From Intrasporangiaceae bacterium URHB0013 (GTDB lineage Bacteria; Actinomycetota; Actinomycetes; Actinomycetales; Dermatophilaceae), in NCBI GenBank assembly GCA_000620545.1, contig JIBA01000019.1, positions 124,001 through 188,000 of the forward strand: 64,000 nt of DNA, given 5' to 3'. The notes under the pieces are model-generated. The model was not told where the DNA came from and searched no databases. It worked only from the letters and a program-made list of their open reading frames with translations. Shown piece by piece: positions 1 to 64,000 of this stretch. The first letter of the stretch is position 1; the number at the start of each line of letters is the position of its first letter. Position numbers and translations under genes: made by a program.

Positions 1-15
1 GCCACCTGCCCCATG

Positions 16-58
16 CCGAAGGGGCGACCGGACCGGGTGGTCGCGGTCGCCCCTTCGG
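16..58 (-). terminator. Stem-loop terminator after the HTH gene
   Basis: A perfect 15-bp inverted repeat (16-30 against 44-58, arm CCGAAGGGGCGACCG) with a 13-nt loop lies 20 nt past the stop of the HTH gene. There is no clear U-tract, as is common for actinobacterial terminators. The symmetric stem could also serve a gene left of the window. Confidence 0.75.
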
Positions 59-77
59 GTGCGTGGTGGCGCTGCTG

Positions 78-278
78 TCACGCGGTGTCGATGTAGGACG
101 TCTGGAGGTACTTGTGCACCGCATCCTCCGGAACCCGGAAGGAGCGGCCGACGCGTACGGCCGGAAGGTCTCCGCCGTGGACGAGCCGGTAGACGGTCAT
201 CTTCGACACGCGCATGATCGAGGCGACCTCGGCGACGGTCAGAAACCGCACCTCGGCGAGCTGGCGCTCATTCGACAT
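78..278 (-). CDS. Small excisionase/BldC-like helix-turn-helix DNA-binding protein
   Basis: The 66-residue protein is a single MerR/excisionase-type winged HTH. The segment FLTVAEVASIMRVSKMTVYR (residues 12-31) is the helix-turn-helix, and VGRSFRVPEDAVHKYL is the wing and last helix. Proteins of this size and sequence are widespread in actinobacteria and are usually called helix-turn-helix or excisionase-family proteins; BldC, a developmental regulator, is a related example. No integrase is nearby, so a transcriptional role is likelier than excision. The ATG at 278 is preceded by a weak GGGG ribosome site. The operator and targets cannot be read from the sequence. Confidence 0.85.
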   Translation of the reverse strand: MSNERQLAEVRFLTVAEVASIMRVSKMTVYRLVHGGDLPAVRVGRSFRVPEDAVHKYLQTSYIDTA

Positions 279-460
279 GTGTTACCCCGATCTTCGATGG
301 GTTCGCACCCGCGCGTCGACGGCTTCCCCTCCGGCGAAACTGCACGCAGGTGCTCGAAGCAACATTAGGGGCAGATGTGACTGGAGGGGAAGCGAACGAG
401 AGAACGAATCGATCCAGCGCAAGTCGACACGCCGGTGGCACCCCTGCGGATCTCCGGTTG

Positions 461-1816
461 TCACGGCTCGAGGCGGTGCAGGTCGCGCGGGAACAGCGTC
501 ACCTCGCGGATGTTCTCCGCTCCGGTCAGGCGCCCGACCCACCTTTCCAGACCGATGGCGAACCCGCCATGCGGAGGCATGCCGTGGGCAAAGGCCTCGA
601 GGTAGCCCGCGAGGACCGACGGGTCGGTTCCGGTGCGCTCGAGGGCCACGGCGTAGTCCGACGGCCGGTGCAGCCGCTGACCTCCTGTCGTCAGCTCCAG
701 TCCTCGGAAGAGCAGGTCGAAGCTGTTGCTCCACCGCTCGTCTCCGGGCTGAGGATGCGTGTAGAACGGCCGCTTCCCCATCGGGTAGCCCTCCACCGCA
801 AGGAAGTCCGAGTCGTATGCCGCCTTGGCCCACTCGCTGAGCGCGCGCTCGTGCGCGGGGCTGAGGTCCGGCTCCTCCGGGTCGGCGCCGACCTTCGCCA
901 GGGCCTCGCTGAAGTGGATGACGGGGAACTGCTCCGGCACGCGGGGCAGCTCGACGCCCAGGAGCGCAGCCGCGTCGGCGGCATGCTCCCGGATCCCCTC
1001 GACCATCCCCGCGATGGCCTCACGCAGGACGGCGAGCACGTCGCGGTGGTCGCGGACGAAGCCCACCTCCGCGTCGAGCGAGGTGTACTGGGCGAGGTGG
1101 CGCACGGTGTCGTGCGGCTCGGCCCGGAAGACCGGACCGACCTCGAAGACGCGCTCGAAGACGCCGACGAGCATCTGCTTGTAGAGCTGCGGGCTCTGCG
1201 CGAGGAAGGCGGTGCGCCCGAAGTAGTCGACGGTGAAGACGTTGGCACCCGACTCGGTGGCCGTGCCGACGAGCTTGGGCGTCGCGATCTCGGTGAACTC
1301 GAGCGCTCCCAGGGCCGCGCGGAAGCCGCGCATCGAGGCGCCGGCCAGCTGCCAGGCAGCCCGGTGACGCGGGTGGCGCAGGGTCACCGCCGCGTGGTCC
1401 AGGTGGGTCGGTAGGCCGGCGCCGAACGTCGGGCGCCAGAGCTCGGCGGGCGGGGCGACTGCCGGTTCCGTGAGCGCCACGACCCTGGGCTCGACGAGCT
1501 CGGCACCGCCGGGCGCCGCCTCGTTGGCGGACACCGCGCCGGTCACCTCGACGACGGTCTCCTCGGGCAGCGCGGCGAGCTGCTCGACGGTCTCGCGGTC
1601 CTTGACGACGACCTGGGCCAGGCCGGATCGGTCGCGCAGCACGAGGAACGTGACGCTCGCGAGGACGCGACGCCGGTGGATCCAGCCGGCGAGCGTGGCG
1701 CGCTCGCCGGGTCGCACGGATGCGAGGTCGCGCGCGAGGACGCGGGCGGGTGGCATGTCGGTCGGGCCGTCGCTCGGGCTCGAGCCGGTGGTCGCCGTGG
1801 AACTGGGTGGTTGCAT
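461..1816 (-). CDS. aspS: Archaeal-type (non-discriminating) aspartyl-tRNA synthetase
   Basis: Class II aminoacyl-tRNA synthetase of 451 residues, the short archaeal/eukaryal-like AspRS without the bacterial GAD insertion (bacterial AspRS is about 590). An N-terminal OB fold binds the anticodon. Motif 2 (FRAEPHDTVRHL) and motif 3 (GFAIGLERW) are intact, and the C-terminus LFPRDLHRLEP is typical. His47 (GWIHRRR) and Pro102 (AAPGGAE) fall where non-discriminating archaeal enzymes carry His and Pro and Asp-specific ones carry Trp and Lys. I therefore infer charging of both tRNA-Asp and tRNA-Asn, with GatCAB amidation completing Asn-tRNA. The start at 1816 is set by GGAGGTGA just upstream; an in-frame upstream extension lacks family similarity. 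Confidence 0.9.
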   Translation of the reverse strand: MQPPSSTATTGSSPSDGPTDMPPARVLARDLASVRPGERATLAGWIHRRRVLASVTFLVLRDRSGLAQVVVKDRETVEQLAALPEETVVEVTGAVSANEAAPGGAELVEPRVVALTEPAVAPPAELWRPTFGAGLPTHLDHAAVTLRHPRHRAAWQLAGASMRGFRAALGALEFTEIATPKLVGTATESGANVFTVDYFGRTAFLAQSPQLYKQMLVGVFERVFEVGPVFRAEPHDTVRHLAQYTSLDAEVGFVRDHRDVLAVLREAIAGMVEGIREHAADAAALLGVELPRVPEQFPVIHFSEALAKVGADPEEPDLSPAHERALSEWAKAAYDSDFLAVEGYPMGKRPFYTHPQPGDERWSNSFDLLFRGLELTTGGQRLHRPSDYAVALERTGTDPSVLAGYLEAFAHGMPPHGGFAIGLERWVGRLTGAENIREVTLFPRDLHRLEP

Positions 1817-2018
1817 TCCGTTCACCTCCAGAGGGTTGGTGCCCCGGAGGTGTGGGCGATGGGGAATGTCGCTGTGCCACCACACCTTCGCCGCCGCAGA
1901 TCGCGGACGGCCTCTGGTCGTGCTCGGCTCAGGATCGTCAGGCCCGTCGTCGCCGTGTGCACAAGGTTAGGCGCTCAGCCCGCTGCCCACCAACCCGATT
2001 GTCGCCGCGCGCGCGCTC

Positions 2019-2167
2019 AGCGGAGCGAGGCGCCAACAACAGGGACCGCCGGGGCGCCGGCGTTGCCTGGACGCAGCGCAGCGAGCGAGGAACGAGCGAG
2101 CGGAGCGGAGGAAGGCAACGGCTGAAGGGCGCCGCGGCACGCGCCGCAGCGGAGCGAGGCGCCAACA
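2019..2167. repeat. GAGCGAG-rich intergenic repeat cluster
   Basis: The 353-nt gap between acuC and aspS (1817-2169) has no gene. It holds two exact 20-bp copies (2019-2038 and 2148-2167) of a sequence starting AGCGGAGCGAGGCGCC, the second ending just before the acuC stop. Between them are degenerate AGCGAGCGAG/AACGAGCGAG runs and a CGTTGCC/GGCAACG inverted pair (2061-2067, 2114-2120). A related CGGAGCGAGTC motif occurs in a duplicated stretch inside the gluconate permease gene. Function unknown; it looks like a dispersed intergenic repeat. Confidence 0.7.
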
Positions 2168-2169
2168 GC

Positions 2170-3366
2170 TCAGTCGAAGTGCACGTCGAGACCGTGCAGC
2201 GGGAAGACGGCCGTGCGCGTGGCCATCACCGCGCGGTCGACCTCGTTCGCCGGGTCGTAGCCCATGTCCCACGAGCGCCACCAGAGTGGTCCGTCCTCGG
2301 CGGTCAGGTCGCCCATCCGACGCGGCGCGGGCCGGCCGAAGACGCGCTCGACGTGGGCGCGCCAGTCCTCCGGGATCGGGGTCGTGGTCTTGATGGGGGC
2401 GTGGGCGGCGATGGCGGTCAGGTGGGTCCACGTGCGGGGCACGACGCCGACGACCTCGTAGCCACCGCCGCCGAGGGCCACCCATCGACCGTCGCACACC
2501 TCGTGCGACAGGCGGTGGAGCGCATCGGCCGCGGACCGCTGGGCGTCGACGGTGACGGCGAAGTGCGCGAGGGGGTCCTCCGCATGGGTGTCGCACCCGT
2601 GCTGGGTCACGAGCACGTCAGGCTTGAAGGCCCGGATCAGGGGCATGGCGACGGCGTGCAGGGCGCGCAGCCAGCCCGCGTCGCTGAGGCCGGGCGGCAG
2701 GGCGACGTTGACCGAGCTGCCCGCGGCGTCGGGGCCGCCGATGTCGGTGGGCCACCCGGTGCCGGGGAAGAGCGCCCGTCCGGTCTCGTGGATCGAGATC
2801 GTCAGGACACGCGGGTCGTTCCAGAAGATCCGCTCGACGCCGTCGCCGTGGTGCACGTCGACGTCCACGTATGCCACCCGCTCTGCGCCGTGGTCGAGGA
2901 GCCACTGGATGCCCACCGCGATGTCGTTGTAGACGCAGAATCCGCTGGCGCTGCCGGGCATCGCATGGTGGAGGCCACCGGTGAAGTTGACGGCGTGCTC
3001 GGCTTCGCGCTCCCAGACGGCGCGGCAGCTGTCGACCGTGCCTGCCACGACGCGGGCGCTGGCGTCGTGCATGTCCGCGAAGGCCGGGTCGTCCTCCGTG
3101 CCCAGGCCGTACGCCTCGTCGGAGTGGGACGGGTCGATCGACGCGGCCTTGACCGCGGCGACGTACGCGTCGTCGTGGACCGTCGCCAGCAGCTCGTCGG
3201 AGGCCGGCTCGGCGCCGACGACCTGCACGCCGTCGACGTCGAAGACCCCGAGGGCGTCGCAGAGACGCGCCGTGAGGTCCAGCCGAGCGGGTGCCATCGG
3301 GTGCGTGGGGCCGAAGTCGTACCTCGTGAAGGAGGTGTCCCAGACGACCCGGGCCTGAGTTGGCAT
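2170..3366 (-). CDS. acuC: AcuC-type deacetylase (histone deacetylase family)
   Basis: A 398-residue zinc-dependent deacetylase of the class I/II HDAC fold. YVDVDVHHGDG carries the metal-binding Asp/His residues, HHAMPGSASGFCVYND the catalytic His pair region, and a Gly-rich GGGGYEV loop follows. AcuC proteins in Bacillus deacetylate and activate acetyl-CoA synthetase, so control of acetate metabolism is the likely role; the substrate here is not shown. The ATG at 3366 has no ribosome site but has TAGCGT 7 nt upstream, suggesting a leaderless mRNA. It is divergent from the RCK gene. Confidence 0.88.
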   Translation of the reverse strand: MPTQARVVWDTSFTRYDFGPTHPMAPARLDLTARLCDALGVFDVDGVQVVGAEPASDELLATVHDDAYVAAVKAASIDPSHSDEAYGLGTEDDPAFADMHDASARVVAGTVDSCRAVWEREAEHAVNFTGGLHHAMPGSASGFCVYNDIAVGIQWLLDHGAERVAYVDVDVHHGDGVERIFWNDPRVLTISIHETGRALFPGTGWPTDIGGPDAAGSSVNVALPPGLSDAGWLRALHAVAMPLIRAFKPDVLVTQHGCDTHAEDPLAHFAVTVDAQRSAADALHRLSHEVCDGRWVALGGGGYEVVGVVPRTWTHLTAIAAHAPIKTTTPIPEDWRAHVERVFGRPAPRRMGDLTAEDGPLWWRSWDMGYDPANEVDRAVMATRTAVFPLHGLDVHFD

Positions 3367-3373
3367 GATTGAG

Positions 3374-3379
3374 ACGCTA
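3374..3379 (-). promoter_or_regulatory. Leaderless -10 element of acuC
   Basis: TAGCGT lies 7 nt before the ATG of acuC on the minus strand, the spacing expected when transcription begins at the start codon. Confidence 0.5.
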
Positions 3380-3416
3380 TCGCGGAAACGCGCCACGGAC
3401 GACGGAGGTAACACGC

Positions 3417-4085
3417 ATGGGCCGCAACCGGCTCTTCGACGACGACGTGATCGTCATCGGGCTGGGACGCTTCGGCTCGGCCGTCGCTCTCGAGCTCACC
3501 AAGCTGGGCCACCGGGTCATCGCCGTCGAGCGCGACAACGCCATCGCCGAGAGCTACGTCAACAAGGTGGCCAAGGTCGTGCACGCCGACATGGCGCAGT
3601 CCACGGCGCTCGAGATGATCCGCAGCGCGGAGCCGAAGATCGCCATCGTCGGCATCGGCTCGTCGGTCGAGTCCTCGGTGCTCGCGGCCGCCAACCTCGT
3701 CGACGCCGAGGTCCCCTCGATCTGGGCGAAGGCCCTCTCCCCCGAGCACAAGCGGATCCTCGACCGCATCGGAGTGCACCACGTGATCTCGCCCGAGGCC
3801 GACTCGGGCCGCCGTGTGGCCCACCTCGTCAACGGCAAGCTCCTCGACTACATCGAGTTCGACGACGGCTTCGCCATCGTCAAGCTCAAGCCACCGGCGG
3901 AGACGATCGGCTTCACGCTGGAGCAGAGCCAGATCCGGCGCAAGTACGGCGTCACGGTCGTCGGCGTCAAGGCGCCCGGCGAGGACTTCACCTACGCCCT
4001 GCCCCAGACGAAGATCTCGGCGCACCACATGCTCATCGTGAGCGGTCCGGTGGAGCTCATCGAACGTTTCGCAGCGCGTCCCTGA
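3417..4085 (+). CDS. TrkA/KtrA-type RCK potassium uptake regulatory subunit
   Basis: A 222-residue cytoplasmic RCK protein. The N-terminal Rossmann domain has IGLGRFGSAVA (GxGRFG) and an acidic end to beta-2 (VIAVERDN) for nucleotide binding; a TrkA-C domain follows from about residue 140. Such proteins form gating rings on Trk/Ktr potassium channels in response to ATP/ADP or NAD(H). No membrane partner is encoded nearby, so it must act on a channel encoded elsewhere. The ATG at 3417 is preceded by GGAGG at 3404-3408, which overrides an in-frame upstream start at 3369. Confidence 0.9.
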   Translation: MGRNRLFDDDVIVIGLGRFGSAVALELTKLGHRVIAVERDNAIAESYVNKVAKVVHADMAQSTALEMIRSAEPKIAIVGIGSSVESSVLAAANLVDAEVPSIWAKALSPEHKRILDRIGVHHVISPEADSGRRVAHLVNGKLLDYIEFDDGFAIVKLKPPAETIGFTLEQSQIRRKYGVTVVGVKAPGEDFTYALPQTKISAHHMLIVSGPVELIERFAARP

Positions 4086-4107
4086 CCACCGATCCTCTGC
4101 CGGCACA

Positions 4108-4146
4108 GACGAACCCACTGTCCTGAGAGAGGACGGTGGGTTCGTC
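4108..4146. terminator. Bidirectional terminator between the RCK and GNAT genes
   Basis: A 17-bp inverted repeat with one mismatch (4108-4124 against 4130-4146) and a 5-nt loop sits between the stops of two convergent genes, 22 nt past one and 32 nt from the other. Confidence 0.8.
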
Positions 4147-4178
4147 GATCCAGAGGAGGGTCAGCTGCGTGACCGACG

Positions 4179-4706
4179 TCAGAGGCGCAGCTGCGGGCCG
4201 GTGTCGACGCCGAGCGGCAGGAGCATCGCGATCTCCTCCTCGCCGTCCTCCTCGCTGACGACGCCCATGGGTCGGCGGTAGTCGGTCGGTCGGAAGCCCA
4301 TGCCGCTCGCGAAGGCGACGGCGCGGCCGTTCTCGGTGCCGACCCAGTAGACGAGGTGGGAGTGCCCGCGCTCGGCGGCGAGCGAGGCGCCGTCCTTGAC
4401 GAGATGGGTCGCGACACCGGACCCTCGGGCCTCGGGGCGCACCCACAGGCCGAACAGCTCGCCGGCCGAGCCGTCGCTCGCCTTGGCGGTGCCGACGCTG
4501 ACGACGCCGACGGCGACGCCGTCCCGCTCCGCCACCAAACGCGCGGAGCGCTGCATGCGTTCGCGCCAGAAGTCCTCGTCGTAGGACTCTTCCTCCTCGA
4601 CCGTGGCAACGAACGCCTCGGGCGATTCACGCAGTGCGGCGAGGCGGACGGAACGGTAGTCCTCCCAGTCGTCCTCGCCGAGGGGACGCACGGTGATGTC
4701 GCTCAT
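4179..4706 (-). CDS. GNAT family N-acetyltransferase
   Basis: A 175-residue single-domain GNAT protein. The acetyl-CoA pyrophosphate-binding motif A is LWVRPEARGSGVATHLV (about residues 87-103). It is the last gene of the putative putB-proC-GNAT-GNAT run. Its N-terminus (VRPLGEDDWEDYRSVRLAALRESPEAF spans the first 30 residues) resembles that of the next GNAT gene, suggesting an old tandem duplication. The substrate is unknown. The ATG at 4706 is chosen because the GNAT fold starts there; AGGTGG is a weak ribosome site. Confidence 0.85.
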   Translation of the reverse strand: MSDITVRPLGEDDWEDYRSVRLAALRESPEAFVATVEEEESYDEDFWRERMQRSARLVAERDGVAVGVVSVGTAKASDGSAGELFGLWVRPEARGSGVATHLVKDGASLAAERGHSHLVYWVGTENGRAVAFASGMGFRPTDYRRPMGVVSEEDGEEEIAMLLPLGVDTGPQLRL

Positions 4707-4798
4707 GGGGTCCACCTTCGCACGACAGGCACTCGGACCGCACCCACGGGGTCGTGAACGCTCGGGGGCGGCCAGGACCGGCTGCTGGGCAGTGCGAC

Positions 4799-5311
4799 TC
4801 AGAGGCGATGGACCATCTCGACCTCGCGCAGGTCGGGCCGCCGCGGGTGGTCGTGGACGGCGCCGGTGCGCTCGAAACCACACCGCTCGTAGAGGGCGCC
4901 TGCGGCCGTGTTGGAGCTCGTCACCTCGAGGACGACCTCTGACTTCCCGAGGCGCCTCGCCTCCTCGAGGACGGCCCGGACGAGCGACTCGCCGACACCG
5001 CGGCCGCGCGCCCGCGGTGCGACGTACATGCCGAACAGCGTTGCCGTCGTGGCCCGCTCGGGCTCCCAGTGGGATCCGAGGCCGGCACTGCCGAGGACAC
5101 CCGAGGCGTCGCGGGCCTGCACGAGCCAGGCGCCCTCGATGCGTTGACGCCAGTCGGCCTCGTCGTAGGCAGCCTCGTCGGCGTAGGTGAACCAGAACGC
5201 GTCGGGCGCGTCCCGGAGCATCGCGAGACGGACGTCGCGGTGCGACTGCCAGTCGTCGGGCGAGACCGGGTGCAGGTGCAGGTGCTCGTCGTGCGGGTGC
5301 GGCTCGGTCAT
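4799..5311 (-). CDS. GNAT family N-acetyltransferase
   Basis: A 170-residue GNAT protein, paralogous to its downstream neighbour. Motif A is MYVAPRARGRGVGESLV (about residues 95-111), and ALYERCGFERTGA near the end is the usual acceptor-side beta-bulge segment. The N-terminus is His-rich (EPHPHDEHLHLHP), which is not a family feature. It starts 15 nt after the proC stop, so it is probably cotranscribed. A GTG one codon upstream (5314) is an alternative start. Substrate unknown. Confidence 0.85.
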   Translation of the reverse strand: MTEPHPHDEHLHLHPVSPDDWQSHRDVRLAMLRDAPDAFWFTYADEAAYDEADWRQRIEGAWLVQARDASGVLGSAGLGSHWEPERATTATLFGMYVAPRARGRGVGESLVRAVLEEARRLGKSEVVLEVTSSNTAAGALYERCGFERTGAVHDHPRRPDLREVEMVHRL

Positions 5312-5326
5312 CACCCCACGATGCCG

Positions 5327-6133
5327 TCAGACCTGGCCGGACGCCAGCTGTTTCGATCGAGCCGCCGCGGCCTCGATGGCCGTGACGAAAGCGGCGCGGA
5401 CCTTGTGGTCGTCGAGCTGGCGCAGGGCTGCGACGGTCGTGCCGCCGGGCGAGCTGACCTGCTCGCGCAGCACCGTGGGGTGCTCGTGGGTCTCCCTCAG
5501 CATCGTCGCCGCGCCGTAGAGGGTCTGGACCACGAGCTCGGTGGCGGTGGCGCGCGGCAGGCCGAGCACGACGCCGGCCTCGATCATCGCCTCGACGACG
5601 TAGAAGATGTAGGCCGGGCCGCTACCGGAGATGGCGGTGACGGCGTCGAGGTGCTTCTCGGCCAGCCGGACCACCTTGCCGCACGAGCTGAGCAACGCCT
5701 CCGCCTCGGCGAGGTGGTCGTCCGTGCAGTGCCTGCCGGGCGAGATGCCGGCCATGCCCTGGTCGACGAGCGCCGGGGTGTTGGGCATGACGCGGATGAC
5801 CGACGTGCCCTCGGGCAGGCGGGACTCGAGGTACTCCGTCGTGATGCCCGCGGCGAGCGAGACGACGGCGTTGCCCGGGACCACGTGGTCGTGGATCTCC
5901 TCGAGCAGCGCAGCCATGTCCTGGGGCTTGACGCAGAGCACGAGCGTGTCGGCGGTGTCGGCTGCCTCGGCGTTCGCCAGCCCGCGGACGCCGTAGTGCT
6001 CGGCGAGGGTTCTCACCTTGTCGGGGGTGCGTCCGGTGACGACGAGGTCGCCGGCCCTGCGGCCGGACCGGATGAGACCGGAGACGAGGGTCTCCCCCAT
6101 GACCCCGGCGCCGAAGATGGCCGTCGTCGTCAT
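5327..6133 (-). CDS. proC: Pyrroline-5-carboxylate reductase
   Basis: Reduces 1-pyrroline-5-carboxylate to proline with NAD(P)H, the last step of proline synthesis. The 268-residue length is normal. The Rossmann motif FGAGVMGE is at residues 7-14, VMPNTPALV is the conserved central signature, and ISGSGPAYIFYVVEAM with VSSPGGTT form the C-terminal dimerisation and substrate region. The ATG at 6133 has GGAGG 6 nt upstream. It starts 13 nt after the proline dehydrogenase stop, so the enzyme that makes P5C from proline and the one that reverses it probably share an mRNA. Confidence 0.95.
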   Translation of the reverse strand: MTTTAIFGAGVMGETLVSGLIRSGRRAGDLVVTGRTPDKVRTLAEHYGVRGLANAEAADTADTLVLCVKPQDMAALLEEIHDHVVPGNAVVSLAAGITTEYLESRLPEGTSVIRVMPNTPALVDQGMAGISPGRHCTDDHLAEAEALLSSCGKVVRLAEKHLDAVTAISGSGPAYIFYVVEAMIEAGVVLGLPRATATELVVQTLYGAATMLRETHEHPTVLREQVSSPGGTTVAALRQLDDHKVRAAFVTAIEAAAARSKQLASGQV

Positions 6134-6146
6134 CGTCTGCCTCCGC

Positions 6147-7097
6147 TCAGCCCTTGGTCGCGATGCCGCGCAGGAAGAACATGACGTTGGCCGGCTTCTC
6201 GGCCATGCGGCGCATGAGGTAGCCGTACCACTCCTCGCCGTACGGGATGTAGACGCGCATCTGGTCGCCGCGGTCGGAGATCCGCTTCTGCTCCTCGGGG
6301 CGGATACCGAAGAGCATCTGGTACTCGAACGACCTCGGGTCGCGACCGGCCTGGCCCGCGAGCGCCCCGGCGATCTCGATCAGCCGCGGGTCGTGCGAGG
6401 CCACCATCGGGTACCCCTCGCCCTGCATGAGGATCTTGAGGCAGCGCACGTAGGACTTGTCGACGTCGGCACCGGTCTGGAAGGCGACCGACTCGGGCTC
6501 CTTGTAGGCGCCCTTGCAGAGGCGGACGCGGGACCCGGCGTGGGCGAGGTCCCGGCAGTCGGCCTCCGTGCGGTAGAGGTAGGCCTGCAGCACGGCGCCG
6601 ACGGTCGGGAAGTCGGCGCGCAGCTCGCGCAGCGCGTCGAGGGTGAGGTCGGTCGTCGTGTGGTCCTCCATGTCGAGGGTCACGGTCGTGCCGGCCTGCT
6701 TCGCGAGCTCGCAGATCTCACGGGCATGGTCGAGGGCGATCTCGTTGCCGTCACCCGGGAGCGCCTGGCCGAGCGCGCTCAGCTTGAGCGACACCTCGAC
6801 GGCACCGCCCTCGGTGAGCCCCTGGTCGCGCAGTGCGGTCAGCAGGGAGAGGTACGCGTCGCGCGTGTGGCGGGCCTGTGCGAGGTCGGTCGTGTCCTCG
6901 CCGAGGTAGTCGATCGTCGAGAGGCGGCCGGACGCTGCGATCTCCGAGGCGGCCCCGACGACGTCGGCACGCTCGGCGCCGGGTACGAAGCGCTTGACGA
7001 CCGAGCGCGACACGGGCGCCTTCTCGATGACGTCTCGGATCTTCTCCTGCTTGGACAGCTGCAGGAGCGAGTTGCGCAGCAGGTCGCTGGCGTCCAC
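6147..7097 (-). CDS. Monofunctional proline dehydrogenase
   Basis: A 316-residue FAD-dependent PRODH, the (beta-alpha)8 barrel domain alone without the fused P5C dehydrogenase of PutA. Typical signatures include LDMEDHTTTD, YRTEADCRDL, RLCKGAYKEPESVAF (substrate carboxylate-binding region) and the C-terminal YIPYGEEWYGYLMRR. It oxidises proline to P5C and passes electrons to the quinone pool. No P5C dehydrogenase gene is in the window. The GTG start at 7097 is set by GGAGG 5 nt upstream; the longer in-frame extension is low-complexity and not conserved. It heads the operon with proC. Confidence 0.92.
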   Translation of the reverse strand: MDASDLLRNSLLQLSKQEKIRDVIEKAPVSRSVVKRFVPGAERADVVGAASEIAASGRLSTIDYLGEDTTDLAQARHTRDAYLSLLTALRDQGLTEGGAVEVSLKLSALGQALPGDGNEIALDHAREICELAKQAGTTVTLDMEDHTTTDLTLDALRELRADFPTVGAVLQAYLYRTEADCRDLAHAGSRVRLCKGAYKEPESVAFQTGADVDKSYVRCLKILMQGEGYPMVASHDPRLIEIAGALAGQAGRDPRSFEYQMLFGIRPEEQKRISDRGDQMRVYIPYGEEWYGYLMRRMAEKPANVMFFLRGIATKG

Positions 7098-7269
7098 GGG
7101 GGCCTCCGGGTGGTGCTCGGGATGTCGCTCGGGTGACGGGGGGCGAGCAGTGGTGACCGCCCGCCGGGCAAATCTACCGCCGCGGCGAGCCCACGCCTGC
7201 CGGTCCCCTTCCGTCGGCGCAGCCGTGCGGCACGAGTGTCCCGGTGGCTCATGCGGCAGACTCGCTGCC

Positions 7270-7989
7270 ATGCGTCGCCCGTCCGCCGCCCACCGGCCTG
7301 TGCCCGCTGCCCTCGCGGCCGCCGCCGCGCCGCTCGTGCTCGTCGCCTGCTCCCAGCCGCCGCCGGCCACTCCTGCCGGCACCGCCCATGCCGGCTCCGT
7401 CGTCACCTCCGGCAGGCCCACGTCGGACGCGCCGCTCACGCCGCCGTCGAGCCTGGTGCCGCCCCGCGTGCACGACGCCGGGGCGGTCGCCACGTACCTC
7501 GGTGACCACGACCTCGCGGGCCTGACCCGGACCGGCCAGGAGTCGGTGACCGAGGCCGTCGTCGCGCTGTGCCCCGGCGGCCCCGCTGTGGCCCGGGACG
7601 TCGGCCCGACGGCATACGCGAGGGCGTGGGAAGGGCTCGGCGGCGTCCGCGCGGACGTCGCCGCGATCACCTACCCGGACCTGGCGAGTGCCTCGAGCGC
7701 GATCGAGCCACTGCTCGCCGCGGCCGCCTCCTGCCGGGCACCCCGGACCACCAACGGCATCACGACGGCCGTCGCCAATCAGCGCCGCGACGTGGCGGAG
7801 GGTATGCCGCTCGGCCGGGTGGACGTGACCCGTGTGGCCCCGGACGAGACCCGTCACGACTACGTCGGTGTCGTGCAGGTGGGCAACGTGCTGGCACGAC
7901 TCACGTACTCCGCCCTCGACGCCAAGGTGGCCAACGAGAAGGGGTCGACGGCTCTCGCGCTGCTGGCCCGGGGCGTCCAAGAGCTCTGA
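7270..7989 (+). CDS. Putative secreted lipoprotein of unknown function
   Basis: A 239-residue protein with a lipoprotein signal: MRRPSAAHRP, an alanine-rich hydrophobic stretch, then the lipobox LVAC with Cys27. A Pro/Thr/Ser-rich linker follows, then a domain of about 170 residues that I do not recognise. It may bind a small molecule or a peptidoglycan fragment, but no motif supports a function. CAGACT lies 7 nt before the ATG, compatible with a leaderless mRNA. Its TGA overlaps the next ATG by 1 nt, so the two genes are coupled. Confidence 0.8.
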   Translation: MRRPSAAHRPVPAALAAAAAPLVLVACSQPPPATPAGTAHAGSVVTSGRPTSDAPLTPPSSLVPPRVHDAGAVATYLGDHDLAGLTRTGQESVTEAVVALCPGGPAVARDVGPTAYARAWEGLGGVRADVAAITYPDLASASSAIEPLLAAAASCRAPRTTNGITTAVANQRRDVAEGMPLGRVDVTRVAPDETRHDYVGVVQVGNVLARLTYSALDAKVANEKGSTALALLARGVQEL

Positions 7990-8798
7990 TGGCCACTTCC
8001 TTCGAGGACGCCGACCTCGTCACGCCCGGACCGCTCGGTGTCACCTTCGACGACCTCGGCGAGGCCCTCGGCGCCGCCTCGACCGTGCTGCGCGCCAACG
8101 CGATGGCGGCCGGCCTCGACGCGCCCGTTCCGACCTGCCCCGGCTGGACGGTGCTCGACCTCGTGGCCCACCAGGGGATGGTCCACCGCTGGGCCGCCAG
8201 CCATCTGCGCGGCGAGCCGATCGACGCGCCCGAGCGGCTGGACCGTGAAGGGCGGGAGTCGGCAGACGTGCTCGGCTGGTTCGACGACGGCGCGACCGCG
8301 CTGCTGCAGGCGATCGTCGATGCACCCGAGGACCTCGAGGCGTTCGTCTTCCTCCAGGACGCACCGGCGCCACGGCTCTTCTGGACCCGGCGGCAGTGCC
8401 ACGAGACCACCGTCCACGCCGTCGATGCGCTCGGAGCCCGCCTCGGACGACCGGCCACGGCCGCCGAGACGTGGATCACCCCGGCCGTCGCCCTGGACGG
8501 CATCGACGAGCTGCTCCTCGGCTTCATCACGCGTCGCAGGGATGGCGCGTCGCCCGGGGTGCCCACCAGGCTGCTCGTGCGGCCCGACGGGGCCGAGATC
8601 GCCTGGCTCGTCGACCTCGACACGGGCCGGCCGATCGTGACGCGCCGGGTGAGGCCGGGGTCCCCCGAGGCAGCCGCCGACCACACCCTCGCCGGCGGCC
8701 CCGTCGACCTCTACCTCCGCCTGTGGAGCCGCGGCGACGTCGAGCCCGTCGACGAGCTCGAGCGCTGGTGGCGCGGGACGATCTCCGTCACGTGGTGA
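7989..8798 (+). CDS. Maleylpyruvate isomerase/mycothiol-dependent (MDMPI/DinB-like) family protein
   Basis: The 269-residue protein has the MDMPI N-terminal domain signature CPGWTVLDLVAHQGMVHRW (about residues 50-68) and a later HETTVHAVDA segment; the conserved His, Glu and His are the metal ligands in this DinB-like fold. Family members are mycothiol-dependent enzymes, or proteins of unknown substrate, in actinobacteria. The C-terminal MDMPI_C-like domain follows from about residue 160. The start overlaps the preceding lipoprotein stop as TGATG, indicating translational coupling, though no functional link is evident. Confidence 0.85.
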   Translation: MATSFEDADLVTPGPLGVTFDDLGEALGAASTVLRANAMAAGLDAPVPTCPGWTVLDLVAHQGMVHRWAASHLRGEPIDAPERLDREGRESADVLGWFDDGATALLQAIVDAPEDLEAFVFLQDAPAPRLFWTRRQCHETTVHAVDALGARLGRPATAAETWITPAVALDGIDELLLGFITRRRDGASPGVPTRLLVRPDGAEIAWLVDLDTGRPIVTRRVRPGSPEAAADHTLAGGPVDLYLRLWSRGDVEPVDELERWWRGTISVTW

Positions 8799-8880
8799 CC
8801 CCCGCCGACCCGGTAGCAGGATGGGCGAAGCACCGGTGCGGAGCGCCGCGGCCGGAGACCATGAGACCAGAGGAGCGCGC

Positions 8881-10188
8881 ATGCCGCAGGAGGGCATCGG
8901 CCGGGCCGTGCAGTCCGCCATCTACCGGGCGGGCGCCTTCGGCCGTCGGCCGGCGGTCCCCACGGACGGCACGCAGCTCGAGCCGGCGGCCCGCAAGGTC
9001 ATGTCGAGGCGCGGGTTCGCCTACGTCGCAGGCTCCGCCGGCTCCGAGGCGAGCGCCGACGCCAACGTCGCGGCCTTCGACCGGTGGCGCGTCGTGCCCC
9101 GCATGCTCGTCGACACGACCCAGCGCGACACGTCCGTCGAGCTCTTCGGCCGACGGCACGAGAGCCCCTTCCTCGTCGCACCCATCGGCGTGCTGTCGCT
9201 GGCCGACGACGGGGCCGACCTCGCCGTCGCACGTGGCGCCCGTGAGCAGCGGGTCACGCCGATCCTCAGCACCCAGGCCTCCGTGCCGATGGAGGAAGTC
9301 GCCCGCGTCCTCGGCGGGTCCGGGCACTGGTACCAGCTCTACTGGAGCAGCAACGACCACCTCGTCGAGAGCCTGGTCTCGCGCGCCGAGGCATGCGGCA
9401 GCGAGTGCCTCGTCGTCACGCTCGACACGGCATACCTCGGGTGGCGGCCGCGCGACCTCGACCTCGGGCACCTGCCGTTCGCCCGCGGCGAGGGCATCGC
9501 GCAGTACACGTCGGACCCCGTCTTCCGACGTCTCGTGGCCGAGCGTGTCGCGGCCGAGCGCGTCGCGGACGCCCCACCCACGGCCCGGCTGCGTCCGACC
9601 CCGGCGGCGGTGGCGACCCTGCTGTCCATGAGCCGCAAGCACCCCGGGAACACGCGCCACAACCTCACGGCCCCCGAGCCGCGGGCGGCCGTCGAGACCT
9701 TCCTCGACGTGTTCAGCCGGCCGTCACTGACGTGGGAGGACCTGCCACGGCTGCGTGCGCTGACGAGCCTGCCGATCGTGCTGAAGGGCATCCTCGAGCC
9801 GGACGACGCCCGCCGCGCCGTCGACGCCGGGGTCGACGGGGTCTACGTCTCCAACCACGGCGGTCGTCAGGTCGACCGGTCGGTGGCCGCACTCGACGCG
9901 CTGCCCGGTGTCGTGGAGGCGGTGCGCGGCACAGGCTCCACCATGCCCGTCATCTTCGACAGTGGCATCCGTTGCGGCGCAGACGCTTTCGTCGCACTCT
10001 CACTCGGCGCCACGGCTGTCGGCATCGGCCGCCCCCACGTCTACGGCCTCGCGCTGGCCGGCGCCGACGGCGTGTCAGAGGTGCTGCGCAACCTCCGCGC
10101 CGAGCTCGACCTCCAGCTGGCGCTGACGGGCTGCACCTCGCTCGCCGACCTCGGGCCGGAGCGTTTGGTCCGGGTCGGCCAGCAGTGA
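8881..10188 (+). CDS. FMN-dependent alpha-hydroxy-acid oxidase (lactate 2-monooxygenase-like)
   Basis: A 435-residue TIM-barrel flavoprotein of the glycolate oxidase/lactate monooxygenase family. The N-terminal segment AGSAGSEASADANVAAFDRW is the family entry, WYQLYWSSND and VVTLDT line the FMN site, and SNHGGRQVD carries the catalytic His and substrate Arg. Its length and an insertion between the VVTLDT and ILKGI segments resemble actinobacterial lactate 2-monooxygenases, which turn L-lactate into acetate and CO2; other 2-hydroxy acids remain possible. The ATG at 8881 is favoured by AGAGGAG upstream over a start at 8821. Confidence 0.85.
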   Translation: MPQEGIGRAVQSAIYRAGAFGRRPAVPTDGTQLEPAARKVMSRRGFAYVAGSAGSEASADANVAAFDRWRVVPRMLVDTTQRDTSVELFGRRHESPFLVAPIGVLSLADDGADLAVARGAREQRVTPILSTQASVPMEEVARVLGGSGHWYQLYWSSNDHLVESLVSRAEACGSECLVVTLDTAYLGWRPRDLDLGHLPFARGEGIAQYTSDPVFRRLVAERVAAERVADAPPTARLRPTPAAVATLLSMSRKHPGNTRHNLTAPEPRAAVETFLDVFSRPSLTWEDLPRLRALTSLPIVLKGILEPDDARRAVDAGVDGVYVSNHGGRQVDRSVAALDALPGVVEAVRGTGSTMPVIFDSGIRCGADAFVALSLGATAVGIGRPHVYGLALAGADGVSEVLRNLRAELDLQLALTGCTSLADLGPERLVRVGQQ

Positions 10189-10288
10189 GCCCGGCGCCGT
10201 GGGCGGCGGTGAGCCGGGTCCAGCGGGCGTGAGCTCAGGGCGCGTTCCGGGCGCGTCGACCGCTCGGAGGGTGGAACCGGCTCGACGG

Positions 10289-10308
10289 CTCCGGGCGCCG
10301 TCCCGGAG
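10289..10308 (+). promoter_or_regulatory. Hairpin covering the ribosome site of the methyltransferase gene
   Basis: CTCCGGG (10289-10295) can pair with CCCGGAG (10302-10308) around a 6-nt loop. The 3' arm contains most of the GGAGG ribosome site (10305-10309) of the gene starting at 10318, so the hairpin could lower its translation. It may instead be a terminator for the oxidase gene. Confidence 0.4.
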
Positions 10309-10317
10309 GATCGGGGC

Positions 10318-11070
10318 ATGCCCGCCCTCGACCACCTGACCCGCGACGCGTTCCCGAAGTCCTCGAAGTACGACGCGAAATGGCTCGTCGACCTCGACAT
10401 GGGGCCGCACCCGCTGTGGCTGCTCGAGGACCTCGCCGCCGACCTCGACCTGCGCCCGGGCATGCGCGTCCTCGATCTGGGCTCGGGCCTCGGCGCCACG
10501 TCGGTCTTCCTCGCCAAGGAGTACGGCGTGCGGGTCATCGCCGCCGACCTGTGGGTCGACCCGACCGAGGCCGCGGGAGTCTTCCGCAAGGAGGGCGTCG
10601 ACGACCGGATCGTCGCGATACGGGTCGACGCGCACGCCCTGCCCTTCGGCCGCGGCTCCTTCGACGCCATCATCAGCATCGATGCCTGGGAGTACTTCGG
10701 CACCGGCGACCACTACCCGCGCTACCTCTCGACCTTCCTCAAACCGGGTGGCCAGCTCGGTGTCGCGACCCCTGCGCTCACGACCGAGGTGCGCGAGCTC
10801 GGCGAGATCCCCGAGCACATCGACCGCGTCGTCGGCAGCGAGTCGGCGGCGTGGCACACCGCCGAGTGGCTGCGCAGCCAGTGGGAGTTCAGCCGGGCCT
10901 TCGAGACCGTCACGGCACGCAACCAGGTGGACGGGTGCGCGAACTGGCTGCTGTGGGAGCGTGCGGTCATGGAGCTCAAGGGACAGCCGACCTCCCCGGT
11001 GCAGGGGATGCTCGAGGCCGACGGCGGCGCCTTCGTCACGTTCGCGCTCGTCACCGGGAGGGTCGCGTGA
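10318..11070 (+). CDS. Class I SAM-dependent methyltransferase
   Basis: A 250-residue Rossmann-fold methyltransferase. Motif I is VLDLGSGLGATSVF (about residues 51-64), the acidic end of beta-2 is IAADLW, and motif IV/post-IV is FDAIISIDAWEYFG. The SIDAWEYFGTGD segment and the long C-terminal part resemble small-molecule methyltransferases of the cyclopropane-synthase/UbiE type; the substrate is not readable. Its TGA overlaps the GTG of the deaminase gene (GTGA), so the two are coupled. The ATG has GGAGG 8 nt upstream, partly buried in a hairpin. Confidence 0.85.
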   Translation: MPALDHLTRDAFPKSSKYDAKWLVDLDMGPHPLWLLEDLAADLDLRPGMRVLDLGSGLGATSVFLAKEYGVRVIAADLWVDPTEAAGVFRKEGVDDRIVAIRVDAHALPFGRGSFDAIISIDAWEYFGTGDHYPRYLSTFLKPGGQLGVATPALTTEVRELGEIPEHIDRVVGSESAAWHTAEWLRSQWEFSRAFETVTARNQVDGCANWLLWERAVMELKGQPTSPVQGMLEADGGAFVTFALVTGRVA

Positions 11071-11558
11071 GCCTCGATGCCACCGACCTGGTCCACCTGC
11101 GCCGGGCCGTCGAGCTCGCCCGCCTCGCGCTCGAGCGCGGTGACGAGCCCTTCGGCTCGGTCCTCGTCTCGGGCGACGGCGAGGTGCTCTTCGAGGACCA
11201 CAACCACGTGGTGGCGCTCGAGGCGACGCAGCACCCCGAGTTCGCGATCGCCCGCTGGGCCGGCGCCCACCTGACTGCCCCGGCGCGGGCCGCCGCGACC
11301 GTGTACACCTCCGGCGAGCACTGCCCCATGTGCTCGGCCGCGCACGCCTGGGTCGGGCTGGGCCGCATCGCGTATGCCGTGAGCTCGGCCCAGCTCGGCG
11401 CGTGGCGCTCGGCGTGGGGTGCGGCGGCGTCACCGGTCGCGCCGCTGTCGATCCGGGACGTCGTGCCGGACGCCGTCGTCGACGGGCCGGCTCCCGAGCT
11501 CGAGGCCGAGGTCCGGGACCTCCACGACCGCTTCGCCCATCCCCGACGCCACCCCTGA
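11067..11558 (+). CDS. Cytidine/guanine-deaminase-like nucleoside deaminase
   Basis: A 163-residue zinc deaminase of the CDA/dCMP family. The zinc-ligand and catalytic motif is HPEFAIAR (His and proton-shuttle Glu), and the second motif is TSGEHCPMCSAAHAW with the two zinc cysteines in CxxC. In most relatives these read HAE and PCxxC, so two positions are slightly variant. Substrates of similar proteins include guanine, cytosine derivatives and other purines. The GTG start overlaps the preceding TGA. It ends 356 nt before clpC. Confidence 0.82.
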   Translation: MSLDATDLVHLRRAVELARLALERGDEPFGSVLVSGDGEVLFEDHNHVVALEATQHPEFAIARWAGAHLTAPARAAATVYTSGEHCPMCSAAHAWVGLGRIAYAVSSAQLGAWRSAWGAAASPVAPLSIRDVVPDAVVDGPAPELEAEVRDLHDRFAHPRRHP

Positions 11559-11768
11559 GGCGCTGCGCGCACGGTCCCACGTCGGCGGACGGCTCCTCTG
11601 TCGGATGGAGGGCCGGCGCAGCGCCAGGACGGCGGGCGCAGCGCGAGGACGGCGGGGTGGCGCACCCGGCGCACAGGGTCTGAAACGCCGCCGGAACCGT
11701 GGGCACGGCTGCTGGCGGGGTACGACAAGGCATACGCAAGGATCGCGACACGCCCCACGGCATCTGTC

Positions 11769-11779
11769 CGCTCACGGCG
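11769..11779 (+). promoter_or_regulatory. Putative ClgR-binding site upstream of clpC
   Basis: CGCTCACGGCG followed by AAC matches the core I recall for the actinobacterial protease regulator ClgR (CGCYNANRGCG followed by WWS); the upstream W position does not match. It lies 135 nt before the clpC ATG, in the 356-nt gap 11559-11914 that otherwise contains one GGCATACG motif (11729) and no gene. Confidence 0.5.
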
Positions 11780-11914
11780 AACAGAGGCAGAACCTGAGCC
11801 GATCACGCTCAGGATGGGGAACAGGAGGGACACAACCGGCGTTGGTCGGGATGTGCTCGTCCACAGCGGGCACGGATAGCATCGAGATGTCTCTCGATCA
11901 GTCAGGAGAAGAAC

Positions 11915-14533
<2,619 letters not shown>

Positions 14534-14557
14534 CCGGCCTCCGCCGACCACGCACCG

Positions 14558-14598
14558 ACCGAAGGGGTCGGGGACACCACGTCCCCGACCCCTTCGGT
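14558..14598 (+). terminator. clpC terminator
   Basis: A perfect 18-bp inverted repeat (14558-14575 against 14581-14598) with a 5-nt loop, 24 nt past the clpC stop. There is only a weak T-tract. Confidence 0.88.
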
Positions 14599-14703
14599 GT
14601 ACGTTCCCCGCGCTGCCCTCATACCGGGGTCGTATGCCGCCTCGCTCGAGAGGCGACCACGGCCCGATGCCGGGCGGCGCCCACCGCGGCGAGGGTGGGT
14701 GTC

Positions 14704-15609
14704 ATGAGCCACGACCACCCCGCCCGTATGCCGGCCGCCGCCACCCAGCGCGCCGTCGGTTCCACCTCTTCTTCCACCGACGCGTCAGGGGCGCCGGTGC
14801 CAGCGGCAGCGATGTCCGCGCCAGCGGCGACGGTTCGCGCAGCAGTGGCGCCGCGTCCGGACGCACCCGACGGGACCGGCGACCTCGTCGCGCGCGACCT
14901 CGTCATGACCTACGGTCGCTCCGCCTCGGCCGGCCCGCCGGCACTGGGCGGCGTCGACCTCACCATCCGCGCCGGCGAGAGTCTCGCCGTCATGGGTCCG
15001 TCCGGCTCGGGCAAGACGACGCTGCTGCACGTCCTCGCCGGGATCCTGCGACCGACCGGCGGGCACGTGCTGTGGCGGGGTCGCGACATCGCGCGGATGT
15101 CCGACCGTGAGCGCACCGTGCTGCGCCGTGAGGACTTCGGCTTCGTCTTCCAGCAGGGCATGCTGCTGCCCGAGCTGCCGGCGATCGAGAGCGTGGCCCT
15201 CCCGCTGATGCTCGGTGGGACCTCCCGGTCGGAGGCCACGGCGCGGGCCCGGACCCTGTTTCCACCCCTCGGCCTGGCGGGGCTCGAGAAGCGTCGACCC
15301 GGTGAGCTGTCGGGCGGTCAGGCGCAGCGGGTCGCCATCGCCCGCGCGCTCGTGGCGCGACCGGGCGTCGTGTTCGCGGACGAGCCGACCGGCGCCCTTG
15401 ACCAGACGACGAGCGCCGAGGTGATGCAGCACCTGACGCAGCTGGCGGTCCACACCGGCGCGTCCCTCGTCGTCGTGACCCACGACGAGAACGTCGCGCG
15501 CTGGTGTCACGGCGTGGTTCACGTCCGCGATGGTCGGATCGCAGGCAGCGGGGCACGGATCGGGGCCGGGACGGCCGCTCCGTCCACGACGTCGGCGGTG
15601 GTCCGGTGA
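14704..15609 (+). CDS. ABC transporter ATP-binding protein (MacB/LolD type)
   Basis: A 301-residue nucleotide-binding subunit. Walker A is GPSGSGKTTLL, the Q-loop FVFQQGMLLPEL, the ABC signature LSGGQAQRVAIARAL, Walker B VVFADEPTGALD and the H-loop VVVTHDENVA. The LFADEPTGALD-like run is typical of the MacB/LolD/FtsE group, which matches the FtsX-like permease it overlaps. An Ala/Ser/Pro-rich N-terminal extension of about 60 residues is unusual; an internal ATG at 14812 would remove about half of it. I kept 14704, which has a GAGGG site. Confidence 0.88.
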   Translation: MSHDHPARMPAAATQRAVGSTSSSTDASGAPVPAAAMSAPAATVRAAVAPRPDAPDGTGDLVARDLVMTYGRSASAGPPALGGVDLTIRAGESLAVMGPSGSGKTTLLHVLAGILRPTGGHVLWRGRDIARMSDRERTVLRREDFGFVFQQGMLLPELPAIESVALPLMLGGTSRSEATARARTLFPPLGLAGLEKRRPGELSGGQAQRVAIARALVARPGVVFADEPTGALDQTTSAEVMQHLTQLAVHTGASLVVVTHDENVARWCHGVVHVRDGRIAGSGARIGAGTAAPSTTSAVVR

Positions 15610-16943
15610 GGGCCGCCACCAGCATGTGGTGGCGGCTCCGGCGAGCGGGCGCGACGGACGACCGGGTGCCGGGGATCCTGGCGGTCGTCTCGTTCGCCGT
15701 GGCGACCGCGGCCCTGCTCGTCTGTGTCGCCGGTCTCCGGGCCTTCGAGGCACGCAACCCGCTTCCGCCTGGCGGCCTCGAAGGAGGCCTGTCCGACGAG
15801 GCCGCCATCGGCAACCTCTACGTGACGCTCGCGTGGGTCGCCACGACGTGCATGGTGATCCCGATTCTCACCCTGGGCGGCGTCGCCGCACGTCTCGCCA
15901 TCGCCCGACGCGACCAGCGACTGGCCGCGCTCCGCCTCGCCGGCGGCACATCGGCCCAGGTGACGCTCATGACGCTCGCCGAAGCGGCGACGCAGGCCCT
16001 CCTCGGTGCGCTGACCGGCGTGGTCGCCTACCTCGCGGTGCTGCCGCTCGTGGCACGGCTCAGCTTCCAGGGCCGGACGTTCGAGCTGAGCGAGCTCGTC
16101 CTCCCGCTCTGGCAGACGCTCGTCGTGGTCGTGGTCGCGGCCGTCGTCGTGGTCGCGATCGTGTCCGGGGCCTCGAGCCTCGCGCGGGTGGCGGTCAGCC
16201 CGCTCGGCGTCGCGGCGCGCACGACCCCCAAGCGGCTGAGCATCCTGCGCGTGCTCGTCGCCCTGGCGGCCGGCGCCACCTGGTTGTTCGTCATCACCCC
16301 GATGAAGGAGCCGCAGCGGATGACGATCGTCCTCGTGCTCGGCGCGATGATCCTGGCGGTCAACGCCGTCGGACCGTGGGTCGTCATGGTCGCCGGCCGG
16401 GTCGCTGCCCGCCTCGCACCGACCGCCTCCACCCTGCTCGCCGCGCGGCGGATCGCCGACGACCCGCGGAGCACGTGGCGGGCGGTGGGAGCGCTCGGCC
16501 TCGCCGTCGTCGTCGTGGGCTTCACGAGCCTCGCTTCGGTCGACGAGCCCGCGTCTCCGCTGGAGCGCTACCTCGCCGCCGACCTCGGCACGGGCTCGCT
16601 CGTCACGCTCGTCATCATCACCATCGTCGGAGCGACGTCGACCGGCGTCGTGCAGGCCGCCCGCGTGCTCGACCAGCGGGAGCAGTACCGCGCGCTGGCC
16701 CTGGCGGGCACGAGCGAGAGGTCGCTCCACCGCGCCCGCGCCCTGGAGGTCGCCCTCCCCCTCGCCACGACGATCGCGCTGTCGGCCGGTTTCGTGCTCG
16801 TGCTCATGCTGCCCTTCTCGAGCGCCCTCGACGGTGGCCTCGTCGTGCGCTTCGTCGTGACGTCGACGGTCGCGGGGGCCGTCGTCCTCGCGTCGGTGCT
16901 CGCCTCCCGGTCCCTCGTGCGGACGGCGTCCCGCGTGGCCTGA
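15606..16943 (+). CDS. FtsX-like/MacB-type ABC transporter permease
   Basis: A 445-residue membrane protein with two FtsX-like halves. Hydrophobic segments lie near residues 20-40, 75-95, 130-150, 170-195, 215-235 and 240-265, with four more in the second half. The cytoplasmic loop RRDQRLAALRLAGGTSAQV, mirrored by QREQYRALALAGTSERSLH in the second half, is the usual FtsX-like motif next to the ATPase. The GTG start overlaps the ATPase stop (GTGA). The pair probably exports a peptide, lipid or antimicrobial, or senses envelope stress; the cargo is unknown. Confidence 0.85.
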   Translation: MRAATSMWWRLRRAGATDDRVPGILAVVSFAVATAALLVCVAGLRAFEARNPLPPGGLEGGLSDEAAIGNLYVTLAWVATTCMVIPILTLGGVAARLAIARRDQRLAALRLAGGTSAQVTLMTLAEAATQALLGALTGVVAYLAVLPLVARLSFQGRTFELSELVLPLWQTLVVVVVAAVVVVAIVSGASSLARVAVSPLGVAARTTPKRLSILRVLVALAAGATWLFVITPMKEPQRMTIVLVLGAMILAVNAVGPWVVMVAGRVAARLAPTASTLLAARRIADDPRSTWRAVGALGLAVVVVGFTSLASVDEPASPLERYLAADLGTGSLVTLVIITIVGATSTGVVQAARVLDQREQYRALALAGTSERSLHRARALEVALPLATTIALSAGFVLVLMLPFSSALDGGLVVRFVVTSTVAGAVVLASVLASRSLVRTASRVA

Positions 16944-16953
16944 ATCGGTCGTC

Positions 16954-16959
16954 TACGGT
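16954..16959 (+). promoter_or_regulatory. Leaderless -10 element of the LCP gene
   Basis: TACGGT ends 6 nt before the GTG at 16966; no ribosome site is present. Confidence 0.45.
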
Positions 16960-16965
16960 GGGGCG

Positions 16966-18237
16966 GTGATCCCAGAGCACCGCCCCACCGAACCCCTGCA
17001 GCGGTCCGTGAGCCCGCCCGACGCCGGTCGCCCGACCGGTCGCCCGACGGGTGCGCGCGGCTCCGTGCTGGCCCGTCTCGGGTCGACGGCGGCGGCCACC
17101 GCCCTGCTGCTCGCCGGGTGCTCGACGGCTGAGCCGAAGGCCTCGGCGTCCTCGTCGGTCGCGGCCGCGTCGTCGGCAGGCAGCACGACCGGATCGGCCT
17201 CGCCTCCGTCTGGCGTCCACGTGGCCGGGGCGCCGGCGCCGCTCGCCACGCTCGTCTCGACCCTGTACGCCGGAGGCGACCTCACGCATACGTCCTCCCC
17301 CACCGCGTCGAAGGCGCTCACGGCACGCAAGCCTGCGACCAGGCCGGTGGACGCGACCGCAAAGGTCGGGTCGTGGATGGGCACCCCTGTTGCTGTCGTC
17401 ACCGCCGGCGACGACGTGACGCTCGCCGTCGGACCGACCTGGAAGGTCGTCGGCGGCTGGTGGCCGTCTCTCGGGGTCGCGCGACCCAGCCTCGGCAGCG
17501 GGCCCCGCTGGGTGCTCGCCATCGGGTCCGACGCCCGCAAGGGACAGCCCCTCGAGCGCACCCGCGCGGACGTGCTCCAGGTCATCGGCGTCGACGGCAA
17601 GGGTGGCGGCGGCGTCATGGGCATGGCCCGCGACCTGTGGGTACCGCTCTCGACGGGTGGCAAGGGCAAGATCAACTCGGCGATGGTGCTCGGCGGGCCG
17701 CGCGCCCAGGTCAGCACCGTCAAGGCCGTGACCGGCCTGCCCCTCGAGGGCTATGTCGTGCTCGGCTTCAGTGGCTTCAAGAAGATCGTCGACGACGAGG
17801 GCGGCATCCCCATCGTCATCCCGAAGACCGTGGTCGCCTCGCACGCCAAGGACCTCGTCATCGAGGCCGGCGCCCAGACTCTGTCCGGGGCCGAGGCCCT
17901 CGCCTACGCGCGGGAGCGAAAGACCCTGCCCGACGGGGACTTCGGCCGATCACGACACCAGGGCGAGGTCATCCTCGCTGCTGCGATCAAGGCCAGGCTC
18001 GCGGGTCCGATCGCCATCCCGTCGGCCCTCACGAGCTTCAGCACGGTCGGCAAGAGCAACCTCTCGGCCGAGCAGATCCTCACCTTCACCGCAGGCCTGC
18101 ATCAGCTGAGCCCGCTCAAGGTCGGCCGTGGTGTGGCCCAGGGGGCTTTCGGGTGGGCCGGTCAGCAGTCGATCGTCGTCCTCGGCAGGCAGGCCCGCGG
18201 CCTCTTCGCCGAGTTCCGGGACGGGAACCTCTCGTGA
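16966..18237 (+). CDS. Lipoprotein-type LytR-CpsA-Psr (LCP) family protein
   Basis: A 423-residue envelope protein. LCP enzymes transfer lipid-linked glycopolymers such as teichoic acid or arabinogalactan to peptidoglycan. LCP hallmarks here are LAIGSDARKG (about residue 184), TRADVLQV, GMARDLWVPL, GKINSAM and the late ALAYARERK...GDFGRSRHQG. Most LCP proteins have an N-terminal transmembrane anchor; this one has a signal peptide ending in LLLAGC (lipobox, about residue 50) and a Ser/Ala-rich linker, then about 90 residues before the LCP core. The leaderless GTG start is supported by TACGGT; the stop overlaps argA. Confidence 0.83.
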   Translation: MIPEHRPTEPLQRSVSPPDAGRPTGRPTGARGSVLARLGSTAAATALLLAGCSTAEPKASASSSVAAASSAGSTTGSASPPSGVHVAGAPAPLATLVSTLYAGGDLTHTSSPTASKALTARKPATRPVDATAKVGSWMGTPVAVVTAGDDVTLAVGPTWKVVGGWWPSLGVARPSLGSGPRWVLAIGSDARKGQPLERTRADVLQVIGVDGKGGGGVMGMARDLWVPLSTGGKGKINSAMVLGGPRAQVSTVKAVTGLPLEGYVVLGFSGFKKIVDDEGGIPIVIPKTVVASHAKDLVIEAGAQTLSGAEALAYARERKTLPDGDFGRSRHQGEVILAAAIKARLAGPIAIPSALTSFSTVGKSNLSAEQILTFTAGLHQLSPLKVGRGVAQGAFGWAGQQSIVVLGRQARGLFAEFRDGNLS

Positions 18238-18737
18238 GCGGTGCGCCTGTCATCCGGCGCGCCCGCACCTCGGACGTGCGTGCCATCCGGGCTCTCGTGG
18301 CGCCGCTGGCCGAGCGCCGGGTGCTGGTCAGCAAGGAGGCGGTCACCTACTTCGAGAGCCTCCAGGAGTTCCGGGTCGCCGAGCTCGACGGTCGTGTCGT
18401 CGGCTGCGGCGCCCTGCATGTCATGTGGGAGGACCTCGCCGAGATCCGCACCCTGGCCGTTGCTGCCGACCAGCGCGGCACCGGTCTCGGTGGGCGGCTG
18501 CTCGAGGTCCTCGTCGAGGACGCGCGCGAGATCGGCGTCGAGCGGCTCTTCTGCCTGACCTTCGAGACGGACTTCTTCGTCCGGCACGGCTTCGAGGTCA
18601 TCGAGGGCCAGGCTGTCCCGACGGACGTCTATGCCGAGCTGCTGCGCTCCTATGACGAGGGCGTCGCGGAGTTCCTCGACCTCGAACGGGTCAAGCCCAA
18701 CACCCTCGGCAACACCCGAATGCTCCGCACCCTCTAA
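18234..18737 (+). CDS. argA: Short GNAT-type amino-acid N-acetyltransferase (ArgA-like)
   Basis: A 167-residue GNAT protein closely resembling the short mycobacterial N-acetylglutamate synthase (Rv2747 type) rather than the kinase-fused E. coli ArgA. Shared stretches include VGCGALHVMWEDLAEIRT, LFCLTFETDFFVRHGF and the C-terminal FLDLERVKPNTLGNTRML. It would make N-acetylglutamate from glutamate and acetyl-CoA, the first step of arginine synthesis. The GTG overlaps the LCP stop (GTGA). The TAA at 18735-18737 directly abuts the first unit of repeat array 1. Confidence 0.85.
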   Translation: MSGAPVIRRARTSDVRAIRALVAPLAERRVLVSKEAVTYFESLQEFRVAELDGRVVGCGALHVMWEDLAEIRTLAVAADQRGTGLGGRLLEVLVEDAREIGVERLFCLTFETDFFVRHGFEVIEGQAVPTDVYAELLRSYDEGVAEFLDLERVKPNTLGNTRMLRTL

Positions 18738-19236
18738 CCGTCGAAAGGCCAAAGTTCGCGGCCTCCTCACCGTCGAAAGGCCAAACTTCGCGGCCTCCTC
18801 ACCGTCGAAAGGCCAAAGTTCGCGGCCTCCTCACCGTCGAAAGGCCAAACTTCGCGGCGCCCTCACCGTCGAAAGGCCAAACTTCGCGGCGCCCCCACCG
18901 TCGAAAGGCCAAACTTCGCGGCGCCCCCACCGTCGAAAGGCCAAACTTCGCGGCCTCCTCACGTCAAGAGGCCAACGATCACGACCGGGGGCTCGACGAC
19001 CGGTCTGACCACGAAGTCGAACCCAAAACGTGGCCATTCGTCCGTTGGACGGCCGCGAACCATGGGCACTCGACGGCCTGGCAGCAACATACTTTGGCCA
19101 CTCGACGGGTCGCGGGCCGCAAACTTTGGCCACTCGACCGGGTCGGGGCCACAAACGTTGGCCTCTCGACGGGGGCGGGACCGCAAGCTTTGGCCACTCG
19201 ACGGGGTCGGGGCCGCAAACGTTGGCCTCTCGACGG
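18738..19236. repeat. Repeat array 1: head-to-head 32-bp tandem arrays between convergent genes
   Basis: The 515-nt gap between the argA stop and the ABC ATPase stop contains no gene. Left half: seven units starting at 18738, 18770, 18802, 18834, 18866, 18898 and 18930, each exactly 32 bp, core CCGTCGAAAGGCCAAA then TTCGCGGC, with a decayed eighth at 18962. Right half: the same unit inverted, with CTCGAC at 19069, 19101, 19133, 19165, 19197 and 19229, again exactly 32 bp apart, plus a decayed, in-phase copy at 19037. About 60 bp of spacer separates the halves. No spacers lie between units, and the 32-bp period shifts the reading frame each copy, so it is neither CRISPR nor coding. Confidence 0.97.
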
Positions 19237-19252
19237 GGGAAGGTGGGAGGGG

Positions 19253-20185
19253 TCAGCCGCGGCCGGAGGCGGCGTAGATGCGCCGGACGACGTCCTCGAT
19301 GTCCGGCTCCTTGACGGTCAGGTCGCGGACCTCGTGACGCGAGGAGACATGGGCCAGCACGGCGGCCACGGTCGTCGCCTCGGAGTCGAACGCGAACCGC
19401 TGGCGCAGCCCGTCGGACTCGCTGTCGATCAGAGTGGCTCCCGGGACGTCGACGAGGTCGGGCGTCGGTTGTGCGAGGTCGATGACGACGATGCGCTGCG
19501 CGCCGACCGTCCCGGCGAGGCCGTTGAGCGTGCCGTCGAAGGCGAGCCTGCCGTGGTCGACGACGAGGACCCGGTCGCAGAGCCGCTCGATGTCGCCCAT
19601 GTCGTGCGTCGTGAGGAGCAGGGTCGTGCCCTCCTCGCGGCGCTCCGCGACGAGGAACTCGCGCAACCGTTGCTTGGAGAGCACGTCGAGGCCGATCGTC
19701 GGCTCGTCCAGGATGAGCAGCTCCGGCGAGTGCAGCAACGCCGCGGCGAGCTCAGCCCGCATGCGCTGGCCGAGCGACAGGGACCGGACCGCCGTGCCGA
19801 GCTGGGGGCCCATCTCGAGCTGCTCGACCAGCAGGTCGGTGCGAGCACGGGTCACCTGCTCGTCCATCCGGTGGATGGCCCCGAGAATCTCGAACGAGTC
19901 GCGCAGCGGGAGGTCCCACCACAGCTGCGAGCGCTGCCCGAAGACGACCCCCACCCGGCGCGCCACCTCGACCCGCTGGCGCATCGGGTCGAACCCGCAC
20001 GTGCGGACGTGGCCCGAGGTCGGCTTGAGGATGCCGGTCAGCATCTTGATCGTCGTCGACTTGCCGGCGCCGTTGGCGCCGATGTAGCCCACCGCCTCGC
20101 CGGGCTGCACCGAGAAGGTCATCCGGTCCACGGCCCGCGTCTTCTTGAAGTCGCGCACGAGGTCGCGCGTCTCGATGATGCTCAT
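19253..20185 (-). CDS. ABC-2 type transporter ATP-binding protein
   Basis: A 310-residue ATPase of the COG4586-like group that pairs with two ABC-2 permeases. Walker A is GANGAGKSTTIKML, the ABC signature LSLGQRMRAELAAALL (LSLGQ, a common variant of LSGGQ), Walker B LLILDEPTIGLD, and the H-loop LLTTHDM. A C-terminal domain of about 80 residues follows. The ATG at 20185 overlaps the stop of the permease upstream (ATGA). The stop at 19253 lies just outside repeat array 1. Substrate unknown; the group is annotated as uncharacterised or multidrug export. Confidence 0.88.
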   Translation of the reverse strand: MSIIETRDLVRDFKKTRAVDRMTFSVQPGEAVGYIGANGAGKSTTIKMLTGILKPTSGHVRTCGFDPMRQRVEVARRVGVVFGQRSQLWWDLPLRDSFEILGAIHRMDEQVTRARTDLLVEQLEMGPQLGTAVRSLSLGQRMRAELAAALLHSPELLILDEPTIGLDVLSKQRLREFLVAERREEGTTLLLTTHDMGDIERLCDRVLVVDHGRLAFDGTLNGLAGTVGAQRIVVIDLAQPTPDLVDVPGATLIDSESDGLRQRFAFDSEATTVAAVLAHVSSRHEVRDLTVKEPDIEDVVRRIYAASGRG

Positions 20186-20997
20186 CCGCCGGCTCCTTGG
20201 TAGTGACGGGTTCCGAGGCGCCAGCACGTCGCAGCGATGCCCCAGGCCAGCAGCGCGGCAAGCGGTGTGAGCCAGGCGAGCCAGGTCGGCGCGTACGGGG
20301 CCTCGAGGTCGAGGATCGCGACGGCGGGGATGTAGGCCACGAATGCCGTGGGCACGACGAACGTCCAGAAGATCCGCAGCGGGCCGGGGAAGACCTGCTG
20401 GCTCTGCTGGGCGGCATACGACCCGCCGTAGGTGAAGGCGTTGGTGAACTCCGCCCCGTCCACGAGGAAGAACTGCAGGCCGCCCGCGGCCGTGAACAGG
20501 GCCGCGAAGATCGCCGTGCCGCTGACGACCGTCAGGGCGATGAGGACCACCGTCTCCGCCGACCACGCGATGTCGGCGGTCGTCAGGGCCACGCCGAGAG
20601 CGACCAGCGCCACGGACAGCCGGCCGACCCTCCTCAGCGACAGGTCGCTCGTCATGAGCTGGGCGAGCAGCGGGAGTGGGCGGACGTAGAACGCGTCGAC
20701 CTGACCGGCGCGGATGTAGACCGGCAGCTGGTCGAGGTGTCCGACGAACATGTCGGCGAGCGAGAACGTGAGGTTGGACAGGGCGAAGACGAGCAGGGTC
20801 GCATTGAAGTCGAGGCCGCCGAGCATGTCGACGTTGTGGAAGATCACCCAGACCTCGGCAAACTCCGCGAGGCCGACACCGACGGTCCCGAGGATGTCGG
20901 TGACGAACGACGTGCGGTACTGCATCTGCGCGTGGGCCCGTGAGGCGAGCAGCACCCGGTAGGGACGGAGCCGCTGGGACAGTGTCACGTCAGCCAC
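20182..20997 (-). CDS. ABC-2 family transporter permease
   Basis: A 271-residue membrane protein with about six hydrophobic segments (for example FNATLLVFALSNLTFSLADMF, SVALVALGVAL and the C-terminal WLAWLTPLAALLAWGIAATC). The GQVDAFYVRPLPLLAQLM segment is typical of COG3694-type permeases. The GTG at 20997 has GGAGGTG upstream and lies inside the end of the other permease gene (8-nt overlap), so all three transporter genes are tightly coupled. Confidence 0.85.
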   Translation of the reverse strand: MADVTLSQRLRPYRVLLASRAHAQMQYRTSFVTDILGTVGVGLAEFAEVWVIFHNVDMLGGLDFNATLLVFALSNLTFSLADMFVGHLDQLPVYIRAGQVDAFYVRPLPLLAQLMTSDLSLRRVGRLSVALVALGVALTTADIAWSAETVVLIALTVVSGTAIFAALFTAAGGLQFFLVDGAEFTNAFTYGGSYAAQQSQQVFPGPLRIFWTFVVPTAFVAYIPAVAILDLEAPYAPTWLAWLTPLAALLAWGIAATCWRLGTRHYQGAGG

Positions 20998-21784
20998 CCT
21001 GCACCTCCAGACGACGGCGACCGGCACGGAGCACGAACTGCCCGAGAACGAGCAGCGCGACGGCCCAGAAGACCTGCACCCCGACCGTCGACGCGATGTC
21101 TGCGCCGACGACGCGCCCGGCCAGGATGTCGATCGGGTTCTGCAGCATGGAGGGGAACGGTGACCAGTTGGCGATGGTGCGCAGCCAGTCCGGGAACCAC
21201 GGCACGGGCAGGTAGAGGCCGCAGAGCAGTCCACCGGTGATCATCCACAGCAGCGTGATGCCCCGGATCTCGACGAGCCAGAACGCGAGCAGGTTGATGA
21301 TGAAGTTGCCGGCGAAGGCCACGACGACCGCGAGCACCACCGAGACGGCACCCGACGCCCAGCTGGCCGCGGACGGCGGCCATGCCATGTCGAACAGGAG
21401 GGCGCCGACCAGGAGCGCGGGCACGCCGCGACCGAGGAGGTTGATCCAGGCACGGCCGAGATCGCCTGCCAGGTAAGTGATCTGGGGATCGACTGGCCGC
21501 AGGAAGTCGACGGCGATGTCACCGGTGCGCACCCGCTCCTTGACCTCGGCGAAGCCCCAGAGGTTGACCGTGCCGAGCAGGGCCTGGCCCCACCACACGA
21601 AGGCGATCGTCGTGGGAGCGTCGTAGCCGCCGATGGACGTGCCGGCCGAGGCGAGCGCCGCGAGCAGGACGGCGGCGCGGATGAAGCCGAAGACGCAGTT
21701 CGTCGTCATCCCGGCCAGCAGCGCCAGCCGGTACGTCGAGTGCCTCCTGAAGCCGGCTCGGGCGAGCAGCACGAAGGTCTTCAT
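20990..21784 (-). CDS. ABC-2 family transporter permease
   Basis: A 264-residue membrane protein, the second (COG4587-like) permease of the heteromeric exporter. The RTGDIAVDFLRPVDPQ motif parallels the QVDAFYVRPLP motif of its partner. It is first in the operon. TAGCGT at 21816-21821 (minus strand) would give a leader of about 27 nt. It is divergent from gntK across 77 bp. An in-frame start at 21844 is possible but adds only a non-conserved Cys/Pro-rich stretch. Confidence 0.83.
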   Translation of the reverse strand: MKTFVLLARAGFRRHSTYRLALLAGMTTNCVFGFIRAAVLLAALASAGTSIGGYDAPTTIAFVWWGQALLGTVNLWGFAEVKERVRTGDIAVDFLRPVDPQITYLAGDLGRAWINLLGRGVPALLVGALLFDMAWPPSAASWASGAVSVVLAVVVAFAGNFIINLLAFWLVEIRGITLLWMITGGLLCGLYLPVPWFPDWLRTIANWSPFPSMLQNPIDILAGRVVGADIASTVGVQVFWAVALLVLGQFVLRAGRRRLEVQGG

Positions 21785-21849
21785 GACGCACGGACGAGGG
21801 CAGGCACAAGGGGCCACGCTACCGAGGAGCCGAGTGGTCTTCAACGGGG

Positions 21850-21855
21850 TACGTT
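21850..21855 (+). promoter_or_regulatory. Leaderless -10 element of gntK
   Basis: TACGTT ends 6 nt before the ATG at 21862; no ribosome site is visible. Confidence 0.45.
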
Positions 21856-21861
21856 CACGGC

Positions 21862-22422
21862 ATGCCGGACGCCCTAGACGAGTCCCCAGCCGCCCCGCAG
21901 CCCGAGGCCGACGTCGTCATCGTCATGGGAGTCAGTGGGAGCGGCAAGAGCACGGTCGGCAAGGGCATCTCCACGGTCATGGGATGGGAGTTCGCCGAGG
22001 GGGACGCCTTCCACTCCGAGGCCAACGTCGAGAAGATGCGCAGCGGCCAGCCCCTGACCGACGAGGACCGTTGGCCCTGGCTCGAGTCGATCGGCGACTG
22101 GATCAGCGGCAAGGAGGCCAGCCGCGAGTCGGCCGTGGTCACCTGCTCGGCGCTGAGACGCGTCTATCGCGACCTGCTCCGCCGCGACCGTCCGCACGTG
22201 CGCTTCCTGCACGTCGAGGCGGCGAGCGACCTCATCGAGGACCGGATGCAGCACCGGCCGGGCCACTACATGCCACCGTCGCTCCTGCCCAGCCAGCTGG
22301 CCACCCTCGAGCCGCTCGAGCCCGATGAGCCCGGTACCACCGTCACGAACGAAGGCACCGCCGCAGCGGTGCTCGACAGGTCCCTCAACGCGCTAGGTCT
22401 TCGAAAGGACACCACGTCATGA
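21862..22422 (+). CDS. gntK: Gluconokinase
   Basis: Phosphorylates D-gluconate to 6-phosphogluconate for the pentose phosphate route. The 186-residue protein has Walker A GVSGSGKST at residues 23-31, then the GntK signatures EGDAFHSEANVEKMRSGQPL, DRWPWLESIGDWI, TCSALRRVYRD and HRPGHYMPPSLLPSQ. Its stop overlaps the start of the permease gene (ATGA), a classic gntK-gntP pair. No gntR regulator is adjacent. Confidence 0.94.
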   Translation: MPDALDESPAAPQPEADVVIVMGVSGSGKSTVGKGISTVMGWEFAEGDAFHSEANVEKMRSGQPLTDEDRWPWLESIGDWISGKEASRESAVVTCSALRRVYRDLLRRDRPHVRFLHVEAASDLIEDRMQHRPGHYMPPSLLPSQLATLEPLEPDEPGTTVTNEGTAAAVLDRSLNALGLRKDTTS

Positions 22423-24011
22423 CCCTCAGCGTCCTCACTGCCCTGCCCTCCGGTCTGGCCCCCGCCGCGGCGCGCCTGGCCGACGAGGCCCCCAAGGAGC
22501 CGTATGCCGGTGACGCCCAGCTCGTCGTCGCCTGCGTGCTCGGCATCCTCTCGGTCGTGCTGCTCATCACCGTCGTGAAGCTGCACCCCTTCCTCGCCCT
22601 CATGCTCGGCTCGGCGGTGCTCGGTGCCGTCGCCACGATGCCACCCGGGGACATTGTCGACAGCTTCCTTGCCGGCTTCGGGACGACGACCGGCGCCGTC
22701 GGCGTCCTCATCGCCCTGGGGGCCATGATCGGCAAGATGCTCGAGGACTCCGGAGGCGCGAACCGCATCGTGTCGACGCTCGTAGGGCGTGTCGGCCCCG
22801 GCGGTCTGCCGTGGATGATGGCGGCGATCGCCGCGATCCTCGGCCTTCCGCTCTTCTTCGAGGTCGGCGTGGTGCTGCTCGTCCCGGTGGTCATCCTGGT
22901 CGCGCGCAAGACCGGCATGTCGATCATGAAGGTCGGCATCCCTGCCCTCGCCGGACTCTCCGTCCTGCACGGCCTCGTGCCCCCGCACCCGGGTCCGCTG
23001 ACGGCGATCGGCCTGCTCAACGCAGACCTGGGCCGGACCCTCCTCTACGGCATCATCATCGCCATCCCGACCGTCATCGTGGCCGGCCCGATCCTGGCGA
23101 GGTTCGTCGACCGGTGGGTGCCCAAGTACGTCGATTCCCTGGCCGGGACCGCGGTGACCGGCCCCCGCGGGGAGCGAGTCACCGCGGTGACCGGTCCCCG
23201 CGCGGAGCGAGTCGCTGATGACGCTCCTCATGCCCGGACCGCTGCCGGCTCGGTCGACCCCACACGTGACGCGCCCGCGGCGGGAGGCGCCCGCTACGGC
23301 GACCTCGACGAGCTCGATGCGCCCCTCGCGCCCGGTCGGCGACGGGTCGGGTTCGGCTCCGCCATCGTGGCGATCACCCTGCCGGTCGCCCTCATGCTCA
23401 TCGACGCGATCACCAAGCTGCTCGTGACCGACGAGGAGGCGGGGCCGCGTCAGGTCATCGACGTCTTCGGCACGCCTGTCGTGGCGCTGCTCATCGCCGT
23501 CATCTTCTGCTACTTCCGCCTCGGTCTCGCGTCGGGCATGACGCGTGTCCAGGTCAGCGACAGCTTCGGCGCGAGCCTGCCAGGGATCGCCGCCATCATC
23601 CTCATCGTCGCAGCGGGCGGCGGCTTCAAGCAGACCCTCGTGGACGCCGGCGTCGGCAACGTCATCGCCGACTGGGCCACGGGCGTCAACATCTCGGTGC
23701 TCCTGCTCGGCTGGCTCGTCGCCGTGCTGATCCGTCTCGGCACCGGTTCGGCGACGGTGGCGACGATCACGGCCGCCGGCATCGTCGGGCCGCTCTCGAC
23801 GACGCTGAGCACGAGCCACCTGGCCCTGCTGGTCCTCGCGATCGGCTGTGGCTCGCTCTTCTTCAGCCATGTCAACGACGCCGGCTTCTGGCTCGTCAAG
23901 GAGTACTTCGGCCTCACGGTCGGCGAGACGATCAAGTCCTGGTCCGTGATGGAGACCGTCATCTCCGTCTTCGGCTTCGCGCTCGTCATGGCCCTCAGTC
24001 TCGTGGTCTGA
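22419..24011 (+). CDS. gntP: Gluconate:H+ symporter, GntP family, with an expanded cytoplasmic loop
   Basis: A 530-residue transporter with about 12-14 membrane segments; family members are usually about 450. GntP signatures include [30 protein letters not shown] and the late [18 protein letters not shown] and [14 protein letters not shown]. The extra length is mostly a charged, Pro/Ala/Arg-rich loop near residues 240-305. Its first part (residues 244-265) is two copies of TAVTGPRxERV encoded by a 33-bp tandem duplication. Coupled to gntK by ATGA. It imports gluconate for the kinase. Confidence 0.92.
23148..23213 (+). repeat. 33-bp tandem duplication inside gntP
   Basis: Two near-identical 33-bp copies (23148-23180, 23181-23213) start with ACCGCGGTGACCGG and end with GAGCGAGTC. 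They keep the reading frame and extend a cytoplasmic loop. The GAGCGAG end resembles the intergenic repeat at 2019-2167. Confidence 0.9.
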
Positions 24012-24015
24012 CTCG

Positions 24016-24405
24016 GTGGCGACCTCTCCTCGTGACCTGTCGCCCGCGGCTGTCGAGTTCCTGTCGGTGCGCCACCTCGCGACGCTGACGACACTGCGGC
24101 CCGACGGCTCCCCGCACGTCGTGCCGGTGGGCTTCACGTGGGACCCCGGGACCTCGGTGGCGCGCATCATCACGAGCCGCAGCAGCAAGAAGGCACGCAA
24201 CGCGCTCGCCGGCGGCCCGGCCGTGCTGTGCCAGGTCGACGGTCGCCACTGGCTCTCGCTCCAGGGCGCCGCCCGCGTCCTCGACGACCCGGGCGAGGTC
24301 GCCGATGCCGAGCAGCGGTATGCCGCCCGCTACCGCCAGCCACGCCCCAACCCCGAGCGCGTGGTGATCGCCATCGACGTGCGCTCCGTGCTCGGCAACC
24401 TCTGA
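24016..24405 (+). CDS. PPOX-class (probably F420-dependent) flavin/deazaflavin reductase
   Basis: A 129-residue split beta-barrel protein. [38 protein letters not shown] and [17 protein letters not shown] are typical of the Rv1155-like PPOX-class F420-dependent enzymes of actinobacteria; FMN or heme-degrading relatives cannot be excluded. The GTG at 24016 is 4 nt after the gntP stop, so it is probably cotranscribed, although no metabolic link to gluconate is obvious. Downstream, CCCAC/GTGGG (24411-24423) and AGCCCC/GGGGCT near 24440 are short hairpins that may end the operon. Confidence 0.85.
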
Positions 24406-24482
24406 CAGGTTCCCACCGCGTGGGCACAGGAGGCTCCCCCAGCCCCACGGGGCTGAGAGCGCGGTTGGCAGGCCAGGCGCCG

Positions 24483-25376
24483 TCAGGCGGGCAGGCGGAA
24501 GCGGCTGCCGGACAAGGGCTCGACGAGGCCGTCGGCGACGAGGGAGTCGAGGCAGCGCATGACCTGCACCCGGTCGTCGGTCGAGTCCTCGAGGCGTGAG
24601 AGCGGCAGCGACTCCCGGGCGTCACGCAGGCGACGCAGCAGCTCCCCGCGCACCTGCCGGTCGGTGCCGTGCCAGGACTGGCCGCGCCGTGGCGGCCCGT
24701 CGTACGCGGGTCGACCCGCACGGTTCCACTCGCACAGGTCCGCCACCGGGCACTCGTCGCAGCGGGGGCCGCGGGCGACGCAGACGAGGGCCCCGAGCTC
24801 CATGACGGCGACGTTCCAGGTGTTCGCCGTCGCACGGTCGGCCGGCATCGAGTCCGCAGCCAGCCGGGCCTCGGTCCGGTTGAGCGTCACGTTCGGCAGG
24901 GCCTTGCCCTCGGCCGCCCGCGCGAGCACGCGCCGGACGTTGGTGTCGACGACGACCTCGGGGATGCCGAAGGCGAAGCACGACACGGCCGCGGCGGTGT
25001 AGGCGCCGACACCGGGAAGCGCGAGCAGGTCCTCGGGGGTATCCGGAACCCTCCCGCCGTGTCGCTCGACCATCGCCCGAGCCGCCTCGTGCAGGCGCAG
25101 CGCGCGGCGCGGGTACCCGAGGCGGCCCCAGGCCCGGACGGCATCGCCGGGAGCAGCCGCCGCCAGGTCAGTGGGGGTCGGCCACCGCTCCATCCACTCG
25201 CGCCAGATCGGCTCGACCCGCGCGAGCGGCGTCTGCTGCGACATCACCTCGGAGAGGAAGACGCCCCACGGGCTGCAGTCGGGCTCGCGCCAGGGCAGGT
25301 GCTTGCGCCCGGCCTCGGCGTACCAGGCGTTGACGCGCTCGTGCAGCAGCGACATCGGGGCCCGGGCGGACGACAT
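24483..25376 (-). CDS. mutY: A/G-specific adenine glycosylase
   Basis: Removes adenine mispaired with 8-oxoguanine. The 297-residue protein has the catalytic Glu in SEVMSQQTPLARV, the helix-hairpin-helix LPGVGAYTAAAV with the catalytic Asp in VVDTNVRRVLAR, and an iron-sulfur loop CxxxxxxCxxCxxxxxC (about residues 197-213). The C-terminal NUDIX-like 8-oxoG domain of E. coli MutY is missing; instead about 60 residues resemble a small winged-helix segment (LLRRLRDARESLPLSRLEDS). The ATG at 25376 is supported by TACGAT 6 nt upstream (leaderless). Confidence 0.92.
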   Translation of the reverse strand: MSSARAPMSLLHERVNAWYAEAGRKHLPWREPDCSPWGVFLSEVMSQQTPLARVEPIWREWMERWPTPTDLAAAAPGDAVRAWGRLGYPRRALRLHEAARAMVERHGGRVPDTPEDLLALPGVGAYTAAAVSCFAFGIPEVVVDTNVRRVLARAAEGKALPNVTLNRTEARLAADSMPADRATANTWNVAVMELGALVCVARGPRCDECPVADLCEWNRAGRPAYDGPPRRGQSWHGTDRQVRGELLRRLRDARESLPLSRLEDSTDDRVQVMRCLDSLVADGLVEPLSGSRFRLPA

Positions 25377-25382
25377 CCCGGC

Positions 25383-25388
25383 ATCGTA
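25383..25388 (-). promoter_or_regulatory. Leaderless -10 element of mutY
   Basis: TACGAT on the minus strand ends 6 nt before the ATG at 25376. Confidence 0.45.
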
Positions 25389-25474
25389 CGAGACGCCGCC
25401 GACCACGGCCCGCGGGCGTGGCCGCTCCGGCAGCCGCGTGGGCGCGCGCCCCTCTCGGCCGCCCGGCCCCGGGG

Positions 25475-26590
25475 TCAGACGTAGCGCTCGAGGATGCTCG
25501 ACTCCGCGAGGCGGGACAAGCCCTCACGCACGGTGCGGGCCCGACCCTCACCGACACCCTCGACGAGCATGAGGTCCTCGATTCCGGCCGCGAGCAGGCG
25601 CTGGAGCGACTCGAAGTGCGACACGAGCCGGTCGACGATCGCGGTGGGCAGGCGCGGCACCTTGGTCAGGAGGCGGTAGCCCTGCGGCGACACGGGGGCG
25701 TCGAGGCTGTCCCCGACGACCGAGAAGCCGACGGCGCGGGCGCCCGCGGCGAGGTCGAGCAGCTCGACCGAGTTGAGGGTCTGGAGGTTGGCCAGGGCCT
25801 CGCCGACGCTGAGCCCGGACTTGGTCGCCGGAAGGTAGTCGCGGATCACGAGCTCGCGGTCGTTGCCGAGGCCGCCGACGAGCTCCTCGAGCTGCAGGCT
25901 CAGCAGGCGCCCGTCGGTGCCGAGCTCGACGACGTAGTCCTGGATCTCGGCCGAGATGCGCCGCACCATCTCGAGGCGCTGGAGCACCGCGGTGACGTCG
26001 CGGATCGTGACGAGGTCCTCGATCTCGAGCGCGGACAGCGTGCCGGTGACCTCGTCGAGACGGGCCTTGTAGCGCTCGAGGGTCTGCAGGGCCTGGTCGG
26101 CGCGCGAGAGGGTCGTGGGCGAGCCTTCGATGACGTGCCGCAGGTCGCCGACGTAGAGCGCGACCACGCCCATGGACTGGCTCACGGAGATGACGGGGAA
26201 GCCGGTCTGCTTCGCGACCCGCTCGGCGGTGCGGTGGCGGGTGCCGGACTCGGTGGTCTCGATGCGGGAGTCGGGGACGAGCTGGGTCGCGGCGCGCAGG
26301 ATGCGGGTGCCCTCTCGGTCGAGCACGACGGCGCCGTCCATCTTGCAGAGCTCGCGGACGCGCGTGGCCGAGAACTCGACGTCGAGCACGAAGCCGCCCG
26401 TGCAGATGGAGTCGACGACGCGGTCGAAGCCGAGCACGATGAGGGCTCCGGTGCGTCCGCGGAGGATGCGCTCGAGGCTGTCGCGCAGCTCCGTTCCGGG
26501 TGCCACGGCGGCGAGGGCGGCGCGCAGCAGCAACTCGTCGTTCCGGTCCATCAGTTCCCTGTTCGCCATGGGGGCGCCGAGCGCGTCCAC
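25475..26590 (-). CDS. disA: DNA integrity scanning protein, diadenylate cyclase
   Basis: A 371-residue DisA makes cyclic di-AMP from two ATP and scans DNA for branched structures. The DAC domain fills residues 1-150, with the catalytic DGA (MDGAVVLD) and RHR (GTRHRTAERV) motifs intact. A helical linker follows, then a C-terminal helix-hairpin-helix DNA-binding domain (LVEGVGEGRARTVREGLSRL, about 340-360). It lies 17 nt after radA, a conserved pair in which RadA inhibits DisA in Bacillus and mycobacteria. The start is uncertain: GTG 26590 or ATG 26569, neither with a good ribosome site. Confidence 0.95.
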   Translation of the reverse strand: MDALGAPMANRELMDRNDELLLRAALAAVAPGTELRDSLERILRGRTGALIVLGFDRVVDSICTGGFVLDVEFSATRVRELCKMDGAVVLDREGTRILRAATQLVPDSRIETTESGTRHRTAERVAKQTGFPVISVSQSMGVVALYVGDLRHVIEGSPTTLSRADQALQTLERYKARLDEVTGTLSALEIEDLVTIRDVTAVLQRLEMVRRISAEIQDYVVELGTDGRLLSLQLEELVGGLGNDRELVIRDYLPATKSGLSVGEALANLQTLNSVELLDLAAGARAVGFSVVGDSLDAPVSPQGYRLLTKVPRLPTAIVDRLVSHFESLQRLLAAGIEDLMLVEGVGEGRARTVREGLSRLAESSILERYV

Positions 26591-26607
26591 CCCGGGTCGC
26601 TCGCAGT

Positions 26608-28023
26608 CTAGACGGTGCCGACGGCGGGTGTGCTCGTTGACCGTCCACCGGCGAGGCGTCCCATCGCCTCGATGGCTCGAGGCACGTCGGCGACCTCGAC
26701 GGCCCGGATCCCGGCCGGTACGGAGGAGTCGGAGAGGCTGCCCGCCGGCACGAGTGCATGGCGGAATCCGAGTCGGGCCGCCTCGGCCAGGCGTCGGTCG
26801 AGACCGGTCACGCGACGCACCTCGCCGGCCAGTCCCACCTCTCCGAAGGCGACGACGTCAGTGGCGAGGGGCTTGTCGATGACCGACGAGGCGACGGCGC
26901 AGACGATGGCGAGGTCGGCGGCCGGCTCGGTGATGCGGACCCCGCCGACGGTGGCCGCGAAGATGTCGCGCGAGCCCACCGGGGCCCCGGCACGCTTGTC
27001 GAGGACCGCGATGATCATCGCGAGCCGCGACGCGTCGAGTCCGCTGGAGGTGCGCCGCGGTGACGGCAGGGTCGACGGCGCGACGAGGGCCTGCACCTCG
27101 GCCACGAGCGGCCTGCGGCCCTCGAGGGTGACGGTGACGCACGTGCCGGGCACGGCGTGGTCGCGGCTCGACAGGAACAGCCCGCTCGGGTCGGCCAGCC
27201 CGGTGATGCCGACGTCGGAGAGGTCGAAGCAGCCGACCTCGTCGGTGGGGCCGAAGCGGTTCTTGACCGCGCGCACGAGGCGCAGCCGCGAGTGCCGGTC
27301 GCCCTCGAACTGGATGACGACGTCGACGAGGTGCTCGAGGACCCGGGGGCCGGCGATCGAGCCGTCCTTGGTCACGTGGCCCACGAGGAGCACCGCGATG
27401 CCTTGGGCCTTGGCCGCCGCGATGAGGCTGCCCGCGACCTCACGGACCTGCGACACGTTGCCTGCCTGGCCCTCGACGTCGGCGCTCGCGATGGTCTGCA
27501 CGGAGTCGACGACGAGCAGACCGGGTGAGCGTGCGTCGACGTGGCCGAGCACCGTGGCGAGGTCGGTCTCGGCGGCGAGGTAGAGCGTGTCGGCCATCGC
27601 CGAGATGCGCTCGGCGCGGGTGCGCACCTGCGCGGCCGACTCCTCGCCGCTGATGTAGAGGACCTCGGTGCCGGAGCGCGCCGCGCGGGCGGCGACGTCG
27701 AGCAGGAGGGTCGACTTGCCGACTCCGGGCTCACCCGCGACGAGGACCACGCCGCCGGGCACGAGGCCGCCACCGAGAACGCGGTCGAACTCCGCGACAC
27801 CGGTCGGTCGGGCGGCCGCCCGGGTCACGTCGACGTCGGCGATGCGCTGCGCCGGGGTCACCACCGAGGCGGCCGTGGTGCGTGCCGCCGCGGGTGCACC
27901 CGTCTCGGCGACGGTGCCCCAGGCCTGGCACTCGCCGCAGCGCCCCACCCACTTGGCGGTGGTCCACCCGCACTCACCGCAGCGGAAGCCGGGCATGCGT
28001 CGGGTCGTCGTCCTCGTGGCCAT
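26608..28023 (-). CDS. radA: DNA repair protein RadA
   Basis: A 471-residue RecA-like helicase that drives branch migration in recombination. An N-terminal C4 zinc finger (Cys15, Cys18, Cys29, Cys32) precedes Walker A GEPGVGKST at 97-105, the RadA-specific KNRFG motif (VKNRFGPTDE), and a C-terminal Lon-protease-like P-domain without catalytic residues. The ATG at 28023 is preceded by TACGGT at 6 nt (leaderless), so an in-frame upstream start at 28062 is unlikely. Operon radA-disA. Confidence 0.95.
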   Translation of the reverse strand: MATRTTTRRMPGFRCGECGWTTAKWVGRCGECQAWGTVAETGAPAAARTTAASVVTPAQRIADVDVTRAAARPTGVAEFDRVLGGGLVPGGVVLVAGEPGVGKSTLLLDVAARAARSGTEVLYISGEESAAQVRTRAERISAMADTLYLAAETDLATVLGHVDARSPGLLVVDSVQTIASADVEGQAGNVSQVREVAGSLIAAAKAQGIAVLLVGHVTKDGSIAGPRVLEHLVDVVIQFEGDRHSRLRLVRAVKNRFGPTDEVGCFDLSDVGITGLADPSGLFLSSRDHAVPGTCVTVTLEGRRPLVAEVQALVAPSTLPSPRRTSSGLDASRLAMIIAVLDKRAGAPVGSRDIFAATVGGVRITEPAADLAIVCAVASSVIDKPLATDVVAFGEVGLAGEVRRVTGLDRRLAEAARLGFRHALVPAGSLSDSSVPAGIRAVEVADVPRAIEAMGRLAGGRSTSTPAVGTV

Positions 28024-28029
28024 GGCATG

Positions 28030-28035
28030 ACCGTA
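28030..28035 (-). promoter_or_regulatory. Leaderless -10 element of radA
   Basis: TACGGT on the minus strand ends 6 nt before the radA ATG. Confidence 0.45.
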
Positions 28036-28095
28036 CGGGCGGGGTGGGACAGCGCTCTGCAAGGGGCGGCCGTGGCGCCGTGAGAAAATGTCGGC

Positions 28096-28335
28096 ATGGA
28101 ATCGGTCATGCCGTATGTGCTCGCCCTCGTCCCCACGATCGGTGTGGGCACGCTCTTCTACTTCGTCATCAAGAGCATCCTCGAGGGAGACCGTCGCGAG
28201 CGCCTCGCCCAGGCCAGGTGGGAGGCCGAGCAGGACGGCCGCACCGCAGCCACCGCCAAGCCGGCCACACCCGAGAAGGCACGGACGCGCGCGACCGAGG
28301 CGCCTGCGAAGCCGACGGCCTCACCAGATCGTTGA
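28096..28335 (+). CDS. Small single-pass membrane protein
   Basis: A 79-residue protein with one transmembrane helix (PYVLALVPTIGVGTLFYFVI, residues 6-25) and a charged, Ala/Lys/Thr-rich cytoplasmic tail beginning EGDRRERLAQARWEAEQ. Similar small proteins sit beside radA in other actinobacteria as far as I recall; no function is known to me. GAAAAT lies 6 nt before the ATG, a possible leaderless -10. Divergent from radA over 72 bp. Confidence 0.7.
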   Translation: MESVMPYVLALVPTIGVGTLFYFVIKSILEGDRRERLAQARWEAEQDGRTAATAKPATPEKARTRATEAPAKPTASPDR

Positions 28336-28410
28336 TCCCCGCTCGCTGATCCCCGCATCGCGGTCCGGCGCACGTGAGCACAGCGTTCCGGCCGGGAGCC
28401 ACCCCGTGAG

Positions 28411-28548
28411 GCACCTTATTTCCATTCGATCGCGCCATTCTTTTCGAAGGAAATGCATTCATGGGGCGATGGCTGTAAATTGATCCTGCCCGTGAGTCGC
28501 ACATTCGCGGATACCCCTCCAAAGGCAGACAACTTCAGATGGAGAAAC
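28411..28548 (+). promoter_or_regulatory. AT-rich lsr2 promoter region
   Basis: Bases 28411-28490 are about 47 % G+C, against about 70 % around them, with runs such as CTTATTTCCATTCGAT and TTTTCGAAGGAAATGCATTC. CTGTAAATTG near 28473 could hold a -10. Lsr2 binds AT-rich DNA, so this is the obvious site for autorepression. The 213-nt gap before lsr2 has no other gene. Confidence 0.6.
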
Positions 28549-28893
28549 ATGGCTCAGCGTGTCGAAGTGGTATTGATCGACGACATCGACGGTGGAAAGG
28601 CTGCCGAGACGGTGACCTTCGCCCTTGACGGCGTCTCCTACGAGATCGATCTGTCCGACAAGAATGCCCGCAAGCTCCGCGACGACTTCGCGTCGTGGAC
28701 CGGTCATGCCCGTCGGGCCGGTTCGACCAAGTCCGCCTCGCGTCGTCGCTCGGGCGCGAACGCGGGTGGAGGCACGGCGAAGCGGAACGACCTCGGCGCG
28801 GTCCGTGAGTGGGCGCGCGAGAACGGCCACACCGTCTCGGACCGGGGCCGCATCTCGGCCGACGTGCAGGCCGCCTACGACAAGGCGCACTGA
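28549..28893 (+). CDS. lsr2: Lsr2 nucleoid-associated protein
   Basis: A 114-residue H-NS-like xenogeneic silencer of actinobacteria. The N-terminal dimerisation domain begins MAQRVEVVLIDDIDGGKA and contains TVTFALDGVSYEIDLS. The C-terminal DNA-binding domain begins around residue 80 and ends NGHTVSDRGRISADVQAAYD; the AT-hook-like RGR that inserts into the minor groove is intact. A basic, Gly/Ser-rich linker joins the two. The ATG at 28549 has GGAGA 4 nt upstream. Its promoter region is strikingly AT-rich. Confidence 0.95.
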   Translation: MAQRVEVVLIDDIDGGKAAETVTFALDGVSYEIDLSDKNARKLRDDFASWTGHARRAGSTKSASRRRSGANAGGGTAKRNDLGAVREWARENGHTVSDRGRISADVQAAYDKAH

Positions 28894-28914
28894 CCACCGG
28901 TCAACGACGCAGTC

Positions 28915-28946
28915 AGAGGGCCCGGCACGCAGGTGCCGGGCCCTCT
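28915..28946 (+). terminator. lsr2 terminator
   Basis: A perfect 14-bp stem (28915-28928 against 28933-28946) with a 4-nt GCAG loop, 21 nt past the lsr2 stop. The convergent ligD-like gene ends at 28988, so it may work in both directions. Confidence 0.9.
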
Positions 28947-28987
28947 CGCGTGCCCGGCGGCATACGCCGTCGCGTGTGCCGTCACAC

Positions 28988-29875
28988 TCAGCCGGTGATC
29001 TCGGCGGCCAGGTCGCCGTCGCGCTCCACGCGCTCGAGCACCTCGTCCGCGGTCAGCTGCACGAGCTCGCCGCCATCGGCCCCTGCCTCGATCTCGTCCC
29101 ACGACCGGGGTGCCGCGACGGTCGGGCGCTCCCGTCCACGAAGGGAGTACGGGCAGACCGTCGTCTTGGCCGCGACGTTCTGGCTCCAGTCGAGGAAGAT
29201 CTTGCCCGGCCTCAGCTCCTTGGCCATCTTCCACACGACGAGGTCCGGATGTGCCTTCGTCAGCTCCTGTGCGAGCTGTTGGACGGTGTCGCGGATCTGG
29301 TCGCTCGTGTGCGCGCCGGGCAGCACGGCGTACAGCTGGAGTCCCTTGCTGCCGCTGGTCACCGGCACCGTGTCGAGCCCGATGCGGGCGAGCCGCTCGC
29401 GCACGATGAGCGCGACGCGGGCGCACTCGAGCAGCCCCGTGCCCGGACCCGGGTCGAGGTCGATGACGAGACGGTCGGGGTTGCGCGGCTCGGCGTCGCG
29501 CCCCTCCCCCGCATAGCGCCACTGGTGCACGTGCAGCTCGAGCGAGTTGAGGTTGGCGAAGTACGTCAGCCCGGCGAGGTCGTCGACCAGGGGGAAGACC
29601 GGGTCACGGCCGGCCCGACGGATCCACGACGGCGTGCCGGCGGGAATGTTCTTCTCGAAGAACTGCATGTCACCGACCCCGTGGGGGAAGCGGATCCGCG
29701 TGACGGCACGGTCGCGCAGGTGCGGCAGGATCACCGGTGCGATGCGCGCGTAGTAGTCGATCACCTGGGCCTTCGTCGTGCCCTCCCGCGGATACATCAC
29801 CTTCTCCAGGCTCGACAGCCGCATCCGCCGCCCGTCGACCTCCACGGTCACCCTGGGCGCCTCGTAGGGCATCAC
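28988..29875 (-). CDS. LigD polymerase (primase-polymerase) domain protein, NHEJ
   Basis: A 295-residue stand-alone LigD-type PolDom that fills gaps and adds ribonucleotides at broken ends during non-homologous end joining. Typical features are YPREGTTKAQVIDYYARIAPVILPHL, FFEKNIPAGTPSWI, the metal-binding LVIDLDPGPGTG (DxD) and TSGSKGLQLYAVLP. In mycobacteria this domain is fused to nuclease and ligase domains; here it is separate and overlaps the ligase gene (ATGA at 29872-29875). A GTG/ATG doublet makes the first residue uncertain by one. Confidence 0.9.
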   Translation of the reverse strand: MMPYEAPRVTVEVDGRRMRLSSLEKVMYPREGTTKAQVIDYYARIAPVILPHLRDRAVTRIRFPHGVGDMQFFEKNIPAGTPSWIRRAGRDPVFPLVDDLAGLTYFANLNSLELHVHQWRYAGEGRDAEPRNPDRLVIDLDPGPGTGLLECARVALIVRERLARIGLDTVPVTSGSKGLQLYAVLPGAHTSDQIRDTVQQLAQELTKAHPDLVVWKMAKELRPGKIFLDWSQNVAAKTTVCPYSLRGRERPTVAAPRSWDEIEAGADGGELVQLTADEVLERVERDGDLAAEITG

Positions 29876-30819
29876 TCACCACCGCCCTGGTCATCGACGT
29901 CACCGGGCGTGAGGTCACTGCGCAGGCCCTTGTATGCCGGCTGGCGCAGCCTCCCCTGACCGCTCAGCCCCAGCGACTGCACGTCGGCGACGAGAACCGG
30001 CTGCACCCACGTCGCGCCGTTCGAGTCCTCGGCGGGAACCGTTGCGGCAAAAGGGGACTCATCGGACGTGAGGGAGCGGAGGTCGCCGAGGAGCGCCTGA
30101 CCAGCCTTGCCGGCAAGCCCCGCACCGACGCGCCCCAGGTAACGCAGACCACCCGGTCCCGGCACTCCCACGAGGACGGACCCGAGCCGGCGCGACCCGG
30201 ACCCCGCCGCCTCCGGCCGCCAACCGCCGATGACGACCGAGACCGTGGCGCGGTGGGGCGACTTGAGCCAGAAGGGCGATCGCAGACCGGGGACGTAGAC
30301 GGAGTCGACGCGCTTGGTCACGATGCCCTCGAGTCCCTGCTCCTTCGTCGCGGCGTGCAGGGTGGCCCCGTCGGCGAAGGTCGGCGGCGTCTGCCAGCGC
30401 GGGCCGGCGAGCTCGAGCCGCTCGAGCGTCGCACGCCGGTCCGTCCAGGGGCGCGACCGCAGCTCGACACCGTAGAGCCGGAGCAGGTCGAAGGTCATCA
30501 GGGTGACCGGCGCGGCCTCGGCGAGCATCGCCGCCCGCCGGGCGTCGGTGACGTGGAAGCGCTCGGCCATCGCGGCGAACGACGGGACGCCGTCACGCAT
30601 CGAGACGATCTCGCCGTCGAGGAGCATGTCGGCGTACTCGTCGGCGAGCCCGCGCAGCTCGGGAAAGGCCACGGTGACGTCGCGTTCCGTGCGGGAGAAG
30701 AGGCGGATCTCGCCGTCCCCGACGTCGGCCAGTACCCGCATACCGTCCCATTTCACCTCGTGTGCCCAGCGGTCCCCGACCGGAATGGTCGACGTCGGCG
30801 TCGCGAGCATGGGGCGCAT
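29872..30819 (-). CDS. ATP-dependent DNA ligase (LigD ligase domain), NHEJ
   Basis: A 315-residue ATP-dependent ligase. The adenylation motif I EVKWDGMRVL holds the catalytic Lys near residue 23; LLDGEIVS is motif III, EGIVTKR motif IV and FWLKSPHRATVSVVIGGW motif V plus the start of the OB fold. It seals ends in Ku-dependent NHEJ. Only 18 bp separate its ATG from the Ku ATG. An upstream in-frame start (30972) would run through the Ku gene and is rejected. Confidence 0.9.
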   Translation of the reverse strand: MRPMLATPTSTIPVGDRWAHEVKWDGMRVLADVGDGEIRLFSRTERDVTVAFPELRGLADEYADMLLDGEIVSMRDGVPSFAAMAERFHVTDARRAAMLAEAAPVTLMTFDLLRLYGVELRSRPWTDRRATLERLELAGPRWQTPPTFADGATLHAATKEQGLEGIVTKRVDSVYVPGLRSPFWLKSPHRATVSVVIGGWRPEAAGSGSRRLGSVLVGVPGPGGLRYLGRVGAGLAGKAGQALLGDLRSLTSDESPFAATVPAEDSNGATWVQPVLVADVQSLGLSGQGRLRQPAYKGLRSDLTPGDVDDQGGGE

Positions 30820-30840
30820 GGGTGCATTCTTGTTCCCATG
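30817..30840. promoter_or_regulatory. Compact divergent promoter of ligase and Ku
   Basis: The two ATGs are 18 bp apart, and each lies in an arm of the inverted repeat GCATGGG/CCCATGC. CATTCT (30825-30830) is 7 nt before the Ku ATG, and its near-complement AAGAAT (30826-30831, minus) is 6 nt before the ligase ATG, so overlapping -10 elements could give two leaderless mRNAs. Confidence 0.4.
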
Positions 30841-31842
30841 CGAGCCATCTGGAAAGGCGCCGTGTCGTTCGGCCTCGTCAATGTGCCGGTTCGACTCTTT
30901 TCGGCGACCGAGAACCACGACGTGCAGTTCCGGCAGGTCCACGAGAAGGACGGCGGCCGCATCAAGTACCAACGCGTCTGCTCGATCGACGGCGAGGAGG
31001 TGCCCTACTCCGACATCGCCAAGGGTTATGAGGCGGCCGACGGACAGATGGTCGTGCTGACCGACGAGGACCTCAAGAGCCTGCCGACACGGTCGACCAA
31101 GGAGATCTCGATCGAGAAGTTCGTGCCGTCCGAGCAGATCGACCCGCTGCTCTTCGACAAGAGCTACTACCTCGAGCCCGACAAGACCGGCCTCAAGCCC
31201 TACGTCCTGCTGCGCGACGCGCTCGAGAAGGCCGACCGGATGGCGCTCGTCACCGTGTCGGTGCGCACCCGCATGACGCTCGCGGTGCTGCGCGTGCGCG
31301 ACGGCGTCATCGTCCTCCAGACCCTGTTGTGGGCCGACGAGGTGCGGGCGCCCGAGTTCGAGTCACTCTCGGAGGAGACCCACGCGACGGCCAAGGAGCT
31401 CGCGATGGCGTCATCGCTCGTCGACTCGTTGTCGGGCGACTACGAGCCGGATGAGTTCGAGGACGACTACTCCGAGGCCGTGACGCAGCTCGTCGCGACG
31501 AAGATCGAGGGCGGCGACATCACCGAGACGCCCGAGGCCAAGGGTGAGGAGACCGAGGTCGTCGACCTGCTCGCCGCCCTGCAGCGCAGCGTCGACAAGG
31601 CCAAGGCGTCCAGGACCGGCGGCTCGTCCGACTCAGACTCGTCCGACTCCGGCTCGTCGGAGACCGAATCGTCCGGCTCGGCGGGCAAGGGCGCCACGAA
31701 GAAGTCCGCGGCCAAGAAGACCACCGCCAAGAAGTCGACCGCCGAGAGCGCGACAAAGAAGACCGCCGCGAAGAAGACGACGGCCAAGAAGTCCACCGCC
31801 AAGGGCGCCACGAAGAAGGCGGCCACCAAGAAGGCCAGCTGA
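30838..31842 (+). CDS. ku: Ku protein, NHEJ
   Basis: A 334-residue bacterial Ku that binds DNA ends as a dimer and recruits the polymerase and ligase. The N-terminus MRAIWKGAVSFGLVNVPVRL and the ring domain (YEAADGQMVVLTDEDLKSL, YYLEPDK, LLWADEVR) are canonical to about residue 250. The C-terminal 60 residues are a Ser/Asp-rich stretch followed by AKKTT/AKKST-type repeats like a histone H1 tail; such basic tails strengthen DNA binding in actinobacterial Ku. A hairpin CGGCG/CGCCG at about 31848-31861 may end the transcript. Confidence 0.95.
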   Translation: MRAIWKGAVSFGLVNVPVRLFSATENHDVQFRQVHEKDGGRIKYQRVCSIDGEEVPYSDIAKGYEAADGQMVVLTDEDLKSLPTRSTKEISIEKFVPSEQIDPLLFDKSYYLEPDKTGLKPYVLLRDALEKADRMALVTVSVRTRMTLAVLRVRDGVIVLQTLLWADEVRAPEFESLSEETHATAKELAMASSLVDSLSGDYEPDEFEDDYSEAVTQLVATKIEGGDITETPEAKGEETEVVDLLAALQRSVDKAKASRTGGSSDSDSSDSGSSETESSGSAGKGATKKSAAKKTTAKKSTAESATKKTAAKKTTAKKSTAKGATKKAATKKAS

Positions 31843-31933
31843 CTCGGGCGGCGGTACGCCGGGGGCCGAGCGACGTCGCTCACGTCTACGGCATACGCCC
31901 TCGGTGCGGCACGGGCGGCGCGAGGATGAGTGC

Positions 31934-33160
31934 GTGCGGACGGCGACGATCGACGAGCTCACCCAACGGCTTCGAACGCTCCCCGAGAACCCTCGTGTCG
32001 TCGTCAGCGGCAACATGGCGGTCCCGTGGGAGGCGGTGCGGGCGCTCGACGCGGCGCAGCCGACCTACATGCTCCACGCGCTCAACGCGCCGGCCGGGCT
32101 GCCGGACCGCGAGGGCGTGACCGTCGAGACCTGCTTCGTCGGACCGGGTATGCGTCGCCACCCCCGTCTCAGCTACGTGCCGTCGCGGCTCTCCCTCGTT
32201 CCCCTGCTCTACGGCCGGGCCCTGCCGCCGGACGCGGTGTTGCTCCACTGTGCGCCCCCGCGCGAGGGCCAGGTGAGCCTGGGCCTCGAGGTCAACGTCC
32301 TGCCCGCCGCGCTCGAGGCGTGCCGGGCCCGCGGCGGGCTGGTCGTGGCCGTCGTCAACCCCCAGATGCCCTACACGTTCGGCGACGCACAGGTGCCGCT
32401 CGAGCACCTCGACCTGCTCGTCGAGGTCGACTCCCCCATGCCGACGCACACCGCCCTGGACCCCGACCCCGAGAGCCGCCTCATCGGCGAGCGCGTGGCC
32501 GCCATGGTGACGGACGGGGCGACGATGCAGCTCGGCATCGGCGCGGTACCCGATGCGACGCTCTCGGCGCTCACCTCGCGACGCGGCATCCGGATGTGGA
32601 CCGAGATGTTCTCCGACGGTGTGCTCGCCCTCGACGAGGCCGGCGCGCTCGACCCGGACCACCCACTGGTGACGTCCTTCTGCTTCGGCTCGGCCGATCT
32701 CTACGCCTGGCTCGACGGCAACCCTCGGGTCCGGATGATGCGCACCGAGAAGACGAACGACCCCGGGCTCATCGCCTCGCAGCGGCAGATGACCTCGGTC
32801 AACACGGCCCTCGAGGTCGACCTCTTCGGCCAGGCCAACGCCTCGCGCATCAACGCCCGCATCCACTCCGGGTTCGGCGGGCAGACGGACTTCATCGTCG
32901 GCGCCCTGCACTCCCCGGGCGGCCAGTCGTTCATCGCGCTGCGCTCGTGGCACCCGAGGGCCGACGTGTCGACGATCGTGCCGCTGCTCGACGAGCCGGT
33001 GACGAGCTTCCAGCAGAGCGCCATCGTCACCGAGCAGGGCGTCGCTCCGCTCTGGGGGCGCAGCGAGAAGGACCAGTGCCACGACATCATCGAGCAGTGC
33101 GCCCACCCGCGCGTCCGCGACGACCTGTGGGAGGAGGCGCAGGCCCTCGGGCTCGCCTGA
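31934..33160 (+). CDS. Acetyl-CoA hydrolase/CoA-transferase (Cat1/4-hydroxybutyrate CoA-transferase type)
   Basis: A 408-residue family I-like CoA-transferase. The N-terminal half contains PRVVVSGNMAVP. The C-terminal half has MWTEMFSDGV, with the likely catalytic Glu that carries the CoA thioester, and the CoA-binding loop SGFGGQTDFI. Family members move CoA between acetate and succinate, propionate or 4-hydroxybutyrate, or hydrolyse acetyl-CoA; the sequence does not decide. The GTG at 31934 follows GAGG. No obvious pathway partner is adjacent. Confidence 0.88.
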   Translation: MRTATIDELTQRLRTLPENPRVVVSGNMAVPWEAVRALDAAQPTYMLHALNAPAGLPDREGVTVETCFVGPGMRRHPRLSYVPSRLSLVPLLYGRALPPDAVLLHCAPPREGQVSLGLEVNVLPAALEACRARGGLVVAVVNPQMPYTFGDAQVPLEHLDLLVEVDSPMPTHTALDPDPESRLIGERVAAMVTDGATMQLGIGAVPDATLSALTSRRGIRMWTEMFSDGVLALDEAGALDPDHPLVTSFCFGSADLYAWLDGNPRVRMMRTEKTNDPGLIASQRQMTSVNTALEVDLFGQANASRINARIHSGFGGQTDFIVGALHSPGGQSFIALRSWHPRADVSTIVPLLDEPVTSFQQSAIVTEQGVAPLWGRSEKDQCHDIIEQCAHPRVRDDLWEEAQALGLA

Positions 33161-33227
33161 CCGACGACGTATGCCGTCCGCTCGCCGGGTGCGACCGGGG
33201 ACTCGCTCGGGCGCCCGATGCGGCTCG

Positions 33228-33233
33228 TAGGGT
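33228..33233 (+). promoter_or_regulatory. Leaderless -10 element of the SDR gene
   Basis: TAGGGT ends 6 nt before the ATG at 33240. Confidence 0.45.
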
Positions 33234-33239
33234 GACGAC

Positions 33240-34088
33240 ATGAGCTCGACCTCCCCGCATCCGTCCCCCGCCGCGACGCCTTCCGACTCGACGCCGTCCG
33301 ACCGGGCGACGTCCGACCGGACGACGTCCGACCGGACGACTCCCGCCTCGGCCTCTGGTGAGCGGCCCGTCGCCGTCGTCACCGGGGGAACGCGCGGTAT
33401 CGGCCTCGCCATCGCCCGGGACCTGGCGCCGACCCACCACCTCGTCATCGGAGGGCGCAGCGCGGACTCGGTCGCCGACGTCGTCGCCTCGCTCCCCTCG
33501 GCCGAGGGACTCGTCGCGGACCTCGCCGACTGCGCCCCCGACGGGTCGCTCGCGACGGCCCTCGACGCCCTGACGCAGCGTCTGCCGCGGGTCGACGTCC
33601 TCGTGCACTCCGCCGGCATCCTGCGCAACGGCACGGTGGCCGACTCACCGGTGCAGGACTGGGCCGACTCGATGACCGTCAACGTCGTGGCCGTGGCTGC
33701 GGTCACGCGAGCGCTCCTGCCCGCGCTCCGCGCCGCCCACGGCCTCGTCGTCACGGTCAACTCCGGGTCCGGCCTGACGGCGACCCCCGCCTCCGGCGCC
33801 TACTGCGCCTCGAAGTTCGCCCTGCGCGCGTTCACCGACTCACTTCGCCAGGAGGAGCGCGAGCACGGCGTCCGCGTGACCTCGCTCCACCCGGGTCGCG
33901 TCCACACCGACATGCAGCGCGAGCTCGTCGACTTCGAGGGCGCGGAGTACGACGCGGGCTCCTACCTCGACGTCGACTCGGTCGTGCGGGCCGCCCGCCT
34001 CGCGATCGACGCCGGACCCGACGCCAGTGTCGACCTGATCTCGGTGCGCCCGCGCGGCTGGCGCCCCGATCCGGGACACACCCCGTAG
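33240..34088 (+). CDS. Short-chain dehydrogenase/reductase
   Basis: A 282-residue SDR oxidoreductase with the cofactor motif VTGGTRGIGLA (about residues 48-58), VHSAGI for NNAG, the catalytic Ser in NSGSG and YCASKF for YxxxK. The first 42 residues are a low-complexity Ser/Thr/Pro/Asp extension (PSDSTPSDRATSDRTTSD) made by repeated GACGTCCGACCG-like units at 33290-33340; such a tail is not part of the fold. The ATG is supported by a leaderless -10. Substrate unknown. The palindrome GTCGTCGACGAC just past the stop might aid termination. Confidence 0.87.
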   Translation: MSSTSPHPSPAATPSDSTPSDRATSDRTTSDRTTPASASGERPVAVVTGGTRGIGLAIARDLAPTHHLVIGGRSADSVADVVASLPSAEGLVADLADCAPDGSLATALDALTQRLPRVDVLVHSAGILRNGTVADSPVQDWADSMTVNVVAVAAVTRALLPALRAAHGLVVTVNSGSGLTATPASGAYCASKFALRAFTDSLRQEEREHGVRVTSLHPGRVHTDMQRELVDFEGAEYDAGSYLDVDSVVRAARLAIDAGPDASVDLISVRPRGWRPDPGHTP

Positions 34089-34176
34089 TCGTCGACGACA
34101 CGACGTTGCAACCGGGGGTGGTTGGCAGCAGCCGGGTGTGTTGCGGGGGTCGTGCGCGGGCGGCGTGGTGCGACGG

Positions 34177-34974
34177 TCAGATGCGGCTGGCTCCGCGCGT
34201 CGGCACGAGGGCAAGCCGAGCGAAGGCCAGGGCCTCGGCGAGGTCGAGCTCTCGCTGCTCACGTGCCGCCTTGCGGGTCGACACCTCGACGACCACGTCG
34301 CCGACCCACCCGCTGTCCGACAGGTGCTCGAGCACGGCGGTGCAGGGCTGGGCGCCTCGTCCCGGCACGAGGTGCTCGTCGAGGAACGAGCCCAGGCCGT
34401 CGGCGAGGTGCAGGTGCGCCAGGCGCGGGCCGAGCTCCCGCGCCATCTCGAGCGCGTCGGAGCCGGCGGTCGCGGTGTGCGAGAGGTCGAGCGTCACGTG
34501 GTCGTAGGGCTGGTCGACCGGGTCCCAGTGCGGGAGGTACGCCATGACGTCCCGCCGCGCCGTGCGCCAGGGGTACATGTTCTCCACCGCGAGCCTGATC
34601 CCCGACTCGTGCTCGCGCAAGGCCACGCCGTCGACGAACCCGGCGGCATACTCCCGTTGCCAGCGGAACGGCGGGTGCAGGACGACGGTGCCGGCGCCGA
34701 CCTCGAGCGCGAGGTCGATCGACCGGTCGACCTTGCCCCACGGGTCGGTGCCCCACACGCGCTGGGTCAGCAGCAGCGTCGGCGCGTGCACCGAGATGAT
34801 CGGCAGCGCGTGCAGCTCCGACAGCGCCCGCAGCGCTCCTGCCTCCTGGGTCACCGGGTCGGTCCACACCATGACCTCGATCGCGTCGTAGCCGAGCCGC
34901 GCGGCGGTGGCGAAGGCGGTCGCCGCGTTGTCGGGGTAGAGCGAGGAGGTCGACAGGCCCACCCGGATCGTCAT
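34177..34974 (-). CDS. Sugar phosphate isomerase/epimerase-like TIM-barrel protein
   Basis: A 265-residue xylose-isomerase-like barrel (AP endonuclease 2 superfamily). It begins MTIRVGLSTSSLYPDNA. Conserved metal-site segments are VHAPTLLL, VVLHPP, AVENMYPW (Glu), LDLSHTATAG (Asp/His), HLHLADG and a late VVEVS (Glu). Relatives are epimerases or isomerases of sugars and inositols; the substrate is unknown. CAGAAT lies 6 nt before the ATG at 34974 (possible leaderless start), so the start at 34992 is not preferred. Convergent with the SDR gene. Confidence 0.83.
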   Translation of the reverse strand: MTIRVGLSTSSLYPDNAATAFATAARLGYDAIEVMVWTDPVTQEAGALRALSELHALPIISVHAPTLLLTQRVWGTDPWGKVDRSIDLALEVGAGTVVLHPPFRWQREYAAGFVDGVALREHESGIRLAVENMYPWRTARRDVMAYLPHWDPVDQPYDHVTLDLSHTATAGSDALEMARELGPRLAHLHLADGLGSFLDEHLVPGRGAQPCTAVLEHLSDSGWVGDVVVEVSTRKAAREQRELDLAEALAFARLALVPTRGASRI

Positions 34975-35104
34975 GCGGCCATTCTGCGGCACGGATCCGG
35001 GGTGGGCTCGGGGTGGGTCCGTGCGTCTCCGTCGACGGCGCGAGGGCGGCCGGAGCCCAGCGGCGCACGGGCGACGGCTCCGAGCCGGACGAGGGAGTAT
35101 GCCG

Positions 35105-35839
35105 TCAGGCGGAGCGGCGGCTCAACGTGAGGGATGCCAGGGCGAGGGCTCCGGCGATGAAGGCCGCGACGATGCCGAGGTCGCCGAGCACCGCGGTCAC
35201 GGGATCGGTGTTGCTCGCGATCTCCTTCATCGCGTCGACGGCGTAGGACAGGGGCAGGAGGTTGCTGACCCACTCGAGGAGGGTCGGCAGCTGGTCGCGC
35301 GGGATGAGCAGTCCGCAGAGCAGGAACTGCGGCAGGATGAACGCCGGCATGAACTGCACCGCCTGGAACTCGGTGCGCGCGAAGCCGCTCGCCAGCAGCC
35401 CGAGCGCGGTGCCGAGGACCGCGTCGAAGACCGCGACGACCACGAGGAGCCAGAGCGGTCCGGCGACGTCGAGGCGACACACCCAGACCGCGAATGCCGT
35501 TGCCACCAGGGCCTGCAGCATGGCGAGCGCTCCGAAGGCGACGGCATACCCGATCATGAAGTCGCCCTTGCCCATGGGTGTGGTCAGGAGACGCTCGAGC
35601 GTGCCGGACTGGCGCTCGCGGAGGGTCGCGACGGAGGTGACGATGAACATGACGATCATCGGGAAGACACCGAGCAGGGCTGGACCGATGGCATTGAAGA
35701 CAGGCGTGCCGTCGTAGATCCAGGCGAGCAGGCCGAGCAGCACGCAGGGCACGACGACGATGAGCGCGATGGTGCGGTGGTCGGTGCGCACCTGGCGCAG
35801 CACGCGGCCAGAGGTGGCGGCGGTGAGTCCGGCGTTCAC
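35105..35839 (-). CDS. ABC-2 type transporter permease
   Basis: A 244-residue membrane protein with six hydrophobic segments. The signature RERQSGTLERLLTTPMGKGDFMIGY is the cytoplasmic coupling element of ABC-2 (daunorubicin/DrrB-like) permeases, and QFLLCGLLIPRDQLPTLLEWVSNLLPLSYAVDAM is the conserved C-terminal part. It starts at a GTG overlapping the ATPase stop (GTGA). With the ATPase and TetR upstream it forms a three-gene drug-export-like operon. Confidence 0.88.
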   Translation of the reverse strand: MNAGLTAATSGRVLRQVRTDHRTIALIVVVPCVLLGLLAWIYDGTPVFNAIGPALLGVFPMIVMFIVTSVATLRERQSGTLERLLTTPMGKGDFMIGYAVAFGALAMLQALVATAFAVWVCRLDVAGPLWLLVVVAVFDAVLGTALGLLASGFARTEFQAVQFMPAFILPQFLLCGLLIPRDQLPTLLEWVSNLLPLSYAVDAMKEIASNTDPVTAVLGDLGIVAAFIAGALALASLTLSRRSA

Positions 35840-36597
35840 GACGCACTCCTCTCCCCGGACCGGGCGGTCTCGGCGTCGATGAGGGCGAGGAAGGCGGCGT
35901 CGGCGTCGACGGCGCCGGTCTGCTCGAGCAGCTCCGGGGGTGTGACGTCGGCCAGGATGCGTCCCTCGCGGAGCAGGATCAGCCGGTCGCAGCGGGCGGC
36001 CTCGTCCATGACGTGGCTCGACACGACGAGCGAGTGACCCCGTTCGGCGAGCTGGCGGAAGAGGTCCCACAGGTCGCGGCGCAGCACCGGGTCGAGCCCG
36101 ACGGTCGGCTCGTCGAGCACGAGCAGGCTCGGCCGGCCGACGAGCGCGGCGGCGAGCGACACGCGAGACCCCTGACCGCCGGAGAGGTCCTGGACCAGCG
36201 AGTCGGCATGCGACACGAGGTCGACCTCGACGAGGGTGCGGTCGACCGCCTCGCGCTGGTCGGCGCCGCGCAGCCCGACAGCCCGGGCGAAGTAGGCGAC
36301 GTTGTCGCGGACGCTGAGGTCGGCGTAGACGCTGGGACTCTGCGTCACGTAGCCGACGCGGTCACGCAGCACGGTCGACCCCGCGGGATGACCGAGCACC
36401 GTGACCGTGCCCGACTCGATGATCTGCACCCCGACGATGCACCGCATGAGCGTCGACTTGCCGGAGCCCGAGGGGCCGAGCAGGCCGACGACCTGGCCGC
36501 CGGGGATCTCGAGGTCGAGCCCCGGGATGACCCGACGCTTCCCACGCACGACCCGCAGGCCCTTGACGGCGACGGCGGGACCAGTGTTATTCATCAT
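35836..36597 (-). CDS. ABC transporter ATP-binding protein (DrrA-like)
   Basis: A 253-residue ATPase. Walker A is GPSGSGKSTLM, the signature LSGGQGSRVSLAAAL, Walker B LLVLDEPTVGLD and the H-loop VVSSHVM. It has two adjacent ATGs (36597 and 36594). It starts 10 nt after the TetR stop. The start codons lie in the near-perfect palindrome TTCATCA-TG-TGATGAA (36590-36605), whose relevance is unknown. It pairs with the downstream permease. Confidence 0.9.
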   Translation of the reverse strand: MMNNTGPAVAVKGLRVVRGKRRVIPGLDLEIPGGQVVGLLGPSGSGKSTLMRCIVGVQIIESGTVTVLGHPAGSTVLRDRVGYVTQSPSVYADLSVRDNVAYFARAVGLRGADQREAVDRTLVEVDLVSHADSLVQDLSGGQGSRVSLAAALVGRPSLLVLDEPTVGLDPVLRRDLWDLFRQLAERGHSLVVSSHVMDEAARCDRLILLREGRILADVTPPELLEQTGAVDADAAFLALIDAETARSGERSAS

Positions 36598-36607
36598 GTG
36601 ATGAAAT

Positions 36608-37234
36608 CTACTCCTGCTCGGGCAACCTGTCCACGAGATGCTGCTGGAGCACGGGACCGATCCGCTCGACGAGCTGCTCACGCGTCGCCTCCGCCATCGC
36701 CGGTACGCGGATGACGTAGCGGGCGACGACGAGCCCGATCATCTGCGACGCGGCCAGTGCTCCACGCAGCTGCGGGTCGGCGGCGCCGGTGCTGGCGGCG
36801 ATCCGCCCGAAGACCTCACGTCCGAGGAACTCGCGCAGCATCCGGGCAGCCTCCTCGCTCGTCATGCTCGACCGGACGAGGGCCACGAGCGCGTCACGGC
36901 GCTCCGGCGGCTCCCACACCGTCAGGAACGTCTCGACGATGCGCCAGCCCAGTCGGTCGACGTCGCCCGTGGTGATCCGCTCGATGAGCTCGACCGGGTT
37001 GACCGGCACGTCGAGGGTCTCGGCGAAGAGCGCCGCCTTGCCCTCGAAGTAGTGGTGCACGAGCGCCGGGTCGACGCCGGCCTCACGGGCGATGCCGCGC
37101 ATGCTCGCCTTGTCATATCCCTTGGCCGCAAAGGACTTCCGCGCCGCCTCGACGATGGTGGCTCGCGTGTCGGCACCGCCGGGACGGCGTCCGCGCCCCT
37201 TCGGCGTCACCTCGCTGCTGGCCCTCGTCGTCAT
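36608..37234 (-). CDS. TetR family transcriptional regulator
   Basis: A 208-residue repressor. The N-terminal HTH covers TIVEAARKSFAAKGYDKASM and GIAREAGVDPALVHHYFEGK (about residues 26-70). The C-terminal domain resembles TetR_C of ABC-exporter regulators. It heads the operon with the ABC transporter, so local autoregulation by the exported drug is likely. TAGCGT lies 6 nt before the ATG (leaderless). Confidence 0.9.
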   Translation of the reverse strand: MTTRASSEVTPKGRGRRPGGADTRATIVEAARKSFAAKGYDKASMRGIAREAGVDPALVHHYFEGKAALFAETLDVPVNPVELIERITTGDVDRLGWRIVETFLTVWEPPERRDALVALVRSSMTSEEAARMLREFLGREVFGRIAASTGAADPQLRGALAASQMIGLVVARYVIRVPAMAEATREQLVERIGPVLQQHLVDRLPEQE

Positions 37235-37240
37235 GGGCTC

Positions 37241-37246
37241 ACGCTA
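37241..37246 (-). promoter_or_regulatory. Leaderless -10 element of the TetR-ABC operon
   Basis: TAGCGT on the minus strand ends 6 nt before the ATG at 37234. Confidence 0.5.
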
Positions 37247-37293
37247 GCCCTGCCTGCCACCGGCTCACGTATGCCGTGCGGCCCGTCACGGCG

Positions 37294-38724
37294 TCATCGT
37301 GCCGTCGTGTCGTGGCCGGGACCCCCGGGGCCGTGGTCCCGGATCAGCGTGGCGAGCTCGTCGTGGCGCGCCCACTCTGCCCACCCCGCGGCCGTCGAGC
37401 CGTGCGTCGCATCGACCGCGTCGGGGTCGGCTCCCACGTCGAGGAGCGCCTCGACGAGCTCCGCGTCGCCCATGAACGCCGCCTGGTGCAGCGCCGTCCG
37501 GCCGTCGTGCCGGGCGTCGAGGTCCGCCCCCTCCGCGGCGGCGGCACGAACCGCCTCGGGCGTCGCGGCCCGATGGATCGCCGGCGCCCTCGGTGCTGGG
37601 CCGTCGGCGCCCCCTGCGGGAGCATCCGCAGGGGTGAGGACGTGGCCGTGAGCGGCGAGCAGCTCCAGGCGGCGAGCGAACCCGTGCCCCTCGGCCCAGT
37701 GCAGCTGACGCTGCATCATCTCCTCGACGCTCTCGCCGGCCGACCCGATGCGCCGCGTCCACACCTCCGAGGACGGCCGCCCGAGACCGTGCGCGAGGAG
37801 CAGCTCGAGGTGGCTGTCGTCCCGGTTGAACATCCGGTTGTAGAGCGCCTGCCGGTCGTTCGGATCGGCCCCGTGGGCGAGCAGCAGCTCCGCGAGCTCG
37901 CGCCACCGTGGATGACGGGGTTGGCGGCCCGGCCCGTTCTCGCCCTCGCCGAGCGCGCCGGTGAGAGCCGTGAACGGCGTCGGCAGGCCCTGCCACAGAT
38001 AGCCGCTGTCCGGGTCAGCGCCGGCGTCGAGCAGCACCCGCGCCGCCTCCATCGGGTCACGCTGCGGGATCCGCGAGTAGACGAGGTAGAGCAGTGGCGG
38101 CCACCGGAAGGGGCCCGCATCGCGAGTCGCCGCGCCCGGGCCCGCCGCGAGGTGCGTGCGCAGCGCCGCGGCGTCGCCGGCGACCGCTGCGACGACGACG
38201 TCCCGGTCCGCGAGTCCGGGGTGGGCCGCGAGCACGTCCACGGCGCGCGCCCATCGTGCCGGCTCGTCACGTTCGGTGTACGTCAGGCAGGCCAGGGCTG
38301 CGATGACCGGGCCCGGAACGGGCGCGACCGCGGGGAAGCTCGCTGTGGCGTCACGAGGGGGACCGGGAGCAGGGTCGAGAGGCGCGTCGACGGGTGTGGC
38401 GTCCAGGGCCGTCGGGGCGAGGGCCGTCGGGGCGAGGGGGTCGTGGGCCGTCGGGTCGAGCGCGGCCGGGTCGCGCCAGAGAGGGCGGGCTGCGCGGAGG
38501 TACTCGAGCATCCGCGGCCAGCTCGAGAAGCCATGACCGCGTGCGACGACGAGCTGGGCGGCAGCGAGGCCGAACGACGCCGGGTCGTCGGGCACTCCCT
38601 GCGGGTGGTGCCGAGCCACGAGCTCGATGCCTCGTCGGTCGCCACCACGCACCGCACGTTGGAGCCGGCGGGCGTCGCGCCGCAGGTGCTCGAGGTCGGG
38701 GTTGCTGGGCAGGGACAGGGCCAT
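37294..38724 (-). CDS. Ankyrin repeat protein
   Basis: A 476-residue cytoplasmic protein. The N-terminal helical part begins MALSLPSNPDLEHLRRDARR and contains GHGFSSWPRMLEYLR, a segment common to actinobacterial ankyrin proteins. Recognisable ankyrin repeats include ARVLLDAGADPDSGYLWQG, ELAELLLAHGADPNDRQAL and the last pair RTALHQAAFMGDAELVEALL plus DVGADPDAVDATHGSTAAGW. A Pro/Ala/Asp-rich insert separates the N-terminal part from the repeats. Such proteins usually mediate protein contacts; the partner is unknown. The ATG at 38724 has GAGGAGG upstream. Confidence 0.85.
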   Translation of the reverse strand: MALSLPSNPDLEHLRRDARRLQRAVRGGDRRGIELVARHHPQGVPDDPASFGLAAAQLVVARGHGFSSWPRMLEYLRAARPLWRDPAALDPTAHDPLAPTALAPTALDATPVDAPLDPAPGPPRDATASFPAVAPVPGPVIAALACLTYTERDEPARWARAVDVLAAHPGLADRDVVVAAVAGDAAALRTHLAAGPGAATRDAGPFRWPPLLYLVYSRIPQRDPMEAARVLLDAGADPDSGYLWQGLPTPFTALTGALGEGENGPGRQPRHPRWRELAELLLAHGADPNDRQALYNRMFNRDDSHLELLLAHGLGRPSSEVWTRRIGSAGESVEEMMQRQLHWAEGHGFARRLELLAAHGHVLTPADAPAGGADGPAPRAPAIHRAATPEAVRAAAAEGADLDARHDGRTALHQAAFMGDAELVEALLDVGADPDAVDATHGSTAAGWAEWARHDELATLIRDHGPGGPGHDTTAR

Positions 38725-38993
38725 GACGGCCTCCTCTCGTCGTGCCCGGCGTGCGCTGGTCGGGCCGAAAGGAGGTCGGACCGCGTGCTGTCCTGCCCAG
38801 GGAGGCTGAGCCCCTTCCCGCGCACCGGAGGCGACCTGGACGCCGTTCCCAGCGTACGCCGACCCCACTCGACGGGGGCGAGACGCGGCTGAGCGTCCAC
38901 CGGAACGAAGCGGACGGCATACGCAAGACGTCCGTGGGCCGGCGCGCCATCCACGAGGTGAGAGAGGCCAGCGCATGGGAAGGATCGGCGGCA

Positions 38994-38999
38994 TAGGGT
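38994..38999 (+). promoter_or_regulatory. Leaderless -10 element of the Cys-rich protein gene
   Basis: TAGGGT ends 6 nt before the GTG at 39006. The 281-nt gap upstream also holds one GGCATACG motif (38916). Confidence 0.5.
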
Positions 39000-39005
39000 G
39001 AGTCG

Positions 39006-39806
39006 GTGGCTGAAGCACCTCTGGACCTCCCTCGTGTCTGGGTCGAGTTCACCGACCCCGCCGACGCGAACCAGCGCTACCGCTGCGACCTGACGTGGCT
39101 CACGAGCAGCTGGACGTGCATCTTCGGCAGCGGTTGCCAGGGCATCTACGCCGGACGGCCCGACGACGGCTGCTGCACGCTCGGCGCCCACTTCACCGAG
39201 AAGGCCGACTGGAAGCGCGTCGAGAAGGCCGTCGAGGAGCTCGGCGAGGACGAGTGGGAGTACCACTCCGTCGGCCGGGCGACAGGGAGCAAGGACGACT
39301 GGACCGAGAAGGAGGACGGCGCCCGCAAGACGAAGGTCGTCGACGGCGCCTGCATCTTCCTCAACCGGCCCGGCTTCCCCGCGGGGGCCGGATGCGCGCT
39401 GCACCAGCACGCGATCCTCGCGGGGGTCGAGCCGCACACTCTCAAGCCTGATGTGTGTTGGCAGCTGCCGATCCGGCGCACCTTCCGCACCGTCGAGCTG
39501 CCCGACGACACGAGCTACCTCGAGGTGACGATCACCGAGTACGACCGCCGCGGCTGGGGGCCGGGGGGTCACGACCTCGACTGGTACTGCTCCGGCAACT
39601 CCGAGGCTCACGTCGGCCGCGAGCCGGTCTACCGCTCCAACGCGCCCGAGCTCACCGAGCTCATGGGGCCGCTTGCCTACGCCGAGCTGGCGATCCGCGC
39701 CGAGGCCCATCTCGCCCAGGTCAAGGCTGTCCGCGCCCGTGGGGTGCGCAAGCTGTTGCCGCTGCTCGTGCACCCAGCCACCATCGAGGCCCAGCGCTCC
39801 CCGTGA
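39006..39806 (+). CDS. Conserved actinobacterial Cys-rich protein, probably metal-binding
   Basis: A 266-residue conserved hypothetical. Clusters of cysteines and aromatics ([61 protein letters not shown]) are shared with proteins I recall from Streptomyces and relatives. The GCALH and CWQLP motifs resemble the YkgJ/zinc- or iron-chelating family. No enzymatic function is known to me. The leaderless GTG start is supported by TAGGGT. Upstream of a methyltransferase gene on the same strand. Confidence 0.8.
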
Positions 39807-39827
39807 GAGGAAGCCAGCCCGAGCGAG

Positions 39828-39875
39828 CCCCGCACTGAGCCCCGCAGTGAGCCCGGCAGTGAGCCCCGAAGTGAG
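39828..39875 (+). repeat. 12-bp tandem repeat
   Basis: Four imperfect copies of a 12-bp unit (AGTGAGCCCCGC-like) fill most of the 75-nt gap before the methyltransferase gene. The last copy supplies GAGG near its start codon. Confidence 0.75.
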
Positions 39876-39881
39876 GTCGGC

Positions 39882-40580
39882 GTGAGCGACAGGTCCGAGA
39901 TCATCCCCTCCCCCAACATCTGGGAGACACCCGACGTCTACGAGGTCGAGAACCGTGGCGTCGACCGTGCCCACGTCATCGAGGATGCGATGCGCAGCGT
40001 GCTCGACTGGTCATCGCTCGACGTCGTCGACATCGGGTGCGGCACCGGCTACCACCTGCCGTACTTCGCCCGCGACGCACGCTCGGTCATCGGTGTCGAA
40101 CCACACCCACCGCTGGCTACCCTTGCAGCACAGCGTGTCTCAGGTATGCCGTCCGTCTCGGTGCGCGAGGAGGGTGCCGCTGCGATCGGCGTGCCCGACG
40201 GCTCGTTCGACGTCGCGCACGCCCGGTGGTCCTACTTCTTCGGACCGGGCTGCGAGCCGGGCCTTGCCGAGCTGGACCGCGTCATGCGCCCGGGCGGAGC
40301 GGCGTTCGTCATCGACAACGACGCGACCCGGTCGACGTTCGGTCAGTGGTTCCGTCGGGCCCTGCCGGGCTACGACCCGCGGGCCGTGGAACGCTTCTGG
40401 GAGCGGCAGGGCTGGCGGCGCGAGCGACTCGACATCCGTTGGACCTTCGACTCGCGGGCGGACTTCGAAGCGGTCGTCGCGATCGAGTTCGCTCCCGAGC
40501 ACGCCGACCTCATCCTCGCCGAGCACCCCGACGCCACGGGCGTCGACTACGCGGTCAACCTCTGGCACCGCCGCTACTGA
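39882..40580 (+). CDS. Class I SAM-dependent methyltransferase
   Basis: A 232-residue methyltransferase of the Methyltransf_11/25 type. Motif I is VVDIGCGTGYHLPY (about residues 48-61), then the acidic VIGVEPHP, and DGSFDVAHARWSYFFGPG, with LAELDRVMRPGGAAFVID as motif VI. The substrate is unknown. The GTG at 39882 follows GAGGT at 6-nt spacing. It is the last gene before repeat array 2 and is convergent with nadC. Confidence 0.87.
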   Translation: MSDRSEIIPSPNIWETPDVYEVENRGVDRAHVIEDAMRSVLDWSSLDVVDIGCGTGYHLPYFARDARSVIGVEPHPPLATLAAQRVSGMPSVSVREEGAAAIGVPDGSFDVAHARWSYFFGPGCEPGLAELDRVMRPGGAAFVIDNDATRSTFGQWFRRALPGYDPRAVERFWERQGWRRERLDIRWTFDSRADFEAVVAIEFAPEHADLILAEHPDATGVDYAVNLWHRRY

Positions 40581-40620
40581 CCCTGGGCATGCCTGCCCCC
40601 GCCCCCGCGACAGTGAAAAA

Positions 40621-41076
40621 CCGTCGAAAGGCCAATCTTCGCGGCTGTGTAACCGTCGAAAGGCCACTCCTTGCGGCTGTGCACCCGTCGAAAGGCCACT
40701 CTTTGCGGCTGTGTAACCGTCGAAAGGCCAAACTTCGCGAGTGCGAACCCGTCGAAAGGCCACTCCTGGCGACGGCGAACCCCGTAAGCACTACTTTCTG
40801 CGGCTGCGTGCCGCCAACAACGCCGAGACCGCCCCGGGACCCCTGTAGGAGCCCCCGGCTGGGAGGGTGGCCACTCGAATCGTCGAGGCCGACAAACGTT
40901 GGCCTTTCGACGGTTGCCGAGCCGCAAACGTTGGCCTCTCGACGGTTGCCGAGCCGCAAACGTTGGCCCCTCGACGGTTGCCGAGCCGCAAACGTTGGCC
41001 CCTCGACGGTTGCCGAGCCGCAAACGTTGGCCCCTCGACGGTTGCCAAGCCGCAAGGTTTGGCCTCTCGACGGTTG
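40621..41076. repeat. Repeat array 2: head-to-head 32-bp tandem arrays between convergent genes
   Basis: This 506-nt gap (40581-41086) between the methyltransferase and nadC stops has no gene. Left half: five units at 40621, 40653, 40685, 40717 and 40749, exactly 32 bp apart, core CCGTCGAAAGGCCA, with a decayed sixth near 40781. Right half: inverted units with TCGAC at 40907, 40939, 40971, 41003, 41035 and 41067, exactly 32 bp apart, and a decayed in-phase copy at 40875. The core matches array 1, but the ends of the units differ (GCGGCTGTGTAA and GCTCGGCAA types), so each array has evolved its own unit. Confidence 0.97.
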
Positions 41077-41086
41077 GAGGAGGGGG

Positions 41087-41971
41087 TCAGTCGACGAGGT
41101 CGAGGGCGATGTCGACGATGGGTGAGCTGTGCGTCAGGCCGCCGACCGAGACGAAGTCGACACCCGTCGCGGCGTGCTCGGCGACGACCTCGAGGGTCAG
41201 GCCGCCGGTGGCCTCGATCTCGACGGGTTCGCCTGCGGCGCGGAGCAGCTCGACCGTCTCGCGCAGCACGTCGACCGGCATGTTGTCGCACATGATGAAG
41301 CGCGCCCCGGCCTCGTAGGCCTCCTTCGCCTCGGCCGGCGTCGTCACCTCGACCTGCACGTCGACGTCGGGGAAGCGCTCGCGCACGAGGGCGTACGCCG
41401 CGGCCACGGAGCCCGCGGCGAGCTTGTGGTTGTCCTTGATCATTGCGACGTCGTAGAGACCCATGCGCTTGTTCGTGCCGCCGCCGCAGCGCACGGCGTA
41501 CTTCTCGAGCCAGCGCAGGCCGGGCGTCGTCTTGCGCGTGTCGAGCACCATCGCCCCGGTGCCCTCGAGGGCGTCGGCCCAGCGCCGGGTGTGGGTGGCC
41601 ACGCCCGAGAGCCGGCTCAGGATGTTGAGGATGGTGCGCTCGGCGACGAGGACGACCTGGGTGGGTCCGACCAGCCGCGCGATGACGTCGCCGCGCTCGA
41701 GGCGCGCGCCGTCGTCGTTGACGACCTCCACGGAGGGCACCTCGCCGCCGATCCGCTCCGCAACGGCCCCGAGCACGAGCCCGATGACCGGCACGCCGGC
41801 GACGACTCCCGGGGCCCGGGCGACGATCTCGGCCGTCCGGATCTGGCCGCCGGGGATCGTCGCCAGCGTCGTCACGTCGACACCGTCGGGACCGAGGTCC
41901 TCGCGCAACGCGACCGAGACGAGCTCGACCGCCCACTCGTGCGGGAACCCGCTCAGCCCGTCGCCACTCAC
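41087..41971 (-). CDS. nadC: Nicotinate-nucleotide pyrophosphorylase (carboxylating)
   Basis: Quinolinate phosphoribosyltransferase; converts quinolinate and PRPP to nicotinate mononucleotide and CO2 in de novo NAD synthesis. The 294-residue length is normal. Conserved segments are ERTILNILSRLSGVATHT, LDTRKTTPGLRWLEKYAVRCGGGTNKR broken here at motif level (TRKTTPG, GGGxxHR-like GGGTNKR), MIKDNHK and IEATGGLT with SVGGLTHS near the end. GGGTNKR has Asn where many homologues have His. The GTG overlaps the nadB stop (GTGA). Last gene of the panC-panD-nadB-nadC run. Confidence 0.95.
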   Translation of the reverse strand: MSGDGLSGFPHEWAVELVSVALREDLGPDGVDVTTLATIPGGQIRTAEIVARAPGVVAGVPVIGLVLGAVAERIGGEVPSVEVVNDDGARLERGDVIARLVGPTQVVLVAERTILNILSRLSGVATHTRRWADALEGTGAMVLDTRKTTPGLRWLEKYAVRCGGGTNKRMGLYDVAMIKDNHKLAAGSVAAAYALVRERFPDVDVQVEVTTPAEAKEAYEAGARFIMCDNMPVDVLRETVELLRAAGEPVEIEATGGLTLEVVAEHAATGVDFVSVGGLTHSSPIVDIALDLVD

Positions 41972-43824
41972 AGCGTCTCCTCCATCGATCCCGTCGATTC
42001 CGTCGACTTCGTATGCCGCCCAGCCGGGCTCGTATGCCGCCCAGCCGAGTTCGCCGCCACGGCGCGGTCCGCACGATCCTCGTCGAGGACGTCGCGGGGG
42101 ACCGTGCCGTCGAGGTCGAGACCTGCGAGGTTCGACCGCGGGACCGGCACGACCGACGCTGCGAGCACGCCGGCTTCAGAACGCCGTAGGTGGACGTGGT
42201 GCAGGAAGTGCTCGTCGTCGCGGGCCGGAAAGTCCTCGCGCACGTGACCGCCACGAGTCTCCTCACGCAGCGCGGCGGCATACGTCAGCGCCCGTCCGAG
42301 GTGGAGCAGGTTGGTCGTCTCCCAGCTCTTGGGCCCGCCCTGCTTGTCGGCGTCGTCGGTCACCGCGCGGGCCGCCAGCGCGGCCAGCTTCTCCTGTGTG
42401 GACGCGAGCGAGGAGGCCGATCGCACCGTCCCGGACCCTGCGGTCATGGCGCGCTGCAGGTCGAGACGACGCTTTCCGCGGATCAGCTGCGGCTCGCCGA
42501 CCGAGGTGACGGGCGTCGTCTCCGGTAGCTCGCCCGCCCCCAGTCGTCCGGTGAGGTCGTCGGCGATGCGACGTGCGAAGACCAGCCCCTCGAGGAGCGA
42601 GTTGCTCGCGAGGCGGTTGGCGCCGTGCACGCCCGTGCACGAGGTCTCGCCGCACGCGTAGAGACCTTCGAGCGACGAGCGCCCACGCAGGTCGGTGCGC
42701 ACGCCGCCGCTCGCGTAGTGCTGCGCGGGCGCGACGGGCAGCAGCTGCGTCGCCGGGTCGAAGCCGAGCTCGCGGCAGCGCTGGACGATCGAGGGGAAGC
42801 GCTGCTCGAGGAAGTCGGCGCCGAGGTGGCGGCAGTCGAGGTAGACGTGGTCGGTGCCGGTCTCGCGCATCCGGGCGATGATGGCGCGAGCCACGACGTC
42901 GCGCGGCGCGAGGTCGGCGAGCGGGTGCTGGCCCGCCATGAACCGCTCCCCTGCCTCGTCGACGAGGAACGCGCCCTCGCCGCGCACCGCCTCGGAGATG
43001 AGCGGCTGCTGGCCACGCGACCCCTCGCCGAGCCACAGCACCGTCGGGTGGAACTGCACGAACTCGAGGTCGGCGAGCACGGCGCCGGCCCGAAGTGCGG
43101 CCGCCATGCCGTCTCCCGTCGCGACGGACGGGTTCGTCGTCGAGGCGTAGATCTGGCCGAGGCCGCCGGTCGCGAGCACGACGGCGCGGGCGTGGGCGGC
43201 GCCGACGCCGTCGACCTGGCCCTCACCGATGACGTGGAGCGTCACGCCGCAGACCCGGGCGTCGGCGTCGGTCAGCAGGTCGACGACGAGCGCGTGCTCG
43301 ATGACCTCGATGCCGGGGTCGTCGCGCACGCGGTCGAGCGCCGCGATGAGGGCCCGGCTGATCTCGCGGCCCGTCGCGTCCCCGCCCGCGTGGAGGATGC
43401 GGTCGCGGCGGTGGCCACCCTCGCGGGTCAGCGACAGCCCACCGGTGTCGCCACGGTCGAACTCGGCGCCGAGCGCGATGAGGTCCCAGACGGCGTCGGT
43501 GCCCTCGTGCACCAAGGCCTCGACGGCGTCGACGTCGCAGAGTCCGACGCCCGCGACGAGGGTGTCGTGGACGTGCTCGGCCGCACTGTCCTCGGGGGAC
43601 ATGACCGCGGCGATGCCGCCCTGGGCCCACGCCGTCGAGCCCTCGTCGAGCACGGTCTTCGTCACGAGAAGCACGCGGTCGACGCGCCGCCGCAGCCGCA
43701 GGGCCGTGGTGAGCCCGGCGATGCCGGAGCCGACGACGATGACGTCGGCGGTCGTCGTCCAGCCGGGCGCGGGCGCGCGCAGCCGCCTGGGGACGGTCAC
43801 GTCGGGGAGCCCGCTCTGCGGCAT
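41968..43824 (-). CDS. nadB: L-aspartate oxidase
   Basis: An FAD enzyme oxidising L-aspartate to iminoaspartate, the first step of de novo NAD synthesis. The 618-residue protein is longer than the usual 530-550. FAD motif VVGSGIAGLTTALRL is near residue 30, and GSTAWAQGGIAAV, HAGGDATGREI, QFHPTVLW and RLASNSLLEGLVFARR are family hallmarks. The extra C-terminal residues include SAGRHTSPAGRHT, encoded by two CGTATGCCGCCCAGCC copies that carry the abundant CGTATGCC motif. nadA is not in the window. Confidence 0.94.
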   Translation of the reverse strand: MPQSGLPDVTVPRRLRAPAPGWTTTADVIVVGSGIAGLTTALRLRRRVDRVLLVTKTVLDEGSTAWAQGGIAAVMSPEDSAAEHVHDTLVAGVGLCDVDAVEALVHEGTDAVWDLIALGAEFDRGDTGGLSLTREGGHRRDRILHAGGDATGREISRALIAALDRVRDDPGIEVIEHALVVDLLTDADARVCGVTLHVIGEGQVDGVGAAHARAVVLATGGLGQIYASTTNPSVATGDGMAAALRAGAVLADLEFVQFHPTVLWLGEGSRGQQPLISEAVRGEGAFLVDEAGERFMAGQHPLADLAPRDVVARAIIARMRETGTDHVYLDCRHLGADFLEQRFPSIVQRCRELGFDPATQLLPVAPAQHYASGGVRTDLRGRSSLEGLYACGETSCTGVHGANRLASNSLLEGLVFARRIADDLTGRLGAGELPETTPVTSVGEPQLIRGKRRLDLQRAMTAGSGTVRSASSLASTQEKLAALAARAVTDDADKQGGPKSWETTNLLHLGRALTYAAALREETRGGHVREDFPARDDEHFLHHVHLRRSEAGVLAASVVPVPRSNLAGLDLDGTVPRDVLDEDRADRAVAANSAGRHTSPAGRHTKSTESTGSMEETL

Positions 43825-43836
43825 ACGCCTTGCCTC

Positions 43837-44271
43837 TCAGTCCTGGTACTCGTGGTGGCGCTCGGTCACGGCGGAGGTCAGCAGACAGAAGCCGTCCGGC
43901 ACGTCACCTGCATCGTGCCCCACCTCGACGACGCGGTTGCGCCCGTCGACGAAGACGACCTGCGGCTCGAACGTCCGCGCCTCGGCATCCTCCATCGCGG
44001 CGTAGGCGATGATGATGACCGTGTCACCGGGCGAGATGAGCCGGGCGGCGGCGCCGTTGATGCAGACGATGCCCGTGCCGCGCTCGCCCTCGATCGCGTA
44101 GGTCGTCAGGCGGTTGCCGTTGTCGACGTCCACGACGTCGACCTGCTGGCCCGGCCACAGGTCGGCGGCGTCGAGCAGGTCACGGTCGATCGTGAGGGAG
44201 CCGACGTAGTGCAGGTCGGCCTGCGTCACCGTGGCCCGGTGGATCTTCGAGTGGAGCATGAAACGCTGCAC
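43837..44271 (-). CDS. panD: Aspartate 1-decarboxylase
   Basis: A pyruvoyl enzyme making beta-alanine from aspartate for pantothenate. The 144-residue proenzyme has the self-cleavage site Gly24-Ser25 in [10 protein letters not shown], catalytic Lys9 (HSKIHRAT) and Tyr58-region residues in [20 protein letters not shown] and DTVIIIAYA follow. It begins 63 nt after panC and ends 12 nt before nadB, so β-alanine and NAD synthesis, both drawing on aspartate, share an operon. Confidence 0.96.
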
Positions 44272-44334
44272 GATGTGGCTTCCTCGGGAGTCTGTGGATG
44301 GAGCGTCGTTGTGCGAGAAGCGGGTTCACGCCGA

Positions 44335-45240
44335 TCAGGGTCGTGAGAAGGTTTCGAGCGCTCCGCCGCCGGGTCCGACGAGCACCGGCAGGTTGTCGAT
44401 GAGGCGGGTCGTGCCCACGCGTCCGGCCACGGCGAGGAGGGCCTCCCCGCGGTACCACTCCGGCACGTCCTCGAGCGTGTCGGGATGCACGAGCACGAGA
44501 TAGTCCACGAGGGCGAGCGGCTCGCGCACGAGGACGGCCCGGGCGGCGCGACGGACGGCCGACGGGCCCTCTGCGGCCGCAGCGGCGCCGGCCCGCAGCG
44601 CCGCCGACAGGCTGAGGGCCGTCTCACGGTCGGAGGCCGTCAGGTACGTGTTGCGGCTCGACATCGCGAGGCCGTCGGGCTCGCGCACGGTCGGCACGGC
44701 GACGACTCGCACCGGGAAGTCGAGGTCCCGGCACATCCGGCGGATGAGGAGCAGCTGCTGGGCGTCCTTCTGGCCGAAGTAGGCCGCGCTGCACCGGGTC
44801 AGGTGCATGAGCTTGCCGACGACGGTGAGCATGCCGTCGAAGTGGCCGGGCCGGGACTGGCCCTCGAGGACGTCGCCGAGCGGTCCGGCGGAGATCCGCA
44901 CCCCCGGGTCGCCGTCGGGGTAGATGACGTCGGGTGTCGGCGCGAAGACGAGGTCGACGCCCGCGGCCGTGCAGATCTCGAGGTCGGCGTCGAACGTGCG
45001 CGGGTACCGGGAGAGGTCCTCCTTGGGCCCGAACTGCAGCGGGTTGAGGAAGATCGTCACGACGACGTGGCGGTGGGCCGTGCGGGCCTGGTGGATGAGC
45101 GTCGCGTGGCCCTCGTGCAGGGCACCCATCGTCATGACCACGGCGACGTCGCCGTCATCGAGCGCCGAGCGGGCCTCGCGCAGCTCCTCCCTCGTCCGGG
45201 CGACCACCGGTGTGGTGGGCGGAGCGGTGGTGTGGGTCAC
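44335..45240 (-). CDS. panC: Pantothenate synthetase
   Basis: Joins pantoate and beta-alanine with ATP to give pantothenate. A 301-residue HUP-fold ligase with the HIGH-like MTMGALHEGHATLI (about residues 36-49), FLNPLQFGPKEDLSRYPRT, YFGQKDAQQL and the KMSKS-like LAMSSRNTYL. The GTG start overlaps the stop of the DUF2520 gene (GTGA). panB is not in the window. Confidence 0.96.
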   Translation of the reverse strand: MTHTTAPPTTPVVARTREELREARSALDDGDVAVVMTMGALHEGHATLIHQARTAHRHVVVTIFLNPLQFGPKEDLSRYPRTFDADLEICTAAGVDLVFAPTPDVIYPDGDPGVRISAGPLGDVLEGQSRPGHFDGMLTVVGKLMHLTRCSAAYFGQKDAQQLLLIRRMCRDLDFPVRVVAVPTVREPDGLAMSSRNTYLTASDRETALSLSAALRAGAAAAAEGPSAVRRAARAVLVREPLALVDYLVLVHPDTLEDVPEWYRGEALLAVAGRVGTTRLIDNLPVLVGPGGGALETFSRP

Positions 45241-46136
45241 GGCTGGTCCTCCTCGTGCGCGAGCAGCTCGAGCAGCGGGCCGGCGTCGGAGGCGCGGAGG
45301 CGTCCGCTGAGCAGAGCCCGCTGCGCCGTCGCGCGGGCCAGGGCGAGGTAGGTCGGGCGGATGTCCGGGGCGACCTTGCGCAGCATCGCGACGTGCTCGG
45401 CCACGGTACCGGCATCGCCACGCGCCACCGGCCCGGTGAGGGCTGCGTCACCACGCTGGAGCGTGTTGGACAGGGCAGCCGTCAGGAGCGGCTCGAGGAC
45501 GCGCGCCGGGTCGTCGACGCCCGCCTCCCCCAGCAGCTGCATCGACTGGGCGACGAGTGTGACGAGGTGGTTGGCGCCGTGCGCGAGGGCGGCGTGGTAG
45601 CTGACGCGGTCCTCCTCGGCCACCCACACCGGGTCGCCGCCCATCTCGATGACGAGCGCCTCGCCGACGGGCCGCGCGAGGTCGAGCGTCGTCACGCCGA
45701 AGCAGCAGTCGTGCAGCCGGTCGAGGTCGAGCGCGGTACCCGTGAACGTCATGGCCGGATGCAGCGCGAGCGGCACGATGTCGCTGCCCGCCGCCGCCTC
45801 GAACACCGAGACGCCGTGCGCCCCGGACGTGTGCATGACGAGCTGGCCGGGAGTGAACGTGCCCGTGGCACTGAGCCCCGCGATGAGGTCGGCGAGCGCG
45901 TCGTCCGGAACGGCCAGCACCACGAGGTGGGCTCCCGAGACGACGTCGGGGATCGGCCTCACCGGCACACCCGGCAGCAGCGTCGCCGCGCGCTCGAGGC
46001 TGTCCTCGCTCACTGCGGAGACACCGGCCACGACGTGACCGGCCCGGGCGAGGGCGGCTCCGAGGACGGCTCCGACGCGCCCGGCGCCCACGACGCCGAC
46101 GTCGAAGCGCGCAGGACGCTCGTGCGGGGTGCTCAC
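45237..46136 (-). CDS. Rossmann-like/DUF2520 domain protein
   Basis: A 299-residue dehydrogenase-like protein: N-terminal NAD(P) fold with VGVVGAGRVGAVLG (about residues 12-25), and a helical DUF2520 domain with LHPAMTF, AHGANHLVTLVAQSMQLL. It resembles ketopantoate reductase or 6-phosphogluconate-type folds; DUF2520 genes are commonly found just upstream of panC in actinobacteria, which suggests a part in pantothenate synthesis, not proven. The GTG at 46136 is chosen because TAGCGT sits 7 nt upstream; GTG 46145 is the alternative. Confidence 0.85.
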   Translation of the reverse strand: MSTPHERPARFDVGVVGAGRVGAVLGAALARAGHVVAGVSAVSEDSLERAATLLPGVPVRPIPDVVSGAHLVVLAVPDDALADLIAGLSATGTFTPGQLVMHTSGAHGVSVFEAAAGSDIVPLALHPAMTFTGTALDLDRLHDCCFGVTTLDLARPVGEALVIEMGGDPVWVAEEDRVSYHAALAHGANHLVTLVAQSMQLLGEAGVDDPARVLEPLLTAALSNTLQRGDAALTGPVARGDAGTVAEHVAMLRKVAPDIRPTYLALARATAQRALLSGRLRASDAGPLLELLAHEEDQP

Positions 46137-46143
46137 CCACGGC

Positions 46144-46160
46144 ACGCTATCGCCTACAGT
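46144..46160. promoter_or_regulatory. Back-to-back leaderless -10 elements
   Basis: On the minus strand TAGCGT (46144-46149) is 7 nt before the DUF2520 GTG; on the plus strand TACAGT (46155-46160) is 7 nt before the methyltransferase GTG at 46168. Only 31 bp separate the two start codons. Confidence 0.5.
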
Positions 46161-46167
46161 CCGGGGC

Positions 46168-47205
46168 GTGGATCCCGTTCCCTGGCGCGAGGCGTGGCAC
46201 GAGGGGTTGTATGCCGTCGGGCGGGGTTTCTACGTGACGCGCGGCGGGCCGGCCGCCCACTTCACCACGGCCGCACACGGACCCACCGGGAAGGTGCTCG
46301 CCGAGGCGGTGCTCGCGTTGTGGGCGGTCGAGCACGGTCCGGTGCGCCCGTCGGTCGTGGTGGACGTCGGGGCCGGCCGTGGCGAGCTCGCCACCCACCT
46401 CGCCCGGGTCCTGGCCGCGACGCGGCCCTCGAAGTCCCCCACCCGAGGAGTGGACGGTCCCGGCTCCGGGGCTGATCCGGCGCCGCGTACGCGGGTCGTC
46501 GCGGTTGACGTCGTCGAGCGGCCCGAGACCCTCGACGAGCGGGTCGAGTGGCTGCGCTCCCCCGGCGGTGCGGCCCTGCCACCGGGTCTGACCGGCCTGC
46601 GCGACGCCCTCGTCATCGCCCACGAGTGGCTCGACGTCGTGCCGTGCACCGTCGCCGAGGTCGATGCCGACGAGACGGCGCGCCAGGTCCTCGTCGACCC
46701 CACGACGGGAGCGGAATCCCTCGGTGCCCCGCTCGCCGACGACGACCGGCGCTGGGCCAACACCCACTGGCCCACCACGACACCGGGCGACCGCCTCGAG
46801 ATCGGCCTCGACCGCGACGAGGCCTGGGCCGATCTCGTCTCGCGCGTCGACACCGGCACGCTGCTGGCCGTGGACTACGGCCACACGGCGAGGACACGTC
46901 CCTCCCGGGGGACGCTCACGGCATACGCCGGCGGTGAGCTGACCACGCCCGTGCCCGACGGGTCGTGCGACGTGACGGCCCACGTCGCCATCGACAGCCT
47001 GGACGCCGACGAGGTGTGCACGCAGCGCGAGGCGCTGAAGGCGCTGGGGCTGACCGGCGCCGTCCCGCCGCACGCGCTTGCCGGCAGCGACCCGACGGCC
47101 TACCTCGCCGCCCTCGAGCGGGCAAGCGCCGAGGCCCACCTGCTCGACCGGGACGGCTTCGGCGCCTTCTGGTGGGCGGTGAAGCACGTTCGCGACACCA
47201 CCTAA
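46168..47205 (+). CDS. MidA/NDUFAF7-family SAM-dependent methyltransferase (DUF185)
   Basis: A 345-residue member of the PF02636 family. Hallmarks: GRGFYVTRGGPAAHFTTA at the N-terminus, the SAM motif VVVDVGAGRGELATHLARVL, ALVIAHEWLDVVPCTVAEV (usually NEFLDALPV), LLAVDYGHTA and RGTLTAYAGGE. The human and Dictyostelium homologues (NDUFAF7/MidA) methylate an arginine of the 49-kDa complex I subunit, the NuoD homologue. A solo nuoD lies 2.3 kb downstream on the same strand. Its stop TAA overlaps the -10 element of copC. The leaderless GTG is supported by TACAGT. Confidence 0.87.
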   Translation: MDPVPWREAWHEGLYAVGRGFYVTRGGPAAHFTTAAHGPTGKVLAEAVLALWAVEHGPVRPSVVVDVGAGRGELATHLARVLAATRPSKSPTRGVDGPGSGADPAPRTRVVAVDVVERPETLDERVEWLRSPGGAALPPGLTGLRDALVIAHEWLDVVPCTVAEVDADETARQVLVDPTTGAESLGAPLADDDRRWANTHWPTTTPGDRLEIGLDRDEAWADLVSRVDTGTLLAVDYGHTARTRPSRGTLTAYAGGELTTPVPDGSCDVTAHVAIDSLDADEVCTQREALKALGLTGAVPPHALAGSDPTAYLAALERASAEAHLLDRDGFGAFWWAVKHVRDTT

Positions 47206-47208
47206 ACT
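47203..47208 (+). promoter_or_regulatory. Leaderless -10 element of the copC-like gene
   Basis: TAAACT ends 6 nt before the ATG at 47215 and includes the stop codon of the preceding gene. Confidence 0.45.
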
Positions 47209-47214
47209 GGCGGC

Positions 47215-47748
47215 ATGCGTCGTCTCGCCCCTGCGCTGCTCGCCCTCGGACTCCTCGTCCTCGCCCCGACCGCCGCCTTCGCGCATGACGCCCTCGAGGC
47301 GACCAACCCGGCGGCCGGCACGACCGTCACGCAGCTGCCGAGCAGCGTGGTGCTCACCTTCTCCGAGACTCCCCTCGAGATCGGCACCCAGGTCGAGGTG
47401 ACCGGGCCCTCGGGCAGCGTGTCGTCCGGCGCTCCGACGATCAGTGGCCGCGACGTCACGCAGGCCCTGGCTCCGAGCGCGCCCGGCGGCGACTACACGG
47501 TGTCCTACCGCGTCACCTCCGACGACGGTCACCCCGTCACCGGCACCTTCTCCTTCCACGCGACGATCGGGCTCGACGGATCGACCGCCACCGCGGGCGC
47601 GACCGTGCACGTGCAGAGTGCCCCCACCAGCGACGACGGCGAGGGCTCGCTCCTCGTGCCGATCCTGCTCACCGTCGTCGGCACGCTCGTGCTGCTGGGG
47701 CTCGGTGGCTTCCTCGTGCTCCGCGGCCGCGACGCCGAGCGTTCCTGA
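47215..47748 (+). CDS. CopC-domain copper-binding protein with C-terminal membrane anchor
   Basis: A 177-residue secreted, membrane-anchored protein. The signal peptide ends AFA-HDAL, so the mature protein starts with His24, the usual Cu(II) ligand of CopC; DDGHPVTGTFSF holds the other conserved Asp/His. The CopC beta-barrel runs to about residue 118, followed by a Thr/Ser linker and a transmembrane helix (LLVPILLTVVGTLVLLGLGG). CopC proteins bind periplasmic or extracytoplasmic copper; no copD is adjacent. Confidence 0.9.
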   Translation: MRRLAPALLALGLLVLAPTAAFAHDALEATNPAAGTTVTQLPSSVVLTFSETPLEIGTQVEVTGPSGSVSSGAPTISGRDVTQALAPSAPGGDYTVSYRVTSDDGHPVTGTFSFHATIGLDGSTATAGATVHVQSAPTSDDGEGSLLVPILLTVVGTLVLLGLGGFLVLRGRDAERS

Positions 47749-47781
47749 CGCCCCCGGCGTTCTCAGAACGACTGACGGCGC

Positions 47782-48177
47782 TCAGTCGAGCTCCGGGAGG
47801 GGCTGGTTGAGGAACCATCGATGGCCGAACGGGTCGTGGAAGACCGCGAGCCGGCCGATCGGCGGGTTGTCCTCGGGACCCCGGTCGAGCGTCGCGCCTC
47901 CAGCCCGGACGCGGCGGCAGCGGTCGTCGACATCGGTCACCGTGAGGTGCAGCGTCACGGCGTTGCCGCGGGCGGGGTCAGGTGGCGCGACGCCTGCCGA
48001 CTCGAACGCGTCCGACATCATCCAGCGCGCGCCGTCGACCGCCAGCTCGCAGTGTCCGACGTGCCCGTCGTCCATGACGATCGGTTCGACGGTCACCTCG
48101 GCACCCAGGTGCTCGCAGTACCAGTCGATCGCGGCCCTCGAGTCGGCCACACAGATGTAGGGCGTCAGCTCAGCCAT
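47782..48177 (-). CDS. VOC family (glyoxalase/bleomycin-resistance-like) protein
   Basis: A 131-residue vicinal-oxygen-chelate protein of the PhnB/YaeR type: MAELTPYICVADSRAAIDWYCEHLGAEV begins the first beta-alpha-beta unit (motif in two parts), and VFHDPFGHRWFLNQP ends the second. Many such proteins have unknown substrates. ATG 48177 preferred over the adjacent GTG 48180; AGGAAG is the ribosome site. Convergent with the CopC gene over 33 bp. Confidence 0.83.
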   Translation of the reverse strand: MAELTPYICVADSRAAIDWYCEHLGAEVTVEPIVMDDGHVGHCELAVDGARWMMSDAFESAGVAPPDPARGNAVTLHLTVTDVDDRCRRVRAGGATLDRGPEDNPPIGRLAVFHDPFGHRWFLNQPLPELD

Positions 48178-48206
48178 CACTCTTCCTCTCTCCGTCCGTA
48201 CGCCGG

Positions 48207-49421
48207 TCAGGTCGCTGGTCGGCTCCGGGCCACGATGAGCCGCTCGTAGCCACGCAGCACGAACGTCGGCCGCCGCGCCGCCCCGACGACCTCGAGGGGG
48301 CCCAGCCGCCCGAGCAGCGCGCGGGTCGAGGTCTGCAGCTCCATCCGGGCCAACGGCGCCCCGAGACAGAAGTGGATGCCGGCCCCGAAGGCGAGGTGAG
48401 GATTGGGGTCGCGGTCGGCGACGAAGCGGTCGGGGTCGGCGAAGACGGCGGGGTCACGGTTCGCCGCCCCGAGCAGCGCGGCCACCTTCTGACCCTTCTC
48501 GACCGTCACGCCGTGGAGATCGACGTCGGTCGTTGCCGTGCGCTCGAAGAGGTGCAGCGGGGAGTCGTGCCGGAGCATCTCCTCGACGAGGCGGTCGACG
48601 GCCGCCGCGTCGTCGAGACCCCTGAGGACGGTGTCGAGCTGCTCTGCTTCGGCGAGGAGTGAGGCCAGACCGTTGCCGAAACCGTTGACGCTGGCCTCGT
48701 GGCCGGCGTTGAGCAGCAGCACCACCGTCGCGACGAGCTCGCGGGGCGAGAGCCGGTCGCCACCGTCGCGCTCCTGGACAAGGGAGGTCAGCAGGTCGTC
48801 ACCGGGAACGTCTGCCCGCTCGGCCGCGAGGGCCTCGACGTAGGAGGCGAACTCGTCGCACGCACGCTGCGCGTCCCGCTGGGCCTCTGGGACGGGGTCG
48901 ACCTCGTACATCCGGACGATGGCCTGGGACCAGTCCCGGAGCACCTTCCAGTCCGCGGTCGGCGTGCCGAGGAGCTCGCAGATGACAAGGACGGGCAGGG
49001 GCTCGGCGTACGCGGCGATGACGTCGACCCGACCGTCGCGGTCGAGGATGCGCTCGACGTCGTCGAGCAGGCCGGCCGCGATCTGCTCGACACGCGGACG
49101 CAGCCGGGTCACGTGCCCACGGCCGAACGCGCCGGCGACGAGACGCCGAAGTCTCGTGTGCTTGGGCGGCTCCGAGTCGAGGATCGAGTCGGCGTGCAAC
49201 CAGTCGAACGTCGTCCAGGCGTCGTCCCCGTCGGAGCGCGGGCGCAGGATGCGGCCCAGGCGCCGGTCGCGCAGCACGTCGTTGGCCGCCGCGTGCGTCG
49301 TCGTGACCCACACGCCCAGGCCCTCGTGCCACAGGACCGGTGCCTCTTCGCGGGCAGCGGCCAGTGCCGGGTACGGGTCTGGCACGAAGGCCGGGTCGCG
49401 CAGGTCGAGCTGGTCGGTCAC
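48207..49421 (-). CDS. Cytochrome P450
   Basis: A 404-residue soluble bacterial class I P450. The heme loop is [15 protein letters not shown] with the Cys ligand; ExxR is in the K helix (RTAT region preceded by [10 protein letters not shown]); the I-helix reads [13 protein letters not shown], so the usual acid-threonine pair (ET/DT) is EA here, a variant also found in other actinobacterial P450s. No ferredoxin or reductase gene is near. CAGAGT lies 6 nt before the GTG at 49421, suggesting a leaderless start. Substrate unknown. Confidence 0.92.
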
Positions 49422-49490
49422 CCCCACACTCTGCCCGACCGGGCGCCCCCCGGGGAGAGGCCACACGGCATACGACCACGGTGTGGGTCG

Positions 49491-49496
49491 TAGGCT
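49491..49496 (+). promoter_or_regulatory. Leaderless -10 element of the solo nuoD
   Basis: TAGGCT ends 7 nt before the ATG at 49504. A GGCATACG motif (49467-49474) lies where a -35 would be, 16 nt upstream. Confidence 0.5.
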
Positions 49497-49503
49497 CGGC
49501 CCC

Positions 49504-50691
49504 ATGAAGGAGACCACCGCCTCCTCGCCGCGCCAGCGTCAGGCCCTGACCGTCGGCATCGGCGCGGGCGGGCTCGCGACCGCCGACATGGTGCTCAACA
49601 TCGGTCCGCAGCACCCGGCCACGCACGGCGTCCTGCGGCTGCGCATCGTCGTCGACGGCGAACGGATCATCAGTGCCGAGCCGATCGTCGGCTACATGCA
49701 CCGGGGCGCCGAGAAGCTATTCGAGGTGCGCGACTACCGCCAGATCATCGTGCTCGCCAACCGCCACGACTGGCTCAGCGCCTTCTCCAACGAGCTCGGC
49801 GTGGTCCTCGGCGTCGAGCAGATGCTCGGCATGGAGGTGCCGGAGCGGGCCGTCTGGGCGCGCACCGCCCTCGCCGAGCTCAACCGGGTCCTCAACCACC
49901 TGATGTTCCTCGGCTCCTACCCCCTCGAGCTCGGCGCCATCACGCCGGTCTTCCACGCGTTCCGCGAGCGTGAGGAGCTCCAGGCGGTCATGGAGGAGGT
50001 GTCGGGCGGGCGGATGCACTACATGTTCAACCGCGTCGGTGGTCTCAAGGAGGACCTCCCGGCCGGTTGGATGGGCCGCGTCGACAAGGCGATCGCCAAC
50101 GTGCGAAAGCGCCTGCCGGACCTCGAACGCCTCATCGTCGGCAACGAGATCCTCGAGGCCCGGACGCGTGGGGTCGGGGTGCTGTCGCGGGCGACGGTCG
50201 AGGCCTACGGCGTCTCGGGCCCGATCGCGCGGGCGAGCGGCCTCGACGTCGACCTGCGCAGAGACGCGCCCTACCTCGCCTACGGCGAGCTGTTCGGCGA
50301 CAAGGGCCCCGGCCGCGTCGTGACCCGCACGGCGGGTGACTGCCTGTCACGACTCGAGGTGCTGCTCGAGCAGGTGCACGTCTCGCTTGATCTCGCCCAG
50401 GCCTGCCTCGACCGGCTCGTCCAGCTGCCGCAGGGGCCGATCAACGTCAAGCTGCCCAAGGTGCTCAAGGTTCCCGAGGGCGAGATCTACAGCGCCACCG
50501 AGAACCCGCTCGGCTTCAACGGCTACTACCTCGTCTCGCGGGGTGAGAAGACCCCGTGGCGGCTCAAGCTGCGCTCGGCCTCCTTCAACAACGTCAGCGT
50601 GCTGTCCGAGATGCTGCCCGGCCAGCTCATCGCCGACATGGTCGCGATCCTCGGCTCGATGTTCTTCGTCGTCGGGGACATCGACAAGTGA
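49504..50691 (+). CDS. nuoD2: Solo NuoD-like (49-kDa) NADH-quinone oxidoreductase subunit, nuoD2 type
   Basis: A 395-residue homologue of complex I subunit NuoD, outside any nuo operon. Overall NuoD features are kept: [17 protein letters not shown] (His37, His41), [11 protein letters not shown] (Arg67), [37 protein letters not shown] and the C-terminal VVGDIDK. Aligning with bovine NDUFS2, Arg67 matches the methylated Arg85 and His41 matches His59, but Tyr108, which holds the quinone head group, is Trp90 (RHDWLS). A second, isolated NuoD is known in Streptomyces. Role unknown. Confidence 0.9.
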
Positions 50692-50927
50692 GCCGCCGTA
50701 TGCCATCCGCCCGGACCTCGCGCGAGACCCTCCTGCGTGCCGCAGCCGTCACGCTCATCACGGCGACGATCACGCTCGCCGCGGCCTGCTCCGACGAGGA
50801 CACCGTCGACACGATCCCGCCGCCGTGGCCGACGCGGACCACGACGCCCGACGGACCGCCCCGGCCGCCGTCCGTCGAGACGACGACGACCCCCACCTCG
50901 ACGATCAGCGTGGTCGGCACCACCTGA
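50688..50927 (+). CDS. Small putative lipoprotein
   Basis: A 79-residue protein (75 if the ATG at 50700 is used). A charged N-terminus is followed by a hydrophobic run and LAAAC, a weak lipobox because Leu is at -4. The mature part is Pro/Thr-rich ([20 protein letters not shown]), as in cell-wall-spanning tails. The GTG at 50688 overlaps the nuoD2 stop (GTGA), so it is coupled to it. No function recognised. Confidence 0.55.
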
Positions 50928-51030
50928 CCGGAGGACGCCCACGACTGCCGTGTCGTCTGCTGTCTGGCGGGGTGATCACCACACCAGGTGCCGGACCACG
51001 GCGCAGGGCACGCGCAGCCGGCGGTTTGAC

Positions 51031-51100
51031 CCACGGCGCCGCCGGCGGTTGGTCCACGGCGCCGCCGGCGGTTGGTCCACGGCGCCGCCGGCGGCGGTCA
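51031..51100. repeat. Three 23-bp tandem repeats with palindromic GGCGCCGCCGGCGG
   Basis: CCACGGCGCCGCCGGCGG recurs at 51031, 51054 and 51077 (23-bp steps) between the stops of the lipoprotein gene and the DUF3180 gene. Each copy can fold (GCCGCCGGCGGC), so the set may act as a bidirectional terminator. The gap 50928-51097 has no gene. Confidence 0.8.
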
Positions 51101-51583
51101 GGACGCGGCCGGCGGCTGGTCCTCGTCCTCGTCGTCGCGGGGGCGCAGACGGCACCAGTTCTGCACGACCATGCCGGCCACCGCGAGCAGGAGTGCCACG
51201 ACGGCGTGGAGCACGAACGGCAGGATGCGTCCACGCTGGGAGTCGACGTCGGCATCGGGCAGCAGGACGAGGGCGTTCGCGAGGTACCAGCCCACGAGCA
51301 CCGAGCCCGTGAGGGCTCCGGCCTGTCCCAGCACGAGCGTTCGGGCCGCGCGCAGCGGTGAGATGGCGAGGTTGGGCAGGCCGTCGCGGACCTTGCGCAC
51401 CTGCCAGCCGGCGATGACGAGCCCGCCGGTGAGGAACAGCATCGCGGCCGCGCCGACCCAGCCGGGCTCGGGCACGGCGTTGCCGCCGGCCGTCAGCCAG
51501 CGCAGCCCGAGCCAGGCGACCACCGTCATGGCCAGTCCAGCGAGGACGAGCGTGCTGACGCGGATGCCGGAGTGTGGTGTCAC
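51098..51583 (-). CDS. DUF3180 membrane protein
   Basis: A 161-residue protein with four transmembrane helices (near residues 10-27, 42-60, 85-103 and 117-136). DUF3180 proteins are found almost only in actinobacteria, usually right after folK, as here. The GTG at 51583 overlaps the folBK stop (GTGA) and has GGGAG upstream, so it is preferred over the ATG at 51595. The charged C-terminus (RPRDDEDEDQ) is cytoplasmic. Function unknown. Confidence 0.85.
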   Translation of the reverse strand: MTPHSGIRVSTLVLAGLAMTVVAWLGLRWLTAGGNAVPEPGWVGAAAMLFLTGGLVIAGWQVRKVRDGLPNLAISPLRAARTLVLGQAGALTGSVLVGWYLANALVLLPDADVDSQRGRILPFVLHAVVALLLAVAGMVVQNWCRLRPRDDEDEDQPPAAS

Positions 51584-52467
51584 TGCTGCTCCCATCGGGG
51601 ACCGGGACGCACGCCCGATCTGTCGAGGCCGGCCAGGAGCTCAGCCACCTGGCGTATGCCGGCGTCCCCGGGTCCCACGCGCAGGGTGGCCCTCGGGTCG
51701 GCGTCGGTCCACGGCACGAGGACGAACGCGCGCTCGTGCGCCCGCGGGTGTGGAAGGGTCAGCTCGTCGGCGTCGCTGACGACCTCTCGGGAGCCTCCGG
51801 GCGTGCCGTACTGGATGAGGTCGAGATCGAGGGTCCTTGCGCCCCAGCGGATCTCGCGCGTGCGTCCATGCTCCGCCTCGATGGCGTGCAGGGCGGCCAG
51901 CAGCTCGTCAGCGGCCAGGCTGGCGCGGCCGACGGCGACGGCGTTGAGGTAGGGCGGCTGCTCGGGGCCGCCCACCGGGTCGGTCTCGACGATCGCCGAC
52001 ACGGACGTGACGGTGAGCCCTGACAGGCCTCGGAGGGCCTGGACAGCCGCGCCGAGGGTCTGTCCCCGGTCGCCGAGGTTGGATCCGAGGGCGATGGCCA
52101 CGTGCGCGGCGTTCGCGCGCTCGAGGCGTACCTGCACGTCCGTGAACGGGTGCCCGACGGGCGCCTCGGGCTTGTGCACGACGACCTCGACGGACTCGAC
52201 GAGGTCGTGGCGCAGCACCTCGTCGGCGATGACCTCGGCGAGACGCTCGATGAGATCGAAGGACGGGCCGGTGATGCGGGCGACGACGTCGTCGGCGACC
52301 TCGGCGTAGTTGACCGTGGCGGACAGGGCATCGGTGCGACCGGCGCGTTCGAGGTCGCAGACCATCGTCACGTCGACGAGGAACGTCTGGCCGTCCCGCT
52401 TCTCGAAATCGAGCACGCCGTGGGTGCCGCGTGCCGAGACTCCCTGGAGCACGATGCGATCGCTCAT
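51580..52467 (-). CDS. folBK: Bifunctional dihydroneopterin aldolase/HPPK (FolB-FolK fusion)
   Basis: A 295-residue fusion catalysing two successive folate steps. Residues 1-120 are FolB (MSDRIVLQGVSARGTHGVLDFEKR starts the domain; DLIERLAE and VHKPEAPV are conserved). Residues 121-295 are FolK, with VAIALGSNLGDRGQTL, VETDPVGGPEQPPYLNAV and the ATP/metal-binding RWGARTLDLDLI and LPHPRAHERAFVL. The product goes to FolP. The ATG overlaps the folP stop (ATGA). Confidence 0.95.
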   Translation of the reverse strand: MSDRIVLQGVSARGTHGVLDFEKRDGQTFLVDVTMVCDLERAGRTDALSATVNYAEVADDVVARITGPSFDLIERLAEVIADEVLRHDLVESVEVVVHKPEAPVGHPFTDVQVRLERANAAHVAIALGSNLGDRGQTLGAAVQALRGLSGLTVTSVSAIVETDPVGGPEQPPYLNAVAVGRASLAADELLAALHAIEAEHGRTREIRWGARTLDLDLIQYGTPGGSREVVSDADELTLPHPRAHERAFVLVPWTDADPRATLRVGPGDAGIRQVAELLAGLDRSGVRPGPRWEQQ

Positions 52468-53378
52468 CGGTCGAGATCCCCCACCAGGTCGTCGACGTCG
52501 TCGGGTGCGTGCTCGAGGGCGGCCTGCACGACCGTGAGAACGCGAGCGGTGGAGGCGACGTCATGGACGCGCACGCACCAGAGGCCCGCCATGGCGGCCA
52601 TGACCGACGTCGCGGTCGTCTCGACGTCACGATCGGCGGCGGGTCTCGGAGCGGCACCCTGGTCGCGGCCCACGCGGCCGAGGAAGGCCTTGCGCGAGGC
52701 GCCGAGCAGGATCGGCTGGCCGAGGTCGTGCAGCGACGGCAGCGCAGCCATGAGGGCCCAGTTGTGGTCGGCGTTCTTGGCGAAGCCGAGGCCCGGGTCG
52801 AGGACGAGGTGGTCCTCGTCGACGCCGGCCTCGAGGAGGGCGTCGCGCCGCTCCCCCAGCTCGCGGACCACGTCTGCGACGACGTCGTCGTAGACGGCGC
52901 GCGACTGCATCGCGGTGCTGTGCCCGCGCCAGTGCATCGCGATGAACGGCAGTCGGTTCGCGGCGACCCACGGAACCATCTCCGGGTCGGCGAGTCCACC
53001 CGAGACGTCGTTGACGATGGAGGCACCCGCCTCGACGGCGGCGCGCGCGACGGAGGCGCGCATCGTGTCGATGGAGACCACTGCCCCGTCGGCCGCGAGA
53101 GCCGTCACGACGGGCAGGACCCGGCGCAGCTCCTCCTCGACCGACGGGCGCTCGGCGCCGGGACGGGTCGACTCTCCACCGACGTCGACGATGTGGGCAC
53201 CGGCCGCGAGGACGTCGCGTCCGTGCGTGATCGCGGCCTCCTGCTCGAACCACTCGCCGCCGTCGGAGAACGAGTCGGGCGTGACGTTGACGACCCCCAT
53301 GACGAGCGTGCGGTCGCGTACCGACAGGAGCGTGGTCGCATCGGGGGCCCTGCGGTCGCGGGGGGCGGGCGCGGTCAT
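52464..53378 (-). CDS. folP: Dihydropteroate synthase
   Basis: Condenses 6-hydroxymethyl-dihydropterin pyrophosphate with p-aminobenzoate; target of sulfonamides. 304 residues. Signatures are VMGVVNVTPDSFSDGG, AGAHIVDVGGESTRPGA, VSIDTMRASVA, IVNDVSGG, LDPGLGFAKN and ILLGASRKAFLG. The ATG at 53378 overlaps the stop of the small upstream ORF (ATGA) and has no ribosome site of its own, so its translation probably depends on that ORF; ATG 53387 is possible. Confidence 0.95.
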   Translation of the reverse strand: MTAPAPRDRRAPDATTLLSVRDRTLVMGVVNVTPDSFSDGGEWFEQEAAITHGRDVLAAGAHIVDVGGESTRPGAERPSVEEELRRVLPVVTALAADGAVVSIDTMRASVARAAVEAGASIVNDVSGGLADPEMVPWVAANRLPFIAMHWRGHSTAMQSRAVYDDVVADVVRELGERRDALLEAGVDEDHLVLDPGLGFAKNADHNWALMAALPSLHDLGQPILLGASRKAFLGRVGRDQGAAPRPAADRDVETTATSVMAAMAGLWCVRVHDVASTARVLTVVQAALEHAPDDVDDLVGDLDR

Positions 53379-53578
53379 GGGCGCCATTGTGTCGTGGCCG
53401 GTGTCCCGTCGCAGAGAGTGCGCCGTGTCGCGAAGGTTGCGACGGTCGCGATGGTCGCGGAGGTCGCGACGGCGGCGGAGGCGGCGGAGGCGGCGGAGGC
53501 GGCGGAGATCGCGGAGGCGGCGGAGGCGGCGGAGGCGGCGAGGGTCGTGAGGGTGCTGGAGGTGCTGTCCCGGCTCAC
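53375..53578 (-). CDS. Small Ala/Ser-rich ORF bridging folE and folP
   Basis: A 67-residue frame whose GTG overlaps the folE stop (GTGA, with GAGGG 6 nt upstream) and whose TGA overlaps the folP ATG (ATGA). Every other downstream joint in this operon also uses a 4-nt overlap, which argues it is translated. The middle is AAS-type repeats encoded by a 9-bp tandem repeat, so unit gain or loss keeps the frame; the end ([19 protein letters not shown]) is not repetitive. Function unrecognised; it may serve only to carry ribosomes from folE to folP. Confidence 0.45.
53471..53545. repeat. 9-bp GGCGGAGGC tandem repeat
   Basis: About eight near-perfect copies of GGCGGAGGC, interrupted once by GGAGATCGC. 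The G-rich strand is the non-template strand relative to + and has many GGnGG runs, so G-quadruplexes are possible. It encodes Ala-Ala-Ser on the minus strand. Confidence 0.9.
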
Positions 53579-54147
53579 TTGTTGCCCTCGAGCATGAGCG
53601 CCATGGCCTCTGCTCGAGTGGCCGCGTCGCGCAGCTGGCCGCGCACCGCCGACGTGATGGTGCTCGCGCCGGGCTTGCGGATGCCGCGCATCGACATGCA
53701 GAGGTGCTCGGCCTGGATGACGACGATGACGCCCTCCACGTCGAGGTGCTCGACGAGCGCGTCGGCGATCTGGGTGGTCAGCCGTTCCTGCACCTGCGGG
53801 CGCCGGGCGAAGACCTCCACGAGTCGGGCGAGCTTCGACAGCCCCGTGACCCGCCCGTCCTTGTTCGGGATGTAGCCGACGTGTGCCACCCCGTGGAAGG
53901 GCACGAGGTGGTGCTCGCAGGTGCTGTAGAGCTCGATGTCCCGCACGATCACGAGCTCCTGGTGACCGATCTCGAACGTCGTGCTGAGCACGTCGGCCGC
54001 CGACCGGTCGAGCCCGGCGTAGATCTCGGTGAACGACCGGGCGACCCGGCCCGGGGTGTCGGCGAGGCCCTCACGGTCGGGGTCCTCACCGATGGCATAG
54101 AGCAGCTCGCGGACGGCGGCCTCGGCGCGCGGTTGGTCGATCGGCAC
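53575..54147 (-). CDS. folE: GTP cyclohydrolase I
   Basis: First enzyme of folate synthesis, making dihydroneopterin triphosphate from GTP. 190 residues, normal. [17 protein letters not shown], the zinc site [12 protein letters not shown] and [11 protein letters not shown] (third ligand), and [20 protein letters not shown] are all intact. The GTG is 3 nt after the ftsH stop. It begins the fol run folE-orf67-folP-folBK-DUF3180. Confidence 0.96.
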
Positions 54148-54150
54148 GCG

Positions 54151-56256
<2,106 letters not shown>

Positions 56257-56436
56257 GTACGTACGGGGCCTGGGCGGCCCCGGTCCTCCTGCTCGTCCGG
56301 TGAGTTGGTCCACCGGCACAACGTCCGGCGGACCACCAGTGTTCCGCATGCCGGGGTGGCACGGCCAACCCGGCCGCAACCTCGTCGTACCCGGTCTCGC
56401 AGCCAAGCCGCTGCTGGGTCGCCGCCGCTCGGATCG

Positions 56437-57480
56437 TCAGGCGAAATGTGCCGTGACCGTGCGGGCGACACCGTCGACGGTGACCCGCCCACCGTAGGGC
56501 AGCACCCACTGCGGCGACGTGTGTCCGAAGTCGACGTCGAGCACGACGACGAGGTCGGCGTTGTACTCACCGACGGCCTTCAGGACCTGCTCACGGTGCT
56601 CCGCACGCAGGGCCGAGGCCTCCGCCTCGGTGCGCGGGTGCTCCCGTGAGGACGCGAAGGGCCGGGCCCAGAGCAGGGCGGACACGGCCTCGAGCACGCC
56701 ACGCTCGCCGAGGTTGCGCAGGCCGCGGTAGGTCTCCTCCGGCGGGGGCATCTCCTCGCTCGGCTCGAGCACGAGGACGCAGCCGGCATACGCCTCGGTC
56801 GGGAGGACGAAGCGGCCGACCTCGAGGGTCCAGCGCAGGATCTCGAGGTTGCCGCCCCACGTCGGCCCGTTGACGACGCGCTGTGGCCCGGACCAGGTCC
56901 ACGGCTCTGCGGGAACGTCGGGCGGCGCTGCGGTGAGCGCCGTGGGGTCGTCCCAGCGCAGGCCCATGTCGCGCGTGCGCGCGACCGGCGCGAGGGCGAC
57001 GTCCCCGCCGAAGAGCGCGCCCCGGAGCGAGGTCAGGTGCTCCGCGTCGGGCTCGGGTCCGGGGCCCAGGTGCACCTGGGTCGAGCCGCCGTGCACGCTC
57101 TCGACGCCGTGGAACCACAGCCAGTTGAGCAGGTTCGTGTTGTCGCTGTAGCCGACGAAGGGCTTGGGGTCGGCGCGGACGACGTCGGGGTCGAGGTGGC
57201 GCAGCACGGTGACCTGGTCGTCGCCGCCGATCGTAGCCATGACGGCGCGGATCTCCGGGTCGGCGAAGGCGGCCATGAGGTCCGCGGCGCGCTCCTGCGG
57301 CGACGACACGACCCGGGTCGTGGGGTACTCGACCGGCACGACCCCGAGCGCGTCGCGCAGGCGTCGCATGGCCTGCTCGTGGATCTGCGGGAAGAACGCC
57401 GGAGCGGCCCACGCCGGCGAGAGGACGGCGACCTTGTCGCCCGGTCGGCACCGGCGTGGAGCCACGATCTCGTGCGTCAT
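56437..57480 (-). CDS. S66 family peptidase (LD-carboxypeptidase/MccF-like)
   Basis: A 347-residue serine peptidase. The nucleophile is Ser112 in VGYSDNTNLL; the catalytic Glu is in TWGGNLEIL and the His in DFGHTSPQW, completing the Ser-Glu-His triad. The family includes LdcA, which trims peptidoglycan tetrapeptides, and MccF, which inactivates microcin C; WTWSGPQRVVNGPTWGGN resembles the MccF-like branch. It sits between ftsH and hpt, which are neighbours in many actinobacteria, and its upstream region is repeat array 3. Confidence 0.88.
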   Translation of the reverse strand: MTHEIVAPRRCRPGDKVAVLSPAWAAPAFFPQIHEQAMRRLRDALGVVPVEYPTTRVVSSPQERAADLMAAFADPEIRAVMATIGGDDQVTVLRHLDPDVVRADPKPFVGYSDNTNLLNWLWFHGVESVHGGSTQVHLGPGPEPDAEHLTSLRGALFGGDVALAPVARTRDMGLRWDDPTALTAAPPDVPAEPWTWSGPQRVVNGPTWGGNLEILRWTLEVGRFVLPTEAYAGCVLVLEPSEEMPPPEETYRGLRNLGERGVLEAVSALLWARPFASSREHPRTEAEASALRAEHREQVLKAVGEYNADLVVVLDVDFGHTSPQWVLPYGGRVTVDGVARTVTAHFA

Positions 57481-57512
57481 GGCCCGATCCAACCAGCCGC
57501 TCCCGTCACCAT

Positions 57513-58030
57513 CCCGTCGAGTGCCCACTTACCGACGCACGGCTCCCGTCGAGTGCCCACTTGCAGACGCGCGGCTCCCGTCGAGTGCCCACTTCCCGAC
57601 GCAAGGCTCCCTGTCCAGTGCCCAGTTCCACACGCACGCGCGGCTCCCGTCGAGTGCCCAGTTCTCGCCGCACGGCTCCCCGTCGAGTGCCCAGTTCTCG
57701 CCGCACGGCTTCCTGTCGAGTGCCCAGTTCCGCACGCCTGCGGTGTCGGAAGTGGGCACTCGACGTCAAAGGGGGACCTCGCGTACGCCGGCGGTGTCGG
57801 AAAGTGGGCACTCGACGTAAAAGGGGGCACCTCGCGTACGCCCGCGGCGTTGGAAAGTGGGCACTCGACGTCGAAGGGGGCACCTCGCGTACGTCTGCGG
57901 CGTCGGAATGTGGGCACTCGACGTCGAAGGGCGGCACCTCGCGTACGCCGGCGGCGTCGGGAAGTGGGCACTCGACGTCAAAGGGGACACCTCGCGTGCG
58001 CCCGCGGCGTCGGGAAGTGGGCACTCGACG
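57513..58030. repeat. Repeat array 3: head-to-head tandem arrays between hpt-side and ftsH-side genes
   Basis: The 572-nt gap (57481-58052) has no gene. Left half: seven units starting near 57513, 57545, 57577, 57609, 57646, 57679 and 57712 (32-37 bp apart), core CGTCGAGTGCCCACTT. Right half: inverted AAGTGGGCACTCGACG with CTCGAC at 57759, 57811, 57864, 57917, 57971 and 58024, about 53 bp apart, the extra 21 bp being a GGGCACCTCGCGTACGCC-like stretch. The core is related to arrays 1 and 2. Here both flanking genes run leftward, so the array follows DUF1028 and precedes the S66 gene. Confidence 0.96.
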
Positions 58031-58052
58031 GGAGGGTGGCGCGGGGGTGGGG

Positions 58053-58877
58053 TCAGGCGGTGGCGGCGCGCAGGGCCTCGAGGACCCGGCGGTCGATGCC
58101 GTCCGGGCTGAGGCGGGCCTCGTAGTTCGCGTTGCCGGCCCAGTCGGCCAGGGCAGTGGCCACGTCGGCGTCCGTGAAACCGGCGACGGCCAGCCGCTCG
58201 CGCACCTCGTCGGCGAGCTCGCCCTCGAGCGGCGCGACGTCCTCGGGCCTGCCGAAGTACATCTCCCAGTCCGAGAGCAGGCGCCCGAGCTCGCTCACGG
58301 GGTCGGCGTGGTCGTCGACGCGGAGGTCGGCCAGCACGCCGCAGGCGTCGTAGCCGGAACCCGGCTCGACGGCATACATCGCGGCGCTCTGGCGCCCTCG
58401 CGAGTCGCCACCGGCGTCGTCACCGGCAACGAGCGCGGCGAGCAGCCGACGCGCCAGGGGCTGCCCGGCACTGTCGTGCCAGGCCCGCTCCATCGCCTCG
58501 ACGACCTCGGGCCCGGTGAGGATGTTGCCCTGGATGGCGTATGCCGTGTCGCCGTCGTCGCGCGCGACGCCGCCGGCCCAGGCGTTGCACTCCGAGCCCG
58601 TGAACGTGGAGGCGGAGCCGAGTCCGACGACCCCGACCTGACGGGTCTCGCGACCCTCGTCGAGCGCCGTGGCCGCGGCGAGGGCCTCGCCGGCCGGCTC
58701 ACCCGCGGCAAGGCGGCCCAACAGCTCGTCGAGGTAGGCGACGCGCGCGAAGGACTGCGTCGCGACCGCGCCCACCCCGAGGCGAGCAGCCGGGACGACC
58801 GCACCGACGGCGAGGAACTTGCTCGCGACGGCGATGCCGTGGGCGTCGCCCTGGCGCGCGACGATGGAGAAGGTCAC
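58053..58877 (-). CDS. DUF1028 domain protein (Ntn-hydrolase-like)
   Basis: A 274-residue protein. The DUF1028 core (residues 2-205) starts TFSIVARQ and has ATQSFARVAYLDELLGRLAAG, NAWAGGVARDDG, YAIQGNILTGPEVVEAM and DSRGRQSAAMYAVEPGSGYD. Many members have Thr after the first Met as a potential Ntn nucleophile; here residue 2 is Thr too. The C-terminal segment RLAVAGFTDADVATALADWAGNANYEAR resembles a peptidoglycan-binding-like or DUF1028-associated domain. GTG 58877 has GGGAG. It lies 13 nt after hpt. Confidence 0.87.
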   Translation of the reverse strand: MTFSIVARQGDAHGIAVASKFLAVGAVVPAARLGVGAVATQSFARVAYLDELLGRLAAGEPAGEALAAATALDEGRETRQVGVVGLGSASTFTGSECNAWAGGVARDDGDTAYAIQGNILTGPEVVEAMERAWHDSAGQPLARRLLAALVAGDDAGGDSRGRQSAAMYAVEPGSGYDACGVLADLRVDDHADPVSELGRLLSDWEMYFGRPEDVAPLEGELADEVRERLAVAGFTDADVATALADWAGNANYEARLSPDGIDRRVLEALRAATA

Positions 58878-58890
58878 CGGCGGGCTCCCA

Positions 58891-59442
58891 TCAGGCGTAG
58901 ACGTGCGGGGCGAGGGTGCCGACGCAGCGCAGGTTGCGGTACTTCTCGGCGTAGTCGAGGCCGTAGCCGACGACGAACTCGTTGGGGATGTCGAAGCCGA
59001 CGTACTTGACCGGGATGTCGACTTTGACGACATCGGGCTTGCGCAGCAGCGTGCAGATCTCGACCGACGCCGGCCGGCGCGACTCGAGGTTGGACTTGAT
59101 CCACGACAGCGTGAGGCCCGAGTCGATGATGTCCTCGACGATGAGGACGTGGCGGCCACTGATGTCGGTGTCGAGGTCCTTGAGGATGCGCACGACACCC
59201 GAGCTCTTCGTGCCGGAGCCGTAGGACGAGACCGCCATCCAGTCCATCGGCGCGGTGCCGGGCAGGGCGCGCATGAGGTCGGCCATGACGACGACGGCGC
59301 CCTTGAGGACACCGACGAGGAGGAACTCCTTGCCCTCGTAGTCGCTCCAGATTTCGGCGGCGAGCTCGGAGAGGCGGGTCTGGATCTGCTCCTCGGTGAG
59401 CAGGACCTTGGCCAGGTCATCTCCCATGTGCTCGTGGTCCAC
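58891..59442 (-). CDS. hpt: Hypoxanthine phosphoribosyltransferase
   Basis: Purine salvage enzyme making IMP/GMP from hypoxanthine/guanine and PRPP. 183 residues. PRPP-binding motif [13 protein letters not shown], flexible-loop [11 protein letters not shown], and [19 protein letters not shown] are canonical. The GTG at 59442 follows GGAG at 5-nt spacing. In relatives hpt is followed by ftsH; here DUF1028, array 3 and the S66 peptidase gene intervene. Confidence 0.96.
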
Positions 59443-59529
59443 GAAGGCTCCTCGATGTGGTGCGGGTCGTGCGGGGCGGGTCCATTCAACCGCACCCGAT
59501 GCGGGGCTCCGACCCGCCCGGAGCGGAGC

Positions 59530-60546
59530 TCAGGCGTTGGCGGGCTGACGCAGCGGGCTGAAGACGATCGCCCCGCCGGTGCGGGCGACGGCGATGCCGC
59601 CCGGCACGTGGAGCGGGCCCTGGCCGTGCCACGACGTCAGCAGCGCGTCCAGCGACTCGACGTGCGCGGCGCTGACGTCGGCGAGCGGCGCACCCGCCTC
59701 GGCGGCCAGCAGGCGCCACACCCGGGTGCGGATCGCCCGGGGCAGGGCGGCCAGCGCGGCGAGGTCGACGCCGTCCCCGTCGGGTCCCGTGGGCAGCTCG
59801 GCCCGGGCCCGGACAGCGAGGCTCTCGAGATAGTCGGCGTCCTCACGCAGCAGGTCGGCGCTGCGGGCGAGGGCGGCCGCGAAACCGGGGCCGAGGTCGG
59901 ACTCGAGGGTCGCGAGCAGCCGCCGGGCGCGGACCCTGCGGAACGAGTCGTCGCTGTTGTGGGGGTCGTCCCACGGGTGGATGCCGTAGGCCGCGCAGGC
60001 AGCCAGGGTCGTGGCGCGCGGCAGGGCGAGCAGCGGGCGGACGAAGCGGTCGCGGCGCACCGGCATACCGCTGAGCGAGCGCGCACCCGACCCGCGGGAC
60101 AGCCCGAGCAGCACCTGCTCGGCCTGGTCGTCGCGCGTGTGCCCGATGAGGACCATCGAGGCGCCCACCCGGTCGGCGACCGCCTCGATGGCGGCGTAGC
60201 GGGCCGACCGGGCGTCCGCCTCGAGGCCTCCGCCGCTGGTGCGCACGTCGGCGCGGACGACCTCGACGGGGTCGAGCCCCATCTCCCGGCACAACGCAGC
60301 CGCGTCCTCCGCCACCTCGGCGGAGCGCTCCTGCAGGCCGTGGTCGACGACGACGGCGCCACCACGCACGCCGGATCGCGGCGCCTCGAAGGCGAGCGCC
60401 GCCGCTAGCGCCACGGAGTCGGGCCCGCCGGAGCAGGCCACGAGCACAACACCTCCGTCGGGCAGGTCGGCGAGGTGCTCACGCACCGCGAGCCGGGTGG
60501 CGGCGACCGCCGGGTCGGGACCTGGCATCTCCGTGGGGCCTCGCAT
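59530..60546 (-). CDS. tilS: tRNA(Ile)-lysidine synthetase
   Basis: Modifies the wobble C of tRNA-Ile(CAU) to lysidine so it reads AUA. A 338-residue PP-loop ATPase: VACSGGPDSVAL (residues 37-48) is the PP-loop, VDHGLQ, GHTRDDQAEQVLLGL, LLALPRA and DPHNSDDSFRRVRARR are characteristic. The C-terminal domain is short compared with E. coli TilS. The ATG lies 3 nt after the DUF2342 stop, so they are cotranscribed. Confidence 0.93.
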   Translation of the reverse strand: MRGPTEMPGPDPAVAATRLAVREHLADLPDGGVVLVACSGGPDSVALAAALAFEAPRSGVRGGAVVVDHGLQERSAEVAEDAAALCREMGLDPVEVVRADVRTSGGGLEADARSARYAAIEAVADRVGASMVLIGHTRDDQAEQVLLGLSRGSGARSLSGMPVRRDRFVRPLLALPRATTLAACAAYGIHPWDDPHNSDDSFRRVRARRLLATLESDLGPGFAAALARSADLLREDADYLESLAVRARAELPTGPDGDGVDLAALAALPRAIRTRVWRLLAAEAGAPLADVSAAHVESLDALLTSWHGQGPLHVPGGIAVARTGGAIVFSPLRQPANA

Positions 60547-60549
60547 CGC

Positions 60550-61665
60550 TCAGCCGTGAACCCGACGCACCCAGGCGGCGGGGTCGAGGATCTCCGCGGC
60601 CCGTGGCAGCGTGTCGGGCGATGTCCACACGACGTTGAACCCGTCGCGTCCCACTTGGTCCGTGACGGCCCGGACGAAGACGGCGCCGTCGCGGTACTGG
60701 CGCATCTTGGCCTCGAGGCCGAGGAGTTTGCGGAGCAGGCGGTCGATGCCGACGGCGCTGTTGCGACGTTCGTCGAACTTGCGGCGGATCTCGTGGACAC
60801 TCGGGATCACGCGCGGACCGACGGCGTCCATGACGACGTCGGCGTGGCCCTCGAGCAGTGACATGACGGCGGTGAGCTCGGCGATCTGGGCCTTCTGCTC
60901 CGGCGTCGCGAAGAGCTGACCGATGCCCTCGCCGGAGCTGAGCACCCCCGGGAGGTTCCTCGTCAGCTGCTCGAACCGCTTGGAGAGGTCCTCGGGCGTC
61001 GGCGCGAGGTCGACGGCGAGGGTCTGCGATCGGGTGACCAGGTGGTCGCGCAGCCACGGCACCGCCGTGAACTGCACCCGGTGAGTCTCCTCGTGCATGG
61101 CCACCCAGCGACGGAAGTCGGTGGGATCGACCTGGAGGCGCCGCTCGGCGGCCACGATGTTGGGCGCGACGAGGAGCAGGCGGGGCGTGCCACCTGGCGC
61201 GAGGTCGTACTGGCCGAGCACCTTGCTCGAGAAGAAGGCGAGCAGTCCACCCATCTCGGCGCCGGTGACCTTGCCGCCGATGGCGACGGCCGTGGCGCTC
61301 GTCTGCGACTTCTTGGTGCTCCTCGCCGCGTTGAGCTTGTCGACGACGGGGTCGAGCATCGCCTTGAACGAGTCGACGTTGGCGCTGATCCAGCCCGCGC
61401 GGTCGACGACCAGGGGCGCGGGCGCGTCGGCGGGGGCGGTCAGGGCGCTCGTCTCGGCCACGGGGTCGATCGCGGACGCGGCTGCTTCTCGCAGGTCGGC
61501 GACGATGGCGGCCGCCTCGTCGCCGGAGACCTGGGGGCCCGGGTTGACGATGGCCCGACCGGTCCGCTTCGCGAACTCGTAGTCGACGGACGCGACGGGT
61601 GCACCACCCCCCGGACGGTCCGGACGGCTGGCGTCCACGGTGGTCGGGAGGGTCGTGTCGGTCAT
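60550..61665 (-). CDS. DUF2342 zinc-dependent metalloprotease-like protein
   Basis: A 371-residue protein of the actinobacterial family labelled zinc-dependent metalloprotease or F420-biosynthesis-associated protein. MHEETHRVQF is a HExxH zinc motif and EGHADVVMDAVG supplies a downstream Glu/His. An N-terminal segment FAKRTGRAIVNPGPQVS is family-typical. It is located beside tilS and dacB in many actinobacteria; its substrate is unknown. The ATG at 61665 is preceded by AAAGG. Confidence 0.87.
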   Translation of the reverse strand: MTDTTLPTTVDASRPDRPGGGAPVASVDYEFAKRTGRAIVNPGPQVSGDEAAAIVADLREAAASAIDPVAETSALTAPADAPAPLVVDRAGWISANVDSFKAMLDPVVDKLNAARSTKKSQTSATAVAIGGKVTGAEMGGLLAFFSSKVLGQYDLAPGGTPRLLLVAPNIVAAERRLQVDPTDFRRWVAMHEETHRVQFTAVPWLRDHLVTRSQTLAVDLAPTPEDLSKRFEQLTRNLPGVLSSGEGIGQLFATPEQKAQIAELTAVMSLLEGHADVVMDAVGPRVIPSVHEIRRKFDERRNSAVGIDRLLRKLLGLEAKMRQYRDGAVFVRAVTDQVGRDGFNVVWTSPDTLPRAAEILDPAAWVRRVHG

Positions 61666-61789
61666 GCCAGCCCTTTCGGTGCCGTGACGGTGTCGACGTC
61701 GCGCGAGGTGTCTGGGACGCCCAGCCGACCACACGGAGACGTCACGACGACCGTCGCGCACCACGACCCCGAGCGGCCCACGGGCCTTG

Positions 61790-63442
61790 TCAGCGGCAGC
61801 CGCACGAGGCGATTACCGCTACAAAACGGTCCAACGCCGCTCGCGCGTCGTTGGTTCCCGCTCCCGCGACCATACCCGCGAAGACGAGAAAGCGGCCGTC
61901 GTCGTCGACGACGCTCCCGGCAAGCGCGTTAGCGCCCGTCAGCGTGCCCGTCTTTGCGCGCGCGCGGCCCGCTGCCTCGTGGTCGGAGCCGGTGAACCGG
62001 TCCTCGAGGGTGCCGGTCAGGCCACCGATCGGAAGGCCGTCGAGGGCACGCCGCAGCACCGCGTGCTTCCCGTCGTAGCCGAGCACGAGCACGTCCGCCA
62101 GGAGGGAGGCACGGACGCGGTTCTCCCGGGAGAGTCCGCTCGCGTCGGCCAGGGTCACCCCGGTGGTGTCGAGGCCGAGCGCCGTCACCTGCGAGACGAC
62201 CCAGGTGCCGACCTCCGCGAAGGTGGTGCCCGCGCCGGAGCGGTAGGACGCCTGCCGGGCGAGGATCTCGGTGAGGGCGTTGTCGCTGTCGGTGAGGGCG
62301 AGCGCCAGCTGCTCGCGCACCGGCGCGGACTCGACGCTGCCGAGAACCGCTCCGGGGCCGCTGGTCGGCGCGTCCGGCGTGGCGGCTGGTGTCGTCGGCG
62401 CCCCGGCCCCGTCGCCCGTCGGCGTCGGTCCGTCGGACGAAGAGGCGCCGTCCGGGGACGTCGTGGACGTCGCGCGCGAGCCGTCCGGCGTCGCCGTCGG
62501 CACCGACGTCGGCCCCGGCGTCGGCGACGGCATCGGCGTCGGCATCGGCGACCCGGGGACGCCGGGCGCCCGTCCGCGCGCGGCAACGCGCACCTCGACG
62601 CCGCGAGCCTCGAGCTGTCGCACGAAGGCTGCGCGCACCGCGGCGACGGGATCGGCGGGGCCGGGCGCGCCACCTCGGGCCCGCTGGCTCGAGAGACCGA
62701 GCATCGCGACCGCGCCGGTGATGCCGGAGCTGCGGAAGGTCGGGGCCCACGTCGGCGCCGTCGTCGGCCCGGCGGCATACGTCTCGTCGACATAGAGGGT
62801 GACGCTGCGGGCGCCCTTGTCGTCCAAGGCCTTCGCGACCTGGTCGGCGAGGTCGCCCAGGCCCGCGCGCCCGGCGACGGCCTCGGGGTCGCCCTTGCCC
62901 GGGGCGAGGAGCGAGTCGCCGCCGGCGACGAGGACGATCTGCTGAGGAGTGTCGCCCTCCCGCACGACGGTGCGCAGCGTCTCGTCGGGCGCGAAGGTCT
63001 GGCCGATCGCTGCGGCCGACAGCAGCTTGGTCGTCGAGGCGGGGATCCGCAGCTGGTCGCCGCCCTGGTCGAGCAGCACCTCGCCGGTCTGACCGTCGCG
63101 CACGACGAGGGCTGAGTCGCGCAGCGCCGGGAGCGACCGCACCGAGGCGAGCGCCTGCTCGACCCCGGCGGCCGACGGGGCGGCGGTGTCGCCGGCCAGC
63201 GACGGCAGCGGCGCGGCGACCGAGGTCGGCAGGGTGGGCTGCGGAACCTCCGGCAGCGTGCGCGTCGCGACCGTCTCGGTGGGCGGGGGCGGCGGCAGCG
63301 GCCGCACCGTGAGCACACCCGGCGCGGCGTCGGCGACGTCGAGGACGGCATACGCCAGCAGAAGGACCACGATCGACCAGACGGCAGCCGTGCCGCGGGT
63401 GAGGCGGGGACCGCGTCGCCCCGGCGGAAGCTCGTGCGCCAT
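61790..63442 (-). CDS. dacB: D-alanyl-D-alanine carboxypeptidase/endopeptidase (PBP4 family)
   Basis: A 550-residue S13 peptidase that trims peptidoglycan. One N-terminal transmembrane/signal segment (residues 20-40) and a Pro-rich linker precede the catalytic domain with SxxK (Ser136-Thr-Thr-Lys139), SDN in [10 protein letters not shown] and KTG in RAKTGTLTG. About residues 290-370 are a Pro/Thr/Ser/Gly-rich, repeat-like insert ([19 protein letters not shown]), larger than in most homologues. GGGGGTGA precedes the ATG. Divergent from ppa. Confidence 0.92.
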
Positions 63443-63481
63443 GGAGCGTCACCCCCGTCCCGTCGTCCGTCGCTGTTTCGC

Positions 63482-63498
63482 GCAAGGACCGTCCTTGC
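63482..63498. promoter_or_regulatory. 17-bp perfect palindrome between dacB and ppa
   Basis: GCAAGGAC-C-GTCCTTGC (8-bp arms, 1-nt centre) lies in the 145-nt gap between the divergent dacB and ppa starts. The size fits a dimeric repressor or activator site; the protein is unknown. Confidence 0.45.
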
Positions 63499-63587
63499 TG
63501 CCACACTGTCGCGGACGATTCTGTCAGCCGCCGCCGAGTGCTCCGGCACCCGAGCCGCCACCCGAAGACCGTGAAGAAGGGGAAGAC

Positions 63588-64000
63588 GTGGAGTTCGACG
63601 TCACCATCGAGATCCCGCGCGGACAGCGCAACAAGTACGAGGTCGACCACGAGACGGGCCGGATCCGCCTCGACCGCTACCTCTTCACGCCGATGGCCTA
63701 CCCCGCCGACTACGGCTACATCGAGGACTCGCTCGGCGAGGACGGCGACCCCCTGGACGCGCTCGTGCTGCTCCCCGAGCCGCTCTTCCCGGGCGTCGTC
63801 GTCGAGGCGCGCCCGGTCGGGATCTTCCACATGGTCGACGACGCCGGCGGTGACGACAAGGTGCTCTGCGTGCCGGTCGACCCGCGCACGGCCCACATCC
63901 AGGACCTCGGGGACGTCAGCGAGTTCACGCTCAAGGAGATCCAGCACTTCTTCGAGCGCTACAAGGAGCTCGAGCCCGGCAAGTTCGTCAAGGGCTTCGA
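63588..64000 (+). CDS. ppa: Inorganic pyrophosphatase (3' end outside window)
   Basis: Soluble family I pyrophosphatase, hydrolysing PPi to phosphate. The visible 137 residues show [32 protein letters not shown], the metal-binding [10 protein letters not shown] and [12 protein letters not shown], all canonical; the complete protein is normally about 165-175 residues, so roughly 30 are missing past 64000. The GTG at 63588 follows AAGGGGA. Divergent from dacB. Confidence 0.95.

Follow-up and report, generated by a model that had tools for sequence, protein, structure and literature searches.

The repeat array at positions 18738-19236 is one of some forty in the genome of Intrasporangiaceae bacterium URHB0013, built from inverted repeat arms that sit where genes end, and the type of arm mostly goes with a matching nuclease-like gene in the same genome, which suggests an undescribed partnership between an enzyme and a repeat. 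The window analysed here is a 64,000-nucleotide stretch of contig JIBA01000019.1 (GCA_000620545.1, positions 124,001 to 188,000, forward strand). The first-pass annotation, made from the letters of the window alone, had described two opposed sets of an exact 32-bp unit that fill a convergent gene junction without spacers, and this observation is confirmed. Its interpretation, a non-coding and previously undescribed design whose transcripts would form a very long hairpin, is supported only in part, as set out below.

Opposed half-arrays at a convergent gene junction

Seven forward units with exact cores start at 18738, 18770 and so on to 18930, in steps of 32 bp, and are followed by a decayed copy at about 18962, whereas six reverse units begin at 19236, 19204, 19172, 19140, 19108 and 19076, with a decayed copy at 19044. 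TRF finds a period of 32 on both sides, and the 16-bp core with up to 2 mismatches gives 19 hits in the window against 0 in 100 shuffles. By hexamer-based gene calling, the array fills the 515-bp gap between two convergent genes. The gene named argA in the first-pass annotation is a GNAT acetyltransferase by Pfam, and the opposing gene encodes an ABC ATPase. Two more arrays lie in the window, and the features are as follows:

18234-18737 (+), GNAT acetyltransferase gene, the stop codon of which abuts the array
18738-18961 (+), left half of array 1, seven 32-bp units with the class A arm CCGTCGAAAGGCCAAA pointing inward, the decayed eighth copy reaching to about 18975
18976-19029, centre between the half-arrays, loop of the predicted long hairpin
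19030-19236 (-), right half of array 1, six 32-bp units plus a decayed copy, same arm on the other strand
19253-20185 (-), ABC transporter ATPase gene ending 16 bp from the array
40621-40780 (+), left half of array 2, five class A units in 32-bp steps, 40 bp after the stop of a methyltransferase gene, 39882-40580 (+)
40899-41073 (-), right half of array 2, six class A units, 13 bp from the stop of a quinolinate phosphoribosyltransferase gene, 41087-41971 (-)
57514-57727 (+), left half of array 3, six class B arms (GTCGAGTGCCCA...), upstream of the reverse-strand gene 56437-57480
57752-58031 (-), right half of array 3, six class B arms at a step of about 53 bp, 21 bp from the stop of gene 58053-58877 (-)

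Six of the eight convergent gaps in the window measure 33-170 bp, whereas the other one that holds an array (40581-41086) measures 506 bp. The convergent gap at 28893-28988 contains two strong ordinary hairpins unlike the arm family; the genome also has simple stem-loops at gene ends, and the convergent junction 50927/51098 carries a GC-rich tandem repeat (51012-51122, 23 bp, 4.9 copies) without the CGTCGA arm. In addition, a 12-bp and 24-bp tandem repeat, GAGCCCCGCAGT, is present at 39825-39887 in and around the short gap upstream of gene 39882-40580, and Lys/Ala/Thr-rich repeats, by eye a histone-like tail, are found at 31686-31837 inside the predicted gene 30838-31842.

RNA folding of array 1 pairs each unit with its mirrored partner (160 of 178 predicted pairs, -277.5 kcal/mol), whereas other arrays fold less cleanly. 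Thus, the exact period, the opposed halves, the location at a gene junction, the absence of spacers and a predicted long hairpin were all correctly noted in the first pass. By contrast, a stand-alone design without relatives is not supported, because the array is the amplified form of a dispersed hairpin and resembles REP/REPIN repeats; the nuclease genes that sit between the same arms could not be seen from the window. A CRISPR array is ruled out by the lack of unique spacers, since the short variable part differs only by point changes between most neighbours. Rfam returned nothing at gathering scores in four loci, and a single match in 18600-19400 lies below gathering and outside the array. 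ARAGORN found no tRNA in the seven loci scanned, which did not include fetched locus L035, where a tRNA 3' end is seen by eye.

A dispersed family of hairpin arms at gene ends

The 16-bp core with up to 2 mismatches occurs 75+87 times in the 4.57-Mb genome, against 0+1 for the reversed pattern. Absence from all other loci had been named beforehand as grounds for rejecting the observation; instead, such arrays are found in many places of this genome and in independently assembled relatives. Together with the window, 32 further regions, chosen partly from the first 100 of these places, give 41 clusters of two or more cores, of which 23 are convergent, 16 lie between co-directed genes (one, L041, lacks a called left gene, and another, L035, faces the apparent tRNA end) and 2 are divergent. 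This contrasts with 8 convergent and 9 divergent among the 64 neighbouring gene pairs of the window (P 3e-6). The first units lie 0-60 bp from a stop codon in most clusters. The logo of 285 units is conserved over about 25 of 32 positions, and the 32-bp step occurs 171 times in the window and the fetched loci, although steps of 22, 31, 42 and 53 bp are also observed. Some arrays are instead head-to-tail hairpins with a step of about 53 bp (L036, L039, L048), further class C arrays exist outside the 41 clusters, and a third format is seen in L297 (1527-2238), where class C-like arms alternate in orientation, with 19 copies by pattern matching.

A scan of named genomes with a two-arm pattern gave 96 stretches, of which the 80 listed fall mainly in Terrabacter, Humibacillus, Intrasporangium and other Dermatophilaceae, with one in Terracoccus, one in Nostocoides and single stretches in other groups, among them Glaciihabitans, Nocardioides, Propionibacteriaceae, Chloroflexi, Deltaproteobacteria and Halobacteria assemblies. 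The same core, orientation rule and gene-end position in dozens of loci, the same repeats in independently assembled genomes, and an arm class that follows the nuclease lineage (see below) make neutral minisatellite slippage or an assembly artefact very unlikely. Nevertheless, unit numbers differ between sides and species, and units within a half-array are more alike than units of different halves (0.69 against 0.53 at positions 15-25), as slippage would predict.

The minimal element is a 44-61 bp hairpin with a conserved outer arm, CGTCGARNGGCCA, and a variable, compensated inner stem, the arms of which are multiplied in the array. Under a strict pattern, 12 of 186 genomes of the family have this palindromic form, with 49 hairpins by the counts. 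In the 44 distinct hairpins found in fetched loci, the outer arm was largely fixed by the search pattern, but the free inner positions 15-22 match between arms in 25-42 of 44, against means of 11.7-34.8 in shuffles (at most 3 of 2000 shuffles as good per position), with three or four bases used at each position. These shuffles ignore relatedness. Of the 44, 25 are convergent, 17 co-directed and 2 divergent, and 42 have at least one gene ending towards them. Within the GGCC class (23 arrays), left and right arms of one array match no better than arms of different arrays (0.660 against 0.663 at positions 15-25), and locus-specific pairing is therefore not seen in arrays.

The junction of array 1 can be compared across eight Terrabacter genomes, including that studied here (G000), the placement of which in Terrabacter is inferred from its same-genus relatives. 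The others are G001, G003 (Terracoccus sp. 273MFTsu3.1, assigned to the same genus), G004 (T. aerolatus), G005 (T. tumescens), G006 (Terrabacter sp. Root181), G007 (Ter38) and G008 (Root85), whereas a ninth genome, G002, gave no orthologue. Between the orthologous GNAT and ABC genes, the gap is 17 bp in G004, 20 in G001, 78 in G006, 95 in G003, 109 in G007, 179 in G008, 433 in G005 and 515 in G000. G006 and G007 have two or three left arms at a 32-bp step, and G005 has about four copies of a roughly 107-bp unit with CGAGTGGCC arms. Thus, the array looks like an expansion of a smaller arm-bearing junction.

One possibility is that the hairpins and their multiplied arms are plain bidirectional terminators that offer several chances to form a stem, and that the nuclease genes merely live in such junctions. 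The gene-end location, the compensated stem, the long predicted stem and the presence of both arms even where only one gene ends (L040, L044, L045, L047) are in agreement with this. However, no T-run beyond a weak TT follows the hairpins in 61 downstream flanks, no terminator-like site was found in 18500-19500, and several arrays have units on one side only (for example L034, L053, L054). Moreover, a terminator needs no fixed arm sequence, no genome-wide arm class and no link to a nuclease lineage, and we consider this explanation alone unlikely.

Nuclease-like genes between inverted arms

Gaps of about 1.2 kb between some half-arrays, which we first took for a transposon, hold genes, in several loci the nuclease and in others unrelated ones. 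In L055, L057, L063, L064 and L066, the gene encodes a protein of about 330 aa with an AbiEi-like N-terminal part (PADLOC E 2e-5 to 3e-6 in the three proteins scanned, Pfam AbiEi models being only marginal) and a C-terminal part with weak matches to MTES_1575 (11 of 22 members) and DUF559 (5 of 22), two of these proteins scoring below the Pfam cut-off in a separate scan. Residues D233, W236, E244, G247 and H251 are invariant in the 22 sequences aligned, of 35 loci. The nuclease part also shows a weak profile match (E 0.23, not significant alone) and a shared D..E..H pattern with Vsr-like (EDxHD) homing endonucleases such as the 3r3p mobile intron protein, from which the present proteins differ by fusion to an AbiEi-like part, by not being seen in an intron, by being kept at orthologous junctions and by the many dispersed arm copies without a gene. 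An AlphaFold model from five sequences is uninformative (mean pLDDT 32.7). In 15 pairs the gene has a dN/dS of 0.08-0.35, indicating purifying selection, although dS is mostly near or above 1.

As DUF559 alone (PF04480) found only one copy in the genome, itself a remote homologue, we used a profile of the genes found inside arrays. A search of nine Terrabacter genomes gave 40 hits, 12 of them close (E <= 3e-99) and located at four junctions, named by eye from their neighbours: A (greA side, arms CGTCGARAGGCCA), B (ABC transporter, GTCGAGTGCCCACTTC), C (LacI family, CGTCGAGTGGTCACTCCCG) and D (membrane protein, GTCGAGTG-GCC or -AGCGC). A blind test for inverted 11-mers containing TCGANNG in the 900-bp flanks was positive in 11 of 12 close Terrabacter homologues and in 14 of 23 loci of other genera (four with cut flanks; L281, L284 and L286 weak), but in 0 of 18 remote homologues (those of the 28 remote hits that came with loci) and in 4 of 78 control genes, all beside arrays and one of them the nuclease itself. 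Thus, 10 of 35 close loci fail this test, although one of those missed, L236, has arms on both sides by a mismatch-tolerant test. Bracketing is not unique to the nuclease, since arms also surround unrelated genes in L046, L062 and L288-L290; in L288 (1493-2847), L289 (1548-3592) and L290, class D arms bracket other genes (by eye a sigma-factor-like two-gene operon and a xerC-like recombinase). Three of the four junctions are orthologous across genera while the arms differ between orthologues, whereas for D only Terrabacter loci were found.

Four arm classes track four nuclease lineages across the eight Terrabacter genomes, with arms beside the nuclease itself included in the counts. Class A arms (CCGTCGARNGGCCAA) number 120 in G000, 18 in G005, 9 in G008, 4 in G006, 3 in G007 and 0 in G001, G003 and G004. 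Class B arms number 26 in G000, 28 in G005 and 0 in the other six, class C arms 47 in G000, 60 in G001 and 0-1 elsewhere, and class D arms 181 in G003, 86 in G008, 55 in G005, 24 in G006, 6 in G000, 5 in G007, 2 in G001 and 0 in G004. Reversed-pattern controls gave at most 2. In every class, each genome with the matching nuclease has more arms than each without (12 present cells, 3-181; 20 absent cells, 0-24; Mann-Whitney P 3e-6 with cells taken as independent). G002 (74% complete), with 3 A arms and no close nuclease hit, was left out of these cells. On a tree of the GNAT locus (about 2 kb), nuclease presence is patchy, and five sister contrasts (A and D for G003/G007, B and C for G000/G006, C for G001/G004) all go the predicted way, the A contrast by 3 to 0 only. 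For class B, we predicted arms in G000, G005 and G088 (75 found) among 14 genomes counted; G087 (Humibacillus xanthopallidus), with 16, was a miss explained by a B-type nuclease between B arms found there afterwards, and the other 10 genomes have 0. Arrays 1 and 2 of the window are class A and array 3 is class B, whereas the class A and B nucleases of this genome lie on another contig (G000:C14:228163-229149 and 110612-111628, respectively).

There are exceptions to this tracking. G006 has 24 D arms but no D nuclease was found, and G004 has 3 GGCCA hairpins but no close nuclease. The D nuclease of G003 is flanked by GTGGCC arms, while its dispersed arms are AGCGC, and nuclease genes at the C junction in genomes G024 and G137 go with other arms, the C pattern counting 7 and 0 there. 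The sub-class, defined by the base after GGCCA, agrees with the nuclease flank in G000, G006 and G007, but is mixed in G005 and opposite in the four G008 loci looked at. In addition, the profile was seeded with array-bracketed genes, and the hairpin set and class counts come from related genomes, such that shuffles and P values overstate independence. The family-wide overlap (11 of 12 hairpin genomes among 17 with the nuclease, of 186) is confounded with kinship and with this seeding, and we therefore lean on the within-genus contrasts.

A REPIN-like reading and related repeat systems

We interpret the array as a locally amplified member of a dispersed, REPIN-like family of inverted arms, served in trans by a Vsr-like nuclease instead of a RAYT transposase. 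The sequences themselves establish the hairpin at gene 3' ends, with its conserved outer arm (CGTCGA plus a class-specific part) and variable, compensated inner stem; the head-to-tail multiplication of arms in opposed halves pointing inward, mostly in 32-bp steps; the protein of about 330 aa, AbiEi-like at the N end and weakly Vsr/DUF559-like at the C end, encoded between inverted arms at conserved junctions; and that the arm class dispersed in a Terrabacter genome mostly follows the nuclease lineages it encodes, with fewer or no arms where a lineage is absent. The mechanism, by contrast, is inferred from sequence alone, as are binding, cutting, spread of the arms and termination: the AbiEi-like part would bind the arm, the Vsr-like part would nick or cut arm pairs or their hairpins, and repair from another copy would spread and homogenise arms between junctions, while slippage or unequal repair would multiply them within one. 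At 3' ends, the transcribed arm pair probably works as a bidirectional, U-poor terminator or insulator, which would explain where copies survive. We hold this reading with moderate confidence only, mainly because of the lack of locus-specific pairing in arrays, the absence of a U-tract, the mixed sub-classes and the different local class in G003.

Alternatively, the AbiEi-like protein may be mainly a regulator that binds arms in tandem and acts as roadblock, operator sink or nucleoid organiser, the nuclease activity being secondary or lost. The predominant 32-bp step, which is about three helical turns, the GTGNNCAC palindrome seen by eye in several arm classes, and the binding of inverted repeats by AbiEi antitoxins (PMC7319586) speak for this. 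However, other steps occur, the compensated but unconserved inner stem is not needed for binding duplex DNA, and the D..W..E..G..H pattern is invariant, which leaves this alternative doubtful.

The arrangement is similar, but distinct, to REPIN-RAYT systems (PMC3116915, PMC8049555). Shared are inverted doublets with a variable spacer forming hairpins and dispersed outside genes, a different repeat group beside each cognate enzyme gene, vertical inheritance of that gene, more repeats in genomes that keep the enzyme, and the occurrence of tandem clusters. Here, each class lies beside and tracks the Vsr-like nuclease in place of a RAYT, with the exceptions given above. Indeed, no Y1 transposase (PF01797) was found in G000, while 5 of 14 control genomes gave matches, and opposed head-to-tail arrays filling gene junctions are the common form here. 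CGTC-tagged REPs (PMC3733652) also carry CGTC at the outer ends of inverted pairs and lie mostly at convergent or unidirectional junctions, as observed here for head-to-head pairs, but have an 8-9 bp stem, a 4-5 base loop and an unpaired CGTC, and the word Actinobacteria does not occur in that text. In our hairpins CGTC is paired, and by eye class A arms have no such stem and class B and C arms only short GTGNNCAC-type palindromes. The uptake-sequence terminators of Neisseria and Pasteurellaceae (PMC1852404) likewise place a conserved short word in inverted pairs, as hairpins, at tail-to-tail junctions, but that word is about 9-11 nt with generally 1,000 or more copies, whereas here a longer arm is present in 162 copies (16-bp core, up to 2 mismatches), mostly in clusters in the loci examined. 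Literature searches in PMC, which covers few subscription papers, showed no description of these arrays or of such a nuclease-repeat link.

A more far-reaching view, which we regard as about as likely as not, is that this is a new kind of enzyme-maintained repeat, in which homing-type Vsr-like nucleases fused to AbiEi-like DNA-binding domains keep up, in trans, genome-wide populations of class-specific inverted arms at gene 3' ends. In this view, each nuclease lineage would have its own arm code, loss of the nuclease would lead to loss of its arms, and the arrays would be the amplified form of this population. CGTC-tagged REPs were described as apparently lacking a dedicated transposase (PMC3733652), whereas here a nuclease lineage and its repeat class mostly come and go together across species, which makes the question of what copies short bacterial repeats testable. 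Such a partnership would also give a function to a common, uncharacterised AbiEi-plus-nuclease gene, matched by the profile at E <= 1e-40 in 96 of 186 genomes of the family, and would explain why one gene junction swells from 17 to 515 bp among related species.
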